Source: Hoeflea sp. IMCC20628
GTDB lineage: Bacteria; Pseudomonadota; Alphaproteobacteria; Rhizobiales; Rhizobiaceae
Direction of reading: 5' to 3'
DNA length: 64,000 bases
Assembly: GCF_001011155.1 (NCBI RefSeq)
Contig: NZ_CP011479.1
Coordinates: 1,382,501-1,446,500 of the forward strand
Both the position numbers and the translations under genes were made by a program. This document shows positions 1 to 64,000 of the stretch, piece by piece. Under the pieces are notes generated by a model, which saw only the letters and a list, made by a program, of their open reading frames with translations, was not told the DNA's origin and did no database searches. Position 1 is the first letter of the stretch; each line of letters opens with the position of its first letter.

Positions 1-392
1 TCTTCGCCGCGCTTGCCGACCATGATCATGCTGGCAGGGCCTTCCTGCTCGATCACCGTGTCGACAATTTCGCCCATACGAAGATGGGCGCCGGCAACCT
101 TCTGGCCAGCAGCTTCGATGATGGCGCGGGCATCGTCGAGGATGGCGCGGCCCTTGAGCTGCAACAGCTTTGCGCGCTGTTCATCGAGCGTTGACAGCTC
201 CTCAAGCAGTGCCGTGCGTGCGCCCAGCGCAATCGAGCCGGACAGATCGGATGTGTCGCTGCCGGAGCGGCGGCCCAGCACGTGCAGCAGATCGACCTCG
301 GCGTTCATGCGGCCTGCTGCCCAGGCCGCATGGTCGCAAACGCTCTTGGAATAGGTGGACCCGTCGACAAGGGCCAGAATGATGTTGGTCAT
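1..392 (-). CDS. Universal stress protein (partial, C-terminus outside window)
   Basis: Reading the minus strand from the ATG at 392 gives a protein beginning MTNIILALVDGSTYSKSV, which continues open to the left edge (about 130 residues visible). The opening beta strand followed by DGS and the later segment ending in SMIMVGKRGEE match the UspA fold (ATP-binding alpha/beta domain); the missing part should hold the G-x9-G-S/T nucleotide motif. UspA proteins are cytoplasmic and often modulate a neighbouring transporter. It lies about 110 bases downstream of a SulP transporter on the same strand, a frequent pairing, so co-transcription is likely. The specific ligand or role cannot be read from this fragment. 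Confidence 0.8.
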   Translation of the reverse strand, partial: MTNIILALVDGSTYSKSVCDHAAWAAGRMNAEVDLLHVLGRRSGSDTSDLSGSIALGARTALLEELSTLDEQRAKLLQLKGRAILDDARAIIEAAGQKVAGAHLRMGEIVDTVIEQEGPASMIMVGKRGE

Positions 393-501
393 GGTTCTTG
401 TTCCCCTAAAGCGCGGTGCGTCCATTTGGAAGCAGCGTTCTCTCTCTTTGATCTAGGCATCTTGTCTGCAATCAGGCGATGCCGCCTGATCGCAGGATGC
501 A

Positions 502-1986
502 CTAATGCGACACCAGCTGATCCATCGCGCCGGGCTTGTCATGAATGGCAAGCCGGTCGACGATGGTCTCAGACGCTTCGTTCATGCCAACAATCTCCAC
601 CGTTGCGCCATCGCGCCGGAACTTCAATACTGCCATGTCGAGCGCCATGACGCTGGATATGTCCCAGATGTGGGCGCGGGAGACATCGATGACGATCTTT
701 TCCAGCACTTCGCGAAAATCGAAGCCCTGCATGAAATCATCGGCGGAGGCGAAAAACAACTGGCCTTCAACGATATAGGTCCGCGTATTGCCATCTTCCG
801 ATAGGGTGGAGCGGATGCCGAACAACTGGGCGATCTTCCAGGCGAAGAACAGGCCGGACAGCAGCACGCCGACCAGAACGCCGATCGCCAGATTGTGGGT
901 GAAGACCACGAACAGCACCGTTGCCAGCATCACCACTGAGGACGAGCGCGGATGGGTGCGCAGGTTCTTGATCGAGGACCAGGAGAAGGTACCGATCGAG
1001 ACCATGATCATGATCGCCACAAGGGCTGCCATCGGGATCTGGGCAACCCAGTCGCCCAGCACAACGATGAAGAACAGCAGCATGGCGCCGGCCATGAAGG
1101 TGGAGAGCCTTCCGCGGCCGCCGGATTTCACATTGATGATCGACTGGCCGATCATGGCGCAACCGGCCATGCCGCCGATGAAGCCGGTGGCGGTGTTGGC
1201 GATTCCCTGGCCGATGCATTCCATGTTGCGGTCGGACGGGGTGTCGGTGAGATCGTCGACGATGGTCTGGGTCATCAGTGATTCGAGCAAGCCTACGGCT
1301 GCAACAGCGACCGAATAGGGCAGGATGATCAGCAGCGTTTCCAGCGTCAGCGGGATATCCGGGATCAGGAAGATCGGCAGGGTGTCAGGCAGGTCGCCCA
1401 TGTCGCCGACGGTGCGCAGGTCGAAGCCGAAGAACAGGGTGACGGCTGTGAGCACGATGATGGTGACCAGCGGCGAGGGCACCGCCTTGGTGATCAGCGG
1501 AAACAGATAGATGATCGCCAGGCCAGCCGCGACCATGACATAGGTGAGCCATGGCACGCCGATGAGTTCGGGCAATTGCGCCATGAAGATCAGGATCGCC
1601 AGCGCGTTGACGAAGCCGGTCATCACCGATTTCGACACAAACCGCATGACATAGCCAAGCTTGGCCAGACCGGCGACAACCTGGATCAGACCGGCGAGCA
1701 CCGTGGCTGCCAGCAGATATTCAAGCCCATGCTCCTTGACCAGCGTGACCATCAGCACCGCGGTGGCGGCGGTGGCGGCCGAGATCATGCCCGGGCGACC
1801 GCCGACGATCGCGGTGATCACGGCGATGGAGAACGAGGCATAAAGCCCGACTTTCGGATCAACGCCGGCGATGATCGAGAATGCGATGGCTTCGGGGATC
1901 AGGGCAAGGGCGACGACGAGACCCGAGAGGATGTCACCGCGGACGTTGCCGGTCCATTGCGCGAGATAGCTGTTGAACGAGATCAT
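502..1986 (-). CDS. SulP family anion transporter with STAS domain
   Basis: The 494-residue protein starts at [11 protein letters not shown] (ATG at 1986); a longer reading frame upstream has no membrane or SulP character. About ten to twelve hydrophobic segments fill residues 1-390, with the SulP hallmark near the start (residues 20-45, including [17 protein letters not shown]). The last ~100 residues form a cytoplasmic STAS domain ([14 protein letters not shown] to the end). SulP proteins move sulfate, bicarbonate or other anions with Na+ or H+. The neighbouring universal stress protein is common for bicarbonate/sulfate SulP members, so either substrate is possible. The nearby sulfur-oxidation genes do not settle it, because they lie 12 kb away. 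Confidence 0.85.
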
Positions 1987-2205
1987 GGCGAGTTGGCGTC
2001 CTGTCCGGTGAAAGGATGGTTTGACGGTGCGAAGTTTGCAGAAGCGGCGCCTGCGGAGCGCATTTGCGGTCCGGCAGTCAAGCTGCCTGCAGAGTATGGA
2101 ATCCAAACAAACGCATGGAGATTTGCGGGTTCGATACAGGGATAAGCCGCCGATGCCAAGCCAAGCCTGTTCGCAGGTGCAAAAAAACAGGGGAATTTAA
2201 CCGGT

Positions 2206-5200
2206 TCAGGCGGTCAATTCGTGGATTTTGACGTCCGGACAGACGGATTTGGCGATGTCGCAGAGATGCTTGTGGTGGGTCAGGTAAATCACCTGACCGA
2301 CGCCTGCCATTTCGGCAAACAGGCGAAAGGTTTCCTCTGCGCGGAAATCATCAAAGGTTTCCATGATGTCATCGGCGATGAACGGCACGGTCTGCCGCGT
2401 CTCGGCAAACTCATGATAGCCAGCGACCCGCAGCGCCAGATAGAGCTGGAAGCGGGCGCCCTTGGACATTTCGGCTGCCTGTTTGGACGAGCCGTCATTT
2501 TGAAGTGCGATCAGCAACTCGCGATCCTTGTCGGGCTGCGAGGCAAGCCCGGTGTAACGGCCACGGCTGATGATACGGACGGCGTCGGAGGCGCGCGCCA
2601 TCATCGATGAGCGGTGGCGTTCGCGGTAGAGCGTCAGCGCCTGTTCCATGGCGATGATCCCGGCGGACAGTTTCAGATAGCGCTCGGCGCCCTCGGTAAT
2701 GGCCAGAAGTATGGTCTTGCGCTGTTGCTCAATGCGGGCAACGGCATCGTCACCGCCGACGGCGTTGAGGTCTGCCGTGGCGCGGGTGCGTGCGGCGTAG
2801 AGTTCCTGGACATCGGCATCGAGCGTTTCGAGCGTGGCTTCGAGCTCCAGCTTTTCCGCGTTCAGGCTGGCCGGCTCGCTGGCTTCGAGCTGCGCCTGCG
2901 CCTCTTCATATGACGCTGCGTCGAGGCTTGCCCGGATTTGGTCGCGGATTTCGTCCACCCGCTCGGCAAGCGCCTTGCGCTCCAGCGCCCGGTCCACACA
3001 TAACGCCGCCTCGGTCAGCGTCTCGGCGTTGAGAGCAGTCAGCATCTCGGTCTTTCTGGCACTATGAGCGGCATGGGCCTCCGATTGCGCCCGCTGCCGC
3101 TCGACCGCCGCCTCGATCTGTGCGGTTAGAGTGTCATGGCGGGATTGCGCGGTCTGCGCTCCAGCCAGACGCTCGCTCAGTTGCCGTGCCAGCGCGGATA
3201 CGGGGACCTCGGTGGGGTCGATCCCTGCGTCGCGGGCAATATCGGCGAGGGCTGCGGCGTAATCGGCCTGATCGCGCTCCATCTTGGCTACGCGGTCGGC
3301 AAGGCCGGTGCGGTCATGGATCGCGGTGCCGAGTTCGGTCAGCAAAGGCAGCGCCTCGCGCACTTCGGCTGCGGTTGCGGCCCGGTCTGATTGGCCAAAC
3401 CAGCTGCCGCTGCAGGCAGTTTTCCAGGCCAGCAACCAGGCCTGCAGCTCGTCTTCAGCGGTGCGCAGCTCGAGCTGGCGTGTTTTAAGCATGCGTTCCT
3501 GGGTCGCAACGATCTGGCGCTGGGCGTCGAGCCGGGTTTCGCGGCTGACCAGGTCCTGTGCCTGTGCGATCAGCACGTCAAAATCCTCGGCGTCAGAGGC
3601 CTCAACGCCGAGCGGCGCCAGTGCCTTGAGCAGCCGATCGGTTGCAGCTTTTTGATCCTGGGTGGCGATGTCGCGTTCGCTGACGCGGGCGCGCAGTTCC
3701 TGATCGGCTTCCAGTGCCAGTTCCCGCAAGCCAAGCCAGCTCTCGAGCGCGTCGTGGTGCATGTCTGTGGGTAATTTTTCCGACAGGTCGGCAAGCACTG
3801 CGACGATTTGGTCGAGCAGGTTGGCGCGGCTGGTTTCGATCGTGGTTTTTGCTGTGGTCGCGCCTTCAAGCTCAGACCGGGTGATGGCGATCTGCACCGA
3901 AAGCTCGTTGAGCTTGGCGACGTCGGCCTGATGGGCGGCGCGCTTGTCGGCGGCCGCGTCATAGGCCTGCATGGCAGCCTCGAACGCCTTGGCCGTGGCG
4001 GCGTCGAGAACCGATGCGTGTTGCGCCCAGGCCGCGTCGCGGGCGGCGCGCAGGGCTTCGATTTCACCTGTCGACAGCAAGGCCCGCGACTGGGCGATGG
4101 CCCCGGCTTCGGCCTCGTTGCGCCTGAGCGACTGGGTGAGGCGGCCAATGTCTGCTTCGGCCTTCTCAAAGTCGCGGGCTGTGGCTTCGAGATCGGTCTT
4201 CCAGCCGCGGAGCGTGGTGGCCGAAGGCGGGCGCATGGCGCTTAGGTCGCTAATGTCGCCCAGCCAGGGCGCGAGCGCCTGCAGCCGCGCTGCGCATTTG
4301 TCTTTCGCCGGACCGATGGCGCGCTCGGCGGCTTGCTTGCGCAGCCGATGGTCGTCATTGCGCACAGCGGTCAGGGTTTCGGTCAAAGCCGCAATCTGTG
4401 CAGGCCGGCGCTCGGATGTCGTGTCCGCACCGTTGCCCCCGACACTTTCCAGCTGGGCTCGCGCCTCATCACAAGCGGCCTTTGCGTCCGCCGCCTCTTT
4501 CCGCGCTGCCGCCAAGCGGACATCAAGGCTTGAGCGTGTATCGATGAGTTCGCGCAAGGCTGCGGTGCGGGCGGTGTCGAGCAAAACATTTTCGGCTTTG
4601 CCGCTTTGTCCGAGCCGCGCCAGCAATTGTTCGATGTGGCCTTCCATGCGGCCCAGCGCCAGCCGACGTTCGGGAAGGTCCTGCTCGGCGGTGTCGTGGC
4701 GGGTGCGCAACCGGTCGAGATCGTTGATCCGGCCCTGTAGCGCCAGGATCTGGTCATCGACGGCGCTGGCGTCAAGTTCGGTGGTCAGGCGCTCGATCTC
4801 ATCGTTCAATGCACTGCGACTGGCTTCGAGTGTCGCGTCATCGTCGCGCAACCGGCCGATCTGGCCGCGCCAGTCCGGCGCCACGTCCGGCAGGCCGGAC
4901 AGCGGTTCGATCTGCTGGTGCAATCGGTCGAGTTCGCCCAGGCGGGGCAGGGCAGCCAGCAGCCGGTTTATCGCAGCAAGGCGGGCCGAGACGCGCCGCC
5001 GTTCGGTGCTTGCCTCGACATGCCGCGCGCTGGCCTCTTCGAGACCCTTGGTCAGCTGGGCATATCGGCTGGCCTGGGTATCGATCCTGTCGCGTTCGGC
5101 TTTCAGCTCAGTCAGCTCTGACTTGAGCCCGGCCAATTGTCCCGACCGTGACCGGTATTTGTAAAACGTGTCGGTCTCGGTCCGGATTTTGCCGAGCTGT

Positions 5201-5685
5201 TGCGAGAGATCGCCAAGCCCGGCGCTGGCTGAAAACAGCAATTCGCCGAGATCGCCACGGCTGGCAAGGATGCTTTCGCCGCCCTGTTCGAGGGTCTCGT
5301 CATCCAGCGAAAACATCGTCCGGTAGCCGTCCCGGCCAAGACCGCCGAGACCGGCGAGCAGGGAAGTTTCCGGTATTTGCTGGTCACGGCCGTCGAACAG
5401 GCTGTTTTGAGGGCGTTTGATGCGGACGAATTCGCGGGTTTCGCCATCAATGTCGATGGAAGCACCAATGCGCATGGTCGGGTAGGGATGCAGGAAATTG
5501 TAGCTGCTTTGCGCCCCAATGCCGAACAGCAGGTCGAGCCAGCCATTGAACAGGGTGGATTTTCCGGCCTCGTTGGGGCCGTAGACAATGTGCAGATCCG
5601 GCTTGCCATCGCTAGGCGATCCGAAATCGATGACATGATCGGTGAACTTGCCGTAGCGGGTCAGGTCGAGGCGGTTGAGGCGCAT
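2206..5685 (-). CDS. SMC-like AAA ATPase, YhaN/SbcC type
   Basis: This 1159-residue protein has a Walker A motif GPNEAGKST at residues 36-44. Long charged, Ala/Glu/Arg-rich coiled-coil regions run from roughly residue 170 to 1000. The C-terminal ATPase half carries SKGARFQLYLALRVA (signature-like) and PFIADDIMETFDD (Walker B/D-loop). This is the head-coil-coil-head layout of SbcC/Rad50-like proteins, closest in style to YhaN. Its ATG overlaps the stop of the upstream phosphoesterase (TGATG at 5685), so the two are translationally coupled and probably form an SbcCD-like nuclease complex working on DNA ends or structures. No classical SbcC zinc-hook CxxC is visible in the coil, in keeping with YhaN rather than canonical SbcC. 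Function in this organism is inferred. Confidence 0.8.
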   Translation of the reverse strand: MRLNRLDLTRYGKFTDHVIDFGSPSDGKPDLHIVYGPNEAGKSTLFNGWLDLLFGIGAQSSYNFLHPYPTMRIGASIDIDGETREFVRIKRPQNSLFDGRDQQIPETSLLAGLGGLGRDGYRTMFSLDDETLEQGGESILASRGDLGELLFSASAGLGDLSQQLGKIRTETDTFYKYRSRSGQLAGLKSELTELKAERDRIDTQASRYAQLTKGLEEASARHVEASTERRRVSARLAAINRLLAALPRLGELDRLHQQIEPLSGLPDVAPDWRGQIGRLRDDDATLEASRSALNDEIERLTTELDASAVDDQILALQGRINDLDRLRTRHDTAEQDLPERRLALGRMEGHIEQLLARLGQSGKAENVLLDTARTAALRELIDTRSSLDVRLAAARKEAADAKAACDEARAQLESVGGNGADTTSERRPAQIAALTETLTAVRNDDHRLRKQAAERAIGPAKDKCAARLQALAPWLGDISDLSAMRPPSATTLRGWKTDLEATARDFEKAEADIGRLTQSLRRNEAEAGAIAQSRALLSTGEIEALRAARDAAWAQHASVLDAATAKAFEAAMQAYDAAADKRAAHQADVAKLNELSVQIAITRSELEGATTAKTTIETSRANLLDQIVAVLADLSEKLPTDMHHDALESWLGLRELALEADQELRARVSERDIATQDQKAATDRLLKALAPLGVEASDAEDFDVLIAQAQDLVSRETRLDAQRQIVATQERMLKTRQLELRTAEDELQAWLLAWKTACSGSWFGQSDRAATAAEVREALPLLTELGTAIHDRTGLADRVAKMERDQADYAAALADIARDAGIDPTEVPVSALARQLSERLAGAQTAQSRHDTLTAQIEAAVERQRAQSEAHAAHSARKTEMLTALNAETLTEAALCVDRALERKALAERVDEIRDQIRASLDAASYEEAQAQLEASEPASLNAEKLELEATLETLDADVQELYAARTRATADLNAVGGDDAVARIEQQRKTILLAITEGAERYLKLSAGIIAMEQALTLYRERHRSSMMARASDAVRIISRGRYTGLASQPDKDRELLIALQNDGSSKQAAEMSKGARFQLYLALRVAGYHEFAETRQTVPFIADDIMETFDDFRAEETFRLFAEMAGVGQVIYLTHHKHLCDIAKSVCPDVKIHELTA

Positions 5686-6989
5686 CAGGCGGTCTCGCTC
5701 CCGGCGCCGGTTGCCGGATCGCCTTGCAGACGTGCCAGCACATCTTCAGCGCCTTCGCGGGCCAGTTTTTCGAGCGTCTCGCTGGTCCCGGTTTCGTCGG
5801 TTCCGAGCAGGTCGCGAAGCTCGGTGGGGAGTTGTGCCTGCAGTTGCTCAGCCAGTGTGGTGAGTGCCGCCGCATAGCCGCCAGAGCCCAAAATGTCGGT
5901 CTGCATCAGTGTCCGGAGTTCGTGCAGGGGATCGGTGGAGGCCGGGCCTTCGGATCTCGGCGGGACACAGTCGATTTCGATTTTCTCGATCCAGACCGCA
6001 CCGATGCGTGCTGCACGGTCCTGAGCTTCGGTCATCAGCAGATCGGCATCGCGGCGCATGCGCCAGGCCAGGTCCGTGGCGCCGGAAAAACCGAGCCGCA
6101 CCACAAGTTCAGGCGTGGTTGAATTGGCACGGGCCTGTTTCAGTGCATCGGTGATTTTCTCGGCCAGATCGCTCCATTCAGTGCTGCCTTCAGCGACTAT
6201 AGTGACCCGGGCGAATTCGGCCAGCGCGGTCTGGCGTTCTTCCAGGCTGACTGTGCCGTCGTCTGTGATCGACACCAGTGTAACCGATTTGGCGCCACCC
6301 TCGTTGATGTCGCGGCCTTGCGGCATGCCGGGCATGACCACGACATTTCTGTTGGCGGCATCCGGTCTCGTGACCACGGAGCGTTTGTGAATATGGCCGA
6401 GCGCCCAATAGTCGTAGCCGGTGGCGTGCAGGTCGGTCGGACTGCAGGGCGCATAGGAATCATGGCCGGGCGCGCCGCCAAGACTGGTGTGCAAAATTCC
6501 GATGTTGATGGCATCGGGCACGGCTTGCCTGTATTTCGGAAGCAGGCTTTCGGGCGCGGTCGGATTGGCGAAACTCAATCCGTGGATGGCCACCGGCTTT
6601 TCGCCCGGAGCCCGGTCGATCAGCACATGTTCGGGCCGCCCGCCGAACAGTTTGACCAGATCCGGCAGTACCAGTTCCTTGGAAACCCTGGACAGGGCGT
6701 CATGATTTCCGCGGATGATGAAGGTGCGGATTTCGGCTGCGGATAGACGGCGCAGTTCCTCGGAGAGAAACCGGGCGGTTTTCATCGAGGTCTGGTCGCC
6801 GTCATAGAGATCGCCGGCTATGACAAGCGCGTCAACGCCTTCGGCGATGCACAGGTCGATGATGGCGCTGAACGCGGACCGCGTTGCCGCACCGACGAGG
6901 CTGGCAAGCTCGGGATCGCGCAAGGCTAGCGACTTCAGCGGCGAATCAAGGTGGATGTCAGCGGTGTGAATGAAACGATAGGCGGCGAT
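5685..6989 (-). CDS. SbcD/YhaO-type metallophosphoesterase (apparent ATC start)
   Basis: The protein contains the calcineurin-like metal motifs in order: ADIHLDSP, GDLYDGDQ, RGNHDAL and LGHIHKR. It is therefore the nuclease-type partner of the downstream SMC-like ATPase, as in SbcCD. The first motif lies upstream of the first ordinary start codon in this frame (TTG at 6923). Going further upstream there is no ATG, GTG or TTG before an in-frame TGA. The best ribosome-binding site (GGAGGAG, 6996-7002) is followed six bases later by ATC at 6987-6989, giving IAAYRFIHTADIHLDSP at the N-terminus. I therefore set the start at ATC, giving 434 residues. Either this is a rare non-AUG start or the third base is a sequencing or assembly error for ATG. 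The C-terminal ~150 residues are a capping region of less certain fold. Confidence 0.75.
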   Translation of the reverse strand: MAAYRFIHTADIHLDSPLKSLALRDPELASLVGAATRSAFSAIIDLCIAEGVDALVIAGDLYDGDQTSMKTARFLSEELRRLSAAEIRTFIIRGNHDALSRVSKELVLPDLVKLFGGRPEHVLIDRAPGEKPVAIHGLSFANPTAPESLLPKYRQAVPDAINIGILHTSLGGAPGHDSYAPCSPTDLHATGYDYWALGHIHKRSVVTRPDAANRNVVVMPGMPQGRDINEGGAKSVTLVSITDDGTVSLEERQTALAEFARVTIVAEGSTEWSDLAEKITDALKQARANSTTPELVVRLGFSGATDLAWRMRRDADLLMTEAQDRAARIGAVWIEKIEIDCVPPRSEGPASTDPLHELRTLMQTDILGSGGYAAALTTLAEQLQAQLPTELRDLLGTDETGTSETLEKLAREGAEDVLARLQGDPATGAGSETA

Positions 6990-7157
6990 CGGCGGCTCCT
7001 CCGGCTTTGTCTTTGCCGTTCAAGCTGTTGAGGAGTGCAGGCATAGCACAACTGACTGCTGTCACCACGCAATTTTCACGATCTCAGACAGTCCCTGATT
7101 GCGGGGCCATCCCAATTTATTCGGAGCGCCAAACAGATGGCTGCACCCGCCTTCGGA

Positions 7158-7727
7158 TCAGGGTTTCTTGCCGGTCTTGCCGGTGATTTTCAACCAACGG
7201 CCGCCATGGTCGGGGGACTGGATCTTGCGAAAGCTCATCCGCGCTGACTGGACAGGAGTGACCTCGTCATTGAGGTTGTCGAGCACATAGTCGCCATCCC
7301 GGGTTCTGACCACAAGCACCGTGTGGGCCTCGCTGCCGCTATAGCCCATGGTTAGAAGCAGTTGCGAGGAGTTATAGCCTCTGCGCAACAATTTGGAGCG
7401 CTTGGCGAGTGCGAAATCTTCGCAGTCTCCTGAACGGGCTTTTTCTGTCCAGAACTCCCTGCGGCCGAAGGCTGTCTTGTCTGATGTCGGTTTGATCGCC
7501 CGGTTCACTGCAAGGTTGACGCTGCTCAACACACCCATGCGGGCGGATGGCAGGTTGGAACTGGCGGACCGGTTGCGGCAGTCCGATGCATTGCGGGAAC
7601 AGTACTCCACATGGCCGTAGGGCCGGGAGGTTTCCTTTCCGGTCTTGAGCCAGGTTGATGCCATGCAAGGTGCCATCAAAGAAAACAGTGCCGCGATAGC
7701 GGCAAGCAAGAAAAAAGGCGTGGTCAT
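7158..7727 (-). CDS. Secreted BTLCP (transglutaminase-like) cysteine peptidase
   Basis: The 189-residue protein starts at MTTPFFLLAAIA, a hydrophobic signal sequence ending near residue 24 (PCMAS). The catalytic triad of the bacterial transglutaminase-like cysteine proteinase family is visible: Cys102 in GDCEDFA, His135 in EAHTVLV and Asp150 in YVLDN. Size and layout fit the short rhizobial members often annotated as DUF920. LapG, which clips adhesins under c-di-GMP control, belongs to the same family, but no lapD or large adhesin gene is nearby, so that role is only a possibility. Two extra cysteines (EYCSRNASDC) may form a disulfide in the periplasm. The gene is monocistronic and divergent from urtA. 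Confidence 0.75.
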   Translation of the reverse strand: MTTPFFLLAAIAALFSLMAPCMASTWLKTGKETSRPYGHVEYCSRNASDCRNRSASSNLPSARMGVLSSVNLAVNRAIKPTSDKTAFGRREFWTEKARSGDCEDFALAKRSKLLRRGYNSSQLLLTMGYSGSEAHTVLVVRTRDGDYVLDNLNDEVTPVQSARMSFRKIQSPDHGGRWLKITGKTGKKP

Positions 7728-8061
7728 GTGTACGACGGTGCTCCTAGATTGCCGGTTGTTGGCACAGTCATGCGACATCAACCGAGGACTTAAGAATTGG
7801 CGTCTGTAAAATGCATAAGAAGTGAAAAAACCTGTGTATGCAAGGGTGGGCTGGGGATAAGGCCTCATTCAGTGACTTGGCAGCAGGATGGCTTTGCTTC
7901 CGGGCACAACATTTTGCACCACAATTTCTGCGATGAAGTGGTGTCTAATAATTAGTCAATGCACATAAATTGGGCGAAATTGTGAAACGGTGGAGCCCGC
8001 CAGCCGTGATGCGCGGCCGCGAAACCTTTAAAAGTCCTTAATTTCTGGCTCAAAGCCCAAC
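7728..8061. other. Intergenic region between BTLCP peptidase and urtA
   Basis: No convincing reading frame is present in this 330-base stretch. It is noticeably richer in A+T than the surrounding genes, as expected for a divergent regulatory region. An inverted repeat CACCAC (7917-7922) and GTGGTG (7938-7943), spaced by 15 bases, lies about 120 bases upstream of the sigma-54 promoter, a distance suitable for an enhancer. It does not have the spacing of the usual NtrC site, so assignment to NtrC is not supported by the sequence alone. Confidence 0.4.
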
Positions 8062-8077
8062 TGGCAAGGTGCTTGCA
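8062..8077 (+). promoter_or_regulatory. Sigma-54 (RpoN) promoter of urtA
   Basis: TGGCAAGGTGCTTGCA matches the RpoN consensus TGGCACG-N4-TTGCW, with the invariant GG and GC dinucleotides separated by ten bases. The -12 GC is about 42 bases before the urtA ATG, leaving a short leader with a good ribosome-binding site (GGAGG, 8107-8111). RpoN promoters upstream of urea uptake genes are normally driven by NtrC under nitrogen limitation; that activator is inferred. Confidence 0.75.
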
Positions 8078-8116
8078 TTGCTCAGCTCCGTGGACATAAA
8101 CAGCACGGAGGCTGAC

Positions 8117-9409
8117 ATGACAATTACCACCAAATTGCGGATCGCAGGGGCGGCAGCATTTCTTACTTCATCCATTTTGACCCACTCGGCATATGCCGCG
8201 GACGACACCATCAAGATCGGTGTGTTGCACTCGCTTTCGGGAACGATGGCGATCTCGGAAACAACTCTTAAAGACACCATGCTGATGCTGATCGAGCATC
8301 AGAACGCCAAGGGCGGCGTTCTGGGCAAGCAGCTTGAAGCGGTCGTGGTCGATCCGGCTTCGGACTGGCCGTTGTTTGCGGAAAAGGCCCGCGAACTGAT
8401 GACAGTGCAGAACGTCGATGTGATGTTCGGCTGCTGGACCTCGGTGAGCCGCAAGTCGGTTCTGCCGGTGATCGAAGAGCTCAACGGCCTGCTGTTCTAC
8501 CCGGTTCAATACGAGGGCGAAGAATCCTCGAAGAACGTCTTCTATACGGGTGCCGCACCAAACCAGCAGGCGATTCCGGCAACCGATTACTTCCTTGAAG
8601 AACTCGGTGTCGAGAAATTTGCGCTGCTGGGTACCGACTATGTCTACCCGCGCACGACCAACAAAATTCTTGAGCAATATCTCAAGGACAAGGGCATCGC
8701 GGCTGAAGACATTTTCGTCAATTACACGCCGTTTGGTCATTCCGACTGGTCCAAGATCGTAGCCGACGTTGTTGCACTTGGCGCCGACGGCAAAAAGGTT
8801 GGCGTGATCTCGACCATCAATGGTGACGCCAATATCGGCTTCTATAAGGAACTCGCTGCTGCCGGTATTTCGGCTGACGACATTCCTGTCGTGGCCTTCT
8901 CGGTGGGTGAAGAGGAACTCTCCGGTCTCGACACCACCAATCTGGTCGGCCATCTCGCAGCCTGGAACTATTTCCAGTCCGCCGATGCCCCGGCCAATGC
9001 CGAATTCATCAAGGAATGGAAATCCTATGCTGGAGAAGAGCGGGTTACCAACGACCCGATGGAAGCCCATTACATCGGTTTCAACATGTGGGTTAACGCG
9101 GTGGAAGCCGCCGGTACCACTGATGTCGATGCGGTTCGCACCGCCATGTACGGGCAGAAGTTCCCGAACCTGACCGGTACGGAAGCAGAAATGCTGCCGA
9201 ACCATCACCTGACCAAGCCGGTTCTGATCGGCGAAATCCAGGATGACGGCCAGTTCGACATCATCAGCCAGACCGAGCCGGTTCCCGGCGATGCCTGGAC
9301 CGATTTCCTGCCTGAATCTGCAGTGCTGGAATCGAACTGGAAAGACCTCGAGTGTGGCATGTACAACACCGAGACCAAGACCTGCGTGCAGCTCAATTCC
9401 AATTATTGA
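8117..9409 (+). CDS. urtA: Urea ABC transporter, periplasmic urea-binding protein
   Basis: The 430-residue protein starts at MTITTKLRIAG (GGAGG five bases upstream; a GTG 48 bases earlier overlaps the promoter and is rejected). A signal peptide ends near residue 27 (HSAYA-ADD). The mature part is a Leu/Ile/Val-type type I periplasmic binding protein beginning TIKIGVLHSLSGTMAISE, and its length and the block LNGLLFYPVQYEGEESSKN are characteristic of UrtA. It delivers urea to UrtB/UrtC in the inner membrane. It is the first gene of urtABCDE, controlled by the sigma-54 promoter, and is separated from urtB by a strong hairpin that should keep the binding protein in excess. Confidence 0.93.
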   Translation: MTITTKLRIAGAAAFLTSSILTHSAYAADDTIKIGVLHSLSGTMAISETTLKDTMLMLIEHQNAKGGVLGKQLEAVVVDPASDWPLFAEKARELMTVQNVDVMFGCWTSVSRKSVLPVIEELNGLLFYPVQYEGEESSKNVFYTGAAPNQQAIPATDYFLEELGVEKFALLGTDYVYPRTTNKILEQYLKDKGIAAEDIFVNYTPFGHSDWSKIVADVVALGADGKKVGVISTINGDANIGFYKELAAAGISADDIPVVAFSVGEEELSGLDTTNLVGHLAAWNYFQSADAPANAEFIKEWKSYAGEERVTNDPMEAHYIGFNMWVNAVEAAGTTDVDAVRTAMYGQKFPNLTGTEAEMLPNHHLTKPVLIGEIQDDGQFDIISQTEPVPGDAWTDFLPESAVLESNWKDLECGMYNTETKTCVQLNSNY

Positions 9410-9420
9410 TCTCTGACACG

Positions 9421-9453
9421 GGAAGGGGGCCTTTTGGCCCCCTTCCGCCTTTT
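9421..9453 (+). terminator. Attenuator/terminator hairpin between urtA and urtB
   Basis: GGAAGGGGGCC (9421-9431) pairs perfectly with GGCCCCCTTCC (9436-9446) around a TTTT loop, giving an 11-bp G+C-rich stem followed by GCCTTTT. Because urtB has no visible promoter of its own, the hairpin probably acts as a partial terminator and/or protects the urtA message 3' end. Confidence 0.8.
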
Positions 9454-9472
9454 CAATCGGTTTTGATTTCCC

Positions 9473-11422
9473 ATGCACCGCATATTTCTTATCGTTTTTG
9501 CCGCGTTGATCGTGCTCGCACCTGCCCATGCGCAGGAAGGCGGCCTCAATGCGCTTCTCGAAACCCATCGCGCCAAGATCGAAAAGCCGTCGCGCACCAC
9601 CATCAGCCCAGTTCTTGACGCGCTGGTTGAGAGCGGGCTGCCAAGTGTTGCAGTGTTTTTGGAGAAATGGCGGGAGAAGGATCTCTGGCAACGCGAATCC
9701 GATGGACGATTCTTTTTCGTCAGGAAAGCCGATGGCGGCAAGCTGATGCTGATCGATGTCGACAGCGGCGCCGAAGCCGGATTGGTTGACAAGAGTGAAC
9801 TCGACAATCTCAAGCCCAACAGTGGCGTGCGTGGTGTGATTGCTGCAGCACTGGTTCAATTTCAACTGTCCGACCCGGATCCGGAGCGACGTTTGCAGGC
9901 GCTGATGGCGCTGGAGCGCGACGCCAATCAATCACATCTGAGCATCCTGCGGGCGGCGATCGAAGCGGAAACCGTCCCGGCGATCAAGGCACGTAAGGAG
10001 CGGCTGCAGCGGCTGCTGACCATCAAGTTCGGCAGCGATCAGGCCACCCGCGTTGCTGCAATCAAGAGTTTTGCAGGAGACCCCGGCGTCGATGCCCGCG
10101 CGGCGCTCAATCCGTTGCTGGCCAGCAATGTTGCGGTTTTTGATGCGAAGCCTGAAGGCGTCAATGTCGCCAGACTGCTCACTCCAGGCAGCGACATCGA
10201 AATCGATGCCGCCTATCAATTGCTGGTCGATGCCGGCAAAGCGAGACCGATTGTTCCGCTCACCGATCGCAAGCATGCGCTGATTGCCAATATCAAGGAT
10301 GGCGCGGTTGGCGGTGTTCTGGTGGCCGAGCTGGTCACGCAAGAGGCGCGCGACCGGGCCTATCTGGCACTGGCCGCCACGGAAACCGTTCCGCCGTTGG
10401 TGAGCCGGCAGGAACAGCGCGCTGCCGTTGCCGATCATGTGTTTGCGGAAGTCTACTCAGAACCCGATCCGGTGCTGACCACCGCTGCGCGGGAGACGCT
10501 GGCCGATATCAGCGGCACCGTCGGATTTTACCAGTTTGTCGACCTGGCCATGGACGGGCTGTCGCTGGCGTCGATCTACTTCCTCGCGGCTATCGGGCTG
10601 GCCATCACCTTTGGAGTGATGGGCGTCATCAACATGGCGCATGGCGAGTTCATCATGATCGGTGCTTATACCGGCTATGTGGTGCAGCAGATCATTCCGA
10701 ATTACACCGTGTCGATCATTGTAGCGCTGCCGCTGGCCTTTGCGGTGGCGTTTCTGGCCGGCGTGGCGCTGGAACGGCTGGTGATCCGGCATCTGGCGCA
10801 CCGGCCGCTGGAAACGCTGTTGGCCACCTTCGGCATTTCGATCGCGCTGCAGCAGATCGCCAAGAACATCTTTGGCACCCAGGCGCGGCCACTGACCTCG
10901 CCGTCCTGGCTCGATGGCGCCTGGGTGCTCAACGACGTGGTCTCGATAAGCTATATCCGCATCGCCATCTTCGTCCTGGCGCTCGCCTTTCTGGGGCTGC
11001 TGCTGTTCATCCTCAACCGCACCAGGCTCGGGCTCGAAGTCCGCGCGGTGACGCAGAATCCGCGCATGGCCTCGTCGATGGGGATCAATCCGGACCGCAT
11101 CAACATGCTGACCTTCGGGCTTGGTTCCGGCATTGCCGGGATCGCCGGTGTTGCCATCGGGCTGTTTGCGAAAGTGACCTCGGAGCTTGGCTCGGGCTAT
11201 ATCGTCCAAAGCTTCATGACCGTGGTGGTCGGCGGTGTCGGCAATATCTGGGGTACGCTGGCAGGTGCGGGGATGATCGGCTCGCTGCAGAAAGTGATCG
11301 AGTTCTTTAATCCGTCCAACACGCTGGCGGCGCAGACCTACATGATCATCTTCATCATCATTTTCATTCAGTTCCGACCCAAGGGCATCATCGCTCTCAA
11401 GGGCCGTGCGGCGGGGGATTAG
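9473..11422 (+). CDS. urtB: Urea ABC transporter permease with long periplasmic N-terminal domain
   Basis: This 649-residue protein has a signal-like first segment (MHRIFLIVFAALIVLAPAHA), a soluble region of some 320 residues, then a LivH-type permease domain from about residue 350 to the end with roughly eight membrane segments. The permease contains AIGLAITFGVMGVINMAHGE and VVGGVGNIWGTLAGA, typical of branched-chain amino acid/urea permeases. Proteobacterial UrtB proteins carry such an N-terminal extension, absent from plain LivH, whose function is unknown; at this length the extension is on the long side. It works with UrtC as the membrane channel and follows the attenuator after urtA. Confidence 0.9.
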   Translation: MHRIFLIVFAALIVLAPAHAQEGGLNALLETHRAKIEKPSRTTISPVLDALVESGLPSVAVFLEKWREKDLWQRESDGRFFFVRKADGGKLMLIDVDSGAEAGLVDKSELDNLKPNSGVRGVIAAALVQFQLSDPDPERRLQALMALERDANQSHLSILRAAIEAETVPAIKARKERLQRLLTIKFGSDQATRVAAIKSFAGDPGVDARAALNPLLASNVAVFDAKPEGVNVARLLTPGSDIEIDAAYQLLVDAGKARPIVPLTDRKHALIANIKDGAVGGVLVAELVTQEARDRAYLALAATETVPPLVSRQEQRAAVADHVFAEVYSEPDPVLTTAARETLADISGTVGFYQFVDLAMDGLSLASIYFLAAIGLAITFGVMGVINMAHGEFIMIGAYTGYVVQQIIPNYTVSIIVALPLAFAVAFLAGVALERLVIRHLAHRPLETLLATFGISIALQQIAKNIFGTQARPLTSPSWLDGAWVLNDVVSISYIRIAIFVLALAFLGLLLFILNRTRLGLEVRAVTQNPRMASSMGINPDRINMLTFGLGSGIAGIAGVAIGLFAKVTSELGSGYIVQSFMTVVVGGVGNIWGTLAGAGMIGSLQKVIEFFNPSNTLAAQTYMIIFIIIFIQFRPKGIIALKGRAAGD

Positions 11423-11426
11423 GCCT

Positions 11427-12599
11427 ATGGAGCGTTCTCTGTTTGCCCGGCAGCCTTCGGTGCTCATCTTTATTGCTCTTCTTGCGGTCTTCACCATCGC
11501 CATGGTGGTGCTGTCTGAAGGCTTTGGCCTGGGGCTTATCTCGACCAGCATGATCAAGATCCTCGGCAAGACGCTGTGCCTGTGCCTGGTCGCCATCGCC
11601 ATGGATCTGGTCTGGGGCTATTGCGGGATCCTGTCGCTCGGTCATTTCGCCTTCTTTGGTCTCGGCGGCTACATGATCGGCATGTGGCTGATGTATGAGC
11701 GGACCAAGGATATTGTCATCGCCTCGCTCGCCGGTGGTGAATTGCCGGCAACGGCCGAGGAAATCCGCGAAGGAATTGGGTCCCAGATCTTCGGCGTAGT
11801 GGGTGGTTCTGAAATCCCGGCGGTCTGGTATTTCGCCGACAGCCTGTTTGCGCAACTTGCTTTTGTGGTGCTGGTGCCGGGACTGCTGGCGCTGGTTTTC
11901 GGATGGCTGGCGTTCCGCAGCCGCGTCACCGGGGTGTATCTCTCGATTCTGACCCAGGCGATGACGCTGGCGCTGTCGCTCTATCTGTTCCAGAACGACA
12001 GCGGCCTGCGCGGCAACAATGGTCTGTCGGGACTGCAGAACATTCCCGGCCTCACCGACGTGCCGCAATCGGTGGTTTCGGTCTGGTTCTTCCTGGCTTC
12101 GGCATTTGCGCTGGGACTGGGCTATCTGGTTGCCGCCTGGGTGGTGTCCGGCAAATTCGGCAATGTCATCCGCGCCATCCGCGACGACGAGGCGCGCATC
12201 CGCTTCATGGGCTATCCGGTGGAAACCTACAAGCTGGTGGTGTTCACGCTGACCGCGGTGATCGCGGCCATCGCAGGTGCCCTGTACTATCCGCAGGCAG
12301 GCATCATCAATCCGGCGGAAATCGCACCAATTGCCTCGATCTATCTTGCCGTCTGGGTGGCGATCGGCGGGCGCGGGCGGCTTTATGGTGCTGTCATCGG
12401 GGCTGCCACCGTCTCTTTGCTGTCGTCCTGGTTCACCGGCGGTCAGGCACCGAGCATTCCGCTCGGGTTTTATACCGTCGACTGGGTCGACTGGTGGCAG
12501 GTGCTGCTTGGCCTCGGCTTCGTGCTGGTGACGCTGTTCGTGCCCAAGGGCATTGGCGGGCTGTTTGACCGGCTGGTCAGAAAGGATGCCGCATCATGA
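11427..12599 (+). CDS. urtC: Urea ABC transporter permease
   Basis: The protein of 390 residues starts at MERSLFARQPSVLIF; an earlier in-frame GTG at 11406 overlaps urtB and would add a short arginine-rich extension. It is a LivM-type permease with about ten membrane segments and the family block AVWVAIGGRGRLYGAVIGA near residue 315. It forms the inner-membrane pore with UrtB. Its stop overlaps the ATG of urtD (ATGA), so translation is coupled. Confidence 0.92.
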   Translation: MERSLFARQPSVLIFIALLAVFTIAMVVLSEGFGLGLISTSMIKILGKTLCLCLVAIAMDLVWGYCGILSLGHFAFFGLGGYMIGMWLMYERTKDIVIASLAGGELPATAEEIREGIGSQIFGVVGGSEIPAVWYFADSLFAQLAFVVLVPGLLALVFGWLAFRSRVTGVYLSILTQAMTLALSLYLFQNDSGLRGNNGLSGLQNIPGLTDVPQSVVSVWFFLASAFALGLGYLVAAWVVSGKFGNVIRAIRDDEARIRFMGYPVETYKLVVFTLTAVIAAIAGALYYPQAGIINPAEIAPIASIYLAVWVAIGGRGRLYGAVIGAATVSLLSSWFTGGQAPSIPLGFYTVDWVDWWQVLLGLGFVLVTLFVPKGIGGLFDRLVRKDAAS

Positions 12600-13336
12600 G
12601 TGCGCTACTGGAAGTGACCTCGATTTCGGTGTCGTTTGACGGCTTCAAGGCGATCAACAATCTCTCCTTCGAGATTGGCGGGCAGGAGTTGCGCGCCATC
12701 ATCGGGCCGAACGGGGCGGGCAAGACCACCTTCATGGACATTGTCACCGGCAAGACCAGGCCCGACGAAGGCCGGGTTCGTTTCGGCGAGCCGCAGCTCG
12801 ATCTGCTCAGGCTGTCGGAAAGCCAGATTGCGCGGGCCGGGGTAGGGCGCAAGTTCCAGCGCCCTACGGTGTTCGAGACGCAAAGTGTGCGTGACAATCT
12901 GATGATGGCGCTGAGCAATGACCGGCTGCCGTTTGCGGTGCTGCGCTACAGGCCTTCCAAACAGGACAGTGGCCGGGTGACGGCGCTTGCCGAGGAAATC
13001 GGCTTGTCCGATGTGCTCGACCGGACCGCCGGTGAGCTCTCGCATGGCCAGAAGCAATGGCTGGAGATCGGCATGTTGCTGGCGCAGGACCCTCAGCTTT
13101 TGCTGGTGGATGAGCCTGCTGCCGGGATGACGCTAGGCGAACGTGAGCACACCACCGACCTGTTGCGCCGGGCTGCCGAAACCCGCGCGGTGGTCGTTGT
13201 CGAGCATGACATGGAATTCGTCCGCCGGCTCGATTGCAAGGTGACGGTTCTTCACGAAGGCTCGGTGCTGGCAGAGGGGACACTCGACCATGTCACGGCC
13301 AATTCCGAAGTCATTGACGTGTATCTGGGGCGCTGA
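12596..13336 (+). CDS. urtD: Urea ABC transporter ATPase (LivG type)
   Basis: This is a 246-residue ABC ATPase with Walker A GPNGAGKTT (residues 38-46), the variant signature ELSHGQKQ near residue 145 and Walker B LLLVDEPAAGM. The SHGQKQW form of the signature, instead of SGGQ, is typical of UrtD. It powers urea import together with UrtE. It overlaps urtC by four bases and is followed two bases later by urtE. Confidence 0.93.
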   Translation: MSALLEVTSISVSFDGFKAINNLSFEIGGQELRAIIGPNGAGKTTFMDIVTGKTRPDEGRVRFGEPQLDLLRLSESQIARAGVGRKFQRPTVFETQSVRDNLMMALSNDRLPFAVLRYRPSKQDSGRVTALAEEIGLSDVLDRTAGELSHGQKQWLEIGMLLAQDPQLLLVDEPAAGMTLGEREHTTDLLRRAAETRAVVVVEHDMEFVRRLDCKVTVLHEGSVLAEGTLDHVTANSEVIDVYLGR

Positions 13337-13338
13337 GA

Positions 13339-14034
13339 ATGCTTGATATCGAAAACCTGACGCTGCATTACGGCCAGTCACAGATCCTCAAGGGCATTTC
13401 GCTGAAAGCCGATGTCGGGCAGGTGACCTGCGTGATGGGCACCAATGGCGTTGGCAAGACAAGCCTGCTCAAGGCAATCTCCGGAGTGCATCACCGGTCC
13501 GGCGGCGACTACACACTTGATGGCCAGGCCATCGGCAAGATTCCGGCGCATCAGCTCGCTGCGAAGGGCGTGGGCTATGTGCCGCAGGGCCGCGATATCT
13601 TCCCGCTGCTGACGGTGACGGAAAACCTCGAAACCGGCTTTGCCTGCCTGCCGCGCTCTGAGCACAAGATCCCGGATCACATCTATGAGCTGTTTCCGGT
13701 GCTCAAAGACATGCGCAATCGGCGCGGCGGGGATTTGTCGGGCGGGCAGCAGCAGCAGCTCTCCATTGCCCGGGCGCTGATTACGCGGCCCAAGCTGTTG
13801 TTGCTGGACGAACCGACCGAGGGCATCCAGCCCAACATCATCCAACAGATCGGGCGGGTGATCTCGCTGCTGCGTGATGAAGGCAAGATGGCGATCGTGC
13901 TGGTCGAGCAGTATTTCGAGTTTGCCTATGGTCTGGCTGACCGGTTCTGCGTCATCGAGCGCGGCGAGGTGAAAATGGCCGGTGATTGCGAGAGCCTGAG
14001 CAAGGAGACATTGCGCGAGGCGGTTTCGGTATGA
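13339..14034 (+). CDS. urtE: Urea ABC transporter ATPase (LivF type)
   Basis: The 231-residue ATPase has Walker A GTNGVGKTS (34-42), signature DLSGGQQQQLSIARAL and Walker B LLLLDEPTEGIQPNII. The segment GYVPQGRDIFPLLTVTENL is characteristic of UrtE. It is the last gene of urtABCDE and is followed by a long inverted repeat. Unlike many urt loci, no urease gene lies next to it in this window. Confidence 0.93.
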   Translation: MLDIENLTLHYGQSQILKGISLKADVGQVTCVMGTNGVGKTSLLKAISGVHHRSGGDYTLDGQAIGKIPAHQLAAKGVGYVPQGRDIFPLLTVTENLETGFACLPRSEHKIPDHIYELFPVLKDMRNRRGGDLSGGQQQQLSIARALITRPKLLLLDEPTEGIQPNIIQQIGRVISLLRDEGKMAIVLVEQYFEFAYGLADRFCVIERGEVKMAGDCESLSKETLREAVSV

Positions 14035-14055
14035 GTGGGTCCGTCAAATGCAGCG

Positions 14056-14092
14056 ATGCGGCATATGCCCAGGATTTGGGCGATTGCCGCAT
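14056..14092 (+). terminator. Hairpin downstream of urtE
   Basis: ATGCGGCATATGCCCA (14056-14071) pairs with TGGGCGATTGCCGCAT (14077-14092), leaving two mismatches in a 16-bp stem with a five-base loop. Only a short run of Ts follows, so it may stabilise the 3' end or terminate weakly. The remaining bases to 14322 show no supportable gene. Confidence 0.55.
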
Positions 14093-14322
14093 TTCTGGTG
14101 GAGGCCTGCTTATTGCGGGTGCACTCTTTTCAGTGGCTTGGCCGGGAAAAGGCTGAAGAGCGGGAATTTGAGGCGATAGGCGAACTGGCACGCTTCCTGC
14201 ATTGTTAAGATCAGATCCAGAGGGGATCATAAAAGACGCTCGCAAAGAGCGCTTGAACAAGGGCCGTCAGGCAGGATCACGCAGACCCGAATGTCGGGGA
14301 TTGCGCCTGTCTGGCGGCTTTT

Positions 14323-15441
14323 CTATTCGGTTGGCAACAGGCTGGCCGATCCGGATGCCGGAGCCAGGCCAAGGGTTTGGGTCTTGCGCGCGGGCAGCTT
14401 CCGATCAACCACCCAATCGGTCGTCGCTGCGGCGATCCAGATGGCAAACAGGGTAACCCATGCCGTCAGCGCGAAGATGCTGGCGCCGGTGACGCCGGCA
14501 CCGACAGCGCAGCCGCCGGCCAGCATGCCGCCGAACCCCATCAGCGCGGCGCCTGCGAGATAGCGGCGCATGGAATCGCCACCCTCAAAACCCTGAAGCT
14601 CCAGTTCACCGGTTACCAGGGCTGCGAGAAACGCGCCGATGAAGACGCCGGGCACCAGGCCGACATCGAAATCGATCATCGAACCGGGCTGCGACAGGAA
14701 CAGCATCAGCGTGTTGGCGGAAGGTCCGGTGAAACTCAGCGCTTCGAGTTGCACCGGCTCGAAGGCGACTGCAGTCATGGCGCTGGTGAACCACCAGGCC
14801 AGTGGAATGCAGGCGCCGACGGCAAAGGCGGCGATGGTCTTCCAGACGCCGATCTTGCGCCACAGCGCCAGCGTCAAGCTGGCGGCAAGGCCGATCAGGA
14901 CCAGGGTGAGGGCGGTTTGTTCGGAGACGCCAGACAGCGTCAGCAAATCGTTGGACCCTATCGACAGGGTTGTCAGCGGGGCTGCCAGCGCATCGCGCAC
15001 CGGCGAGAGAAAGCCGTGCAGGCTGGCTTGGGCGACGACAGCGAAAACGAGACCCGAGAGCAGGGCGCGCAGGTTTCCGGTGGCCGAAAGCACCAGCAGC
15101 CGCGATGAACAGCCGCGTGCCAAAACCATGCCGATGCCGAATAGTAAACCACCGATGGCTGCGCCCGAGAGGCTTTGCGGCGAGGCCAGTTGACGGGCTT
15201 CGGTGGCGGTGAACATATCGAACGCCGCCAGCAGCATGGTTCCGGCAATGGCGGTGGAAAACACGATCAGCCAGATCGCCATTTTGCCACCCACCCGGCC
15301 GCGCGAGAATTCGATTGCCGCAGCGCGCAGGCAGAAACGGCTTTGCTGCGCAAAAGCGCCAAACAACGCGCCGATGATGGCGCCGCCGATCAGCAGCGTC
15401 CACTTGTCACCAAAACGGTCGGCAATCAGTGCGAGGTCCAT
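14323..15441 (-). CDS. YeeE/YedE (SoxT-like) sulfur-compound transporter
   Basis: The 372-residue membrane protein starts at MDLALIADRFGDKW (AGGAG seven bases upstream). It carries about nine hydrophobic segments and the cysteine signatures of the YeeE/YedE family: SRFCLR near residue 32, ARGCSSRLLVLSATGNLRAL in the first half and GGCAVGAGVTGAS near the end. Family members import thiosulfate or other sulfane-sulfur compounds. A second paralogue lies next to soxR at 18.5-19.6 kb, reminiscent of the SoxT1A/SoxT1B pair in Hyphomicrobium; which one this matches cannot be decided here. It is divergent from the MBL-fold gene, and the shared promoter contains a perfect CATATA-N4-TATATG dyad. Confidence 0.8.
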   Translation of the reverse strand: MDLALIADRFGDKWTLLIGGAIIGALFGAFAQQSRFCLRAAAIEFSRGRVGGKMAIWLIVFSTAIAGTMLLAAFDMFTATEARQLASPQSLSGAAIGGLLFGIGMVLARGCSSRLLVLSATGNLRALLSGLVFAVVAQASLHGFLSPVRDALAAPLTTLSIGSNDLLTLSGVSEQTALTLVLIGLAASLTLALWRKIGVWKTIAAFAVGACIPLAWWFTSAMTAVAFEPVQLEALSFTGPSANTLMLFLSQPGSMIDFDVGLVPGVFIGAFLAALVTGELELQGFEGGDSMRRYLAGAALMGFGGMLAGGCAVGAGVTGASIFALTAWVTLFAIWIAAATTDWVVDRKLPARKTQTLGLAPASGSASLLPTE

Positions 15442-15517
15442 GATATGTCTCCTGGATGCTAAATGTACCGAATTCCGACGCGGGGCATTGACCTCGGTCA
15501 AGACAAAGGCAAATATT

Positions 15518-15533
15518 CATATAAATCTATATG
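15518..15533. promoter_or_regulatory. Palindromic operator candidate between SoxT-like and MBL genes
   Basis: CATATA (15518-15523) and TATATG (15528-15533) form a perfect inverted repeat with a four-base spacer in the 103-base divergent intergenic region. ArsR-family sulfur regulators bind A+T-rich dyads, and SoxR is encoded nearby, so it is a candidate third SoxR-type site. Its sequence is only loosely like the two longer dyads in the sox promoters. Confidence 0.4.
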
Positions 15534-15544
15534 GGAGACAATTC

Positions 15545-16471
15545 ATGGCATCGCTTGATCTGACGCGACGCACACTCATGCAAACCGGAATGGCTGCTGC
15601 TGCGACCGCGATGCTGCCGATGGGCTTGCGCTCTGCCAATGCGCTGGCCATCGGCGACGCGGTTCTGACCAGCGTCAGCGATGGCAATCTGGTGTTGCCG
15701 CTGAGCTTTTCCTATCCGGATGCGCCGCAGGATGAGCTGATTGCACTGCTTGAGGCCAACGGGTTGCCCACCGACAGCCTGGTGCCCGACTGCAATGTGC
15801 CGATCCTGAAATCCGGTGATCGGACAATCATGTTCGATGTCGGCTCTGGCGCCAACTTCATGCCATCAGCGGGCAGGCTGCTCGACAACATGGCTGAGGC
15901 AGGATTCGATCCCGCCGACGTCACCGACGTCGTCTTCACCCATGGCCATCCCGACCATCTCTGGGGGCTGATCGATGATTTCGACGAGATCGTGTTTCCC
16001 AATGCTAGCTTCCACATGGGCCGCGCGGAATGGGATTTCTGGCGCGATCCCGGCACCGTCGATTCCATGCCGGAAGCGCGAAAGACCTTTGCGGTGGGGG
16101 CGCAGAACCGGCTCAGCTATCTCGAAGACATGATCAACCTGTTCGAACCTGGCGCCGAAGTGCTGCCGGACGTCGAGGCCGTCGACACATCGGGCCACAC
16201 GCCCGGCCACATGTCGTTCATGCTGCATGGCGGGGCCGAGCCGGTTCTGGTCGCCGGTGACGCGATCCTGCATTTTGCCGTCTCCTTCGCGCATCCTAGC
16301 TGGCCGAGTGGCTCGGATCAGGACCCGGAAATGGGCATTGCCACAAGGCTCAAGCTGCTCGACCGCTTGGCGACCGACAAGGCATCGCTGACCGCCTATC
16401 ACTTGCCCACGCCCGGCGAGGGCAGGGTGGAGCGCGACGGAACGGTGTATCGGTTTGTGGCCGAGGGGTGA
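15545..16471 (+). CDS. Tat-exported MBL-fold metallohydrolase (SoxH-like candidate)
   Basis: This protein of 308 residues starts at MASLDLTRRTLMQTG, a twin-arginine signal (RR at residues 8-9) ending after about residue 35. The metallo-beta-lactamase metal site is visible: HGHPDH at about residues 133-138, HTPGHMSF around 218, GDAILHF around 239 and a C-terminal LTAYHLP. Periplasmic MBL hydrolases are found in several sox clusters (SoxH), and position next to a SoxT-like permease supports a sulfur role, perhaps on persulfides or thioesters. Substrate is unknown; glyoxalase II or lactonase activity cannot be excluded. Confidence 0.75.
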   Translation: MASLDLTRRTLMQTGMAAAATAMLPMGLRSANALAIGDAVLTSVSDGNLVLPLSFSYPDAPQDELIALLEANGLPTDSLVPDCNVPILKSGDRTIMFDVGSGANFMPSAGRLLDNMAEAGFDPADVTDVVFTHGHPDHLWGLIDDFDEIVFPNASFHMGRAEWDFWRDPGTVDSMPEARKTFAVGAQNRLSYLEDMINLFEPGAEVLPDVEAVDTSGHTPGHMSFMLHGGAEPVLVAGDAILHFAVSFAHPSWPSGSDQDPEMGIATRLKLLDRLATDKASLTAYHLPTPGEGRVERDGTVYRFVAEG

Positions 16472-16511
16472 GCGGTCTCGCGCCGGACTTAGGTTGGATT
16501 ATTATGGCTTC

Positions 16512-17225
16512 CTAATCGGAAATCGTCATGCGGCAGAGCAATGTGTTGTCCTGCACCAGATCTTCGCTCCACACCAGCTTGGCTGACGGATCCCAGCTGA
16601 TCTCGTCATATCCATCTTTCGGGCTGACCTCTGCCGCACTATGTTCAACAGCGGCGGGCCAGCTGCTGTCATCAAAGTCGGAGGCTGTCCAGTTTTCCGG
16701 AAATGCTGTCTCGCTGAAGTTACAGACGCCTTCCCCCGCAACAGGGCTCTTTTCATCGGCGCAGGCGCGGTCCAGAGGCGCCCGGTGCACGACGAGGCAG
16801 CGCATGGTCTTGTCGGTGGCTCCGAGTATCTTGTCCGTTGCCGCGTCGCGAAACTGGGCAATCATGCCACCATCGCCCATTTGCTGACGATCCGACCCGA
16901 TATATTCAAGGCCGGTGTCATTCTCCTTGAAGTCCCTGATTTCGAAGGCCAGCGTCATCGGCATGTTTGCAGCAAAGGTGACACGTTCGGCGTTGAACGA
17001 GCGTTCGGTGTTGTAGGCCACGCTGTCTTCAATCAATGGCTCGCCATTGACGGCGAGACTGAACCAGTTGTCGACCCAGATCTCGCCAATGATCTTGGTG
17101 CCGCCTTCTCCCTCGATCACGCGCTCATTCAAGACCACGCCATTGCTTTTCGGCTTGTAGTTGCATCCGGAAAGAAGCGCTGCTGCAGCAAGTGCGATGA
17201 CCGACAATTTGACGGTATTATTCAT
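16512..17225 (-). CDS. Putative lipoprotein with galactose-binding-like fold
   Basis: The 237-residue protein begins MNNTVKLSVIALAAAALLSGCNY, a lipoprotein signal with lipobox LLSG-C at residue 22. The rest is beta-rich; WTASDFDDSSWPAA resembles the FDDSxW motif of galactose-binding-like jelly-roll domains. I do not recognise a named family. Its ATG overlaps the stop of the upstream YHYH gene (four bases), so the two are almost certainly co-translated and may act together at the cell surface. Confidence 0.6.
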   Translation of the reverse strand: MNNTVKLSVIALAAAALLSGCNYKPKSNGVVLNERVIEGEGGTKIIGEIWVDNWFSLAVNGEPLIEDSVAYNTERSFNAERVTFAANMPMTLAFEIRDFKENDTGLEYIGSDRQQMGDGGMIAQFRDAATDKILGATDKTMRCLVVHRAPLDRACADEKSPVAGEGVCNFSETAFPENWTASDFDDSSWPAAVEHSAAEVSPKDGYDEISWDPSAKLVWSEDLVQDNTLLCRMTISD

Positions 17226-18250
17226 CGGCAATATTCTCCTGTTTCGACGGAGCCTCCATCGGTGATGGTCCGCGTCTCGAAAGCGTAGCAATCAGGCGTC
17301 CGGGTTGGCGTGTAGCGCATATAGTAGGCCTCGCCTTGGTAGATGTAGTCCATGCTGCGCCGACCATTCCCGTCCTGCGTGAATGTAAGGTTTTCGACAC
17401 CGCCTCTTGGCGGCACACCTGCAGATTTTCCGCCCCAGCTGAACCAGCCACCTGCCGCCTTTAGCGGGGAAACTCTGGGCAGATCGTCCATGTCTCCGAC
17501 CTCACCCATCAGACATTGGATGATGTAAGGTGCCTGGGTCGAAGTGTGATAGCGGTAGATGAAGGTGTCATCTGTCTTGCCATTGCAGACATCGAGCTCA
17601 CCAATTGCGATTGGCGTGCCGTCAGGATTGTTGTCGCCATAGATGGGAAACCCGTCAAAAGCCCAACCGATAATGGCAGCGTCGCCGGCGTTTTTCATCT
17701 GTTCGATCATGCAGTTTGGCTTGACGTGATAATGATAGTCGTCACCCCACCCTGCGTGCCCGCCACACACGTCCAGCTGCTTGGTTTGCAGCGTGTCATG
17801 CTGCGCCTGATGATGTTTCAGGTCGTCCAGGGTCATCTCGCCGCCGCCGGTATAATCATAGATGGGGACGCCATTGACCGCGACACCCAAAGCCGCATCA
17901 CGCGTCTGCGGCGTGGTTCCCAGAGCAGGTTCAAGGAGAATGGGGGCCGCATAATCCTTGGCAGGCACTGGCACCTGCTCGTTGGTGCCGACAATGCCGG
18001 TCATCAGGGTATGCGCAGGATAGGTGTCTGAGGTGATGATCGCCTTGCCGTCCTCGCATGTCACCTTGGCGACATCAGAAAACCCCGCATCCGCAACGGA
18101 TGCCTTTACCGCCATGCAATGATCCTCTTCGCCATGGGCGAAAGCGAAATTCGGATAGAGGGCAAGCAGCAAGGCAATAAGTGCGGCGGCTTTTGCTGTA
18201 ACCGAAAACAGTTCTGTCTTGTGCAAAATCAAGCGGAGTTTCCTTTGCAA
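17222..18250 (-). CDS. Secreted YHYH-domain protein
   Basis: The 342-residue frame has a hydrophobic export signal (ALIALLLALYPNFAFA, residues 23-38) followed by HGEEDHC. The diagnostic motif DDYHYHVKPNCM lies in the middle, with nearby WAFDGFPIYG, as in the YHYH family of exported proteins of unknown function; the His/Tyr cluster may bind metal. The start is uncertain: TTG at 18250 gives a long n-region, while TTG at 18232 has a better upstream AAGGA. It is translationally coupled to the downstream lipoprotein gene. The pair interrupts the sulfur-oxidation genes, but nothing in the sequences ties them directly to sulfur. Confidence 0.65.
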   Translation of the reverse strand: MQRKLRLILHKTELFSVTAKAAALIALLLALYPNFAFAHGEEDHCMAVKASVADAGFSDVAKVTCEDGKAIITSDTYPAHTLMTGIVGTNEQVPVPAKDYAAPILLEPALGTTPQTRDAALGVAVNGVPIYDYTGGGEMTLDDLKHHQAQHDTLQTKQLDVCGGHAGWGDDYHYHVKPNCMIEQMKNAGDAAIIGWAFDGFPIYGDNNPDGTPIAIGELDVCNGKTDDTFIYRYHTSTQAPYIIQCLMGEVGDMDDLPRVSPLKAAGGWFSWGGKSAGVPPRGGVENLTFTQDGNGRRSMDYIYQGEAYYMRYTPTRTPDCYAFETRTITDGGSVETGEYCR

Positions 18251-18370
18251 GTATCATGACCCGTCGAGCTTATTGCCTTGGTCCTTGTCACCGACATAGA
18301 CATGTTGCGCTGCAAAACATCAAGTTACGGTTTTCTTGTCAGGATTACCTTTTGGCAATGTAACGGATGA

Positions 18371-18393
18371 GGCAGCCTTCACTGAAGGCTGCC
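18371..18393. repeat. Perfect 10-bp inverted repeat (hairpin)
   Basis: GGCAGCCTTC (18371-18380) is followed after ACT by GAAGGCTGCC (18384-18393). It lies in the 235-base gap downstream of the soxT gene on the minus strand and upstream of the YHYH gene. No T-run follows on either strand, so it is either a 3'-end stabilising hairpin of soxT or an operator. I see no gene in this gap. Confidence 0.5.
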
Positions 18394-18486
18394 AAGCTGA
18401 ACTCATGGAAGATCAGATGTTCAGAGATTCGCGAACGGGCATCTTCCGGTTCGGTCAAATTACAAACCCGGCCTGAGAGCCCCTAC

Positions 18487-19578
18487 TCAAGTCTTTGTAT
18501 CAGTCGCCCGCCAGTCGGCCAGAAAGCCGAAGGCATTTCCTTCCATCAGCAGGCCGAGGCCCATGCGGGCGCCCGCGGCGATGGAGAGCATCACGATCGG
18601 GGCGGAGATGGCCATCACCGAGACGGCGCTGACGCCCTGGCCGATGGTGCAGCCGAGCGCGAAGACGCCGCCGGTTCCCATCAGGAAGGCACCGAGCAGG
18701 TGGCGGCTGAGTTCACGGGCGTCGTCGCAGGCTTCCCAGCGCATGTCGTCGGAGCGGAAGGCGGACACAGCAGCGCCAATGAACACCCCGATCACCAGAC
18801 CGACGCCATAGTCGGGGAGTTCGCCGGTGACGGTGATGATCTGCATGATGGTTTCGCCGACCGGCATGACAAAGGATCCGGCCTCGATCTGAACGGGATG
18901 CAGAGAGTGTGCAGCCCATAGGCTGGTGATGACCCAGCCGGCAGCAATGGCCAGGCCGATGACAATGCCAGCGACCAGACGGCTGCGGTCGGCGCGGAAA
19001 CTGGCCGATTTGAACACCCACCACAGACCGGCAGCACCGATCGCCAGTGCCAGCGGCAGAGTGACGTCAAAGCCAACAGCACCGGAGAGCAGAGCGCCGC
19101 CGGATTGTCCGCCAAAGCTTGAGAGGTCAATCGCGAGCGGATCAAGCAGGGCAGCGCGAATATGGGCAGTGACGCCGCGCTGGGCGGCCAATGCTGCCAG
19201 TCCGAGACCGGTGAGTACCACCAGCGCGCGCAGATTGCCGCCGCCGAGCCGCACCAATGCGCCAAAGCCGCAGGTGCCGACCAGCGCCATGCCGAGCCCG
19301 AACATCAGCCCGCCGATGATCGCGCCGGCGAGTGAAAGGGGTTCGGTCAGGTAGAAGGATTTTTCGATGCTGACGAGGCCTGCAGCACTGAGCAATTGCG
19401 TGGCTATCAGCGCGGTAAACGCTGCCAGCGCCCAGGCCCGCAACGGTCTGTCGTCATTCGCATACCAATGGCGCTCGAGCGCTGCCATGGTGCAGAAATG
19501 GCTCTTTCTGGCGGCAAATCCGATTATGCCGCCGACCAGGCAGCCCGACAGCGCAAGCACCCATCCCGAATCGATCAT
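18487..19578 (-). CDS. soxT: YeeE/YedE family permease next to soxR (SoxT)
   Basis: The 363-residue protein starts at MIDSGWVLALSGC (GGAGGAG eight bases upstream). It has about nine membrane segments and the family cysteine motifs SHFCTM near residue 30, VGTCGFGALVRLGGGNLRAL and FALGCTIGQGVSA. Permeases of this family beside soxR/soxS are called SoxT and are proposed to import thiosulfate or sulfane sulfur, and in Hyphomicrobium to participate in signalling to SoxR. It is the distal gene after soxS-soxR on the minus strand with a 90-base gap, probably one operon. Confidence 0.75.
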   Translation of the reverse strand: MIDSGWVLALSGCLVGGIIGFAARKSHFCTMAALERHWYANDDRPLRAWALAAFTALIATQLLSAAGLVSIEKSFYLTEPLSLAGAIIGGLMFGLGMALVGTCGFGALVRLGGGNLRALVVLTGLGLAALAAQRGVTAHIRAALLDPLAIDLSSFGGQSGGALLSGAVGFDVTLPLALAIGAAGLWWVFKSASFRADRSRLVAGIVIGLAIAAGWVITSLWAAHSLHPVQIEAGSFVMPVGETIMQIITVTGELPDYGVGLVIGVFIGAAVSAFRSDDMRWEACDDARELSRHLLGAFLMGTGGVFALGCTIGQGVSAVSVMAISAPIVMLSIAAGARMGLGLLMEGNAFGFLADWRATDTKT

Positions 19579-19668
19579 ATGGCTGTCTCCTCCCATTGCA
19601 GGCCGTCCCACGGGCCTTGTTTGAAAGCTTAGGCAGGGGCTGCACCAGGCGCAAGCCATGCTTCCGTA

Positions 19669-20019
19669 TCACCTGTCCCGTTTCTCGGGCCCGCACAGCA
19701 GCTCGTAAAGTGTTCTCACCACCGCCGAAACCTCCGGGTTGGTGATCGAATAATGGATCATCCGGCCCTCGCGGCGGGTGCTGACAAGATCATCCAGCCG
19801 CAGCCGGGCCAGTTGTTGCGACACGGTGGCCTGTGGCAGCGCCAGCAGGTCTTCGAGCTCGGAGACTGATTTTTCATCTTCCGACAGCAGCCAGAGGATC
19901 AGCAGCCGGGTTTCATGCGACAGCGCCTTGAGAAGATCGCTGGCCTTGCGGGCCTGGCCGGTGAGCAGGATGATGTCCTGACCGCCAAAATCCTGGCCTG
20001 CTGAGGGAGCGCCGGTCAC
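19669..20019 (-). CDS. soxR: ArsR-family repressor SoxR of sulfur oxidation
   Basis: I place the start at the GTG (20019) whose last two bases form the soxS stop (GTGA overlap), giving 116 residues. The winged-helix core is clear: LKALSHETRLLIL, SVSELEDLLALPQATVSQQLARLRLDDLV and GRMIHYSI. It belongs to the SoxR/BigR/SqrR group, which senses persulfide through two cysteines. Here the C-terminal one is present (Cys109, in LYELLCGPE), but the residue in helix alpha2 that is usually Cys (RLLILC) is Trp43. It probably represses the divergent soxV and soxX promoters, but a single-cysteine sensor would need a different chemistry. Confidence 0.85.
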   Translation of the reverse strand: MTGAPSAGQDFGGQDIILLTGQARKASDLLKALSHETRLLILWLLSEDEKSVSELEDLLALPQATVSQQLARLRLDDLVSTRREGRMIHYSITNPEVSAVVRTLYELLCGPEKRDR

Positions 20020-20366
20020 GGGTCCAGCTTTGCCAACATCTCGTCGACAAGCGCCCAAAAGAACTGATCACCGGGATAGCCGCGCAAACGCCCAATTTCC
20101 TGACCGTCATCGACCAGCACGAAGGTCGGTGTGAACCTTTCCACCGGAATGTCCGCAAGGTCGGCCGGGATGGTGTCGTGAATATTGACCCGGCGTAGCG
20201 GCGCGCGTTTTCCTTGTTCGGTCTTGGGCCAGGCCGGTGCTACTTCTTCATTGAAGCGTTTGCACCAGACGCAGCCGGGCTGCTCGAACATGATCATTTC
20301 GGCCGCCACCACGGATGCTGAAAGGCTCATGAAAACAGCGAAAACGGCTGCGAAGCGTAACGTCAT
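20016..20366 (-). CDS. soxS: Periplasmic thioredoxin SoxS
   Basis: A protein of 116 residues starting at MTLRFAAVFAVF; longer in-frame N-termini lack a sensible signal. The signal peptide ends near residue 19 (SVVAA). The thioredoxin-like active site is GCVWCKRF, followed later by the cis-proline loop RFTPTFVLVDDG. In Paracoccus SoxS reactivates the SoxYZ carrier protein in the periplasm by reducing its swinging-arm cysteine. It is the first gene of soxS-soxR-soxT and divergent from soxV. Confidence 0.85.
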   Translation of the reverse strand: MTLRFAAVFAVFMSLSASVVAAEMIMFEQPGCVWCKRFNEEVAPAWPKTEQGKRAPLRRVNIHDTIPADLADIPVERFTPTFVLVDDGQEIGRLRGYPGDQFFWALVDEMLAKLDP

Positions 20367-20395
20367 GGCACCGGTCCAAATCCTGAAAATAATGA

Positions 20396-20429
20396 TTGCA
20401 ATATATAGTATGATTTGCATATCTTGCAA
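20396..20429. promoter_or_regulatory. Candidate SoxR operator in the soxS-soxV intergenic region
   Basis: TTGCAATATAT (20396-20406) and ATATCTTGCAA (20419-20429) are inverted arms with one mismatch, separated by 12 bases, just upstream of soxS and facing soxV. SoxR of Pseudaminobacter salicylatoxidans is known to bind the soxS-soxV and soxW-soxX intergenic regions. This dyad and the one at 21941-21977 lie in exactly those two positions. Confidence 0.55.
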
Positions 20430-20596
20430 ACGCATTCTGATTGACTCCTGGCTGGCGACCGCAGGAGGGGGCCCGTCGCGGTCGGTCTGCGCGGTTGACA
20501 TGGCATGAGCGAAACGGGCATGCGGCATTTTTGAAATGTGGTGGTGGAGTTTGAGCGCTGGACTTGGCGCGCAGTGCCGCCAGGGAGGACAGGCAG

Positions 20597-21331
20597 ATGA
20601 TTGATGTCGGGTATGGAGCCGCTTTTCTGGCGGGATTGCTGTCGTTCTTTTCGCCCTGCGTGCTGCCGATCGTGCCGCCCTATCTCGCCTATCTGGCCGG
20701 GATGAGTTTCAACGAAGTCAAGAACGCCGATGCCGACAGGGTCGCGTCGCGGCGCATCGCGCTGGCCTCCATTGCATTCGTGCTGGGTTTTACCACGGTG
20801 TTCGTGGCGCTGGGCGCAACGGCAAGCGTCATCGGCCAGTCGGTGGCGCGCTATTTCGACGTGCTGTCGATTGTCGCCGGGGTTCTGATCCTGCTGATGG
20901 GGCTGCATTTCCTCGGCGTGTTCCGGTTTGCGCTGCTCTACCGCGAGGCGCGGGTTCAGGTTGAGCGCAAGCCTGCAGGCATGGTCGGCGCCTATGTCAT
21001 GGGATTGGCTTTTGCCTTTGGCTGGACGCCTTGCGTCGGGCCGATCCTGGCGGCCATCCTGTTCATGGCGGCGGCCAAGGAATCAGCCGGGCAGGGCGCT
21101 CTGCTGCTGGGGCTTTATGCGCTCGGCATCGGGATCCCTTTTGTCGTCGCCGGGTTTTTTGCCAGCCGTTTCATCCGGTTTTCGACCCGAATCAAGAAAC
21201 ATATGGCTGTGATCGAGAAGGCCATGGGCGTACTTCTGGTGATCACCGGCATATTGTTCATGACCGGCCAGATGTCGCGGATCGCGCAATGGCTGCTTGA
21301 GATGTTCCCCGCATTCGCTACGATTGGTTAG
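20597..21331 (+). CDS. soxV: CcdA-type membrane thiol transporter SoxV
   Basis: The 244-residue protein starts at MIDVGYGAAFLAGLL, preceded by GGGAGGAC. It has six membrane segments, with the two CcdA/DsbD redox cysteines in FFSPCVLPIVPP (helix 1) and GWTPCVGPIL (helix 4). SoxV carries reducing power from cytoplasmic thioredoxin across the membrane to the periplasmic thioredoxins SoxW and SoxS. It heads the soxVWXYZA operon. Confidence 0.9.
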   Translation: MIDVGYGAAFLAGLLSFFSPCVLPIVPPYLAYLAGMSFNEVKNADADRVASRRIALASIAFVLGFTTVFVALGATASVIGQSVARYFDVLSIVAGVLILLMGLHFLGVFRFALLYREARVQVERKPAGMVGAYVMGLAFAFGWTPCVGPILAAILFMAAAKESAGQGALLLGLYALGIGIPFVVAGFFASRFIRFSTRIKKHMAVIEKAMGVLLVITGILFMTGQMSRIAQWLLEMFPAFATIG

Positions 21332-21341
21332 GAGAAATATC

Positions 21342-21929
21342 ATGATCAGACACGCATTTTTGGTTTTCGCCGCTGTTGCGGCCCTGACTGCTCAGGCCTG
21401 GGCTTCCGAGGTTGGGGAAGATGGTCTGCACAAGGAGGACTGGTTTGCCCTGACCTTCCGCGATGTCGCTGAAGACATCGAAACGGCCAAGGAAGAGGGC
21501 AAACGCCTGGTGATGATCTTCGAGCAGCGCGGCTGCATATATTGCGCCAAGATGCACGAGGCGCTGTTGTCTGATCCCGAAGTCTCGGACTTCATCAAGG
21601 CAAATTTCAAGGTGGTTCAGTACAACATGTTCGGTGATGAGGAAGTCACCGATCTTGACGGCGAGGTGCTGACCGAAAAGACCGCCGCGCGCAAATGGGG
21701 TTATGTGTTCACGCCGACGCTGATGTTCCTGCCCGAAGATGTGCCGGAAGGCAAAACCGCCGCCGAAGCAGCGGTGGCGACCATGCCGGGCGCCTTCGGC
21801 AAGTGGACCTTTCTCAACATGTTCAAATGGGTATCTGAAAAAGGCTATGAGGGCGATGAGCACTTTCAGAAGTATCACGCTCGCATTATAAACGAGTTGC
21901 GCGCTTCGGGTCGACTGGACGCGGAGTGA
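21342..21929 (+). CDS. soxW: Periplasmic thioredoxin-like protein SoxW
   Basis: The 195-residue protein starts at MIRHAFLVFAAVAAL after AGGAGA and has a signal peptide ending near residue 20 (QAWAS). The active site is RGCIYCAKMH, and FTPTLMFLPEDV holds the cis-proline loop. SoxW receives electrons from SoxV. It follows soxV by ten bases; the 125-base gap to soxX holds a second candidate SoxR operator. Confidence 0.85.
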   Translation: MIRHAFLVFAAVAALTAQAWASEVGEDGLHKEDWFALTFRDVAEDIETAKEEGKRLVMIFEQRGCIYCAKMHEALLSDPEVSDFIKANFKVVQYNMFGDEEVTDLDGEVLTEKTAARKWGYVFTPTLMFLPEDVPEGKTAAEAAVATMPGAFGKWTFLNMFKWVSEKGYEGDEHFQKYHARIINELRASGRLDAE

Positions 21930-21940
21930 GCCGGAATTTG

Positions 21941-21977
21941 ATACATTCAAGAAATCATATTTTTGCATTGATTGTAT
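21941..21977. promoter_or_regulatory. Candidate SoxR operator in the soxW-soxX intergenic region
   Basis: ATACATTCAA (21941-21950) and TTGATTGTAT (21968-21977) form inverted arms with one mismatch around an A+T-rich spacer with an inner AATCA repeat. A separate soxX promoter here is expected because SoxR operators are known in this interval in related bacteria. A small CCGGGC/GCCCGG hairpin (22012-22030) lies in the soxX leader. Confidence 0.5.
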
Positions 21978-22054
21978 TGGGAAGTATGGTTATCTTGGAA
22001 TCGGAGCGGATCCGGGCCTGATGTGCCCGGGCAATTTGGAGGAGGGAGCGCCAA

Positions 22055-22519
22055 ATGATGAGGCGAATGAAATTTACAATGGGGGCGGTCGCGGCACTTG
22101 CGTTGTCGACTGCGGCTTTTGCCAGCGAAGTTGCGCCTGACGCGGTGGATTTCACCGATGACGGGGTGACCATGTCGCTGACCGGTGTCGCAGGTGATCC
22201 TGCTGCCGGCGCGGAAACCTTCAAAAGCCGTAAACTCGGCAATTGCCTGGCGTGCCATGCCAATACCGACATGTCGGGCGAATTGTTTCATGGCGATGTC
22301 GGACCTGCGCTGGACGGCGTGGCTTCGCGCTGGGAAGAGCCGATGCTCAGGGCGATCGTTGCCAATTCAAAGCAGATATTTACCGACGAGACCATCATGC
22401 CCGGATTCTACTCGCTGGAAGTCGGAGCGCATTTGAACAAGGGCCTTGAGGGCAAGACGATTCTTTCCGCCCAGCAGGTCGAGGACGTCGTGGCCTATCT
22501 CGGCACACTCAAGGAATAA
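22055..22519 (+). CDS. soxX: Monoheme cytochrome c SoxX
   Basis: This 154-residue exported protein begins MMRRMKFTMGAVAALAL, with signal cleavage near residue 24 (AFA-SEV). It has one heme site, CLACH at residues 64-68, and a probable methionine ligand in ETIMPGF. SoxX pairs with SoxA to form SoxAX, which attaches thiosulfate oxidatively to the SoxY cysteine. A strong GGAGGAGGGAG precedes the start. Order soxXYZA is canonical. Confidence 0.92.
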   Translation: MMRRMKFTMGAVAALALSTAAFASEVAPDAVDFTDDGVTMSLTGVAGDPAAGAETFKSRKLGNCLACHANTDMSGELFHGDVGPALDGVASRWEEPMLRAIVANSKQIFTDETIMPGFYSLEVGAHLNKGLEGKTILSAQQVEDVVAYLGTLKE

Positions 22520-22543
22520 CTGGAGCAAAGGAGCTCGAAGCCA

Positions 22544-22999
22544 ATGCAACTGACAAGACGAAATGTCTTAGGACTGACGGCCGGCGCCGCCGCATTTGCG
22601 GTCGCTGGAGCGCGGGTCACACCGGCCTTTGCCTCGGCAGAGGATACGGAAAAGTCGATCATGGACTTCACCGGCGGCGCGACAGCAGGCGAGGGCAAGA
22701 TCACCCTGACTGCACCGGAAATCGCCGAAAACGGCAATACCGTGCCGGTCTCGGTCAATGTGGAAAGCGCCATGGAAGGCGATGATCTTGTCGAATCGAT
22801 CATCATCTTCGCTGACGGCAACCCAAGCCCGGCTGTCGCCACGTTTCATTTCACTGAAATGAGCGGTGAAGCGCTCGCAACCACACGCATGCGTCTTGCC
22901 AAGACCCAGAACGTCATCGCTGTTGCGAAGATGAAAGATGGATCTTTCTTCATGGACAAGAAGCAGGTCAAGGTAACCATCGGCGGCTGCGGCGGCTGA
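22544..22999 (+). CDS. soxY: Sulfur carrier protein SoxY
   Basis: 151 residues with a twin-arginine signal (LTRRNVLGLTAG) and an immunoglobulin-like beta domain. The swinging arm GGCGG is at the extreme C-terminus (Cys149), where sulfur substrates are covalently carried during the Sox cycle. It partners SoxZ, encoded 21 bases downstream. Sequence features are fully intact. Confidence 0.95.
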   Translation: MQLTRRNVLGLTAGAAAFAVAGARVTPAFASAEDTEKSIMDFTGGATAGEGKITLTAPEIAENGNTVPVSVNVESAMEGDDLVESIIIFADGNPSPAVATFHFTEMSGEALATTRMRLAKTQNVIAVAKMKDGSFFMDKKQVKVTIGGCGG

Positions 23000-23020
23000 G
23001 CCAGGACAGGATTTACGAAA

Positions 23021-23344
23021 ATGGCATCAAAACCACGCATCAAGGTGCCCAAGTCGGCTTCGGCCGGTGAGGTGATCACCATCAAGACGCTGATCAGCCA
23101 CGAAATGGAATCTGGCCAGCGCAAGGACAAGGATGGCAACCCCATTCCGCGTCAAATCATCAACAAGTTCACCTGCACCTTCGAAGGGCAGATGGTGTTT
23201 GAATGCGATCTGGATCCGGCGATTTCCGCCAATCCCTATTTCGAATTCAACGCCAAGGTGCCAGCCAGCGGGACCTTCAAGTTCACCTGGCTCGATGATG
23301 ACGGAACGGTCTACGAGGCCGAGGCACCGATCGAAGTCAAATAA
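23021..23344 (+). CDS. soxZ: Sulfur carrier scaffold protein SoxZ
   Basis: The 107-residue protein begins MASKPRIKVPKSASAGEV and lacks a signal peptide, as expected: it is exported as a folded complex by riding on the Tat signal of SoxY. MESGQRKDKDGNPIPRQ is the family-typical block around residues 27-43. It is a single Ig-like domain of normal length. Confidence 0.95.
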   Translation: MASKPRIKVPKSASAGEVITIKTLISHEMESGQRKDKDGNPIPRQIINKFTCTFEGQMVFECDLDPAISANPYFEFNAKVPASGTFKFTWLDDDGTVYEAEAPIEVK

Positions 23345-23410
23345 CTTTGGGAGGGATCCTGCGCGGGGGGAGGCTCACGCAAGGGACATCCCGGGAGGAC
23401 GGAGACTGTT

Positions 23411-24259
23411 ATGAAAAGACTTTTGATAGCCGGTGTCGTGTTGGCGGCTGCATTTGCGGGGTCAGGTCCGGTTTGGGCCGACCCGGTGGATGACACACTC
23501 GAAATTGACGGCATGCCGATAGTCACACGGACAAAGGCGCCTGAAGGACATCCTTTTGACGAGGTCTATTCGGGCTGGCTTTTCCGCGAGGCTGAAACCC
23601 GTGACGTCGAGCGCGATACCATCGAGAACCCCGGCATGATTGCTGTCGAAGATGGCGAAACGCTGTGGAACACGGTTGACGGAACAGCCGGGAAATCCTG
23701 TGCGAGCTGTCATAATGATGCTGCGGAAACCATGAAGGGCGTCGGAGCCAGTTTCCCGAAATGGGATGCGGATTCCGGCAAGCCAATCAATATCGAGCTG
23801 CAGATCAACAAGTGCCGCACCGAGCAGATGGGTGCAGAAGCTCTGCCCTTCAACAAGGGCGGCCAGCAGGAACTGACGGCCTATATCAAGCACCAGTCGC
23901 TTGGTATGCCGGTGGAGCTTGATCTCACTGAAGGCGACATGCAGTCCTGGTGGGAAAAGGGCAAGGATGTCTACTACACCCGCACCGGTCAGCTCAATCT
24001 GGCCTGCGCAAGCTGCCATGAAGTGGCGATGGGCAAGTTCATCCGCGCCGACCATTTGAGCCAGGGGCAAGTCAACGGCTTCCCGACCTACCGGCTCAAG
24101 AGCGGCCTGACATCGCTGCATCAGCGGTTCCGTGGATGTATCCGTGATACCCGCGCCGAACAGCCCAAGGCGTTCTCGGACGATCTGATGGCGCTGGAAA
24201 CCTATGTGACATGGCGTGGCACCGGCCTTTCGGTCGAAACCCCGTCGGTCCGCCAGTAG
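23411..24259 (+). CDS. soxA: Diheme cytochrome SoxA (L-cysteine S-thiosulfotransferase subunit)
   Basis: The 282-residue protein has a signal peptide ending near residue 23 (VWA-DPV). Two heme sites are visible, CASCH at 97-101 and CASCH at 199-203, so this is the diheme form. The catalytic cysteine that becomes the persulfide heme ligand is Cys243 in RGCIRDTR. With SoxX it catalyses the entry step of thiosulfate oxidation in the periplasm. A G+C-rich hairpin follows before soxB. Confidence 0.94.
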   Translation: MKRLLIAGVVLAAAFAGSGPVWADPVDDTLEIDGMPIVTRTKAPEGHPFDEVYSGWLFREAETRDVERDTIENPGMIAVEDGETLWNTVDGTAGKSCASCHNDAAETMKGVGASFPKWDADSGKPINIELQINKCRTEQMGAEALPFNKGGQQELTAYIKHQSLGMPVELDLTEGDMQSWWEKGKDVYYTRTGQLNLACASCHEVAMGKFIRADHLSQGQVNGFPTYRLKSGLTSLHQRFRGCIRDTRAEQPKAFSDDLMALETYVTWRGTGLSVETPSVRQ

Positions 24260-24271
24260 GCTCTGAATAGA

Positions 24272-24295
24272 CCGGAGGCGTTTGGGCGCCTCCGG
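24272..24295 (+). terminator. Hairpin between soxA and soxB
   Basis: CCGGAGGCG (24272-24280) pairs perfectly with CGCCTCCGG (24287-24295) around TTTGGG. No T-run follows, so partial termination or message processing between soxXYZA and soxBCDEF is more likely than full termination. The rest of the 230-base gap to soxB contains no gene that I can support. Confidence 0.5.
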
Positions 24296-24492
24296 CAGCC
24301 GCGGCTTGGCCCTTGTGTTAGTTCTGACCCGGAAGGCAGCCGTCGCAGTACAAGAATGCGCACAGGCGCTTCATCAAGCCGGCTCCGGTTGCGGTGATAA
24401 TGCGATAACGAGTTGAAATTTTGGCGAAATCTGAATCTGGCACAAGCCGGAGCGGGACACTTTGTTCGTTTTTCCGCTGAATGGAGAATGGG

Positions 24493-26193
24493 ATGCATAC
24501 CAGACGCGATTTCCTGCAATATGCCCTGAATGCCGGTTTCGTGCTCGGCGCTGCTGGCCTGGGCGCCAATCCGACACGGGCGCTGGCGCAGCAGAAGCTG
24601 ACTCAGGACGACCTGTTGAAGTTTGATTCCAAGGGCCAGGTGACGCTGCTGCATTTCACCGATTGCCATGCTCAGCTCAAGCCGGTGTTCTTCCGCCCGC
24701 CCGACACCAATATCGGCGTCGGCGACTATGCCGGTGTACCGCCGCATCTGGTGGCCGAAGAGTTCCTCAACTATTTCGATATCGAGAAGGGCAGCCCCTA
24801 CGCTTACGCCCACACGATGGTCGATTATGTCGATCTGGCCCGCACCTATGGCCAGCTTGGCGGCCTTGACCGCACCGCGACGCTGGTCAAGGCGATCCGC
24901 GCTGACCGCGGCGACGACAAGGTGTTGTTCCTCGATGGCGGTGACACCTGGCAGGGATCTTATACGGCACTGAAGACCAATGGCATGGACATGGTCGAGT
25001 GCATGAAGTTGCTCAAGCCAGACGCGATGACCGGGCACTGGGAGTTCACGCTTGGCCAGGACCGGTTCCTGGAACTGGTTGATGCCATGGGTTACCCGTT
25101 CCTAGCATCGAACATTTTCGATGCCGAATGGGATGAACCGGCGTTTGAGCACACTGCCTATTTCGAACGCGGTGGTGTGAAGGTGGCGGTTATCGGCCAG
25201 GCCATGCCTTACACTCCGATCGCCAACCCAAGCTGGATGTTCCCGAAATGGTCGTTCGGCATTCGCCCCGAGGTCTTGCAGGCCAATGTCGACGCCGCAC
25301 GTGCCGAAGGCGCGGAAGTGGTGGTGCTGCTGTCGCACAACGGCTTTGACGTGGACCGAAAGCTGGCCGGTGTTGTCAGCGGACTTGATGTGATTGTGAC
25401 CGGTCACACCCATGACGCAACTCCGGTGGCGCTGGAAGTCGAAGGCACGCTTTTGATGTCTTCGGGATCGCACGGCAAGTATCTTGGACGCATCGACCTG
25501 GACATCAAGGATGGCAAGGTAGCAGGCTACAGCTCGACACTGATTCCGGTCTTCGCTGACGTGATCACGCCCGATCCCGAAATGGCAGCGAAGATCGCCG
25601 AAGTGCGTGCGCCCTATGAGGCCGAGACACAACGGGTGATCGGTACAACCGATACCATGTTGTACCGTCGTGGCAATTTCAACGGCACCTGGGATGACCT
25701 GATCTGTCAGGGGATCATGGAAGAGCGCGACACCGAAATTGCGCTGTCGCCGGGCTTCCGCTGGGGCACGACGCTGCTTCCGGGCTCGGAGATCACCATT
25801 GACGATCTCTACACCGAGACCTCGATGAGCTACCCGTCGGTCTACCGGCTAGAGTTCACCGGAGCGCAGCTCAAGGACATCATGGAAGATGTCTGTGACA
25901 ATCTGTTCAACAAGGACCCGTTCCTGCAACAGGGCGGCGACATGGTCCGCGTCGGCGGGTTCACCTATTCCTGCACGCCTGAAGCCAGTATGGGCAACAG
26001 GATCACGGAGATGCGGTTGACCGGCAGCGGCGACCCGCTTGAAGCCGACAAGACCTACACGGTCGGCGGCTGGGCATCGGTCAACGAGGGGGTCGAAGGG
26101 CCCGCCATCTACGACCTGATGGAAGACTACATCACCAAGAAATCGGTGGTCACGCTGGATCCTGACGCTGCGGCGGTCCGGGTGATCCGGTGA
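24493..26193 (+). CDS. soxB: Thiosulfohydrolase SoxB
   Basis: The start is placed at MHTRRDFLQYALNAG, six bases after GGAG; an ATG 12 bases earlier lacks a ribosome-binding site. The 566-residue protein has a Tat signal and the 5'-nucleotidase/metallophosphoesterase fold: FTDCHAQLKP, the SoxB-specific MTGHWEF, LLSHNGFDVD and VTGHTHDATP provide the dimanganese ligands. The C-terminal nucleotidase domain follows residue ~370. SoxB hydrolyses the terminal sulfonate from SoxY-bound thiosulfate, releasing sulfate. Confidence 0.95.
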   Translation: MHTRRDFLQYALNAGFVLGAAGLGANPTRALAQQKLTQDDLLKFDSKGQVTLLHFTDCHAQLKPVFFRPPDTNIGVGDYAGVPPHLVAEEFLNYFDIEKGSPYAYAHTMVDYVDLARTYGQLGGLDRTATLVKAIRADRGDDKVLFLDGGDTWQGSYTALKTNGMDMVECMKLLKPDAMTGHWEFTLGQDRFLELVDAMGYPFLASNIFDAEWDEPAFEHTAYFERGGVKVAVIGQAMPYTPIANPSWMFPKWSFGIRPEVLQANVDAARAEGAEVVVLLSHNGFDVDRKLAGVVSGLDVIVTGHTHDATPVALEVEGTLLMSSGSHGKYLGRIDLDIKDGKVAGYSSTLIPVFADVITPDPEMAAKIAEVRAPYEAETQRVIGTTDTMLYRRGNFNGTWDDLICQGIMEERDTEIALSPGFRWGTTLLPGSEITIDDLYTETSMSYPSVYRLEFTGAQLKDIMEDVCDNLFNKDPFLQQGGDMVRVGGFTYSCTPEASMGNRITEMRLTGSGDPLEADKTYTVGGWASVNEGVEGPAIYDLMEDYITKKSVVTLDPDAAAVRVIR

Positions 26194-26287
26194 TCCTGAT
26201 TTGAACTGAAAGGCCGGGCTTCAAAACCGCGGCAATGACGACGGAGACAATGATGCAGATGCTGGACATGCACCACGGGAGGCTCTC

Positions 26288-27571
26288 ATGGTAGACCGGA
26301 CCGATACGAAATCGACGCAACAGACGGCGTCACGGCGCGGCTTTCTCAAGGCGGGTCTGCTTGGTGGAGCCGCGGTTGCGGCAAGCGCCGGCGTGGCGCG
26401 GGCAGCGGGCGATCCGCTGATCACTGAAATCCAGGACTGGAACCGCTATCTTGGCGAGGGCGTTGACGTCGCGCCCTATGGCAAGCCGTCGGAATTCGAG
26501 GCGAATGTCGTGCGCCGCAGCGTGCCGTGGCTGACGGCCGATCCGGTCTCGTCGATCAATTTCACACCGCTGCATGAGCTTGAAGGCATCATCACGCCGA
26601 ATGGGCTTTGCTTCGAACGCCACCATGGCGGCACGGCAACGATTGATCCGGCCGATCATCGCTTGATGATCAATGGTCTGGTCGACACGCCGCTGGTCTT
26701 CACCATGGAGGACCTGAAACGGTTCCCGCGCGAAAACCGGGTCTACTTCCTCGAATGCGCCGCCAATGGCGGCATGGAGTGGAAGGGCTCGCAGCTCAAT
26801 GGCTGCCAGTTCACCCACGGGATGATTCATTGCGTGGTCTATACCGGCGTGCCGCTGCGCTATCTGCTGGAAGAGGCGGGCGTCAAGACCAGCGGCAAAT
26901 GGCTGCTGGCCGAAGGCGCAGATGCCTCGGCGATGACCCGCTCGATCCCGATGGAGAAGGCGCTGGACGACTGTCTCGTCGCTTTCAAGATGAACGGCGA
27001 GTCCTTGCGCCCCGAGCAGGGTTATCCGCTGCGGCTGTGCGTTCCCGGCTGGGAAGGCAACATGTGGGTCAAATGGCTGCGCCGGCTGGAAGTTGGCGAT
27101 AAGCCATGGGCACAGCGCGAAGAGACGTCGAAATACACTGACCTTCTGGCCGACGGAAAGGCTCGCCGCCACACCTGGGTGATGGATGTCAAATCCGTCA
27201 TCACCAGCCCGAGCCCGCAAGCGCCGGTGACACATGGGAAGGGGCCACTGGTGATCTCCGGCCTGGCCTGGTCGGGCAGCGGCACGATCAAGCGTGTTGA
27301 TGTGACGATTGATGGCGGTCGCACCTGGCAAACGGCGCGGATCGACGGGCCGAGCCTGCCCAAGGCGCTGCACCGGTTCTATCTCGACATCAACTGGGAC
27401 GGGTCGGAGCTGCTGCTGCAGTCCCGTGCGATTGATGATCAGGGACTGGTTCAGCCGACCAAGAATGAACTGCGCGCTGCACGCGGCGGCAACTCGATCT
27501 ATCACAACAATGGCATCCAGACATGGCACGTCAACAACGACGGGGTGGTTGAAAATGTTGAAGTTTCCTAA
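26288..27571 (+). CDS. soxC: Sulfane dehydrogenase molybdenum subunit SoxC
   Basis: 427 residues with a Tat signal (SRRGFLKAGLLGG). The sulfite-oxidase fold supplies the molybdenum-ligand cysteine in VYFLECAANGG, and a C-terminal Mo-co dimerisation domain follows. SoxC with SoxD oxidises the SoxY-bound sulfane sulfur to sulfone level, so thiosulfate can be taken fully to sulfate without sulfur globules. Its end overlaps soxD by 17 bases. The molybdate importer modABC lies 3 kb downstream. Confidence 0.94.
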   Translation: MVDRTDTKSTQQTASRRGFLKAGLLGGAAVAASAGVARAAGDPLITEIQDWNRYLGEGVDVAPYGKPSEFEANVVRRSVPWLTADPVSSINFTPLHELEGIITPNGLCFERHHGGTATIDPADHRLMINGLVDTPLVFTMEDLKRFPRENRVYFLECAANGGMEWKGSQLNGCQFTHGMIHCVVYTGVPLRYLLEEAGVKTSGKWLLAEGADASAMTRSIPMEKALDDCLVAFKMNGESLRPEQGYPLRLCVPGWEGNMWVKWLRRLEVGDKPWAQREETSKYTDLLADGKARRHTWVMDVKSVITSPSPQAPVTHGKGPLVISGLAWSGSGTIKRVDVTIDGGRTWQTARIDGPSLPKALHRFYLDINWDGSELLLQSRAIDDQGLVQPTKNELRAARGGNSIYHNNGIQTWHVNNDGVVENVEVS

Positions 27572-28664
27572 GTCTGCGGCGCTGGCCGTTGTTGCAATGG
27601 CTGCCTTTGCCGCCCCGGCATTTGCCGATGGCGACATTGATGCTGGTGAAAAAGTGTTCAAGAAATGCAAGGCCTGCCACGCCGTCGGCGAGGGAGCCAA
27701 GCACCGGGTCGGCCCCGAGCTCAACGAGCTGTTCGGACGCGAGGCAGGGTCTGCGGAGGGCTACAAGTACTCCAAGGCCATGATCGAGGCAGGTGACGGT
27801 GGGCTGGTCTGGGATGCGACAACCCTGACCGAGTACCTGATCAAGCCCAAAGATATGATCAAAGGCACCAAGATGGCCTTTGCCGGGCTGAAGAAAGACG
27901 ATGATATTGCCAATGTGCTGGCCTATCTGAAGAGCTATTCGGCAGAACAGGCGGCAGCAGCCGAGGCTGTGGTCGAGGCCGAACCAGTCGAAACCGCGGA
28001 AGCGGCTCCTGCTGCCGAAGAACCGGCGACAGAGCCGGCAATGGCGGTCGAGGCAAGCCAGGGCGCCTTCGGGCTTGGCCGGGTGGCGATGCCCGACGAG
28101 ATTTCAGCCTGGGACATCGACATTCGCCCCGACGGCACAGGACTGCCTGAGGGCAAGGGCACCGTGGCGCAAGGCGAGCCAATCTATTCGGACAATTGCG
28201 CAGTCTGCCATGGTGATTTCGGCGAGGGTGCCGGTCGCTGGCCAGTGCTGGCTGGCGGTCAGGACTCGTTGCTCAGAGACCGGCCGGTCAAGACCATCGG
28301 CTCCTACTGGCCGTATTTGTCGACGGTGTTCGATTATGTCCGCCGCGCCATGCCGTTCGGCGACGCCCGCTCGCTGTCGGACGACGATGTCTATGCGCTG
28401 ACGGCCTATCTGATGTATCTCAACGATATCGTCGATGATGAAGAGTTCGAGCTTTCCAAGGCGAACTTCGCTTCGATCCGGTTGCCGAATGAAGATAATT
28501 TCATCCCAGATGACCGGTTGAGCGAGCCGCATTATGCCAAGGGTCTTGAGCCCTGCATGTCTGACTGCAAGCCGGGGCCGGTGGAAATCACCGCCCGTGC
28601 CCAGATCATCGACGTGACGCCGGAAGGCGAGGGTGACGAGAATTCCGGAGGCGGGATCGATTGA
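27555..28664 (+). CDS. soxD: Sulfane dehydrogenase diheme cytochrome SoxD
   Basis: The start is MLKFPKSAALAVV, inside the end of soxC. The 369-residue protein has a signal peptide (ending ..AFA-DGD), a first cytochrome c domain with CKACH at 38-42, an Ala/Glu-rich linker of about 45 residues near 140-185, and a second heme domain with CAVCHG at about residue 215. The linker is low-complexity and probably flexible. It accepts electrons from SoxC and passes them to small cytochromes. Confidence 0.93.
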   Translation: MLKFPKSAALAVVAMAAFAAPAFADGDIDAGEKVFKKCKACHAVGEGAKHRVGPELNELFGREAGSAEGYKYSKAMIEAGDGGLVWDATTLTEYLIKPKDMIKGTKMAFAGLKKDDDIANVLAYLKSYSAEQAAAAEAVVEAEPVETAEAAPAAEEPATEPAMAVEASQGAFGLGRVAMPDEISAWDIDIRPDGTGLPEGKGTVAQGEPIYSDNCAVCHGDFGEGAGRWPVLAGGQDSLLRDRPVKTIGSYWPYLSTVFDYVRRAMPFGDARSLSDDDVYALTAYLMYLNDIVDDEEFELSKANFASIRLPNEDNFIPDDRLSEPHYAKGLEPCMSDCKPGPVEITARAQIIDVTPEGEGDENSGGGID

Positions 28665-28701
28665 CAGATGGGTGCTCGAAAGCGCCCTTGAGGAGCCAGG
28701 A

Positions 28702-29429
28702 ATGATTGAACATGGCAGGCACCAGACGCGCAGCAGAATGTTGCGCGCTCTGGTGCCTGCCATTTTTTTGGATGTTTGGCCACATCTGCCGGTGCGACCG
28801 AGCCGGACGCATCGTTCAAACCCTGTGCTGCTTGTCACGAGATTGGCGCGGGTGCGAAACACAAGGTCGGCCCACATCTCGACAGATTGTTCGGCCGCAC
28901 AGCCGGCAGCCTGGATGATTTCCGCTATTCCGACGGCATGCGCGCGGCAGGCGAGGCGGGGCTGGTGTGGACCGCCGAAACACTGAGCGCCTATCTCGAG
29001 AAACCGCGTGATTTCATCAAGGGCAACCGCATGTCGTTTCGCGGCATGGCTGACGCGGCTGACCGCGCAGCACTTATCTCCTGGCTTGAAGCTGCGACAC
29101 AGACAGCTCCGGCGCAGGACCCAGTGGCTGGCGCCGCCTCGGCTGATGGCCAGGTTCACGGCTTTGCCGACATCGTGCTGCAAATGGAAGGCGACCCGGA
29201 CTATGGCGAATATCTCGCCGGTGAATGCGTTACCTGCCATCAGGCCAGCGGCCACGCTGACGGCATTCCGTCAATTGTCGGATTGCCCAGGGACTATTTC
29301 GTCCTCTCGCTGTTTGAATACGTCACCAATGTGCGCTCCAATGACGTGATGAAGCTGCGCGTCGCCAATCTTGGCAATGAGGAGATCGCCGCGCTGGCCG
29401 CCTATTTCAGTTCGCTGGAACCGCAATAA
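28702..29429 (+). CDS. soxE: Diheme cytochrome SoxE, apparent frameshift in signal peptide
   Basis: The mature protein (from about 28776) has two cytochrome c domains, CAACH and CVTCH, as in SoxE, the electron acceptor of the flavoprotein SoxF. In its own frame there is no ATG, only a TTG at 28776 without a ribosome-binding site, and no signal peptide. One frame over, an ATG at 28702 has GAGGAG six bases upstream and reads through RSRMLRALVPAIF to a run of seven Ts (28763-28769). With eight Ts the frame continues as FGCLATSAGATEPD, a textbook export signal joined to the cytochrome. So the gene looks complete except for one base: real mutation, slippage site, or sequencing error. Downstream codons are intact. 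Confidence 0.8.
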
Positions 29430-29456
29430 ACTGCAACCTGCAATCGGGAGGATATC

Positions 29457-30731
29457 ATGGCAGGCCTGACAAGACGCCAATTCGGACTTTTCACCGGCGC
29501 CGGTGCTGCGGCGCTGACGCTTCCAACCTATCTGCGTGCACAAGGCAAACCGCGGGTCGTTGTCATCGGCGGTGGCGCAGGCGGGGCCACTGCGGCGCGC
29601 TACATCGCAAAGGATTCCGATGGCGCGATTGATGTGACGCTGATCGAGAATTCGGAGGTTTACACCACCTGCTTCTATTCCAATCTTTACGTTGGCGGGT
29701 TCCGCAGTTTTGAATCGATCACTCATAGCTACGACGGGCTGCAAACGAATTACGGCATCACCAAAGTGACCGGAATGGCAACCGGCGTCGACCGTGAGGC
29801 CAAAACGGTAATGATGGCAGACGGGGCCTCGGTTCCCTATGACCGGCTGGTGGTGGCCCCGGGCATCGATCTGATCTGGGATTCGGTCGAAGGCTATTCG
29901 GAGGAACTGTCTGAAATTGCTCCGCATGCCTGGAAGGCCGGGGCCCAGACCAAGCTCTTGAAAGCCGGTCTAGACGGCATCGAAAACGGCCAGCAGATCC
30001 TGATGGTGGCACCGCCCAATCCCTATCGCTGTCCGCCGGGGCCTTATGAACGCGCGTCGATGATGGCGCATGTGCTCAAGGCCAAGGGGCTGACGGACTC
30101 CAAGGTGATCATTCTCGATCCGAAACCGAAATTCTCGAAGCAGGGGGTGTTCCAGGAAGGCTGGGAGAAGCATTATCCGGGCATGATCGAATGGTACGGG
30201 CCCGACGTGCATGGCGGCATCGCCAGCGTCGATGTTGGCAATGGCACCGTTGAAACCGATCTCGACACCTTCAAGGGCGCGTTCATGAACATCATTCCGG
30301 CGCAAAAGGGCGGCGCGATTGCCGCTGCTGCGGGGCTGACCGACGACAGCGGCTTCTGCCCGATCGAGGCTGACAGCATGCGCTCGACAATGGACGAGTC
30401 CGTGCTTGTCATTGGCGACGCCTGCATTGCCGGTGACATGCCGAAATCCGGTTTTTCCGCCAATAGCCAGGCCAAGGTGGCGGCGATGACCATTCGCGGC
30501 GATCTGCTTGACGCAAAAGTGTTTCCGGCCAGATACGCCAACACCTGCTGGTCCCTGATCGAGACCGATGACAGTGTGAAGGTCGGCGCGCAATATGCCC
30601 CCGGCGACGGCAAGATTGCCTCGACACAAGGCTTTATCAGCCAGATGGACGAAACGGATGCGGTGCGCAAAGCCAATTACGAGGAGTCCGCCGGCTGGTA
30701 TGCCGGGATTACCGCCGACATGTTTGGCTAG
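29457..30731 (+). CDS. soxF: Flavocytochrome c sulfide dehydrogenase flavoprotein SoxF
   Basis: The 424-residue protein has a Tat signal (LTRRQFGLFTGAG) and an FAD-binding Rossmann motif VVVIGGGAGGATAARYI near residue 36. Two cysteines placed as the redox-active disulfide of FccB-type proteins occur in TTCFYSN and SGFCPIEAD. With SoxE it forms a periplasmic sulfide dehydrogenase. The gene order soxE-soxF is canonical, which supports the SoxE assignment despite the frameshift. A hairpin follows the stop. Confidence 0.92.
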   Translation: MAGLTRRQFGLFTGAGAAALTLPTYLRAQGKPRVVVIGGGAGGATAARYIAKDSDGAIDVTLIENSEVYTTCFYSNLYVGGFRSFESITHSYDGLQTNYGITKVTGMATGVDREAKTVMMADGASVPYDRLVVAPGIDLIWDSVEGYSEELSEIAPHAWKAGAQTKLLKAGLDGIENGQQILMVAPPNPYRCPPGPYERASMMAHVLKAKGLTDSKVIILDPKPKFSKQGVFQEGWEKHYPGMIEWYGPDVHGGIASVDVGNGTVETDLDTFKGAFMNIIPAQKGGAIAAAAGLTDDSGFCPIEADSMRSTMDESVLVIGDACIAGDMPKSGFSANSQAKVAAMTIRGDLLDAKVFPARYANTCWSLIETDDSVKVGAQYAPGDGKIASTQGFISQMDETDAVRKANYEESAGWYAGITADMFG

Positions 30732-30753
30732 GTCGCTTTTGATGACAAACCGG

Positions 30754-30787
30754 GAGCAGGAAGCAGGGGTGTCCTTGCTTCCTGTTC
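30754..30787 (+). terminator. Terminator-like hairpin after soxF
   Basis: GAGCAGGAAGCA (30754-30765) pairs with TGCTTCCTGTTC (30776-30787) through 12 positions including one G-U pair, with a ten-base loop. It marks the likely end of the sox transcript, 105 bases before modA. No ModE-like palindrome is obvious in the interval. Confidence 0.5.
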
Positions 30788-30891
30788 TCATCTCGACCAC
30801 GCGCCACCACGCCGATAAGGCCTTGGTGCTTGCCAGTCACTGGTTCCCGCTGGTACGTCCCTACAGACCTCAAATTAAGGGAGCTTGCCGG

Positions 30892-31683
30892 ATGCCTGCC
30901 CGTTTGATCCGTCGCATGCTTGGCGTTCTGGTTGTTGCCGGGTTGACGCTGTCTGCCGTCGGCGCCCGGGCAGACGATGTGCTGGTGTTTGCCGCAGCCA
31001 GCCTGAAGACCGCGCTGGACCAGGTGGCGACGGACTGGCGCAGTGCTACCGGCAAATCGGTGACCATTTCCTATGCCGGCAGTTCCAGCCTGGCGCGGCA
31101 GATAGAGCAGGGCGCGCCGGCCGATATTTTCGTTTCCGCATCGGTTGACTGGATGGACTATCTGCAGACGGCCAAGATGATCCACCCCGACACCCGCACA
31201 AACCTGTTGGGCAACCGTCTGGTGTTGATCGCACATGGCCGTGATGCACCGGGAATTGATCTTGGCCCGGACACCGATCTCGCTGGCTTGCTCGGCGACG
31301 AGTGGCTGGCGATGGCGCTGGTCGATTCCGTGCCGGCCGGGATCTATGGCAAAGAGGCACTCAGCAGTCTGGGTCTGTGGGACACGGTGTCCTCAAAGGT
31401 GGCGCAGACCGATAATGTGCGGGCGGCACTGGCGCTGGTGTCGTCGGGCGAAGCACCGTTTGGCATCGTCTATGCAACCGATGCGGTGGCTGATGGCACT
31501 GTCAGCGTGGTCGCGGTTTTTCCCGAAGAGAGCCATGCGCCGATCATCTATCCGGCGGCCATTGTCAGCACGTCAGTGCATCCGGAAGCGGCTGCCTTTC
31601 TGGAGGTTCTGAGAGGTCCAGTTGCGGCAGAAGTTTTCAGGGCGCAAGGGTTCTTGCCGCTGATCGGGCAGGGCGATGGCTGA
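30892..31683 (+). CDS. modA: Molybdate ABC transporter, periplasmic binding protein
   Basis: The 263-residue protein starts at MPARLIRRMLGVLVVAG (AAGGGAG upstream) with a signal peptide ending near residue 26 (GARA-DDV). It opens with VLVFAAASLKTALDQ and has YAGSSSLARQIEQGAPADIF, both hallmarks of ModA oxyanion-binding proteins. Its final bases overlap modB. Molybdate captured here could supply SoxC and other molybdoenzymes. Confidence 0.92.
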   Translation: MPARLIRRMLGVLVVAGLTLSAVGARADDVLVFAAASLKTALDQVATDWRSATGKSVTISYAGSSSLARQIEQGAPADIFVSASVDWMDYLQTAKMIHPDTRTNLLGNRLVLIAHGRDAPGIDLGPDTDLAGLLGDEWLAMALVDSVPAGIYGKEALSSLGLWDTVSSKVAQTDNVRAALALVSSGEAPFGIVYATDAVADGTVSVVAVFPEESHAPIIYPAAIVSTSVHPEAAAFLEVLRGPVAAEVFRAQGFLPLIGQGDG

Positions 31684-32374
31684 CTGGCTCACTCCGGATC
31701 AATGGAGCGCGGTTGCGCTGTCGCTCAAGGTGTCGTTCTGGGCAACGGTGCTGAGCCTGCCCTTTGGCGTGGCGGTGGCCTATGCGTTGGCGCGCTACGA
31801 GTTCTGGGGCAAGCAGGTGCTCAACGGGCTGGTGCATCTGCCGCTGATCCTGCCGCCGGTGGTCACCGGCTATCTGCTGCTTTTGACCTTCGGTCGTCGC
31901 GGCGCGATTGGCGGCTTCCTTGAAGAGACCTTCGGACTGGTGTTTGCGTTCCGCTGGACCGGGGCAGCACTTGCTGCCGCGGTGATGGCGTTCCCGCTGA
32001 TGGTGCGCGCGATCCGGCTGGCGATCGAGGCGGTTGATCCAAAACTGGAACAGGCGGCGGCAACACTCGGCGCCTCGCGGCTCTGGGTGTTTGCCACGGT
32101 CACCTTGCCGCTGATCCTGCCCGGCATCCTGGCCGGTGTCATTCTGGCCTTTGCCAAGGCGATGGGTGAGTTTGGCGCGACCATCACATTCGTCTCCAAC
32201 ATTCCGGGCCAGACCCAGACCCTGCCATCGGCGATCTACAGTTTCCTGCAGGTTCCCGGCGGCGATTCTCAGGCGATGCAACTGGTGCTGATCGCGGTCG
32301 CGATTGCACTTCTGGCGCTGTTTCTGTCTGAATGGATCGGCCGGGCCGTGGCGCGGAGGATCTCGGGATCATGA
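31676..32374 (+). CDS. modB: Molybdate ABC transporter permease
   Basis: 232 residues starting MADWLTPDQWSAVALSL, overlapping modA by eight bases. It has five membrane segments and the EAA loop (ATLGASRLWVFATVTLPLILPG) that contacts ModC. The block AKAMGEFGATITFVSNIPGQTQT is diagnostic of ModB. Confidence 0.93.
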   Translation: MADWLTPDQWSAVALSLKVSFWATVLSLPFGVAVAYALARYEFWGKQVLNGLVHLPLILPPVVTGYLLLLTFGRRGAIGGFLEETFGLVFAFRWTGAALAAAVMAFPLMVRAIRLAIEAVDPKLEQAAATLGASRLWVFATVTLPLILPGILAGVILAFAKAMGEFGATITFVSNIPGQTQTLPSAIYSFLQVPGGDSQAMQLVLIAVAIALLALFLSEWIGRAVARRISGS

Positions 32375-33459
32375 GCCTTTCTGTCCGACTGTCACATAGC
32401 TTTGGTGATTTTGCGCTCGACGTCGACTTCGAAGCGCCTGCGGGCGTCACTGCCCTTTTTGGCCGTTCCGGCTCTGGCAAGACCTCTGTGGTGAATGCCG
32501 TGGCCGGGCTGTTGCGGCCAGATGCTGGGAAAATTGTGCTCGACGGGCGGGTTCTGTTTGATTGTGGCCAGGGCGCGTCGGTGCCGGTGCATCAGCGCCG
32601 GCTTGGCTATGTGTTTCAGGAAGGCCGGTTGTTTCCGCATCTCAGCGTGCGCCAAAACCTCAGCTATGGACGCTGGTTTGCGCCGCGCGGGCCGGGCGCA
32701 GAGTTCGATCATGTGGTGGAGATGCTCGGCATCGGCGATCTGCTTGGTCGGCAACCGGCTCGCCTGTCGGGAGGCGAGAAACAACGCGTGGCCATCGGCC
32801 GGGCGTTGCTCGCCAGACCGCAACTGTTGCTGATGGATGAACCGCTGGCGGCGCTGGATGAGGAGCGAAAGGCGGAGATCCTGCCGTTCCTCGAGCGGTT
32901 GCGCGAAGAAACCGCCGTGCCGGTGCTCTATGTCAGCCACTCGATGGTCGAGGTTGCCCGGCTGGCCACGACACTGGTGTTGATGGATTCGGGCCGGGTT
33001 GTCCGAGCCGGTCCGGCCGACGACATGCTCTCCGACCCCGACAATGTGCCGGCGCTCGGCATCCGCACAGCCGGCGCATCGCTTCATGCGGTGGTGACAG
33101 CGCAGGAAGATGACGGTCTGACGCGGCTTGAAGCATCTGCCGGGCCGCTTTATCTGCCCAGGGTGGAAGCCAGGATCGGGGCGCGGCTTTCGATCCGGAT
33201 CCTGGCGCAGGACGTGATCCTGTCGCGAACCCGGCCCGAGGGATTGTCAGCGCTCAATGTCTTGCCGGCGACCGTGACCGCGGTGCGGCTCGGCGAGGGA
33301 CCCGGTGCGATCATCCAGCTCAAGGCCGGCGATGATCTGCTGCTGGCGCGGATCACCCGGCGGTCTGCCCTGGCGCTGGAACTTGCGCCCGGTGCGGGCT
33401 GCTTTGCCATCATCAAGACGGTTGCCGTCGCCCGGACCAATGTCGGCGGCGCCGGCTGA
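32371..33459 (+). CDS. modC: Molybdate ABC transporter ATPase
   Basis: The start is the ATG at 32371 overlapping the modB stop (ATGA). The 362-residue protein has Walker A GRSGSGKTS, signature LSGGEKQRVAIGRAL, Walker B LLLMDEPLAALD and a C-terminal TOBE/Mop domain (from about residue 295) that binds molybdate for feedback control. It energises ModB. The gene is convergent with the LysR gene, 16 bases away. Confidence 0.93.
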   Translation: MSLSVRLSHSFGDFALDVDFEAPAGVTALFGRSGSGKTSVVNAVAGLLRPDAGKIVLDGRVLFDCGQGASVPVHQRRLGYVFQEGRLFPHLSVRQNLSYGRWFAPRGPGAEFDHVVEMLGIGDLLGRQPARLSGGEKQRVAIGRALLARPQLLLMDEPLAALDEERKAEILPFLERLREETAVPVLYVSHSMVEVARLATTLVLMDSGRVVRAGPADDMLSDPDNVPALGIRTAGASLHAVVTAQEDDGLTRLEASAGPLYLPRVEARIGARLSIRILAQDVILSRTRPEGLSALNVLPATVTAVRLGEGPGAIIQLKAGDDLLLARITRRSALALELAPGAGCFAIIKTVAVARTNVGGAG

Positions 33460-33475
33460 GGCCTCGCTGTTTTTC

Positions 33476-34348
33476 TCACAGCTGTTGCGTGGGTTCGCAG
33501 AGCATGTCGACGATTTCTTCCCAGTTCTTTCGGGTCAGCATATCCTCGTTCGCTGTCATCCAGTATCCGGCGTCCGGTGTCAGCACCTTGTCTGAGAGGC
33601 GGACCAAATTCCCGCTTTCAAGATCCTGACCGGAAAGCGGCAGTGATCCCAGAACCACACCGAGCCCTGCCTTTGCGGCGGCATGCGCAGAGACGTAATT
33701 GTCAAACCGAAAAATTGGCACTGAGGTTGCTGCAACGCCGGTTTGCACTGCCCATTCCTGCCAGCCGGGGCGCGGCCCGGACACGGCGATACGAGGCAAT
33801 TTCCACCAGGGTATGCCACCCTCAAGAAGCGTCGGAGCAGCCAGAGGAACAAGGCTTTCCCGGTACAGCCGGGTGGCGCGGCCCTCGGGACGGGATTCCC
33901 GGATGTAGCGGATTTCGATGCTGGCGTTGGCCTTGGCAAAATCCGGTTCGATGATCATGGTGGTCATCGAAATCTGAAATTTCGGCTTGTTTTCCAGGGC
34001 TGCGAGGCGCGGAACAATCCACATCTGGGCAACCGAGGCGCTGGCTGAAATGACAATCCGGTCAGGCGCCTTGCCGAACAATTCGTCCGCGCTGCGGTTG
34101 AGTGCCTGCAGGGCTTGCGTGACATAGGGAAGCCAGGCTTCGCCATCCACAGTCAGGATCACGCCGCGTGGCTGCCTTGAAAACAGGCTGACGCCGACAA
34201 GCTGTTCAAGGTTCTTGATGCGCTGGCTTACGGCAGCCTGCGTCAATCCGATTTCGGATGCGGCAGCGGTAAAGCTGCCGGTGCGACCCGCCGCCTCGAA
34301 AACACGAACCCACTCCAGCGGCAGGCGACCAATCTTGTTCAGAGGCAT
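33476..34348 (-). CDS. LysR-family regulator of the adjacent phosphonate oxygenase pair
   Basis: The 290-residue protein has the LysR winged-helix domain at the N-terminus (LEWVRVFEAAGRTGSFTAAA then LTQAAVSQRIKNLEQ) and a PBP-like effector domain after residue ~90. The helix-turn-helix and overall look are GcvA-like. It is divergent from the TmpA-like gene with a 99-base shared promoter, the usual arrangement for a LysR protein controlling its neighbour with the substrate or an intermediate as co-inducer; that ligand is inferred, not visible. Confidence 0.8.
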   Translation of the reverse strand: MPLNKIGRLPLEWVRVFEAAGRTGSFTAAASEIGLTQAAVSQRIKNLEQLVGVSLFSRQPRGVILTVDGEAWLPYVTQALQALNRSADELFGKAPDRIVISASASVAQMWIVPRLAALENKPKFQISMTTMIIEPDFAKANASIEIRYIRESRPEGRATRLYRESLVPLAAPTLLEGGIPWWKLPRIAVSGPRPGWQEWAVQTGVAATSVPIFRFDNYVSAHAAAKAGLGVVLGSLPLSGQDLESGNLVRLSDKVLTPDAGYWMTANEDMLTRKNWEEIVDMLCEPTQQL

Positions 34349-34366
34349 AATGAAAACCGTATCTAA

Positions 34367-36204
<1,838 letters not shown>

Positions 36205-36210
36205 CGGAAC

Positions 36211-36864
36211 TCAGGGCAAACGGATCACGCCAATCCGGGCGTAATCACGGTAGATCGATGAAAACGTCAATTGACCATGGCTATCCCCAGCCAGCGCGGT
36301 CATGACGCCTTCGATCTGTTGGCGCGGTGTAACGTGAAAGCGCGCCAGCCAGGCTTTGAGAGCTTTGCCGAACCAGTCGGGCAGCGCGGAATGCTGGCCG
36401 AAATCCACCACATGGAGTTCGCCGCCGGATGCAACGGCCTGCATGGCCTGTTCGAGGGCTGCTTCCCAACCGGGGATCATCGACAGGCTGTAGGAAAGAA
36501 ACACCCGGTCGAAACCTGATACGCCGAACAGCTTGCCGGAATCGAAGCGGGTCGCGTCGCCCTGGGTCAGATGGACACGATCGCTCATGGCGCGTTTCGA
36601 TACCATCGCTTCAGCCGATTTGAGCATCTCGGCGGAGATGTCGAGACCGTACACCCTGGCATCAGGATAGCGCTTTGCCGTCAGGATCAGATTGCGGGCG
36701 GTGCCGCAGCCGATTTCGAGCACGGTACCTCCGGTTGGCGGCTTGAGGGCGGCGATCAGATCATTGCGGCCAAGCAGATAGTAGCGCCGGGTCAGATCAT
36801 AGATATGGCGCTGATGGCGATAGATGCCATCCATCACCGAGGCGTTGGCGGAGACGCTGCTCAT
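36211..36864 (-). CDS. btaB: Betaine lipid synthesis N-methyltransferase BtaB
   Basis: This 217-residue class I SAM methyltransferase has motif I VLEIGCGTARNL near residue 50 and an N-terminal block YRHQRHIYDLTRRYYLLGR typical of BtaB. It trimethylates diacylglyceryl-homoserine to the betaine lipid DGTS. Its ATG overlaps the btaA stop by four bases. This pathway replaces phospholipids with phosphorus-free lipid under phosphate starvation in Sinorhizobium and Rhodobacter. Confidence 0.88.
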   Translation of the reverse strand: MSSVSANASVMDGIYRHQRHIYDLTRRYYLLGRNDLIAALKPPTGGTVLEIGCGTARNLILTAKRYPDARVYGLDISAEMLKSAEAMVSKRAMSDRVHLTQGDATRFDSGKLFGVSGFDRVFLSYSLSMIPGWEAALEQAMQAVASGGELHVVDFGQHSALPDWFGKALKAWLARFHVTPRQQIEGVMTALAGDSHGQLTFSSIYRDYARIGVIRLP

Positions 36865-38105
36865 GCGCCGGCGTCGCGTTTGACGTGGAGATGAAAGCCG
36901 CCGTATATCGCCGAGCGATCGCGCGCGCCGAGCTCCCGGCTTTGCTCAATTCGGTAATCCCATTTGGTGAGAATTCCGTCGGGAACCCGGCCCGGAAGTG
37001 GTGAGTGCGCGGCGGCGGTGCGGTAGATGACGCGGGCATACGGGGTCGCGGTGCGAGTGATTTCGGCCCACAATTCGGACAACTGGCTGTCTGTCATCCA
37101 GTCCTGCGCATCGAGAAGCACGAAGGCGTCAACCGAAGCTGCGGGGCGGGCGGCGAGCATGGCTGTGATGTTCTCGTTGACGATCTCGACCCGGCCGGCA
37201 TTGCGGCGGATGGTTTCGAAATTGCGGGCTTCGAGATAGGGCGGCAGGCTGGCTGTCTCGCCTGGCTGATAGCCGCGGCCGAAAGCCTGCCAGGCAAAGT
37301 AATTGTCCTTGAGCGGAAAGCCGCAGGCCAGCTTTTCGGTGCGGGTTTTCAGCGCGCCGGTCATGCCGTCGGGCGCATCACCTGCCAAGGCATCATACTG
37401 CGCCGGTGGAATGCCAAGTCCAAACAGCGACGCGCGCAGCGAAGTCAGCGCCTTGAAACTGCGGCTGTCGAATACAGGTGCAATCCGCGTTTCGAAGAAT
37501 TCACGCTGCTTTTCGATGCTGTCCATGCGCAGCAATTCGCGCGGGTCGATACCGTAGAGTTTGCCGGTTACGTGGGCGGCAGAAATGAAGCGTCCGAGCA
37601 ATCCGGTCGAATAGAAGCCGCGGGTGAAACGGCTGATGCGGCGGCGTCCGTTGATTTCCCGCCCGCCCCAGTAGGCCCGCGTCTTCTCATCAAGATGCGG
37701 GCGGATGTGACGCTCATAAAGCGCAACATTGGTTTTCAGATTGGCGTGCCGGAACAGGTTGGAAAACGAGGTGTGGTCGGGCAGATGCGCAGCAGCTGCG
37801 AGCTTGAGCTTACCCAAAGCCACATGGGCGGGGGAGAGATCCACGGCAATAATCTTGGCCGGGTTCGCGGTCAGGTAGGACATGACATTGCATGAGCCCG
37901 AAGCGATGGTGACAAGGGTATCGGTCTCCTTGAGCGCCAGAGCTTCCATATCGACCAGCGGATCTTCCCAGATCTGCGGATAGACCAGGCCGCGGAACGC
38001 TGCCGAGAACACCCGCTCGAGAATGCCGGTCGAGGACAAGGCCGTGTTGCGGACGACCGCACCGTCGATACGAGCGCCGACGGCGGTGGTTTCAATCATG
38101 GTCAT
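36861..38105 (-). CDS. btaA: SAM:diacylglycerol 3-amino-3-carboxypropyltransferase BtaA
   Basis: The start at 38105 (MTMIETTAVGARIDG) has CGGAG eight bases upstream; the longer frame overlaps plcP and is rejected. The 414-residue DUF3419 protein contains FRGLVYPQIWEDP, the SAM-binding IASGSCNVMSYL and DAFVLLDAQDWM. It transfers the 3-amino-3-carboxypropyl group of SAM to diacylglycerol, giving diacylglyceryl-homoserine for BtaB. It lies 49 bases after plcP, whose product may furnish the diacylglycerol. Confidence 0.9.
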   Translation of the reverse strand: MTMIETTAVGARIDGAVVRNTALSSTGILERVFSAAFRGLVYPQIWEDPLVDMEALALKETDTLVTIASGSCNVMSYLTANPAKIIAVDLSPAHVALGKLKLAAAAHLPDHTSFSNLFRHANLKTNVALYERHIRPHLDEKTRAYWGGREINGRRRISRFTRGFYSTGLLGRFISAAHVTGKLYGIDPRELLRMDSIEKQREFFETRIAPVFDSRSFKALTSLRASLFGLGIPPAQYDALAGDAPDGMTGALKTRTEKLACGFPLKDNYFAWQAFGRGYQPGETASLPPYLEARNFETIRRNAGRVEIVNENITAMLAARPAASVDAFVLLDAQDWMTDSQLSELWAEITRTATPYARVIYRTAAAHSPLPGRVPDGILTKWDYRIEQSRELGARDRSAIYGGFHLHVKRDAGA

Positions 38106-38154
38106 TGTGATAACTCCGAGGGAGAGAAGAGGGGGCGGCCAGTCATGATAAGAA

Positions 38155-38994
38155 TCATGCCGCTTGGTCCTGCTTGCCTGGTATCTGTTTGAGGGGGGCG
38201 CTCTTGGCGACCTGTCCGGCCTTTTCCGGGATGCGGCGTGACCAGTCGATGATCTCCATACGGCCGTCGGAATGCTCGACGACGGCGGTGCAGCTTTCCA
38301 CCCAGTCGCCGGTGTTGATGTATCGGATGCCGCCGCGCATCTCGTTGGCGGCGTGATGGATGTGACCGCAGATGACGCCATCGGCGCCATGTTTACGGGC
38401 TTCATCAGCCAGTACTTCTTCGAAGTCGGAGATGAAGTTGACGGCGCCCTTGACCTTGAGCTTGGCCCAGCGGGAGAACGACCAGTAGCGCAGGCCCAGC
38501 AATTTGCGGGAGCGGTTGTGCCATTTGTTGGTCCACATCGCCAAGCCGTAGGCCATGTCGCCCAGATGGGCGAGCCAGCGGTGGTTCATCACCACCATGT
38601 CGAATTCGTCGCCGTGGATGACCAGCAACCGCTTGCCGTCGGCGGTTTCAAACACATCGCGTTCGCGCACTTCGATGCCGCCAAAATGAACGCCCTGATA
38701 GTCGCGCAGCATTTCATCGTGATTGCCCGGCACATAGATGATGCGTGTGCCCTTGCGGGCCTTGCGCAGCAGCTGTTGCACCACGTCGTTGTGAGATTGC
38801 GGCCAGTAAAAGCCCTTGCGCTTCATGCGCCAGCAATCGACGATGTCGCCGACCAGATAGATCGTCTGTGCATCATGCTCGCGCAGGAAATCGATCAGGA
38901 TATCCGCCTGACAATCGGGAGTGCCGAGGTGGATGTCGGAAAGGAATATCGTCCGGAATTTTTTGGTCACGGAGCCCGCCTGAACCTTGAGCAA
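38155..38994 (-). CDS. plcP: PlcP-like phospholipase C (metallophosphoesterase)
   Basis: 279 residues with calcineurin-like metal motifs in order: FLSDIHLGTPD, GDIVDCW, GNHDEML, HGDEFD and GHIHHA. This superfamily holds LpxH and the PlcP phospholipases that, in Sinorhizobium, strip head groups from phosphatidylcholine under phosphate limitation. Position directly upstream of btaAB strongly favours PlcP, because it would supply diacylglycerol and recover phosphate. The start is uncertain: TTG at 38994 or GTG at 38970 (VTKKFRTIFLSD). A Pho-box-like repeat lies about 45 bases upstream. Confidence 0.8.
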   Translation of the reverse strand: MLKVQAGSVTKKFRTIFLSDIHLGTPDCQADILIDFLREHDAQTIYLVGDIVDCWRMKRKGFYWPQSHNDVVQQLLRKARKGTRIIYVPGNHDEMLRDYQGVHFGGIEVRERDVFETADGKRLLVIHGDEFDMVVMNHRWLAHLGDMAYGLAMWTNKWHNRSRKLLGLRYWSFSRWAKLKVKGAVNFISDFEEVLADEARKHGADGVICGHIHHAANEMRGGIRYINTGDWVESCTAVVEHSDGRMEIIDWSRRIPEKAGQVAKSAPLKQIPGKQDQAA

Positions 38995-39037
38995 TCGTCT
39001 TGCTGGCAGGCTTAAACACGATTCAGTTCTCAGTTTT

Positions 39038-39054
39038 GTGACGGTGATTGTGAC
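39038..39054 (-). promoter_or_regulatory. Pho-box-like repeat upstream of plcP-btaAB
   Basis: On the minus strand two GTCAC units are repeated (TTGTCAC then CCGTCAC) at a spacing of 12 bases. A canonical Pho box repeats at 11 bases, and the halves match CTGTCAT only partly, so this is a weak candidate. Phosphate control of these genes is expected from known biology of betaine lipids. Confidence 0.3.
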
Positions 39055-39072
39055 AATGCGGTAGCGGCGGGG

Positions 39073-39828
39073 TCAGCCTGTGTCGCCATTTCCCTTGGAT
39101 GCATCGTTGTCGATGAGCAGTTCGACCCTGTCGGCAGCAAAGCGGGATTCGCCGTAGAGGACCGGCTGGCCTCGGGAATCAATATCAATCGCGCGGGTCA
39201 AGAGGACGATGGCGCCGGGCGAAAGTGCGAGCAGATCGAGATCTTCGCTGCTGGCATGCCGGGCTTCGATTGCCGTGGTCTTGCGGGTGTAATCGTCAAC
39301 GCCGAGCAGCGCCAGGGACGCCGTGATCGAGCCGGTCTCGGCATAGAGGTCGGCGATCTGAGCGAACCGCGCCGCGTCAAACCAGGAAGTGGCGGCCGAA
39401 ACCGGCACGCCGTCAGCAGCCGAGACTGTCGACAGTTCGATGACTGGCGTGCTTTCAGGCAATGACAGTGCCGTGGACACATGGAGCGGGGCGGGCAAAG
39501 TCTTGCTCGACAGCAGCTTGCCGGACCGGGTTTGCGCCTGATTTTCCAGGCCTGAGGAAAAACGCGTGCGCTGGCCGATGGGATAACGAAGACGCTTGCG
39601 GTCATTGAGAAAGGTGCCGCGGCCTTGCTCGGCGCGCAGGATGCCTTCCTTCTCCAGCGCTGCAATCGCGGCGCGGACGGTATGCCGGTTGACGCCGAAG
39701 CGGGTCGCCAGTTCCGCCTCCGAGGGCAGGCGCTCATCGGGCGCAAGTCCAGTGAGAACCGATTGGCGGATCTGGTCGGCGACCTGCCGCCACAGCGCGA
39801 TCCCGGTGCGTCTTTGCACAGTTTTCAA
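39073..39828 (-). CDS. phnF: GntR/HutC-family repressor PhnF
   Basis: The 251-residue protein starts at a TTG (39828) preceded by AAGGA. An N-terminal GntR winged helix (ERLPSEAELATRFGVNRHTV) and a C-terminal UTRA ligand domain place it in the HutC group; its place divergent from phnG identifies PhnF. It presumably represses phnG onward by binding the TTGTCTA/TAGACAA palindrome next to the phnG -10 box and releases in the presence of a phosphonate-pathway metabolite. Confidence 0.85.
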   Translation of the reverse strand: MKTVQRRTGIALWRQVADQIRQSVLTGLAPDERLPSEAELATRFGVNRHTVRAAIAALEKEGILRAEQGRGTFLNDRKRLRYPIGQRTRFSSGLENQAQTRSGKLLSSKTLPAPLHVSTALSLPESTPVIELSTVSAADGVPVSAATSWFDAARFAQIADLYAETGSITASLALLGVDDYTRKTTAIEARHASSEDLDLLALSPGAIVLLTRAIDIDSRGQPVLYGESRFAADRVELLIDNDASKGNGDTG

Positions 39829-39892
39829 ACCGGCTTTCCTTTCGTGGTGTCACAGGCTCGTCATACGCGCCGTTTAAGTGTAGCGTAAGTTA

Positions 39893-39917
39893 TATAATTG
39901 TCTAGATAAATAGACAA
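39893..39917 (+). promoter_or_regulatory. phnG promoter -10 and PhnF operator palindrome
   Basis: A perfect -10 hexamer TATAAT (39893-39898) abuts a perfect 7-bp inverted repeat TTGTCTA (39898-39904) / TAGACAA (39911-39917) with six bases between arms. The dyad covers the expected transcription start, so a bound repressor would block initiation. HutC-type regulators such as PhnF bind GT-N-TAGAC-like sites. A GTGTCAC/TCGTCAT pair (39847-39864, 11-base offset) is a weak Pho-box candidate upstream. Confidence 0.7.
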
Positions 39918-39931
39918 ATAAGGAGTTCTCA

Positions 39932-40414
39932 ATGTCGCTTGCGAAGAACGTGCAGGAAAACGCGCTAGCTCCGGACATCGCAGCGCGTCAAAGACGCCTG
40001 TCAGTACTGGCGAAGGCGCCAGGCAAGGAGTTGTTGTCGTGCTGGAAACAGGCCGAACTTGACCCCGAGGTGCATCTGTTGCGCGGCCCGGAATCGGGCC
40101 TTGTCGCCTTGCGCGGCCGTATTGGTGGAAACGGTCAGCCATTCCATGTCGGTGAGATGTCAGCCACACGGGTGACTGTGCGGATCGGGTCCGGTGAGGT
40201 CGGGCATGCAATGATCAGCGGGCGCGACACACGCAAGGCGCAACTGGTCGCAGTCATCGACGCGCTGGCGCAGGATCCCGCCCATGCGAACACGATTGAG
40301 CAGGTGATCGTTGCTCCGCTCGAAAAACTGGCTAGCGAGACAGATGCCAAGCTGCGCGAAGAGACCGAAGCGACCCGGGTCAATTTTTTCACCATGGTGC
40401 GAGGAGAAGACTGA
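39932..40414 (+). CDS. phnG: C-P lyase core subunit PhnG
   Basis: 160 residues starting MSLAKNVQENALAPDIA, preceded by AAGGAG. SVLAKAPGKELLSCW and PFHVGEMSATRVTVRI match the PhnG family. PhnG, H, I and J form the core complex; with PhnI and PhnL it catalyses transfer of the phosphonate to ATP-derived ribose. First gene of phnGHIJKL; stop and phnH start overlap (TGATG). Confidence 0.93.
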   Translation: MSLAKNVQENALAPDIAARQRRLSVLAKAPGKELLSCWKQAELDPEVHLLRGPESGLVALRGRIGGNGQPFHVGEMSATRVTVRIGSGEVGHAMISGRDTRKAQLVAVIDALAQDPAHANTIEQVIVAPLEKLASETDAKLREETEATRVNFFTMVRGED

Positions 40415-41034
40415 TGTCTGCTGCAACACACTCATCGACCGTTTATGAAGGCGGGTTCGCCGATCCTGTCGGCGCGTCGCAAAGCGTGTTCCGGGCATTG
40501 ATGGACGCGATGGCGCGCCCCGGCTCGGTACATGCGTTACCGGTTGTGACTGCGCCGCCGGCACCGCTCACGGCCTCTGCAGCTGCGCTGATTGCCACGT
40601 TGGCCGATGCCGATACACCGGTCTGGCTTGATCCAGCACTGAACAAGACTTCTGCAGTCAAGGACTGGATCGTGTTTCACACGGGTGCGCCGGTTACCGT
40701 GCATCAGTCGGAAGCTGCATTTGCGCTGGTGGCGAGCCCGCAGAGCCTCTCGGCGCTCAACGGATTTTCGCTTGGCACCCAGGAGTTTCCGGATCGCTCG
40801 ACGACAATCATCCTGCAGGTTTCCAGCCTGACGGACGGTGCCGCGCTGAAGCTCGAAGGTCCCGGCATCAAGCAGCAGGCAAGCCTGTCGCCCGATCCGA
40901 TGCCGCCGCATTTCGAGGCGCAGTGGCAGGCCAACAGGGCCGCCTTTCCGCGCGGCGTTGACTTGATCCTCGCCGGTCGTGATTGCGTGGCGGCTCTGCC
41001 GCGCAGCACCCGTCTTGTCCGTGAGGGAGCGTAA
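40414..41034 (+). CDS. phnH: C-P lyase core subunit PhnH
   Basis: 206 residues, opening with VYEGGFADPVGASQSVFRAL and DAMARPGSVH, diagnostic for PhnH. It is a homodimeric PLP-transferase-like fold without cofactor that serves as structural part of the PhnGHIJ complex. No anomaly is visible; the gene is translationally coupled to phnG and three bases from phnI. Confidence 0.93.
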   Translation: MSAATHSSTVYEGGFADPVGASQSVFRALMDAMARPGSVHALPVVTAPPAPLTASAAALIATLADADTPVWLDPALNKTSAVKDWIVFHTGAPVTVHQSEAAFALVASPQSLSALNGFSLGTQEFPDRSTTIILQVSSLTDGAALKLEGPGIKQQASLSPDPMPPHFEAQWQANRAAFPRGVDLILAGRDCVAALPRSTRLVREGA

Positions 41035-41037
41035 GCC

Positions 41038-42165
41038 ATGTATGTTGCAGTCAAGGGCGGGGAAGCCGCCATCGCCAATGCTCACCGTCTGCTTGGCGCA
41101 CGTCGCCGGGGGGACACGCAGGTGCCGGGGCTGACGCTCGAGCAGATTGCCGGGCAGTTGTCGCTCGCCGTCGATCGGGTGATGGGCGAGGGCTCGCTTT
41201 ACGATCCCGAGCTTGCCGCTCTTGCTATCAAGCAGGCGCGCGGTGACCTGATCGAGGCCGTGTTTCTGCTCAGGGCCTACCGGACAACCCTGCCGCGGTT
41301 TGGTCATTCCGAGCCGATGGACACCGGCGAAATGCTGGTCGAGCGGCGAATTTCGGCGATCTACAAGGATCTGCCGGGCGGCCAACTGCTGGGCCCGACA
41401 TTCGATTATACCCACCGCCTGCTTGATCCGGCTCCGGCTGGCGACGAGCCTGTGCAGGCACCGGAGACCGCGCCAGAGAGAGGTGAGAAAGTCACTCGCG
41501 TCTCCGACATTCTGGGCGATGAAGGGTTGATCGAAGATGATCCGGTGACGGACGCATCGCGGCCGGTGGCCGACATCACCCGCACGCCGACCGAATACCC
41601 GATGGGTCGCGATGCGCGGCTGCAGACACTGGCGCGTGGCGATGAAGGGTTTTTGCTGGCGCTGGCCTATTCAACCCAGCGCGGCTATGCGCGCAGCCAT
41701 CCGTTTGCCGGTGAAATCCGCATCGGCGAAGTCGATGTCGAGGTGATGATCCCCGAACTCGGCTTCACCGTGGCAATCGGCCGTGTGAAACTGACCGAAT
41801 GCCAGATGGTCAACCAGTTCCAGGGCTCGGCCAAGGCGCCGCCGCAGTTTACCCGCGGTTATGGGCTGGTCTTCGGACAGGCCGAGCGCAAGGCGATGGC
41901 GATGTCGTTGTGCGATCGGGCGCTGCGCGCGTCCGAGCTCGGCGAGGACATTGTTGCTCCGGCGCAGGACGAGGAATTCGTGCTGTCGCATTGCGACAAT
42001 GTGCAGGCGACCGGCTTTGTCGAGCATCTCAAGCTGCCGCATTACGTCGACTTTCAGGCCGAACTTGATCTGGTGCGCCGCATGCGCGCCGAGCATTTCG
42101 CCAGTGCGGCGAAGACCGAAGACGAGACATCCGCGACTGACGACGCCATGGAGGCCGCAGAATGA
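41038..42165 (+). CDS. phnI: C-P lyase core subunit PhnI
   Basis: 375 residues beginning MYVAVKGGEAAIANAHRLL. PhnI is the nucleosidase-like subunit that, with PhnG and PhnH, displaces adenine from ATP by the phosphonate. RSHPFAGEIRIGEVDVEV and CDNVQATGFVEHLKLPHYVD are conserved blocks. The length is close to the E. coli protein. It overlaps phnJ by four bases. Confidence 0.94.
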   Translation: MYVAVKGGEAAIANAHRLLGARRRGDTQVPGLTLEQIAGQLSLAVDRVMGEGSLYDPELAALAIKQARGDLIEAVFLLRAYRTTLPRFGHSEPMDTGEMLVERRISAIYKDLPGGQLLGPTFDYTHRLLDPAPAGDEPVQAPETAPERGEKVTRVSDILGDEGLIEDDPVTDASRPVADITRTPTEYPMGRDARLQTLARGDEGFLLALAYSTQRGYARSHPFAGEIRIGEVDVEVMIPELGFTVAIGRVKLTECQMVNQFQGSAKAPPQFTRGYGLVFGQAERKAMAMSLCDRALRASELGEDIVAPAQDEEFVLSHCDNVQATGFVEHLKLPHYVDFQAELDLVRRMRAEHFASAAKTEDETSATDDAMEAAE

Positions 42166-43097
42166 ACGCGCCGTTGAAAGACGCTCCCGTGCAAAACCTG
42201 GCGAGCTACAATTTTGCCTATCTCGACGAACAGACCAAGCGGATGATCCGCCGGGCGATCCTCAAGGGCATTGCCATTCCCGGCTACCAGGTGCCGTTCG
42301 CGTCCCGCGAAATGCCGATGCCCTATGGCTGGGGCACCGGCGGGGTGCAGGTGACGGCAGCGATCATCGGGCGCGAAGACGTGCTCAAGGTGATCGATCA
42401 GGGCGCTGATGACACCACCAATGCGGTGTCGATCCGGGCGTTTTTTGCCAAAACCGCCGGTGTAGCGACGACCACGTCAACTCCGGATGCCTCGATCATC
42501 CAGACCCGACACCGGATTCCGGAAACGCCACTGACCGAGGGCCAGGTTCTGGTTTATCAAGTGCCGATCCCTGAGCCGCTGCGATTTTTAGAGCCGCGCG
42601 AGACCGAAACCCGCAAGATGCATGCGCTTGAGGAATATGGCCTTATGCACGTCAAGCTCTACGAGGATATCGCCCGCAACGGCCATATCGCCACAACCTA
42701 CGCCTATCCGGTCAAGGTCGAGGGGCGCTATGTGATGGATCCGTCGCCGACGCCGAAATTCGACAATCCGAAAATGCATCAGTCTGAAGCGCTGCAGCTT
42801 TTTGGCGCCGGCCGCGAAAAGCGGATCTACGCGATCCCGCCCCACACCGAGGTAGTCAGCCTCGATTTCGAGGATCACCCGTTCGAGATCCAGCATTTTG
42901 AGCAGCCATGCGCGTTGTGTGCCGCAGAGCAGGTCTATCTCGACGAGGTGGTGCTCGATGACAAGGGCGGGCGCATGTTCGTCTGCTCCGACACCCATTA
43001 TTGCGAAAGCCGCCGGGCCGATGGCCACCGCGGCGCTTTGCTTGGCGATGAGCCGGAGCTGGGCGATGAAACCGATACCGCAAAGGAGGCGATGTGA
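42162..43097 (+). CDS. phnJ: C-P lyase radical SAM enzyme PhnJ
   Basis: 311 residues. The catalytic cysteine set is intact: Cys250 and Cys253 (CALC), Cys275 (FVCSD) and Cys281 (HYCESRR), exactly spaced as Cys241/244/266/272 of E. coli PhnJ, which bind the 4Fe-4S cluster and form the thiyl radical. It cleaves the C-P bond of alpha-D-ribose 1-phosphonate 5-phosphate, releasing the alkane and the 1,2-cyclic phosphate. The N-terminus is nine residues longer than in E. coli. Confidence 0.95.
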   Translation: MNAPLKDAPVQNLASYNFAYLDEQTKRMIRRAILKGIAIPGYQVPFASREMPMPYGWGTGGVQVTAAIIGREDVLKVIDQGADDTTNAVSIRAFFAKTAGVATTTSTPDASIIQTRHRIPETPLTEGQVLVYQVPIPEPLRFLEPRETETRKMHALEEYGLMHVKLYEDIARNGHIATTYAYPVKVEGRYVMDPSPTPKFDNPKMHQSEALQLFGAGREKRIYAIPPHTEVVSLDFEDHPFEIQHFEQPCALCAAEQVYLDEVVLDDKGGRMFVCSDTHYCESRRADGHRGALLGDEPELGDETDTAKEAM

Positions 43098-43921
43098 TGA
43101 GCCTTTCCGAGACACTTGAAGCGCCCGTCGACGCACTCGTCTCTGCAGCCAAACAGCCGCTGTTGAGCGTAGATAACCTGACCCGCGTCTACGGCAAACG
43201 CATCGGTTGCGCCGATGTGAGTTTTGATCTGTGGCCGGGCGAAGTGCTGGCGATTGTCGGTGAATCCGGCTCCGGCAAGACCACGCTTCTCAACTGCATT
43301 TCCTCGCGGATGACGCCCACTTGCGGTACGGTTCATTACCGGATGCGCGACGGCGCGAGCGCCGACATCTACAAGATGGCTGAAGCCGAACGGCGCTACC
43401 TGATGCGGACCGACTGGGGCTTTGTGCACCAGAACCCGATTGATGGGTTGCGCATGACAGTGTCTGCCGGCGCCAATGTCGGTGAACGGCTGATGGCGGT
43501 GGGCAACCGGCATTACGGCAATATCCGCAACACGGCGATTGAATGGCTGTCCCGCGTCGAAATCGATGAAGACCGGGTTGATGATCAACCGCGGACCTTC
43601 TCCGGCGGCATGCGCCAGCGGTTGCAGATTGCCCGCAATCTGGTGACCGAACCACGGCTGGTGTTCATGGATGAACCCACCGGCGGGCTGGACGTCTCCG
43701 TGCAGGCACGACTTCTCGACCTGCTGCGCGGGCTGGTCTCCGATCTCGGTCTTGCGGTGGTGGTGGTCACCCACGATCTTGCGGTGGCGCGGCTTTTGTC
43801 GGACCGGATGATCGTGATGAAAGAGGGCAGGGTGATCGAGGCCGGTCTCACCGACCGGGTGCTCGATGATCCGCGTGCGCCCTACACCCAGCTCCTCGTC
43901 TCCTCCATTCTTCAGGTCTGA
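43097..43921 (+). CDS. phnK: C-P lyase ATP-binding protein PhnK
   Basis: The start is the ATG overlapping the phnJ stop (TGATG); a GTG one codon earlier is possible. The 274-residue ABC ATPase has Walker A GESGSGKTT, signature FSGGMRQRLQIARNL and Walker B LVFMDEPTGGLD. PhnK docks on PhnJ in the core complex rather than on a membrane permease. Confidence 0.93.
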   Translation: MSLSETLEAPVDALVSAAKQPLLSVDNLTRVYGKRIGCADVSFDLWPGEVLAIVGESGSGKTTLLNCISSRMTPTCGTVHYRMRDGASADIYKMAEAERRYLMRTDWGFVHQNPIDGLRMTVSAGANVGERLMAVGNRHYGNIRNTAIEWLSRVEIDEDRVDDQPRTFSGGMRQRLQIARNLVTEPRLVFMDEPTGGLDVSVQARLLDLLRGLVSDLGLAVVVVTHDLAVARLLSDRMIVMKEGRVIEAGLTDRVLDDPRAPYTQLLVSSILQV

Positions 43922-43924
43922 TCT

Positions 43925-44628
43925 ATGAAAACGCTGCTTGTCGCTTCGGAAGTGAAAAAGACATTCGTCATGCATATGCGTGGCGGCGTCGAATTGCCGG
44001 TCGTCACCAATGTGTCGTTTTCGCTGAAATCGGGATCCTGCGCGGTGCTTGGTGGCCCGTCAGGCGTCGGCAAAAGCTCGATCCTGAAAATGCTTTACGG
44101 CAATTACGGCTGCGACAGCGGGCAGATTCTGGTCAACCATCACGGTCGACACATCGATATCGCCAGTGCCGATCCGCGCATGGTGCTGGCGATCCGGCGT
44201 GACACCATCGGCTATGTCAGCCAGTTCTTACGCGCGGTGCCACGCGTCTCGGCACTTGATGTCGCCGCCGAGCCGTTGATGATCCGGGGTATTGCGCAGG
44301 AGATCGCGCATCAGCGGGCGCGGGATCTGTTTACTGAACTCAATCTGCCGGAAAAACTCTGGTCGCTACCGCCAGCGACGTTTTCGGGCGGCGAACAGCA
44401 GCGCGTCAATATTGCCCGCGGCTTCATTACCGATCACCCGATCCTGTTGCTCGATGAGCCGACAGCATCGCTGGATGCAGCCAACCGCGAAGTCGTAATC
44501 GATCTGATTGCCCGCAAGAAGGCCGATGGCGCTGCACTGCTCGGCATTTTCCACGATCAGGACGTGCGCAATGCAGTGGCCGATCATGTGATTGACGTAT
44601 CGGCTTTTGCCACCGGAAAGACGGCAGC

Positions 44629-44632
<4 letters not shown>
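43925..44632 (+). CDS. phnL: C-P lyase ATP-binding protein PhnL
   Basis: 235 residues with Walker A GGPSGVGKSS, signature FSGGEQQRVNIARGF and Walker B LLLDEPTASLD. PhnL is the second ATPase of the C-P lyase and is needed for phosphonate ribosylation. It follows phnK by three bases and overlaps the next gene by four. Confidence 0.93.
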
Positions 44633-46140
<1,508 letters not shown>

Positions 46141-46238
46141 GCATAGGGCCACGGCGGAGACGGGAGCGCAAGCCCGCCAACGGCACAAATGCCGGACGGT
46201 CGGCCGTTTTGGAAGCGGGCCTGTGGAGCGTAACAAAA

Positions 46239-46256
46239 CTGACATCAAACCGACAT
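46239..46256 (+). promoter_or_regulatory. Pho box upstream of phnC
   Basis: CTGACAT-CAAA-CCGACAT gives two 7-base halves at the canonical 11-base repeat spacing with an A-rich spacer; each half matches the PhoB consensus CTGTCAT at 5-6 of 7 positions. It is 76 bases ahead of phnC and between that gene and the divergent B12 riboswitch. PhoB activation of phnCDE under phosphate limitation is the likely meaning. Confidence 0.65.
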
Positions 46257-46331
46257 TGGCCTTTCACATGGCTGGGCTAGGTCACTCCTCGAAGGTCGCA
46301 AGACCAAAAATGATTTCGAGGGAATTTGCCC

Positions 46332-47213
46332 ATGCTTGAACTGACCGACGTGACCCGCCGATTTGGAACAAATATCGCTGTTGATGCTGTCACGCTGTCG
46401 ATCCCGGAAGGCCAGATGGTCGGCGTTATTGGGCGCTCTGGCGCCGGAAAGTCAACGCTTTTGCGCATGATCAACCGGCTGACGCCGACGAGCAGCGGCG
46501 AGATCCGGTTCAAGGGCAAGACGGTATCAGGTCTCGGCGGTTCAAATCTGCGCAACTGGCAGCGTGACTGCGCAATGATATTCCAGCAGTTCAATCTGGT
46601 GCCGCGGCTTGATGTGCTGACCAATGTGCTGCTCGGTCGCCTCAATCATCGCTCCACGGTGCTCAACATCCTCAACATCTTTACGGTCGAAGAGCGCGCA
46701 AGTGCTCTGATGGCTCTGGAGCGTCTCGGCATCGCCCAGACCGCATTGCAGATGGCGGGCACCCTGTCGGGCGGCCAGCAGCAGCGCGTTGCCATCGCGC
46801 GGGCGTTGATGCAGTCGCCCTCGATGGTGCTGGCCGACGAGCCGATCGCCTCACTTGATCCGCTCAACGCGCAGATCGTGATGGACGCGCTCAAAGACAT
46901 CAATGAGCGCGAAGGCATCACGGTGATCACCAATCTGCACACGCTTGATACGGCGCGCGCCTATTGCGAGCGGGTGATCGGCATGGCCGGCGGCAAGGTG
47001 GTGTTTGACGGTTCGCCCGACGAGTTGACCACCGAGGCCGTGCGGATGATCTACGGCGCCTCCGCCGACGGCGCCGAAATATCCGAAGCCATCACCTCGA
47101 CATCGATTTCCGCCGGACGCCCAGTGCTGCCGGCCGAGCCGAAATCCACCGGTCCGTTGCAGCCAGCGCTTTGCGTCAAACCTGCAGCCGCCGGGGTCGC
47201 CTTGCCCGCGTGA
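46332..47213 (+). CDS. phnC: Phosphonate ABC transporter ATPase PhnC
   Basis: 293 residues starting [12 protein letters not shown]; a TTG two codons earlier is less likely. Walker [10 protein letters not shown], signature [15 protein letters not shown] and Walker [13 protein letters not shown] are intact. The last ~40 residues form a Pro/Ala/Ser-rich tail unlike the compact ATPase core. PhnC drives uptake of phosphonates through the PhnE permeases. Confidence 0.92.
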
Positions 47214-47269
47214 CAGGCCCCATCAACGGAATAGCCGGCATCCTGCCGGATCTCACCAGGAGCAGATCA

Positions 47270-48181
47270 ATGTTCAAAAAAGCCCTTCTCGCAGCGGCCT
47301 CGTTCGCTGCCATCATCGCTGTCCAGCCTGCTGTTGCCGAAGACCTCAAGGACTTCCGCATCGGCATTCTCGGTGGCGAAAACGAAGCCGACCGTCTGCG
47401 CAGCTTCCAGTGCATGACCGACACCCTGCCAGCCGTTCTCGGCGTTGAAAAAGTCTCGCTGTTTCCTGCCGCCGACTATGACGGCGTGATCCAGGGCCTG
47501 CTTGGCGGCACGCTCGATTACGCCGAACTTGGCGCATCCGGCTATGCCAAGGTCTATCTCGAAGATCCGAAAGCGGTTGAGCCAATCCTGACCACGATCC
47601 AGACTGATGGCGCCACCGGCTACTACTCCGTCATGGTTGCGCGCAAGGATTCGGGCATCACCACGCTTGAAGATCTCAAGGGCAAGAAGCTTGGCTTCGC
47701 CGATCCCGACTCGACTTCGGGCTTCCTGGTTCCTTCTGTCACGCTGCCTGCCGCCATCGGCATGCCGATCGCAGACTATTTCGGTGAGACCGGCTTCGGC
47801 GGCGGTCACGAGAACCTGGTTCTGGAAGTCGTCAAGGGCAACTTCGATGCAGGCACCACCTGGGCTTCCGGCGTTGGCGAATTCAAGGACGGCTACACAT
47901 CGGGCAATTTGAAGAAGATGGTCGACAAGGGCATCGTCGACATGGGTGATCTGGTTCAGGTCTGGCAGTCGCCGCTGATCCCGAACGGACCGATCGTCGT
48001 CCGTTCAACCATGGACACCGACATGAAGGCCAAGTTCAAGGACTTCATGATGACGCTGCCCGAGAGCGATCCCGAGTGCTTCGCTTCCATTCAGGGCGGC
48101 GATTACAAGGGCTACACCGAAGTTGACGCCTCGTTCTACCAGGCCATCATCGACGCTCGCAAAGCCAAGATCGGCTCGTAA
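47270..48181 (+). CDS. phnD: Phosphonate-binding periplasmic protein PhnD
   Basis: The 303-residue protein starts at MFKKALLAAASFAAI (AGGAG upstream) with a signal ending near residue 22 (AVA-EDL). FRIGILGGENEADRL and the later GHENLVLEVVKGNFDAGTTW are typical of PhnD family binding proteins. It captures phosphonate or phosphate-ester ligands. A strong hairpin with T-run follows, likely raising PhnD over the permeases. Confidence 0.93.
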   Translation: MFKKALLAAASFAAIIAVQPAVAEDLKDFRIGILGGENEADRLRSFQCMTDTLPAVLGVEKVSLFPAADYDGVIQGLLGGTLDYAELGASGYAKVYLEDPKAVEPILTTIQTDGATGYYSVMVARKDSGITTLEDLKGKKLGFADPDSTSGFLVPSVTLPAAIGMPIADYFGETGFGGGHENLVLEVVKGNFDAGTTWASGVGEFKDGYTSGNLKKMVDKGIVDMGDLVQVWQSPLIPNGPIVVRSTMDTDMKAKFKDFMMTLPESDPECFASIQGGDYKGYTEVDASFYQAIIDARKAKIGS

Positions 48182-48201
48182 GCCTTCTCACTGCCTAACG
48201 G

Positions 48202-48233
48202 CCGCGGTCTCTTGCAAAGGGGGCCGCGGTTTT
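48202..48233 (+). terminator. Attenuator hairpin between phnD and phnE1
   Basis: CCGCGGTCTCTT (48202-48213) and AGGGGGCCGCGG (48218-48229) pair over 12 positions (three G-U) around a GCAA tetraloop, followed at once by TTTT. A rho-independent structure at this position would let only part of transcription continue into the permease genes. Confidence 0.75.
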
Positions 48234-48256
48234 CCTTGTCGCAACAGGACCAGATT

Positions 48257-49222
48257 ATGAAATCGCCCCAACATTCCCCCATGGTCACCGAGACAGAGCG
48301 GCACTGGCAGGCGCTGGCGCGGCAACGCCGCATCTATACCGGGTTGGGACTGGCTCTGCTGTTGATGGCGCTGGCCGGTTCACTGTGGTTCGCCAACGAG
48401 ACCAATGCCGGCAAATTCTGGGACCGGCTGCCGCATTTCTTCGATTTCTTTGGCGACATGATCCCGCGCGACGGCTGGGAAATCTGGCGCGCGCTGTTTG
48501 ATCTCGAAAGCCCCTATGCCGACGGCTCGCTGAAATATGATTATCCCGTCGGCCGGATATGGCTGACAGACAATTTCTATATGCCCGAATATGTGTTCAA
48601 GATGATCGAGACCATCAATATCGCCATTGTTGCGACCCTGGTCGGATTCTTCTTCGGGTTCCTGTTGTGTTTTCTGGCGGCGTCGAACCTGACGACGCGG
48701 GGCTGGCTGCGCAGTTTCGTGCGGCGTTTCCTGGAAATCCTGCGCGCCTTTCCGGAAATTGTCATTGCCGGCTTCTTTGCCGCGATCCTGTCTCTGGGAC
48801 CGGTGCCGGCGATCATTGCCGTGGCGATCCACACCATCGGCTCGCTCGGCAAGATGTTTTTCGAAGTGGTCGAGAATGCCGACATGAAGTCCGATGAAGG
48901 TCTGCGCGCGGTTGGCGGCAATTGGGTCGAGCGGGTGCGTTTCGGCATGGTTCCGCAGGTGCTGCCCAATTTTCTGAGCTACACCTTGATGCGGCTTGAA
49001 ATTAACGTCCGGGCTTCGACCATTATCGGTGCGGTTGGCGGTGGCGGCATTGGCGAGGCACTCAGACTGTCGATCAGCCGAGGCCATGAGGCCAAAACCA
49101 TCGCCATCGTCATCCTGCTTTTGTCCACGGTGATAGCCGTCGATCAGTTGTCGGCCTGGCTGCGCAAGCGCGTGGTTGGCGAGCAGGCTTTCGCCAGTGC
49201 CCGTGCAGGAGCCTTGTCATGA
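48257..49222 (+). CDS. phnE: Phosphonate ABC transporter permease PhnE (first)
   Basis: The start is MKSPQHSPMVTETER; 321 residues. About six membrane segments, with a periplasmic stretch after the first and the EAA-like loop EGLRAVGGNWVERVRFGMVPQVLPNF near residue 214. It forms a heterodimeric channel with the next gene product, which it overlaps by four bases. Confidence 0.9.
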   Translation: MKSPQHSPMVTETERHWQALARQRRIYTGLGLALLLMALAGSLWFANETNAGKFWDRLPHFFDFFGDMIPRDGWEIWRALFDLESPYADGSLKYDYPVGRIWLTDNFYMPEYVFKMIETINIAIVATLVGFFFGFLLCFLAASNLTTRGWLRSFVRRFLEILRAFPEIVIAGFFAAILSLGPVPAIIAVAIHTIGSLGKMFFEVVENADMKSDEGLRAVGGNWVERVRFGMVPQVLPNFLSYTLMRLEINVRASTIIGAVGGGGIGEALRLSISRGHEAKTIAIVILLLSTVIAVDQLSAWLRKRVVGEQAFASARAGALS

Positions 49223-50763
49223 CCGCTATCACCGCAAGCCAGCTGGACGAGATCGCCGGGCGTTATCCTGATGTGTTCAACCGTTCGTTCCTCACCCGCT
49301 ACAGCAAGATATTGATGGTGGCAGCCGTTGCCATCTATCTGGTGTTTGCCTGTAACCTGTTTGCCATCGGCCAGGTGATCCAGCGCGGCAGCTGGGACAT
49401 CGCCGGAAGTTACCTGGCCGACTGGATCTCTTATGAAGTGCGACCGGATATTGTCTATCACGATGGCTATCTGGAGGTGGAGTTTCCAAAATATTCGCCG
49501 CTGGGCTCTGATCCCAAGCCGGACTGGCTGGTGACCGAAAATGCCGAAGTGACGGTCGTGACCAAAGCGACGACTGCGGCGCCCGTTGCAACGCCGCCAG
49601 CTGCTACAGGCTTTCTGGTCCCCGGCGCCAAGGGGACTTCAACCGGCTTCATGGCACCGGGTGCGGCAACCGGGGGGGCTGCGGTAGATGCCGGGCAACC
49701 GGCTGTCGAGACGCCGGCAACATCGGAGCGTAAAATGGTGCCGGTTCGCGCCGAAGTCAGCATGGGCTCTGCGGGTTCGGTACTGGTGGAACCTTACCGG
49801 GTGAGGCTGAAACGCGGTGACCACACTGTTCTGATCAATATCGGGTCCGACGGCATCGTCCGCGCCGAGGGCGCATTGCCGGAATGGGTTGACGTGCGCC
49901 GGGGCGGCGAAAAGATCATCGCCAGTTTCGGTTTTGCCGGCCGGGTTGAAATTGAAGGTGACGAGGTGAAAATACGGCAGCGGTTCCTGGGCTGGGAGAA
50001 TTTTGTTTTCGATACGTCCTCGCCGTTCTGGGACCGCGGCTTCGGTGATGTGATGGCGACGATACTGTGGGGCGAGCGGATCAAGCCGGCTCAGTCGAAC
50101 CTGTCGCTTGCGGTGGACAATTTCCTCAACAATGCCGAATGGCAGCATGGTGATGTGTACATCAAGCTGGGTCAGACCATCGTCATGGCCTTTGTCGGGA
50201 CCCTGTTTGCCACGGCGATTGCCTTTCCGCTGTCGTTCATGGCGGCGCGCAACATCACGCCGAGCTTCCTGACCAATCAGGTGACCAAGCGGTTGTTCGA
50301 CTTCCTGCGCTCGGTCGACATGCTGATCTGGGCGCTGTTTTTCACACGCGCCTTCGGGCCCGGACCGCTGGCCGGTATTTCCGCCATTTTCTTCACTGAT
50401 ACGGGAACGCTTGGAAAACTCTATTCGGAAGCCTTGGAGAATATCGACGAGAAGCAGCGTGAGGGTGTACGTTCGCTGGGCGCAAATCCGGTTCTGGTGC
50501 AGCGTTTCGGGGTTGTGCCGCAGGTTTTGCCGGTGTTTGTCAGCCAGTCGCTGTATTTCTGGGAATCAAACACGCGCTCGGCAACAATCATCGGAGCGGT
50601 CGGCGCTGGTGGCATCGGCCTCAAATTGTGGGAAGCGATGCGGACCAATGCGGATTGGGAGAACGTTGCCTATATGGTGCTTTTGATCCTTTTTGTGGTG
50701 TATGTTTTCGATACTATATCTTCGCGCTTGCGTGGATTGCTGATCGGCAGGGGACAGGCTTGA
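49219..50763 (+). CDS. phnE2: Phosphonate ABC transporter permease PhnE (second), with large insert
   Basis: 514 residues. One membrane helix near residue 30-53 is followed by a soluble region of some 230 residues, then a PhnE permease domain from about residue 300 with EGVRSLGANPVLVQRFGVVPQVLP as EAA loop. The soluble part includes a Thr/Pro/Ala/Gly-rich imperfect repeat (TGFLVPGA then TGFMAPGA, residues 130-160). It is considerably longer than the first PhnE because of this segment, which should lie in the periplasm. Function of the insert is unknown. Confidence 0.85.
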   Translation: MTAITASQLDEIAGRYPDVFNRSFLTRYSKILMVAAVAIYLVFACNLFAIGQVIQRGSWDIAGSYLADWISYEVRPDIVYHDGYLEVEFPKYSPLGSDPKPDWLVTENAEVTVVTKATTAAPVATPPAATGFLVPGAKGTSTGFMAPGAATGGAAVDAGQPAVETPATSERKMVPVRAEVSMGSAGSVLVEPYRVRLKRGDHTVLINIGSDGIVRAEGALPEWVDVRRGGEKIIASFGFAGRVEIEGDEVKIRQRFLGWENFVFDTSSPFWDRGFGDVMATILWGERIKPAQSNLSLAVDNFLNNAEWQHGDVYIKLGQTIVMAFVGTLFATAIAFPLSFMAARNITPSFLTNQVTKRLFDFLRSVDMLIWALFFTRAFGPGPLAGISAIFFTDTGTLGKLYSEALENIDEKQREGVRSLGANPVLVQRFGVVPQVLPVFVSQSLYFWESNTRSATIIGAVGAGGIGLKLWEAMRTNADWENVAYMVLLILFVVYVFDTISSRLRGLLIGRGQA

Positions 50764-51470
50764 TGCGTTACGCGTTCTATTTTTCTCCCGGTCCTGGCGA
50801 AGCGCTGGCGGATCTGGGCGCCAGCTGGATCGGTCGTGATGCGGCGACCGGCAGACCGGTCGATCACCCGCATATTGACGGTTTGGGCGCAAGTGGACTG
50901 GCTTCAATCACCGGTCCGGCCCGGCGTTACGGTTTTCATGCAACGTTGAAAGCGCCGTTCCGTCTGGCCGAGGGCATAAGCGAGGCGGACCTCATCGACG
51001 CGCTCGAGGTTTTCGCAAACGCTGCCAGTCTTTTTGATATTCCGTCGCTGGTCATTGGAAACCTCGACGGGTTTCTGGCGCTGGTGCCCGGTGGTTCCGT
51101 CAGTGAGCTCAACAGCTTTGCCAATTCTGTTGTCGAGGCGTTCGAGCCGTTTCGGGCGCCGTTGACGGAGCGCGATATCGAACGGCGCAATCCGGACTCG
51201 CTGTCCTCAATTGAGCTGAAGAACCTGCTGCGTTGGGGCTACCCTTACGTTTTTGACAGCTTCCGCTTTCACATGACCCTGACCACGCGTCTGCCAGGCG
51301 CCGATATTTCACGTATCACCGCGGCTGCCGAAACGCATTTCGCCTCGATCCTGTCCAGGCCAGTGCCGGTCAGCGCTTTGTCGCTGTTTGTCGAACCTGA
51401 ACCGGGTGCGCCCTTTGAACTTCATAGCCGGACGCCTTTGGCGTCAGACAAATTGAGAAAGACCGCCTGA
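50763..51470 (+). CDS. DUF1045 phosphonate-operon protein, 2H-phosphoesterase-like
   Basis: The 235-residue protein starts at MRYAFYFSPGPGEAL, overlapping the phnE2 stop. It holds two H-x-T motifs, HAT at residues 59-61 and HMT at 170-172, each in a hydrophobic strand, the signature of 2H phosphoesterases that open cyclic phosphates. The family is known only as a phosphonate-operon protein of undefined role. In the C-P lyase pathway the 1,2-cyclic phosphate made by PhnJ must be opened, normally by PhnP, and no phnP is in this window. Replacement of PhnP by this protein is my inference. The start of phnM follows immediately. Confidence 0.75.
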   Translation: MRYAFYFSPGPGEALADLGASWIGRDAATGRPVDHPHIDGLGASGLASITGPARRYGFHATLKAPFRLAEGISEADLIDALEVFANAASLFDIPSLVIGNLDGFLALVPGGSVSELNSFANSVVEAFEPFRAPLTERDIERRNPDSLSSIELKNLLRWGYPYVFDSFRFHMTLTTRLPGADISRITAAAETHFASILSRPVPVSALSLFVEPEPGAPFELHSRTPLASDKLRKTA

Positions 51471-52610
51471 ATGAGCACCGAGACAGTTTTGACCAATGCC
51501 CGCCTGGTGCTGGAAGACCGGGTTATCTCCGGGAGTATAGTTTTGAAGGATGGGGTCATCGTCGAGCTTGCCGAAGGCAATTCTGCCTCTGGTGTCGATA
51601 TGGAAGGCGACTACGTAATCCCCGGATTGGTGGAATTGCACACTGATCACCTCGAAGCGCATTATTCGCCGCGTCCGGGCGTGCGCTGGAATGCGATTTC
51701 GGCGATCCAGTCGCACGATGCGCAAATTGCATCCTCCGGTATCACCACGGTGTTTGATTGCCTGAGGTTGGGATCGGATGCCGGCGACGGTTTCGAGGTT
51801 GGCGAAATGCGGGCAATTGCCGACGCACTGGCTGAGGCACGGGCGGAAAACCGGCTGCGCGCCGATCACCTGATTCACTTGCGTTGCGAGGTGTCGGCGG
51901 CGGATGTGCTGGATCATTTTGCCGATTTTCTGACCGACACTCAGGTCCGGCTTGCCTCGCTGATGGATCACGCGCCCGGACAGCGACAATTCCAGACGCT
52001 GGAGCAATATGCGCTCTACCACAAGGTCAAGCGCGGGCTGACCGACGAGGCGTTCGACATTTTCGTCACCCGGCGGCAGGCGGCTTCGGCGCAATACTCC
52101 GACGCGCATCGCAAGGTGCTTTCCGCAGCCTGTGCAGAGCGCGGCATCACGGTTGCCAGCCACGACGACGCCACCCTTGATCATGTCGAAGAAGCGATCG
52201 GCTTTGGCGTCAAGCTGGCGGAATTTCCGACCAGCATCGAGGCAGCACAGGCATCGCACAAGGCCGGCATGAGCGTGCTGATGGGGGCGCCGAATGTGGT
52301 GCGCGGCGGCTCGCATTCCGGCAATATCGCCGCAACAGACCTTGCCCGGGCCGGTGTTCTGGATGTGCTGTCTTCCGACTATATTCCCTTCAGCCTGATT
52401 CAGGCGCCTTTCGTGCTGGCCGACGAGATCGAGGATCTTGATCTGGCAACCGCCATCCGGCTGGTTACGTCGACGCCGGCAAAGACCGTGGGACTGGATG
52501 ATCGCGGCAGCCTGACGCCCGGAAAGCGCGCAGACCTGGTGCGGGTGCGCCGGCAAACCGGTATTCCGATTGTCCGCTCGGTCTGGCGCCAGGGCGAACG
52601 GGTGGCGTGA
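51471..52610 (+). CDS. phnM: Alpha-D-ribose 1-methylphosphonate 5-triphosphate diphosphatase PhnM
   Basis: 379-residue amidohydrolase-fold protein: VIPGLVELHTDHLEAHYSPR carries the metal-binding histidines, later ITVASHDDATLDHV and LSSDYIPFSL. It removes pyrophosphate from the triphosphate formed by PhnGHIL, giving the PhnJ substrate. Start immediately follows the stop of the DUF1045 gene. Confidence 0.94.
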   Translation: MSTETVLTNARLVLEDRVISGSIVLKDGVIVELAEGNSASGVDMEGDYVIPGLVELHTDHLEAHYSPRPGVRWNAISAIQSHDAQIASSGITTVFDCLRLGSDAGDGFEVGEMRAIADALAEARAENRLRADHLIHLRCEVSAADVLDHFADFLTDTQVRLASLMDHAPGQRQFQTLEQYALYHKVKRGLTDEAFDIFVTRRQAASAQYSDAHRKVLSAACAERGITVASHDDATLDHVEEAIGFGVKLAEFPTSIEAAQASHKAGMSVLMGAPNVVRGGSHSGNIAATDLARAGVLDVLSSDYIPFSLIQAPFVLADEIEDLDLATAIRLVTSTPAKTVGLDDRGSLTPGKRADLVRVRRQTGIPIVRSVWRQGERVA

Positions 52611-53215
52611 TGGCAAGCCTCGATAGTGGTTCGAATGTTGCCCAGCCGGTTGGCGGTACGTTCATCGTGCTGCTCGGACCAAGTGGCTCGGGCAAGGACA
52701 CACTGATCTCTCATGCGCGCCGAGAATTTTCGGGCTCGTCTGACGTGCTGTTTGTGCAGCGCGTGATCACCCGACCGTCCGATGCAGGCAGTGAGGATCA
52801 CATTGCCATGACCGATGACGAATTTGATGCTGCCATTGATGACGGGCAGCTTTCGCTGACCTGGGCGGCCAATGGGTTGCGCTACGGCCTGCCGCGCAGT
52901 GTCGAAGTGCATCTGGCTGCGGGCAGGGTGGCGGTCGCCAACGGTTCGCGCGGCGCGTGGGACGTGATCCGACAGGTGTTTCCAAGTGCGGTGGCGGTGG
53001 AAATCAGGGTGGATCCGGAGGCGCTGGCCAGCAGGCTGGAAGCCAGAGGGCGCGAAGACGCCGTCGAGATCGAGGCGCGGCTGAAGCGAGCGTCTGATCT
53101 GACAGACAGATTTGAGGCAGACATGATCATCGACAATTCCGGACAGGTCGAGACCGCAGGTGCGGTGTTGACCGATTACATCCGGCAAGCGCATGAGGGC
53201 CGAAACGGCGGATAG
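52610..53215 (+). CDS. phnN: Ribose 1,5-bisphosphate kinase PhnN
   Basis: 201 residues from the ATG overlapping the phnM stop (a GTG one codon earlier is possible). A P-loop GPSGSGKDT sits near residue 22, followed by guanylate-kinase-like RVITRPSDAGSEDH. PhnN phosphorylates ribose 1,5-bisphosphate to PRPP, returning the ribose moiety to nucleotide metabolism. Last phn gene in the operon. Confidence 0.9.
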   Translation: MASLDSGSNVAQPVGGTFIVLLGPSGSGKDTLISHARREFSGSSDVLFVQRVITRPSDAGSEDHIAMTDDEFDAAIDDGQLSLTWAANGLRYGLPRSVEVHLAAGRVAVANGSRGAWDVIRQVFPSAVAVEIRVDPEALASRLEARGREDAVEIEARLKRASDLTDRFEADMIIDNSGQVETAGAVLTDYIRQAHEGRNGG

Positions 53216-53224
53216 CCGTTGAAC

Positions 53225-53482
53225 CTAGTCTGCTTCATCCTCCTCAGAATCCGGACCGCCATCAAGCCGGTGCTTGATGGCCAGCGCGTAAATCACGTTG
53301 AGAACATTGCGGTCCTTGACGTCCGGATCGCTGAGCGCCAGCAAGGAGGCGCGCACCAGGCGTTTGCTGGTGGCCTTGGAGCAATTGGCGAAAACATAGT
53401 CGTGCAGTTGCACATCCGACAGACCGAGATATGCCCCTTCGAGCAGCGTCTCATAGACTTTGCGGATCTTTTTCTTCGGCAC
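53225..53482 (-). CDS. Small conserved-type hypothetical protein
   Basis: 85 residues from a GTG start with AGGAGG five bases upstream (MPKKKIRKVYETLLEGAYLGLSD...). The N-terminus is very basic and the C-terminus very acidic (DSEEDEAD), with a predicted all-helical middle. No known domain is recognised. The strong ribosome-binding site and coding-like composition argue that it is real. It converges with phnN, ten bases away. Confidence 0.6.
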   Translation of the reverse strand: MPKKKIRKVYETLLEGAYLGLSDVQLHDYVFANCSKATSKRLVRASLLALSDPDVKDRNVLNVIYALAIKHRLDGGPDSEEDEAD

Positions 53483-53660
53483 TCGCGCCTCCTCGCTGTT
53501 TGTGGATTTTCACGTTGCATTCTGATTGTTAGGGATGTGCAGTGTCACAAACAAGCGTGGCGAAGAACTTGGTTCCGGATGGTGTGTCGGTGTTGGGCTA
53601 GCATGCCGGAAACGATTGTGTCCTTAAATCAGCCTGCCGGAACGCCGGGGCTGGTGTGCT

Positions 53661-53681
53661 GTCATGGAACGGCGACATGAC
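53661..53681. promoter_or_regulatory. Inverted repeat upstream of the phosphodiesterase gene
   Basis: GTCATG (53661-53666) and CATGAC (53676-53681) are perfect inverted arms with nine bases between, 35 bases before the next ATG. GTCAT also occurs in Pho boxes, but the arms are inverted instead of tandem. An operator is possible; the remaining intergenic sequence 53483-53716 shows no gene. Confidence 0.3.
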
Positions 53682-53716
53682 CGGGATAGACACACTGAAC
53701 TGCGATGGAGACCACG

Positions 53717-54523
53717 ATGAAACTTGTGCATATTTCCGACATTCACATCAATGCCGTACCGATCCTGGGGCTTGATTCGATTGCCAACTTCAAAAAATGT
53801 CTGGCCTATGTCGAGGCCAATGACCAGGACGCCGACCTCGTGGTGATCACCGGCGACCTGACCCACTACGGTCAGGAAGAAAGCTACCGTGAACTTGTCG
53901 AGATCCTTGACGGCAGTTCGCTGAAGGGCAAACTCGAACCACGGCTGATGATCGGCAATCACGACAACCGCGAGACATTTGCTTCGGTGTTTCCACACAC
54001 CAACCGCGATGATGACGGTTTCATTCAATGGACCGAGGAGACACCTGCAGGTCTGTTCGTCTACATGGATACAGTCGACGCGGGCCGGCATAGCGGGCTC
54101 TATTGCGAAAAACGGATGGCCTGGCTCAGGCGCGTGCTGGATACCGCTCGGACCAAGGGCCAGACAGTCTTTCTGTTCATGCACCATAACCCGGTTCGGG
54201 TGCATGTCGCCAATGCGGATGTCATCGGCATTCTCAATGAGAAGGAGCTGCAGTCGCTGCTCAAAGAGTATTCTGACACGATCGGGCACATGTTTTTCGG
54301 TCATTGCCACTACACGCTGAGCGGCGCTGTCGGCGGCATTTCCTATTCAGCGCCGCGCTCGACAAATCACAGCTGCTGGCCGGATTTTTCAGGCCAGATC
54401 AACCGGATGGGCTATGGCGATCTGGCGCCGAACTACAATGTCTGTTTCCTGGAAGAGGACAGCGTGGTGGTGCATTCCATCGATTTTCTCGACGCTGAAA
54501 AGGTTCAATGGCGGCTTGATTGA
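53717..54523 (+). CDS. Class III cyclic-nucleotide/phosphodiester phosphodiesterase-like protein
   Basis: The start at MKLVHISDIHINAV has GGAG six bases upstream (an earlier ATG lacks one). 268 residues with the calcineurin-like set: ISDIHI, VVITGDLTHYGQ, MIGNHDNRE, FMHHNPV and FFGHCHYTLSG, as in CpdA/GpdQ-type phosphodiesterases. Position next to the phn genes suggests release of phosphate from diesters or hydrolysis of a cyclic phosphate, but cAMP hydrolysis is equally possible. Rejected as PhnP: that is an MBL-fold enzyme. Confidence 0.75.
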   Translation: MKLVHISDIHINAVPILGLDSIANFKKCLAYVEANDQDADLVVITGDLTHYGQEESYRELVEILDGSSLKGKLEPRLMIGNHDNRETFASVFPHTNRDDDGFIQWTEETPAGLFVYMDTVDAGRHSGLYCEKRMAWLRRVLDTARTKGQTVFLFMHHNPVRVHVANADVIGILNEKELQSLLKEYSDTIGHMFFGHCHYTLSGAVGGISYSAPRSTNHSCWPDFSGQINRMGYGDLAPNYNVCFLEEDSVVVHSIDFLDAEKVQWRLD

Positions 54524-54547
54524 ATCGCGGGCTGCCCGGGAGAAACT

Positions 54548-54952
54548 CTAGGAGTTCCGCTCGGGTGGAAACTCGACCGGACCGCCCTGGGCTTGCCATG
54601 TCGAGAACCCCTCTTTCAAATGGGCTGCCTCAAAGCCCATGTCATTGAGCGTGGCCGTGGTCAACGCCGAGCGCCAGCCCGAGGCACAGTGAAACACGAA
54701 TGTCTTGTCCTGACCGAAGACCTGCTTGAAATAGGGGCTTTGCGGGTCAACCCAGAACTCGACCATGCCGCGCGGGCAGTGAAAGCTGCCGGGAATGAAG
54801 CCTGAGCGCTGGCGTTCGCGGACGTCACGCAGATCGACGATGACGACATCCGGATCGTCAACCATGGCGATGGCGTCGGGGGTTTCGATTTCCTTGATGC
54901 GCGCACGGGCGCTGGCGACGAGATCGGCGACGGGGGTGATGGCTTTGACCAT
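54548..54952 (-). CDS. Rhodanese-like sulfurtransferase
   Basis: 134 residues starting MVKAITPVADLVASAR. Single rhodanese domain: VVIVDLRDVRERQRSGFIPGS and active-site cysteine in FHCASGWRSAL (about residue 97). It should transfer sulfane sulfur to cyanide or another thiol in the cytoplasm. Not adjacent to the sox genes, so any link is speculative. It converges with the phosphodiesterase gene. No gene is seen in 54953-55191. Confidence 0.85.
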   Translation of the reverse strand: MVKAITPVADLVASARARIKEIETPDAIAMVDDPDVVIVDLRDVRERQRSGFIPGSFHCPRGMVEFWVDPQSPYFKQVFGQDKTFVFHCASGWRSALTTATLNDMGFEAAHLKEGFSTWQAQGGPVEFPPERNS

Positions 54953-55191
54953 GAGGAACCTGTTGGAATTTGGCGCGGGCTGGCTTGCATGTGTGCCCCA
55001 ATCCGAATTTGGGCGCAACACCGCTCGTCCTGATCCGGCCGGCCGGTGAAGCTCCGATGGAACGCATTGCCCATCGACAAGGCTCGAAAATTATGGTCCC
55101 GTTCACGACTGCACCGTCCGCTCACATTGCGGCCAGGTGAGCAGCATGCACAGGACACCAGCAAGAGTGTCTGTGCAAACGGGAGGGGATT

Positions 55192-56073
55192 ATGGGCACT
55201 GTCGTCGGGGTCGTTTTGCCTTTGGGCTTGGCGTTCATCATGTTTTCACTGGGCCTCGGCCTGACGGTTTCAGATTTTTTGCGGGTGATCAAACGGCCGT
55301 TTGCCTTTGTCATCGGTGCACTCAATCAGGTGGTGCTTCTGCCGATCGTCACGTTCCTGCTGGTGCTGGCGTTCGGCCTCGGCCCTGAACTGGCGATCGG
55401 TTTCATGATCCTGGCGTTTTGTCCGGGCGGCGTCACCAGCAATATTCTGACCCGCCTTGGCAAGGGCGACGTGGCGCTTTCGGTGTCACTGACGGCGGTG
55501 ATCAGCCTTGCTTCGATGTTCACGGTGCCGCCCCTGCTGGCGCTGTCGATCGGCTATTTCAGCGGCGCTGATGCCACGCCGGTCAATATTGGTGGCATTG
55601 CCGTGCAACTGTTCTTGTTGACCACGGTGCCGATCCTCATCGGGTTGGCGATGCGTCATTTCGCACCCGCCGTGACCGGGCGCATCGCGCCGGTGGTGGC
55701 GCAATTGGCCAATGGCCTGTTCGTGGCCATCGTCGTGCTGGCCGTGGTGCTCAATTGGGATGTTTTCATCACCAATCTGCCGATACTGGCGCCGTCGCTG
55801 GTGGTGCTGATTGTCGTGCTGCTGGCCGTCGGTTTCGGCGTTGCCCGGTTGGCAGGACTGTCGATGGCCGAGGTCAAGACGATTTCAATCGAGACCGGCA
55901 TTCAGAATTCCACACTCGGCATCACCGTGGCCGCGATCCTCACCGGTCACGAGGCGGGCTTTCCGGCTTATGCGCTGCCGGCCGCAGTCTATGGCATCTT
56001 GATGTATGTGGTCTCGGCACCGGTGATCTGGTGGTTTCGCCGGCTTGCGGCAGGCGCGGTAAATGCAGAATAG
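55192..56073 (+). CDS. BASS (bile acid:Na+ symporter) family transporter
   Basis: 293 residues, start MGTVVGVVLPLGLAF with GGAGGGG upstream. Nine to ten membrane helices; CPGGVTSNILTRLGKGDVALSVSLTAV and SIETGIQNSTLGITVA are BASS-family blocks. The family imports organic anions with sodium. It probably forms an operon with the FAD enzyme that follows 11 bases later and may bring in its substrate. Confidence 0.88.
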   Translation: MGTVVGVVLPLGLAFIMFSLGLGLTVSDFLRVIKRPFAFVIGALNQVVLLPIVTFLLVLAFGLGPELAIGFMILAFCPGGVTSNILTRLGKGDVALSVSLTAVISLASMFTVPPLLALSIGYFSGADATPVNIGGIAVQLFLLTTVPILIGLAMRHFAPAVTGRIAPVVAQLANGLFVAIVVLAVVLNWDVFITNLPILAPSLVVLIVVLLAVGFGVARLAGLSMAEVKTISIETGIQNSTLGITVAAILTGHEAGFPAYALPAAVYGILMYVVSAPVIWWFRRLAAGAVNAE

Positions 56074-56084
56074 GGTGAGATGAA

Positions 56085-57737
56085 ATGGACAGTTGCGATG
56101 TGATCGTGGTGGGGGGCGGCCTGGCCGGACTCGTTGCTGCGAATGAGCTTGCCGACCGCGGCAAGCAGGTCGTCATCCTGGACCAGGAGTCGGAGAACTC
56201 GCTTGGCGGGCAGGCATTCTGGTCACTGGGCGGGCTGTTTCTGGTCGATACGCCCGAACAGCGGCGGATGGGCATCAAGGACAGCCGCGAACTGGCCTTG
56301 AACGACTGGATGGGCTCGGCGCAGTTTGATCGCAATGAAGACTTTTGGCCGCGCAAATGGGCCGAGGCCTATGTTGATTTTGCAGCCGGCGAAATGCGGC
56401 CCTGGCTGCATGGCATGGGCATGCGCTGGTTTCCGATTGTCGGATGGGCCGAGCGCGGCGGCTCGTTTGCCGATGGCCACGGCAATTCGGTGCCGCGGTT
56501 TCATGTCACCTGGGGCGTCGGCCCCGGCACGCTGGCGCCGTTTGAAAGCCGCGTCCGGGCACATGTCAAAGCCGGGCGGATTGAACTGAGGTTCCGGCAT
56601 CGCTGCTCTCAAATCATCACTGAAAACAACGTGGTCAAAGGGGTTTCCGGCGAAGTTCTGGCCGATGACGTCAAGGACCGCGGCCAATCGACCAGCCGCG
56701 AGATCCGTGGCGAATTCGAGCTCAGGGCGCCCAGCGTTCTGGTGACTTCGGGCGGGATTGGCGGAGATTTTGATCTGGTTCGGAAGTCCTGGCCGCGACA
56801 ACGCCTTGGCGAACCGCCCCAACAGATGATCTGCGGCGTGCCTGCCCATGTCGATGGCCGGATGATCGCCATCACCGAAGCCGCCGGGGGGCGGGTGATC
56901 AATGCCGACCGGATGTGGCATTACACCGAAGGCGTCAAGAACTGGGACCCTATCTGGCCCAATCACGGCATTCGAATCCTGCCGGGACCATCGTCGATGT
57001 GGTTTGATGCCGAGGGCAACAGGCTGAAGCCGCCGTGCCTGCCGGGTTTTGACACGCTGTCGACGCTGCGCGAGATCTTGTCCACCGGGCATGATTACTC
57101 CTGGTTCGTGATGACCCAGAAGATCCTCAAGAAGGAGGTGGCGCTTTCGGGCTCGGAGCAGAACCCGGATTTTGCCGCCAAGAGCTGGCTCAAGGTGATT
57201 CAGCAACGGCTGTTGAACAAGCAGGCGACACCGGCGGTGGAGGCATTCAAGAGCCACGGCGAGGATTTTGTCGTTGCCGATACGCTGGAGGATCTGGTTG
57301 CAGGTATGAATCAGAGGGGCGGCGATCTGCTTGATCTGGAAAAACTGCGCGCCCAGATCGTTGCGCGGGACAGCCAGATCGACAATCCCTTCACCAAGGA
57401 CGCGCAGCTGATGGCCGTGCATGCGGCGCGGAATTATCGCGGCGACCGGCTGATGCGCACCGCCAAGCCGCACCGCTTTCTCGACCCTGACAACGGCCCG
57501 CTGATTGCCATCAAGCTGCACATCATCACCCGCAAGACGCTCGGCGGATTGGAGACTGACCTCAACGGTCAGGTTCTCAACGCGCAGGGTTCGCGGATCG
57601 AGGGCTTGTTTGCCGCAGGCGAGGTCAGCGGCTTCGGTGGCGGTGGATACCACGGCTACAACGCACTTGAAGGCAGTTTCCTCGGCGGCTGCATTTTCTC
57701 GGGCCGGCAGGCGGGGCGCGGCGAAACCATAGCGTGA
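56085..57737 (+). CDS. FAD-binding dehydrogenase (KstD/fumarate reductase-like, COG3573 type)
   Basis: 550 residues with an N-terminal FAD motif DVIVVGGGLAGLVAANELA and DQESENSLGGQAF, and a C-terminal GLFAAGEVSGFGGGGYHGYNALEG that closes the FAD site. The fold is that of the succinate dehydrogenase/3-ketosteroid dehydrogenase flavoproteins. The true substrate is unknown; association with a BASS importer suggests an organic acid or a steroid-like compound, which remains guesswork. Confidence 0.82.
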   Translation: MDSCDVIVVGGGLAGLVAANELADRGKQVVILDQESENSLGGQAFWSLGGLFLVDTPEQRRMGIKDSRELALNDWMGSAQFDRNEDFWPRKWAEAYVDFAAGEMRPWLHGMGMRWFPIVGWAERGGSFADGHGNSVPRFHVTWGVGPGTLAPFESRVRAHVKAGRIELRFRHRCSQIITENNVVKGVSGEVLADDVKDRGQSTSREIRGEFELRAPSVLVTSGGIGGDFDLVRKSWPRQRLGEPPQQMICGVPAHVDGRMIAITEAAGGRVINADRMWHYTEGVKNWDPIWPNHGIRILPGPSSMWFDAEGNRLKPPCLPGFDTLSTLREILSTGHDYSWFVMTQKILKKEVALSGSEQNPDFAAKSWLKVIQQRLLNKQATPAVEAFKSHGEDFVVADTLEDLVAGMNQRGGDLLDLEKLRAQIVARDSQIDNPFTKDAQLMAVHAARNYRGDRLMRTAKPHRFLDPDNGPLIAIKLHIITRKTLGGLETDLNGQVLNAQGSRIEGLFAAGEVSGFGGGGYHGYNALEGSFLGGCIFSGRQAGRGETIA

Positions 57738-57850
57738 GCAACGTGATTAGTCCGGGTCATCCCTTGACCGGGGCGTTGCGGACCTGACATCAGCAGGTGT
57801 CGGGCTTGGTCTGACAATTGTTCCCGTCGACCGAAGCAAGGATAAACGCC

Positions 57851-59869
57851 ATGACCTCATTCATGCCGGACATAGAGACGGACTTCGAGCGCGATATTGT
57901 CGAGATTGCCGATCAGCCGATCGTCATGCCGGATGGCTGCCGATTGTCGGCGCGGATCTGGATGCCGAAGGATGCTGCCGACAACCCTGTGCCGGTGATC
58001 CTGGAGCATCTGCCCTATCGCAAGCGAGACGGCACCATTGTGCGCGACAGCCTCACCCATCCGTGGATGGCAGGGCAGGGCTATGCCTGTATCCGGGTGG
58101 ACATGCGCGGCAACGGCGATTCCGAAGGTCTGATGGAAGACGAGTACACGCCGCAGGAATTGCAGGATGCCTGCGATGTCATTGCCTGGGCGACAGCACA
58201 GCCATGGTGTTCGGGCACGGCCGGGATGATGGGGATTTCCTGGGGTGGGTTCAATTCGCTGCAGGTGGCGGCGCTGCATCCGCCAGCGCTGAAGGCAATC
58301 ATCACCATCTGCTCCACGGTCGACCGCTTTGCCGATGACATCCACTTCAAGGGCGGCTGCCTGCTGGGCGAGAATTTCGGCTGGGCAGCCAACATGCTGT
58401 CCTATTCGTCACGGCCGCCGGATCCGCTGCTGCTTGGTCCGGGCTGGCGCGAATTATGGCTCAACCGGCTCGAACAGATGCCGTTTCTGGCGCGCGAGTG
58501 GATTTCGCGGCAGGCGCGCGACGACTACTGGAAGCATGGCTCGGTCTGTGAGGATTTTGGCGCCATCGAGGCTGCGGTGTTATCGATCGGCGGCTGGCAT
58601 GATGGCTATCGCAACACGATTTCGCATCTGGTCGAAAATCTGGATGCGCCGGTCAAGGGCATTGTCGGGCCGTGGATTCACAAATATCCACATTATGCCG
58701 GCCCCGAGCCGCGCATCGGTTTTCTGCAGGAGGCCAAACGCTGGTGGGACCATTGGCTCAAGGGCATCGACAATGGCGCCGAGAGCCTGCCGGCCTACCG
58801 GGCCTGGCTGATGGACAGTATCGCGCCAAAACGCTGGGTGGATGAACGTCCCGGCCGCTGGATTGCCGAGAGCGCATGGCCGTCTCCGCAAATTGACGAG
58901 ATTGCATTTCAGCTCGGAGATGGTTGTCTCGGCGAAGCTGAGATGACGGCGCCCGTTTTGGTCAGTTCGCCGGGCGATTGCGGCAGTCAGGCAGGAGAAT
59001 ATTTTCCCTTTGCCTATGGCCCGGAATTACCTGACGAGCAGACACTGGATGATCTGCGGTCCGCATGCTTCGATGGTGAGGTTCTCACGAATCCGCTGGA
59101 TATTGTCGGCGCGCCAAAGCTTGTGTTGCGGGTCGCATCGGACAGGCCGATGGCGCAACTGGTGGTGCGGCTTTGCGATCTGCGCCCGGACGGAACCTCG
59201 GCGTTGATCACCATGGGTGTGCTCAATCTGACCCACAGCAAATCCAGCGAGAGGCCGGAATTGCTGACACCCGGAGAGGTGTTCGAGACGGCGGTCACTC
59301 TCGACCAGATCGCCTATCGAATCCCGGCCGGTCACAGGTTGCGGATCGCGGTGTCGACCGCCTGTTGGCCGTTCATCTGGCCCACGCCTGAACGGGCGAC
59401 AGTGACGCTTGAAGCTGGAACGCTTGCGCTCCCATACCGGTCGGAGATTGCTGATGGGGATGAGTGCAGCTTTGAAAAGCCGGTTGGGGCCGCGCCTTGG
59501 CAGCATGAAAACCTCAGGCCTTCGGTCTCGACCCGGCAAAGCGAGACAGATCCCGTAACTGGCGTAGTCACCACGACCATTTTCAATGATGCCGGCGAGA
59601 ACCGTGATCTTGAACATGGTTTGATTTCCGGCAGCACCACGCATGAGCGCTGGTCAATCCATCCTGATGATCCGCTGTCGGCGACATCGCATATCCGCTG
59701 GGAGCAGACCAATGGTCGCGATCACTGGCACACCGGCACGGTCGCGGACATGGAGATGCGCTGCGACAAGAACTGGTTTTACATCACCGGCAAACTGGTG
59801 GCGACCGAGAACGGGGAGGTGATGTTCGACAGGGACTGGGAAAAACGGATTGCGCGCCGCTTCGTTTGA
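57851..59869 (+). CDS. CocE/NonD family hydrolase (X-Pro peptidase-type)
   Basis: 672 residues from MTSFMPDIETDFERD. An S15-type alpha/beta hydrolase with nucleophile elbow GISWGGFNS (Ser near residue 134), the acid in GGWHDGYRN and a C-terminal jelly-roll domain (from about 370). The family includes cocaine esterase, acyl hydrolases and X-Pro dipeptidyl peptidases. No signal peptide is seen, so it is cytoplasmic. Substrate unknown. Confidence 0.85.
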   Translation: MTSFMPDIETDFERDIVEIADQPIVMPDGCRLSARIWMPKDAADNPVPVILEHLPYRKRDGTIVRDSLTHPWMAGQGYACIRVDMRGNGDSEGLMEDEYTPQELQDACDVIAWATAQPWCSGTAGMMGISWGGFNSLQVAALHPPALKAIITICSTVDRFADDIHFKGGCLLGENFGWAANMLSYSSRPPDPLLLGPGWRELWLNRLEQMPFLAREWISRQARDDYWKHGSVCEDFGAIEAAVLSIGGWHDGYRNTISHLVENLDAPVKGIVGPWIHKYPHYAGPEPRIGFLQEAKRWWDHWLKGIDNGAESLPAYRAWLMDSIAPKRWVDERPGRWIAESAWPSPQIDEIAFQLGDGCLGEAEMTAPVLVSSPGDCGSQAGEYFPFAYGPELPDEQTLDDLRSACFDGEVLTNPLDIVGAPKLVLRVASDRPMAQLVVRLCDLRPDGTSALITMGVLNLTHSKSSERPELLTPGEVFETAVTLDQIAYRIPAGHRLRIAVSTACWPFIWPTPERATVTLEAGTLALPYRSEIADGDECSFEKPVGAAPWQHENLRPSVSTRQSETDPVTGVVTTTIFNDAGENRDLEHGLISGSTTHERWSIHPDDPLSATSHIRWEQTNGRDHWHTGTVADMEMRCDKNWFYITGKLVATENGEVMFDRDWEKRIARRFV

Positions 59870-59893
59870 TCCGGCCAACGGATAGCGTCGTGT

Positions 59894-60883
59894 CTAATAG
59901 GGCCAGTCGCCGGCGCCGAGTGACTTGATTCCGGTGATCATTCGGGAAAAGCTGTCGTGAGCGCGGGTGACGGAATGCCTGGCACGCAGATAGCCGTGAA
60001 CAAGGCCTTCTTCCTCAAAGCAGATGGCCTTGCCGCCAGCCTGGGCGAGGCGAGCGCAGTAATCGGGTCCGTCGCCTGAGAGCGGGTCGCATTGTGCGGT
60101 GAAGACGAGTGTCGGCGGCATTCCGGAAAAATCCGCTGCGGCAAGCGGCGTGAACGACGGGTCGTCATGGGGAGACGGGCCACCTGAGCGCAAATCGTCG
60201 TAGTAGAGCATGTCTGCGGTGGACAGCATGGGCGCGTTGGCATGGCTGAGGAATGTGCCTTTGGTCACGTCCGCGCCGAGGGCAGGGTAGATCAACACCT
60301 GTCCCGCCGGGGGGAGGGCTTCGCCGCGTGTCGCCCAGGCAACCGCAGCGGCGAGATTGCCGCCGGCGCTGTCGCCGCTCAGGATTACCGGTAGACCGTA
60401 TGCGTTGGCGATATGGCGGAATGCAGCAAGAGCATCTTCAAACTGTGCCGGATGCAGATGTTCAGGCGCCAGACGGTAATCGACGGAGACAACGGCATAA
60501 CCGGAGCTGTCACAGATCTCCGCGCAAATGCTGTCGTGGCTATCAAGACCGCCGAGGATAAAACCACCGCCATGCAGATACATTACCAGTGCCGGCGGAT
60601 TGCCAGATGTTGGCATGTATTCGCGCACCGGGACGGGTGACGTCGGACCGGGAATGGAAAAATCCCTGACTGTCACACCGGCCGGCCGGCCGGCGTCGAA
60701 AGCCTTGCATAGTTCGTCATAGACGTGGCGTTGGCCAACATGGTCGAGACTGGTTGCATCCTCGGGATAGAATGCGACCGACTTGTCGATGAAACGCCAG
60801 GTTTCGTCGTCGAGTAAATTGTCATAGGGCGAGGGGCGCAATGGTAAATCCTTGAAGAATTGGGTCTCGGTGTTGACGCCCAT
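59894..60883 (-). CDS. HSL-type alpha/beta hydrolase (esterase)
   Basis: 329 residues from MGVNTETQFFKDL; TTG or GTG starts up to nine codons earlier are possible. The hormone-sensitive-lipase family motifs are HGGGFILGG (oxyanion hole), GDSAGGNLAAA (nucleophile), an acidic residue in QCDPLSGDG and the histidine in GLVHGYLR. It probably hydrolyses short-chain esters. It converges with the CocE-like gene and diverges from the HAD gene. Confidence 0.85.
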   Translation of the reverse strand: MGVNTETQFFKDLPLRPSPYDNLLDDETWRFIDKSVAFYPEDATSLDHVGQRHVYDELCKAFDAGRPAGVTVRDFSIPGPTSPVPVREYMPTSGNPPALVMYLHGGGFILGGLDSHDSICAEICDSSGYAVVSVDYRLAPEHLHPAQFEDALAAFRHIANAYGLPVILSGDSAGGNLAAAVAWATRGEALPPAGQVLIYPALGADVTKGTFLSHANAPMLSTADMLYYDDLRSGGPSPHDDPSFTPLAAADFSGMPPTLVFTAQCDPLSGDGPDYCARLAQAGGKAICFEEEGLVHGYLRARHSVTRAHDSFSRMITGIKSLGAGDWPY

Positions 60884-60924
60884 GCAAGCGCGGGGCACAG
60901 CTTGAGTCAAACCGGAAACACATC

Positions 60925-61644
60925 ATGACATGGAAAATGAGCAAAACCATCAAGGCTATCCTGTTCGACAAGGACGGCACGCTGATCGATTTTGATAAAA
61001 CCTGGGCCGCGACCAACCGCAAGGGCGCCTTGATCGCTGCTGACGGCGAGCCTGAACTCGCCGACATCTTGCTCAACGAATGCGGCACAGACCCTGTTAC
61101 CGGCAAGACCCGGGCAGACAGCATGTTCGCTGCGGCCAATGCCAGCGAAATTGCTGCGCATATGGTGATCCATGGCAGCCCTATAGAGCATGGAAAGCTG
61201 GTTCGCCTGCTCGATCAGATTTTCATCGACGGCGCGGAATCACCTTGGCCAATTTGTGACCTGAACAGCCTGCTGGACAAACTCACTGGTGCCGGTCTGA
61301 CGCTGGGGATAGCCTCGAGCGATGGTGAAGCCAGCATCCGCCGTACTGTCGAGGTGCTGGGCTTGTCGCGGCATATCAGCTTTGTCGCCGGCTATGACAG
61401 TGGCTATGGACCCAAGCCCGAGCCGGGCATGATCAATGCCTTTGCAGCGCATCTGGGTGTGAGCCCTGCGGAAATCGCCATGGTTGGTGACAATGGTCAT
61501 GACATGGAAATGGCCCGCGCAGCCGGCGCAGGTGCTGCGATCGGGGTGCTATCAGGAACAGGCACACGCGAGACGCTGACTCAGTTGGCTGATGTTCTGG
61601 TCGGTTCGGTGGCGGATCTGCCAGCCCTTCTGGCTGACAGATAG
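60925..61644 (+). CDS. HAD-superfamily phosphatase (Gph-like)
   Basis: 239 residues (start MTWKMSKTIKAIL; an ATG four codons in is an alternative). HAD motifs: LFDKDGTLIDFD (motif I), ASSDGEASI (II), a lysine in GPKPEPGM (III) and MVGDNGHDMEMA (IV). Phosphoglycolate phosphatase-like; true substrate not determinable. Confidence 0.82.
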   Translation: MTWKMSKTIKAILFDKDGTLIDFDKTWAATNRKGALIAADGEPELADILLNECGTDPVTGKTRADSMFAAANASEIAAHMVIHGSPIEHGKLVRLLDQIFIDGAESPWPICDLNSLLDKLTGAGLTLGIASSDGEASIRRTVEVLGLSRHISFVAGYDSGYGPKPEPGMINAFAAHLGVSPAEIAMVGDNGHDMEMARAAGAGAAIGVLSGTGTRETLTQLADVLVGSVADLPALLADR

Positions 61645-61660
61645 AAAGTCGTACTTCCGC

Positions 61661-63280
61661 TCAGGTGTCGCGGCTCTCCAGGAGATTGGTGAGCCAGTCG
61701 GGGTCCATTTCCGGCACCGATGACAGCAGCAATTTGGTGTAATCGGGGAAGGGCGGTGACAGGATCTCGCTCTTGAGCCCCTGTTCGACAACCTTGCCCT
61801 CCAGCATCACCACGATCTCATCCGAAATCGCCTTCACCGTGGCAATGTCATGGGTGATGAACATATAGGTGATGTCGTATTTCTTTTGCAGCCGCAGCAG
61901 CAATTGCAGGATGCCCTCCTGGACGATCTGGTCGAGCGCAGAGGTGACTTCATCGCAGATGATGATGTCCGGCCGGGCGGCAAGCGCGCGAGCGATGCAG
62001 ATCCGCTGCTTCTGGCCACCGGACAGTTCGGATGGCAATCGGTCCAAGAAACTCTCGTCGAGCTCGATCATGTCCAGCAGTTCGAGGATCCGTTCCTCAC
62101 GGGCCTTGCCGGTCAGGCCGAGATAGAACTCGAGCGGGCGTCCGATGATGTCTTCCACGGTCTGGCGCGGATTCATCGCCGTGTCCGCCATCTGGTAGAT
62201 CATCTGGATCTGCTGCAGCTGTTCCTTGCTGCGATCCTTCAAGGCGGCCGGCAAAGGTTCACCGTTGAAAATGACTTCTCCGGCCGATGGCGGCAACAGG
62301 CCGGTGATCACCCGCGCGACGGTTGATTTTCCCGATCCGGATTCGCCGACCACCGCGACAGTCCGTCCACGCGGAAACGACATCGAGACATCATGCAGAA
62401 CCTTGATGTCGCCATAGGCCGCTTCAACATTGTTGACTGACAGGACGATATCCGTGCCCTTGACCTCGGGCTTTTCCAGCGCCCGAACCGACCAGAGTGA
62501 TTTGGTGTAGGGCATTTCCGGCTTGGTCAGCATCTGACGCGTCGGCGCCTCTTCAACCTCTTCGCCGTAGCGCAGCACCTGAATGAAATCGGCCATCTGG
62601 GCAACTACTGCCAGATCATGGGTGATGTAGATCGCTGCGGTGTTGAACTCCTCGACGATGTTGCGCATCGACGCGAGAACCTCGACCTGGGTGGTGACGT
62701 CGAGCGCGGTTGTCGGCTCGTCAAAAATGATCAGGTCCGGGCGTGGTGACATTGCCATGGCCGTCATCACCCGCTGCAACTGTCCACCTGAGACCTGGTG
62801 CGGATAGCGGTTGCCGATGGTTTCGGGATCGGGCAATTGCAGGGCCCGGAACAGTTCCACCGCATCGGCTCGGGACTCGGCATCGGGCCGGATACCGCGC
62901 CGGGTGGCGGCTTCGACGGTCTGGTCGATCAGTCGGTGTGCAGGGTTAAAGGACGCTGCGGCGGATTGTGCCACATAGGCGATGCGGGTTCCCCACAGCA
63001 GCCGCTTGTCCCGGTCTTTGGCTTTTGCCAGATCGATGCCGTCGAACATGATCGAGCCGCCGGTCAATTTGCAGCCGGGCTGGGTGTAGCCCATGGCGGC
63101 CTTGCCGAGCGTCGACTTGCCAGCGCCGGACTCGCCAATCAAGCCCATGATTTCGCCACGGCGAAGCGTCAGGTCGACACCCTTGATGATCGGGTGCCAT
63201 TGCTCGTCGGAATAGCCGTCGATGCGAATGTCGCGCATCTCCAACAGGATATCGTTGTTGGCTTCAGGAGTGTCGGTCAT
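61661..63280 (-). CDS. Dipeptide/oligopeptide ABC transporter, fused double ATPase
   Basis: 539 residues with two complete ABC domains: Walker [10 protein letters not shown] near residue 53 and GESGSGKST near 315, signatures [15 protein letters not shown] and [15 protein letters not shown], Walker [13 protein letters not shown] and [12 protein letters not shown]. This is a DppD-DppF fusion (nickel/peptide/opine family). Its ATG overlaps the permease stop by four bases. Second Walker B has VTSALD in place of PTSALD. Substrate not evident. Confidence 0.9.
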
Positions 63281-64000
63281 TCGCGAAGCCCGCTTGTTTT
63301 CTGAAGGAACCAGTCAACGATGAAGTTCACCGCAACGGTCAGCAGCGCGATAGCGGCAGCTGGCAGCAAGGGGGTGATCGCTGCTGTCATGTCGTATTTG
63401 GCGAACTGGATCAGCGAGGCGTTGGCACGCACCATCGAACCCCAGTCGGCGGTCGGCGGCTGGATGCCGACGCCGAGGAATGACAATGCCGCGATGGTCA
63501 GGAACACAAAGCAGAACCGCAGCCCGAATTCGGCCACCAGCGGCGGCATGATATTGGGCAGGATTTCCCGGCGCATGATCCAGCCGAGGCCTTCACCGCG
63601 CAGCTTGGCGGCCTCGACATAGTCCATCACCGCGACATTGACGGCGACAGCGCGGGTAAGGCGGAAGACCCGGGTCGAATCGAGCACGGCGATGATGATG
63701 ATCAGGCTGGTGATGGTCGATCCGAAAATCGACAGCAGCATCAACGCGAAGATCAGGCTTGGAATGGCCATCAGCACATCGACAAAGCGGCTTAGCGCCT
63801 GGTCAAGCCAGCGGCGGTTGATGGCTGCCACAAGGCCCAGTCCGCCGCCAATGAGAAATGACAGAAATGTGGTCGCTAGCGCGATGCCCATGGTGTTGCG
63901 GGCGCCATAGATCAGCCGGGTGAGTACGTCGCGGCCGATCTGGTCGGTGCCGAAAAAGAACTCATCACCCCATGGGGCAAAAGCAACGGCATGGATCTCG
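63277..64000 (-). CDS. Dipeptide/oligopeptide ABC transporter permease, DppC type (partial)
   Basis: The frame remains open to the window edge and upstream residues FFFGTDQIGRDVLTRLIYGA are the family-typical start of the permease domain, so the ATG at 63891 is internal and not the start. Five membrane segments and the EAA loop EAAKLRGEGLGWIMRREILPN are present. It forms the membrane channel for the fused ATPase downstream. The N-terminus is outside the window. Confidence 0.9.
   Translation of the reverse strand, partial: EIHAVAFAPWGDEFFFGTDQIGRDVLTRLIYGARNTMGIALATTFLSFLIGGGLGLVAAINRRWLDQALSRFVDVLMAIPSLIFALMLLSIFGSTITSLIIIIAVLDSTRVFRLTRAVAVNVAVMDYVEAAKLRGEGLGWIMRREILPNIMPPLVAEFGLRFCFVFLTIAALSFLGVGIQPPTADWGSMVRANASLIQFAKYDMTAAITPLLPAAAIALLTVAVNFIVDWFLQKTSGLRE

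Follow-up and report, generated by a model that had tools for sequence, protein, structure and literature searches.

The reading frame of soxE has probably been broken by the one-off loss of a single base at or just after a run of seven Ts (T-run), a run that belongs to something older, namely the U-tract of a conserved RNA hairpin. Such a loss would be either an error of the consensus or a mutation that very recently struck a gene until then functional and under purifying selection. As a frame break it is ordinary and matters little beyond annotation, in which soxE is to be marked as frame-disrupted; more lasting weight attaches to the conserved hairpin.

The soxE locus and its reading frames

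The window, i.e. the whole stretch of 64,000 nucleotides that was analysed, corresponds to C1:1382501-1446500 of a 5.12-Mb genome in three contigs. Curated models identified soxX, Y, Z, A, B and C, while soxD was recognized by its two cytochrome c domains and its position. Between soxXYZABCD and a soxF-like flavoprotein gene lies soxE (Table 1), whose product has its nearest named relatives in Hoeflea; the organism is accordingly treated as a marine bacterium of the Hoeflea type. The closest known clusters are the soxXYZABCDEF clusters of the Paracoccus type. The present cluster has in common with them the gene order, a diheme cytochrome gene followed by a flavoprotein gene, and differs from them in that its soxE is one base out of frame.

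Table 1. Features of the soxD-soxE-soxF region in window coordinates.
Feature	Position	Strand	Details
soxD-like diheme cytochrome gene, upstream of soxE	27564..28664	+	stop TGA 28662-28664; Cytochrom_C, two stretches
Small stem-loop in the soxD-soxE gap, just 5' of the ribosome-binding site	28670..28687	+	GGGTGCT cgaa AGCGCCC; fold of 15 species
Ribosome-binding site GAGGAG	28690..28695	+	six-base spacer to ATG 28702; sequence
soxE ATG with its frame: n-region and beginning of the h-region of the signal, thereafter out of frame up to a stop	28702..28986	+	sequence
Terminator-shaped RNA hairpin within signal-sequence codons	28712..28763	+	core arms 28714-28723 (GGCAGGCACC) and 28752-28761 (GGTGCCTGCC)
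Seven Ts, U-tract of the hairpin	28763..28769	+	sequence
T_TTT_TTG, possible -1 ribosomal slippery heptamer in the ATG frame	28764..28770	+	sequence
Interval one base short relative to every same-genus relative	28763..28775	+	alignment with relatives
soxE cytochrome frame, two CXXCH, without own signal peptide	28776..29429	+	frame open from 28710
soxF-like flavocytochrome c sulfide dehydrogenase flavoprotein gene, intact	29457..30731	+	FCSD_central, FCSD-flav_bind

The frame opened by ATG 28702 reads MIEHGRHQTRSRMLRALVPAIFLDVW... until the stop codon at 28984-28986. A TGA precedes the cytochrome frame, which is open from 28710, matches cytochrome c domains of Pfam and contains the heme-binding motif CXXCH twice (CAACH and CVTCH). 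No ATG, GTG or TTG was found in this frame between 28710 and 28775; TTG 28776 is the sole such start before the first CXXCH, and initiation there yields a SoxE without signal peptide. The preliminary description of this DNA was therefore right in that soxE is split by one base, that an ATG with a good ribosome-binding site opens an export signal, and that the cytochrome frame has neither an ATG nor a signal peptide. No second full-length soxE was found elsewhere in the genome; next in rank come SoxD and other cytochromes c.

For comparison, 17 genomes of the same genus were searched, of which 14 contain a close soxE; the second match to SoxE in genomes of the genus is SoxD. The homologous ATG and the cytochrome share one frame in all 14, as opposed to an offset of 2 mod 3 in the window. 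The ATG of these relatives opens an apparent signal peptide, as judged by eye, so that Sec signal peptide and cytochrome are joined in frame in the 14 relatives but not in the window. A VPA stretch after the charged region is common to the window and seven of the 14 relatives (e.g. MLDHGRHHRRIKMLGLLVPAIFVGAASPFGAVAAAEAE), and most relatives carry GAGGAG or an AGGAG-like sequence at the homologous ribosome-binding site. The view that ATG 28702 is the ancestral start, at which the exported SoxE of the relatives begins, is supported by these comparisons. Relatives with seven Ts, or with a different working start, were looked for in the same set and not found.

The distance from the ATG to the alignment anchor is 74 nt in the window and 75 nt in the sister species (G010). 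Against the sister, the gap is best placed, by a small margin, at 28771-28773, just past the T-run; against two other relatives (G007 and G011) it falls within the run. A loss inside the T-run is only one option, given that the placement of the gap varies in this way, and a one-base change at any of several sites from the run to about 28775 would join both frames. It had been proposed that one extra T in the run restores the gene; the missing base is upheld, its position within the run is left as one choice among several.

A conserved hairpin at the T-run

Positions 28709-28766 match their own reverse complement, with 28712-28763 forming a near-perfect inverted repeat that ends in the T-run. 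The predicted hairpin has a 24-pair stem with one bulge and a three-base loop (-46.5 kcal/mol, z -8.4), directly followed on its 3' side by the seven Ts; a longer fragment folds at -56.3 kcal/mol (z -7.2). A stable GC-rich hairpin with an immediately adjoining U-rich tract has the form of a Rho-independent terminator. The preliminary description had not noticed this role of the T-run as a U-tract. On either strand of the surrounding 400 kb no combination of hairpin and T-tract is more stable. The second strongest is located in an intergenic region at about position 14319 of the window (plus strand, -39.6 kcal/mol) and looks like an ordinary strong terminator. A scan of 28500-29000 against Rfam gave only sub-threshold matches to microRNAs, which were taken as chance.

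Six genomes contain the pattern GGCAGGCACC-N-GGTGCCTGCC, each in a single copy that is located at soxE and has a length of 48 bases. The loop side of the stem varies between species. Of the 15 species folded, ten have the hairpin at a z value below -3.6, and the ten-base tail contains 5 to 7 Ts in these ten and 2 to 4 Ts in the five others. In two species (G006 and G012) AGACACC pairs with GGTGTCT, both sides having changed. Covariation is modest overall, with three pairs showing two-sided changes that stem from few independent events in related species. Shuffled alignments reached the observed number of cells with two-sided changes in 2 of 500 cases and the observed covariation score in 1 of 500, while the number of pairs with two-sided changes was not unusual (231 of 500).

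Codon identity in the arms was compared with that outside them. At positions with a shared amino acid, the seven arm codons are identical in 92.5% of comparisons (209/226) as opposed to 59% (4409/7467) elsewhere, a value equalled by one of 20,000 random codon sets. Among the conserved arm codons are some that are rare in the window genome, such as AGG (6% usage) and CCT (10%). Since the single copies sit at soxE, the T-rich tail tracks the stem, changes are two-sided and rare synonymous codons are kept, we take the conservation of the arms as probable selection on the RNA, in a set of related species with small covariation counts. A mobile repeat as source of the hairpin was rejected, there being one copy per genome. 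That the inverted repeat acts as DNA instead, as an operator or a mobile palindrome, would fit the identity of the arms in six species; we consider it unlikely in view of the single copy per genome, of two species with changes on both sides of the stem, and of a T-tract that is present or absent together with the stem.

Origin of the frame break

Mature SoxE of the window and of the sister species differ by a dN of 0.043 and a dS of 0.519 (dN/dS 0.08). Measured against 13 outgroups, the window sequence is on average slightly closer than that of the sister (mean dN difference -0.012). Mature SoxE is under strong purifying selection, and the window branch shows no acceleration; any loss of function must therefore be very recent. 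Neither relaxed selection nor further lesions were detected when the gene was examined as a pseudogene, a result that is still compatible with a very young one. Given such strong selection, the break has to be either very young, an error of the consensus, or tolerated. Tolerance is suggested by three same-genus genomes (G005, G008 and G017) in which a soxE match is missing, two of which (G008 and G017) keep a soxD-like match.

The general frequency of frame breaks was estimated with a third-position test on 800 kb from each of the window and sister genomes. This test was preferred to plain frameshift counts, in which antisense frames and reading frames extended upstream raise the number. Among the 529 genes compared, three candidates were obtained in the window genome and 24 in the sister (C1:2884001-3684000). 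One of the three is unequivocal, and here again a conserved gene has lost one base next to a T-run; of the remaining two, one falls in front of a start codon and the other is ambiguous. The test did not flag soxE itself, whose signal stretch is presumably too short for it. Residual consensus errors and young mutations would both account for a rate of a few per thousand genes. The scarcity of breaks relative to the sister indicates that the window consensus is fairly good, and the deposited consensus of the sister is probably poor with respect to single-base indels. At about position 1875770 of contig C1 of the window genome, a conserved gene, 688 aa long in the sister, has been interrupted through the loss of one base next to a T-run, the site reading CCCTGTTTCCC in the sister and CCCTTTTCCC in the window genome; both halves of this gene are about 92% identical to the sister.

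Two origins of the lost base come into consideration above all. The missing base may well be a consensus (assembly) error in a genome that is in fact in frame, a prospect that we rate at somewhat below even. Sequencing is difficult at a 24-pair stem that adjoins a homopolymer, soxE is otherwise perfect and constrained with its only defect at precisely this site, and at least one other conserved gene of the same genome has lost a single base beside a T-run; against this speak the one to three candidates in 529 genes as compared to 24 in the sister. The same low error rate elsewhere in the genome favours a real and very recent loss-of-function mutation, by which soxE would have become a young pseudogene and soxF would be left without a cytochrome. 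For this we see a fair-sized chance of roughly one in three cases, helped by the apparent lack of soxE in three same-genus genomes, two of them with soxD, and lowered by an intact soxF, unrelaxed selection and the lack of a second disabling change. Should the base loss be real, the cell would export little SoxE or none, and slippage of RNA polymerase or a -1 ribosomal shift at the T-run would rescue at most a few percent; some low-level rescue is then physically likely.

Rescue as the normal mode of expression appears improbable. In the proposed case of RNA polymerase slippage, the hairpin would aid the enzyme in restoring the frame at the T-run, as known from IS630 of Roseiflexus. A strong nascent-RNA hairpin does directly adjoin the seven Ts, SoxE is still under selection, and the E. 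coli enzyme, for which slippage requires at least seven Ts, makes insertions at such a tract (PMC6260861). Their yield is low, amounting to 0.75% of mRNA reads and, in a GFP assay, to a rescue of about 5% of the in-frame control (PMC6260861). Roseiflexus IS630 resembles soxE in having a hairpin directly 5' of a T-run and two frames to be joined, yet slippage there yields transcripts that lack one base of a T5C5 run (PMC5009743), which is the wrong direction for soxE, as its seven Ts, absent from the relatives, would have to gain one base or lose two. Slippage at A or T runs in Buchnera and Blochmannia and in dnaX of Thermus likewise involves a homopolymer at the break of a gene still under selection, but the runs cited for efficient slippage comprise nine bases, those of soxE seven (PMC5009743). 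Neither the seven Ts nor the shifted frame occurs in any of the 14 relatives. Programmed slippage is thus unsupported, and slippage, one of the readings offered in the preliminary description, was not sustained as a conserved device.

Even less is to be expected of -1 ribosomal frameshifting at T_TTT_TTG (28764-28770). The heptamer is in register and a -1 shift would enter the cytochrome frame, but the hairpin lies upstream and not downstream of it, the related U_UUU_UUA and U_UUU_UUU shift far less readily in E. coli than A_AAA_AAG does (PMC5009743), and the combination of heptamer and shifted frame is found in none of the 14 relatives. The same slight expectation attaches to an additional function of the hairpin, by which polymerases escaping termination would realign on the seven Ts, gain a U (or lose two) and restore SoxE; termination and the choice of frame would then be coupled at one site. 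A one-off base loss next to an older hairpin is the reading retained here.

A possible attenuator between soxABCD and soxEF

From a point about 47 nt past the stop codon of soxD the hairpin extends to nucleotide 62 of soxE. Full efficiency is reached in E. coli by terminators located over 27 nt from a stop codon; within a coding region, terminators are efficient in the first 100 bp and repressed by ribosomes further on (PMC4824070). The terminators of this tR2 study are similar to the soxE hairpin in their GC-rich stem and subsequent U-tract, their distance of more than 27 nt from the upstream stop codon and their position near a gene start; the soxE hairpin differs in being natural and conserved within signal-peptide codons (PMC4824070). 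We read it as a putative attenuator, conserved at the junction of soxABCD and soxEF. Acting as a partial intrinsic terminator, it would lower transcription of soxEF relative to soxABCD, and a ribosome starting at soxE may block its folding and so relieve termination.

The hairpin could explain, in a way open to experiment, a separate expression of soxEF and soxABCD in a single operon, and its arms clearly exemplify how RNA structure constrains codons. An increase of soxC and soxD in Ruegeria pomeroyi is not accompanied by one of soxE and soxF (PMC9769926), a contrast that is to be regarded as a possible lead only. A stem comparable to the small one in the soxD-soxE gap (28670-28687) is present in about ten of the 15 species, including some without the larger hairpin.
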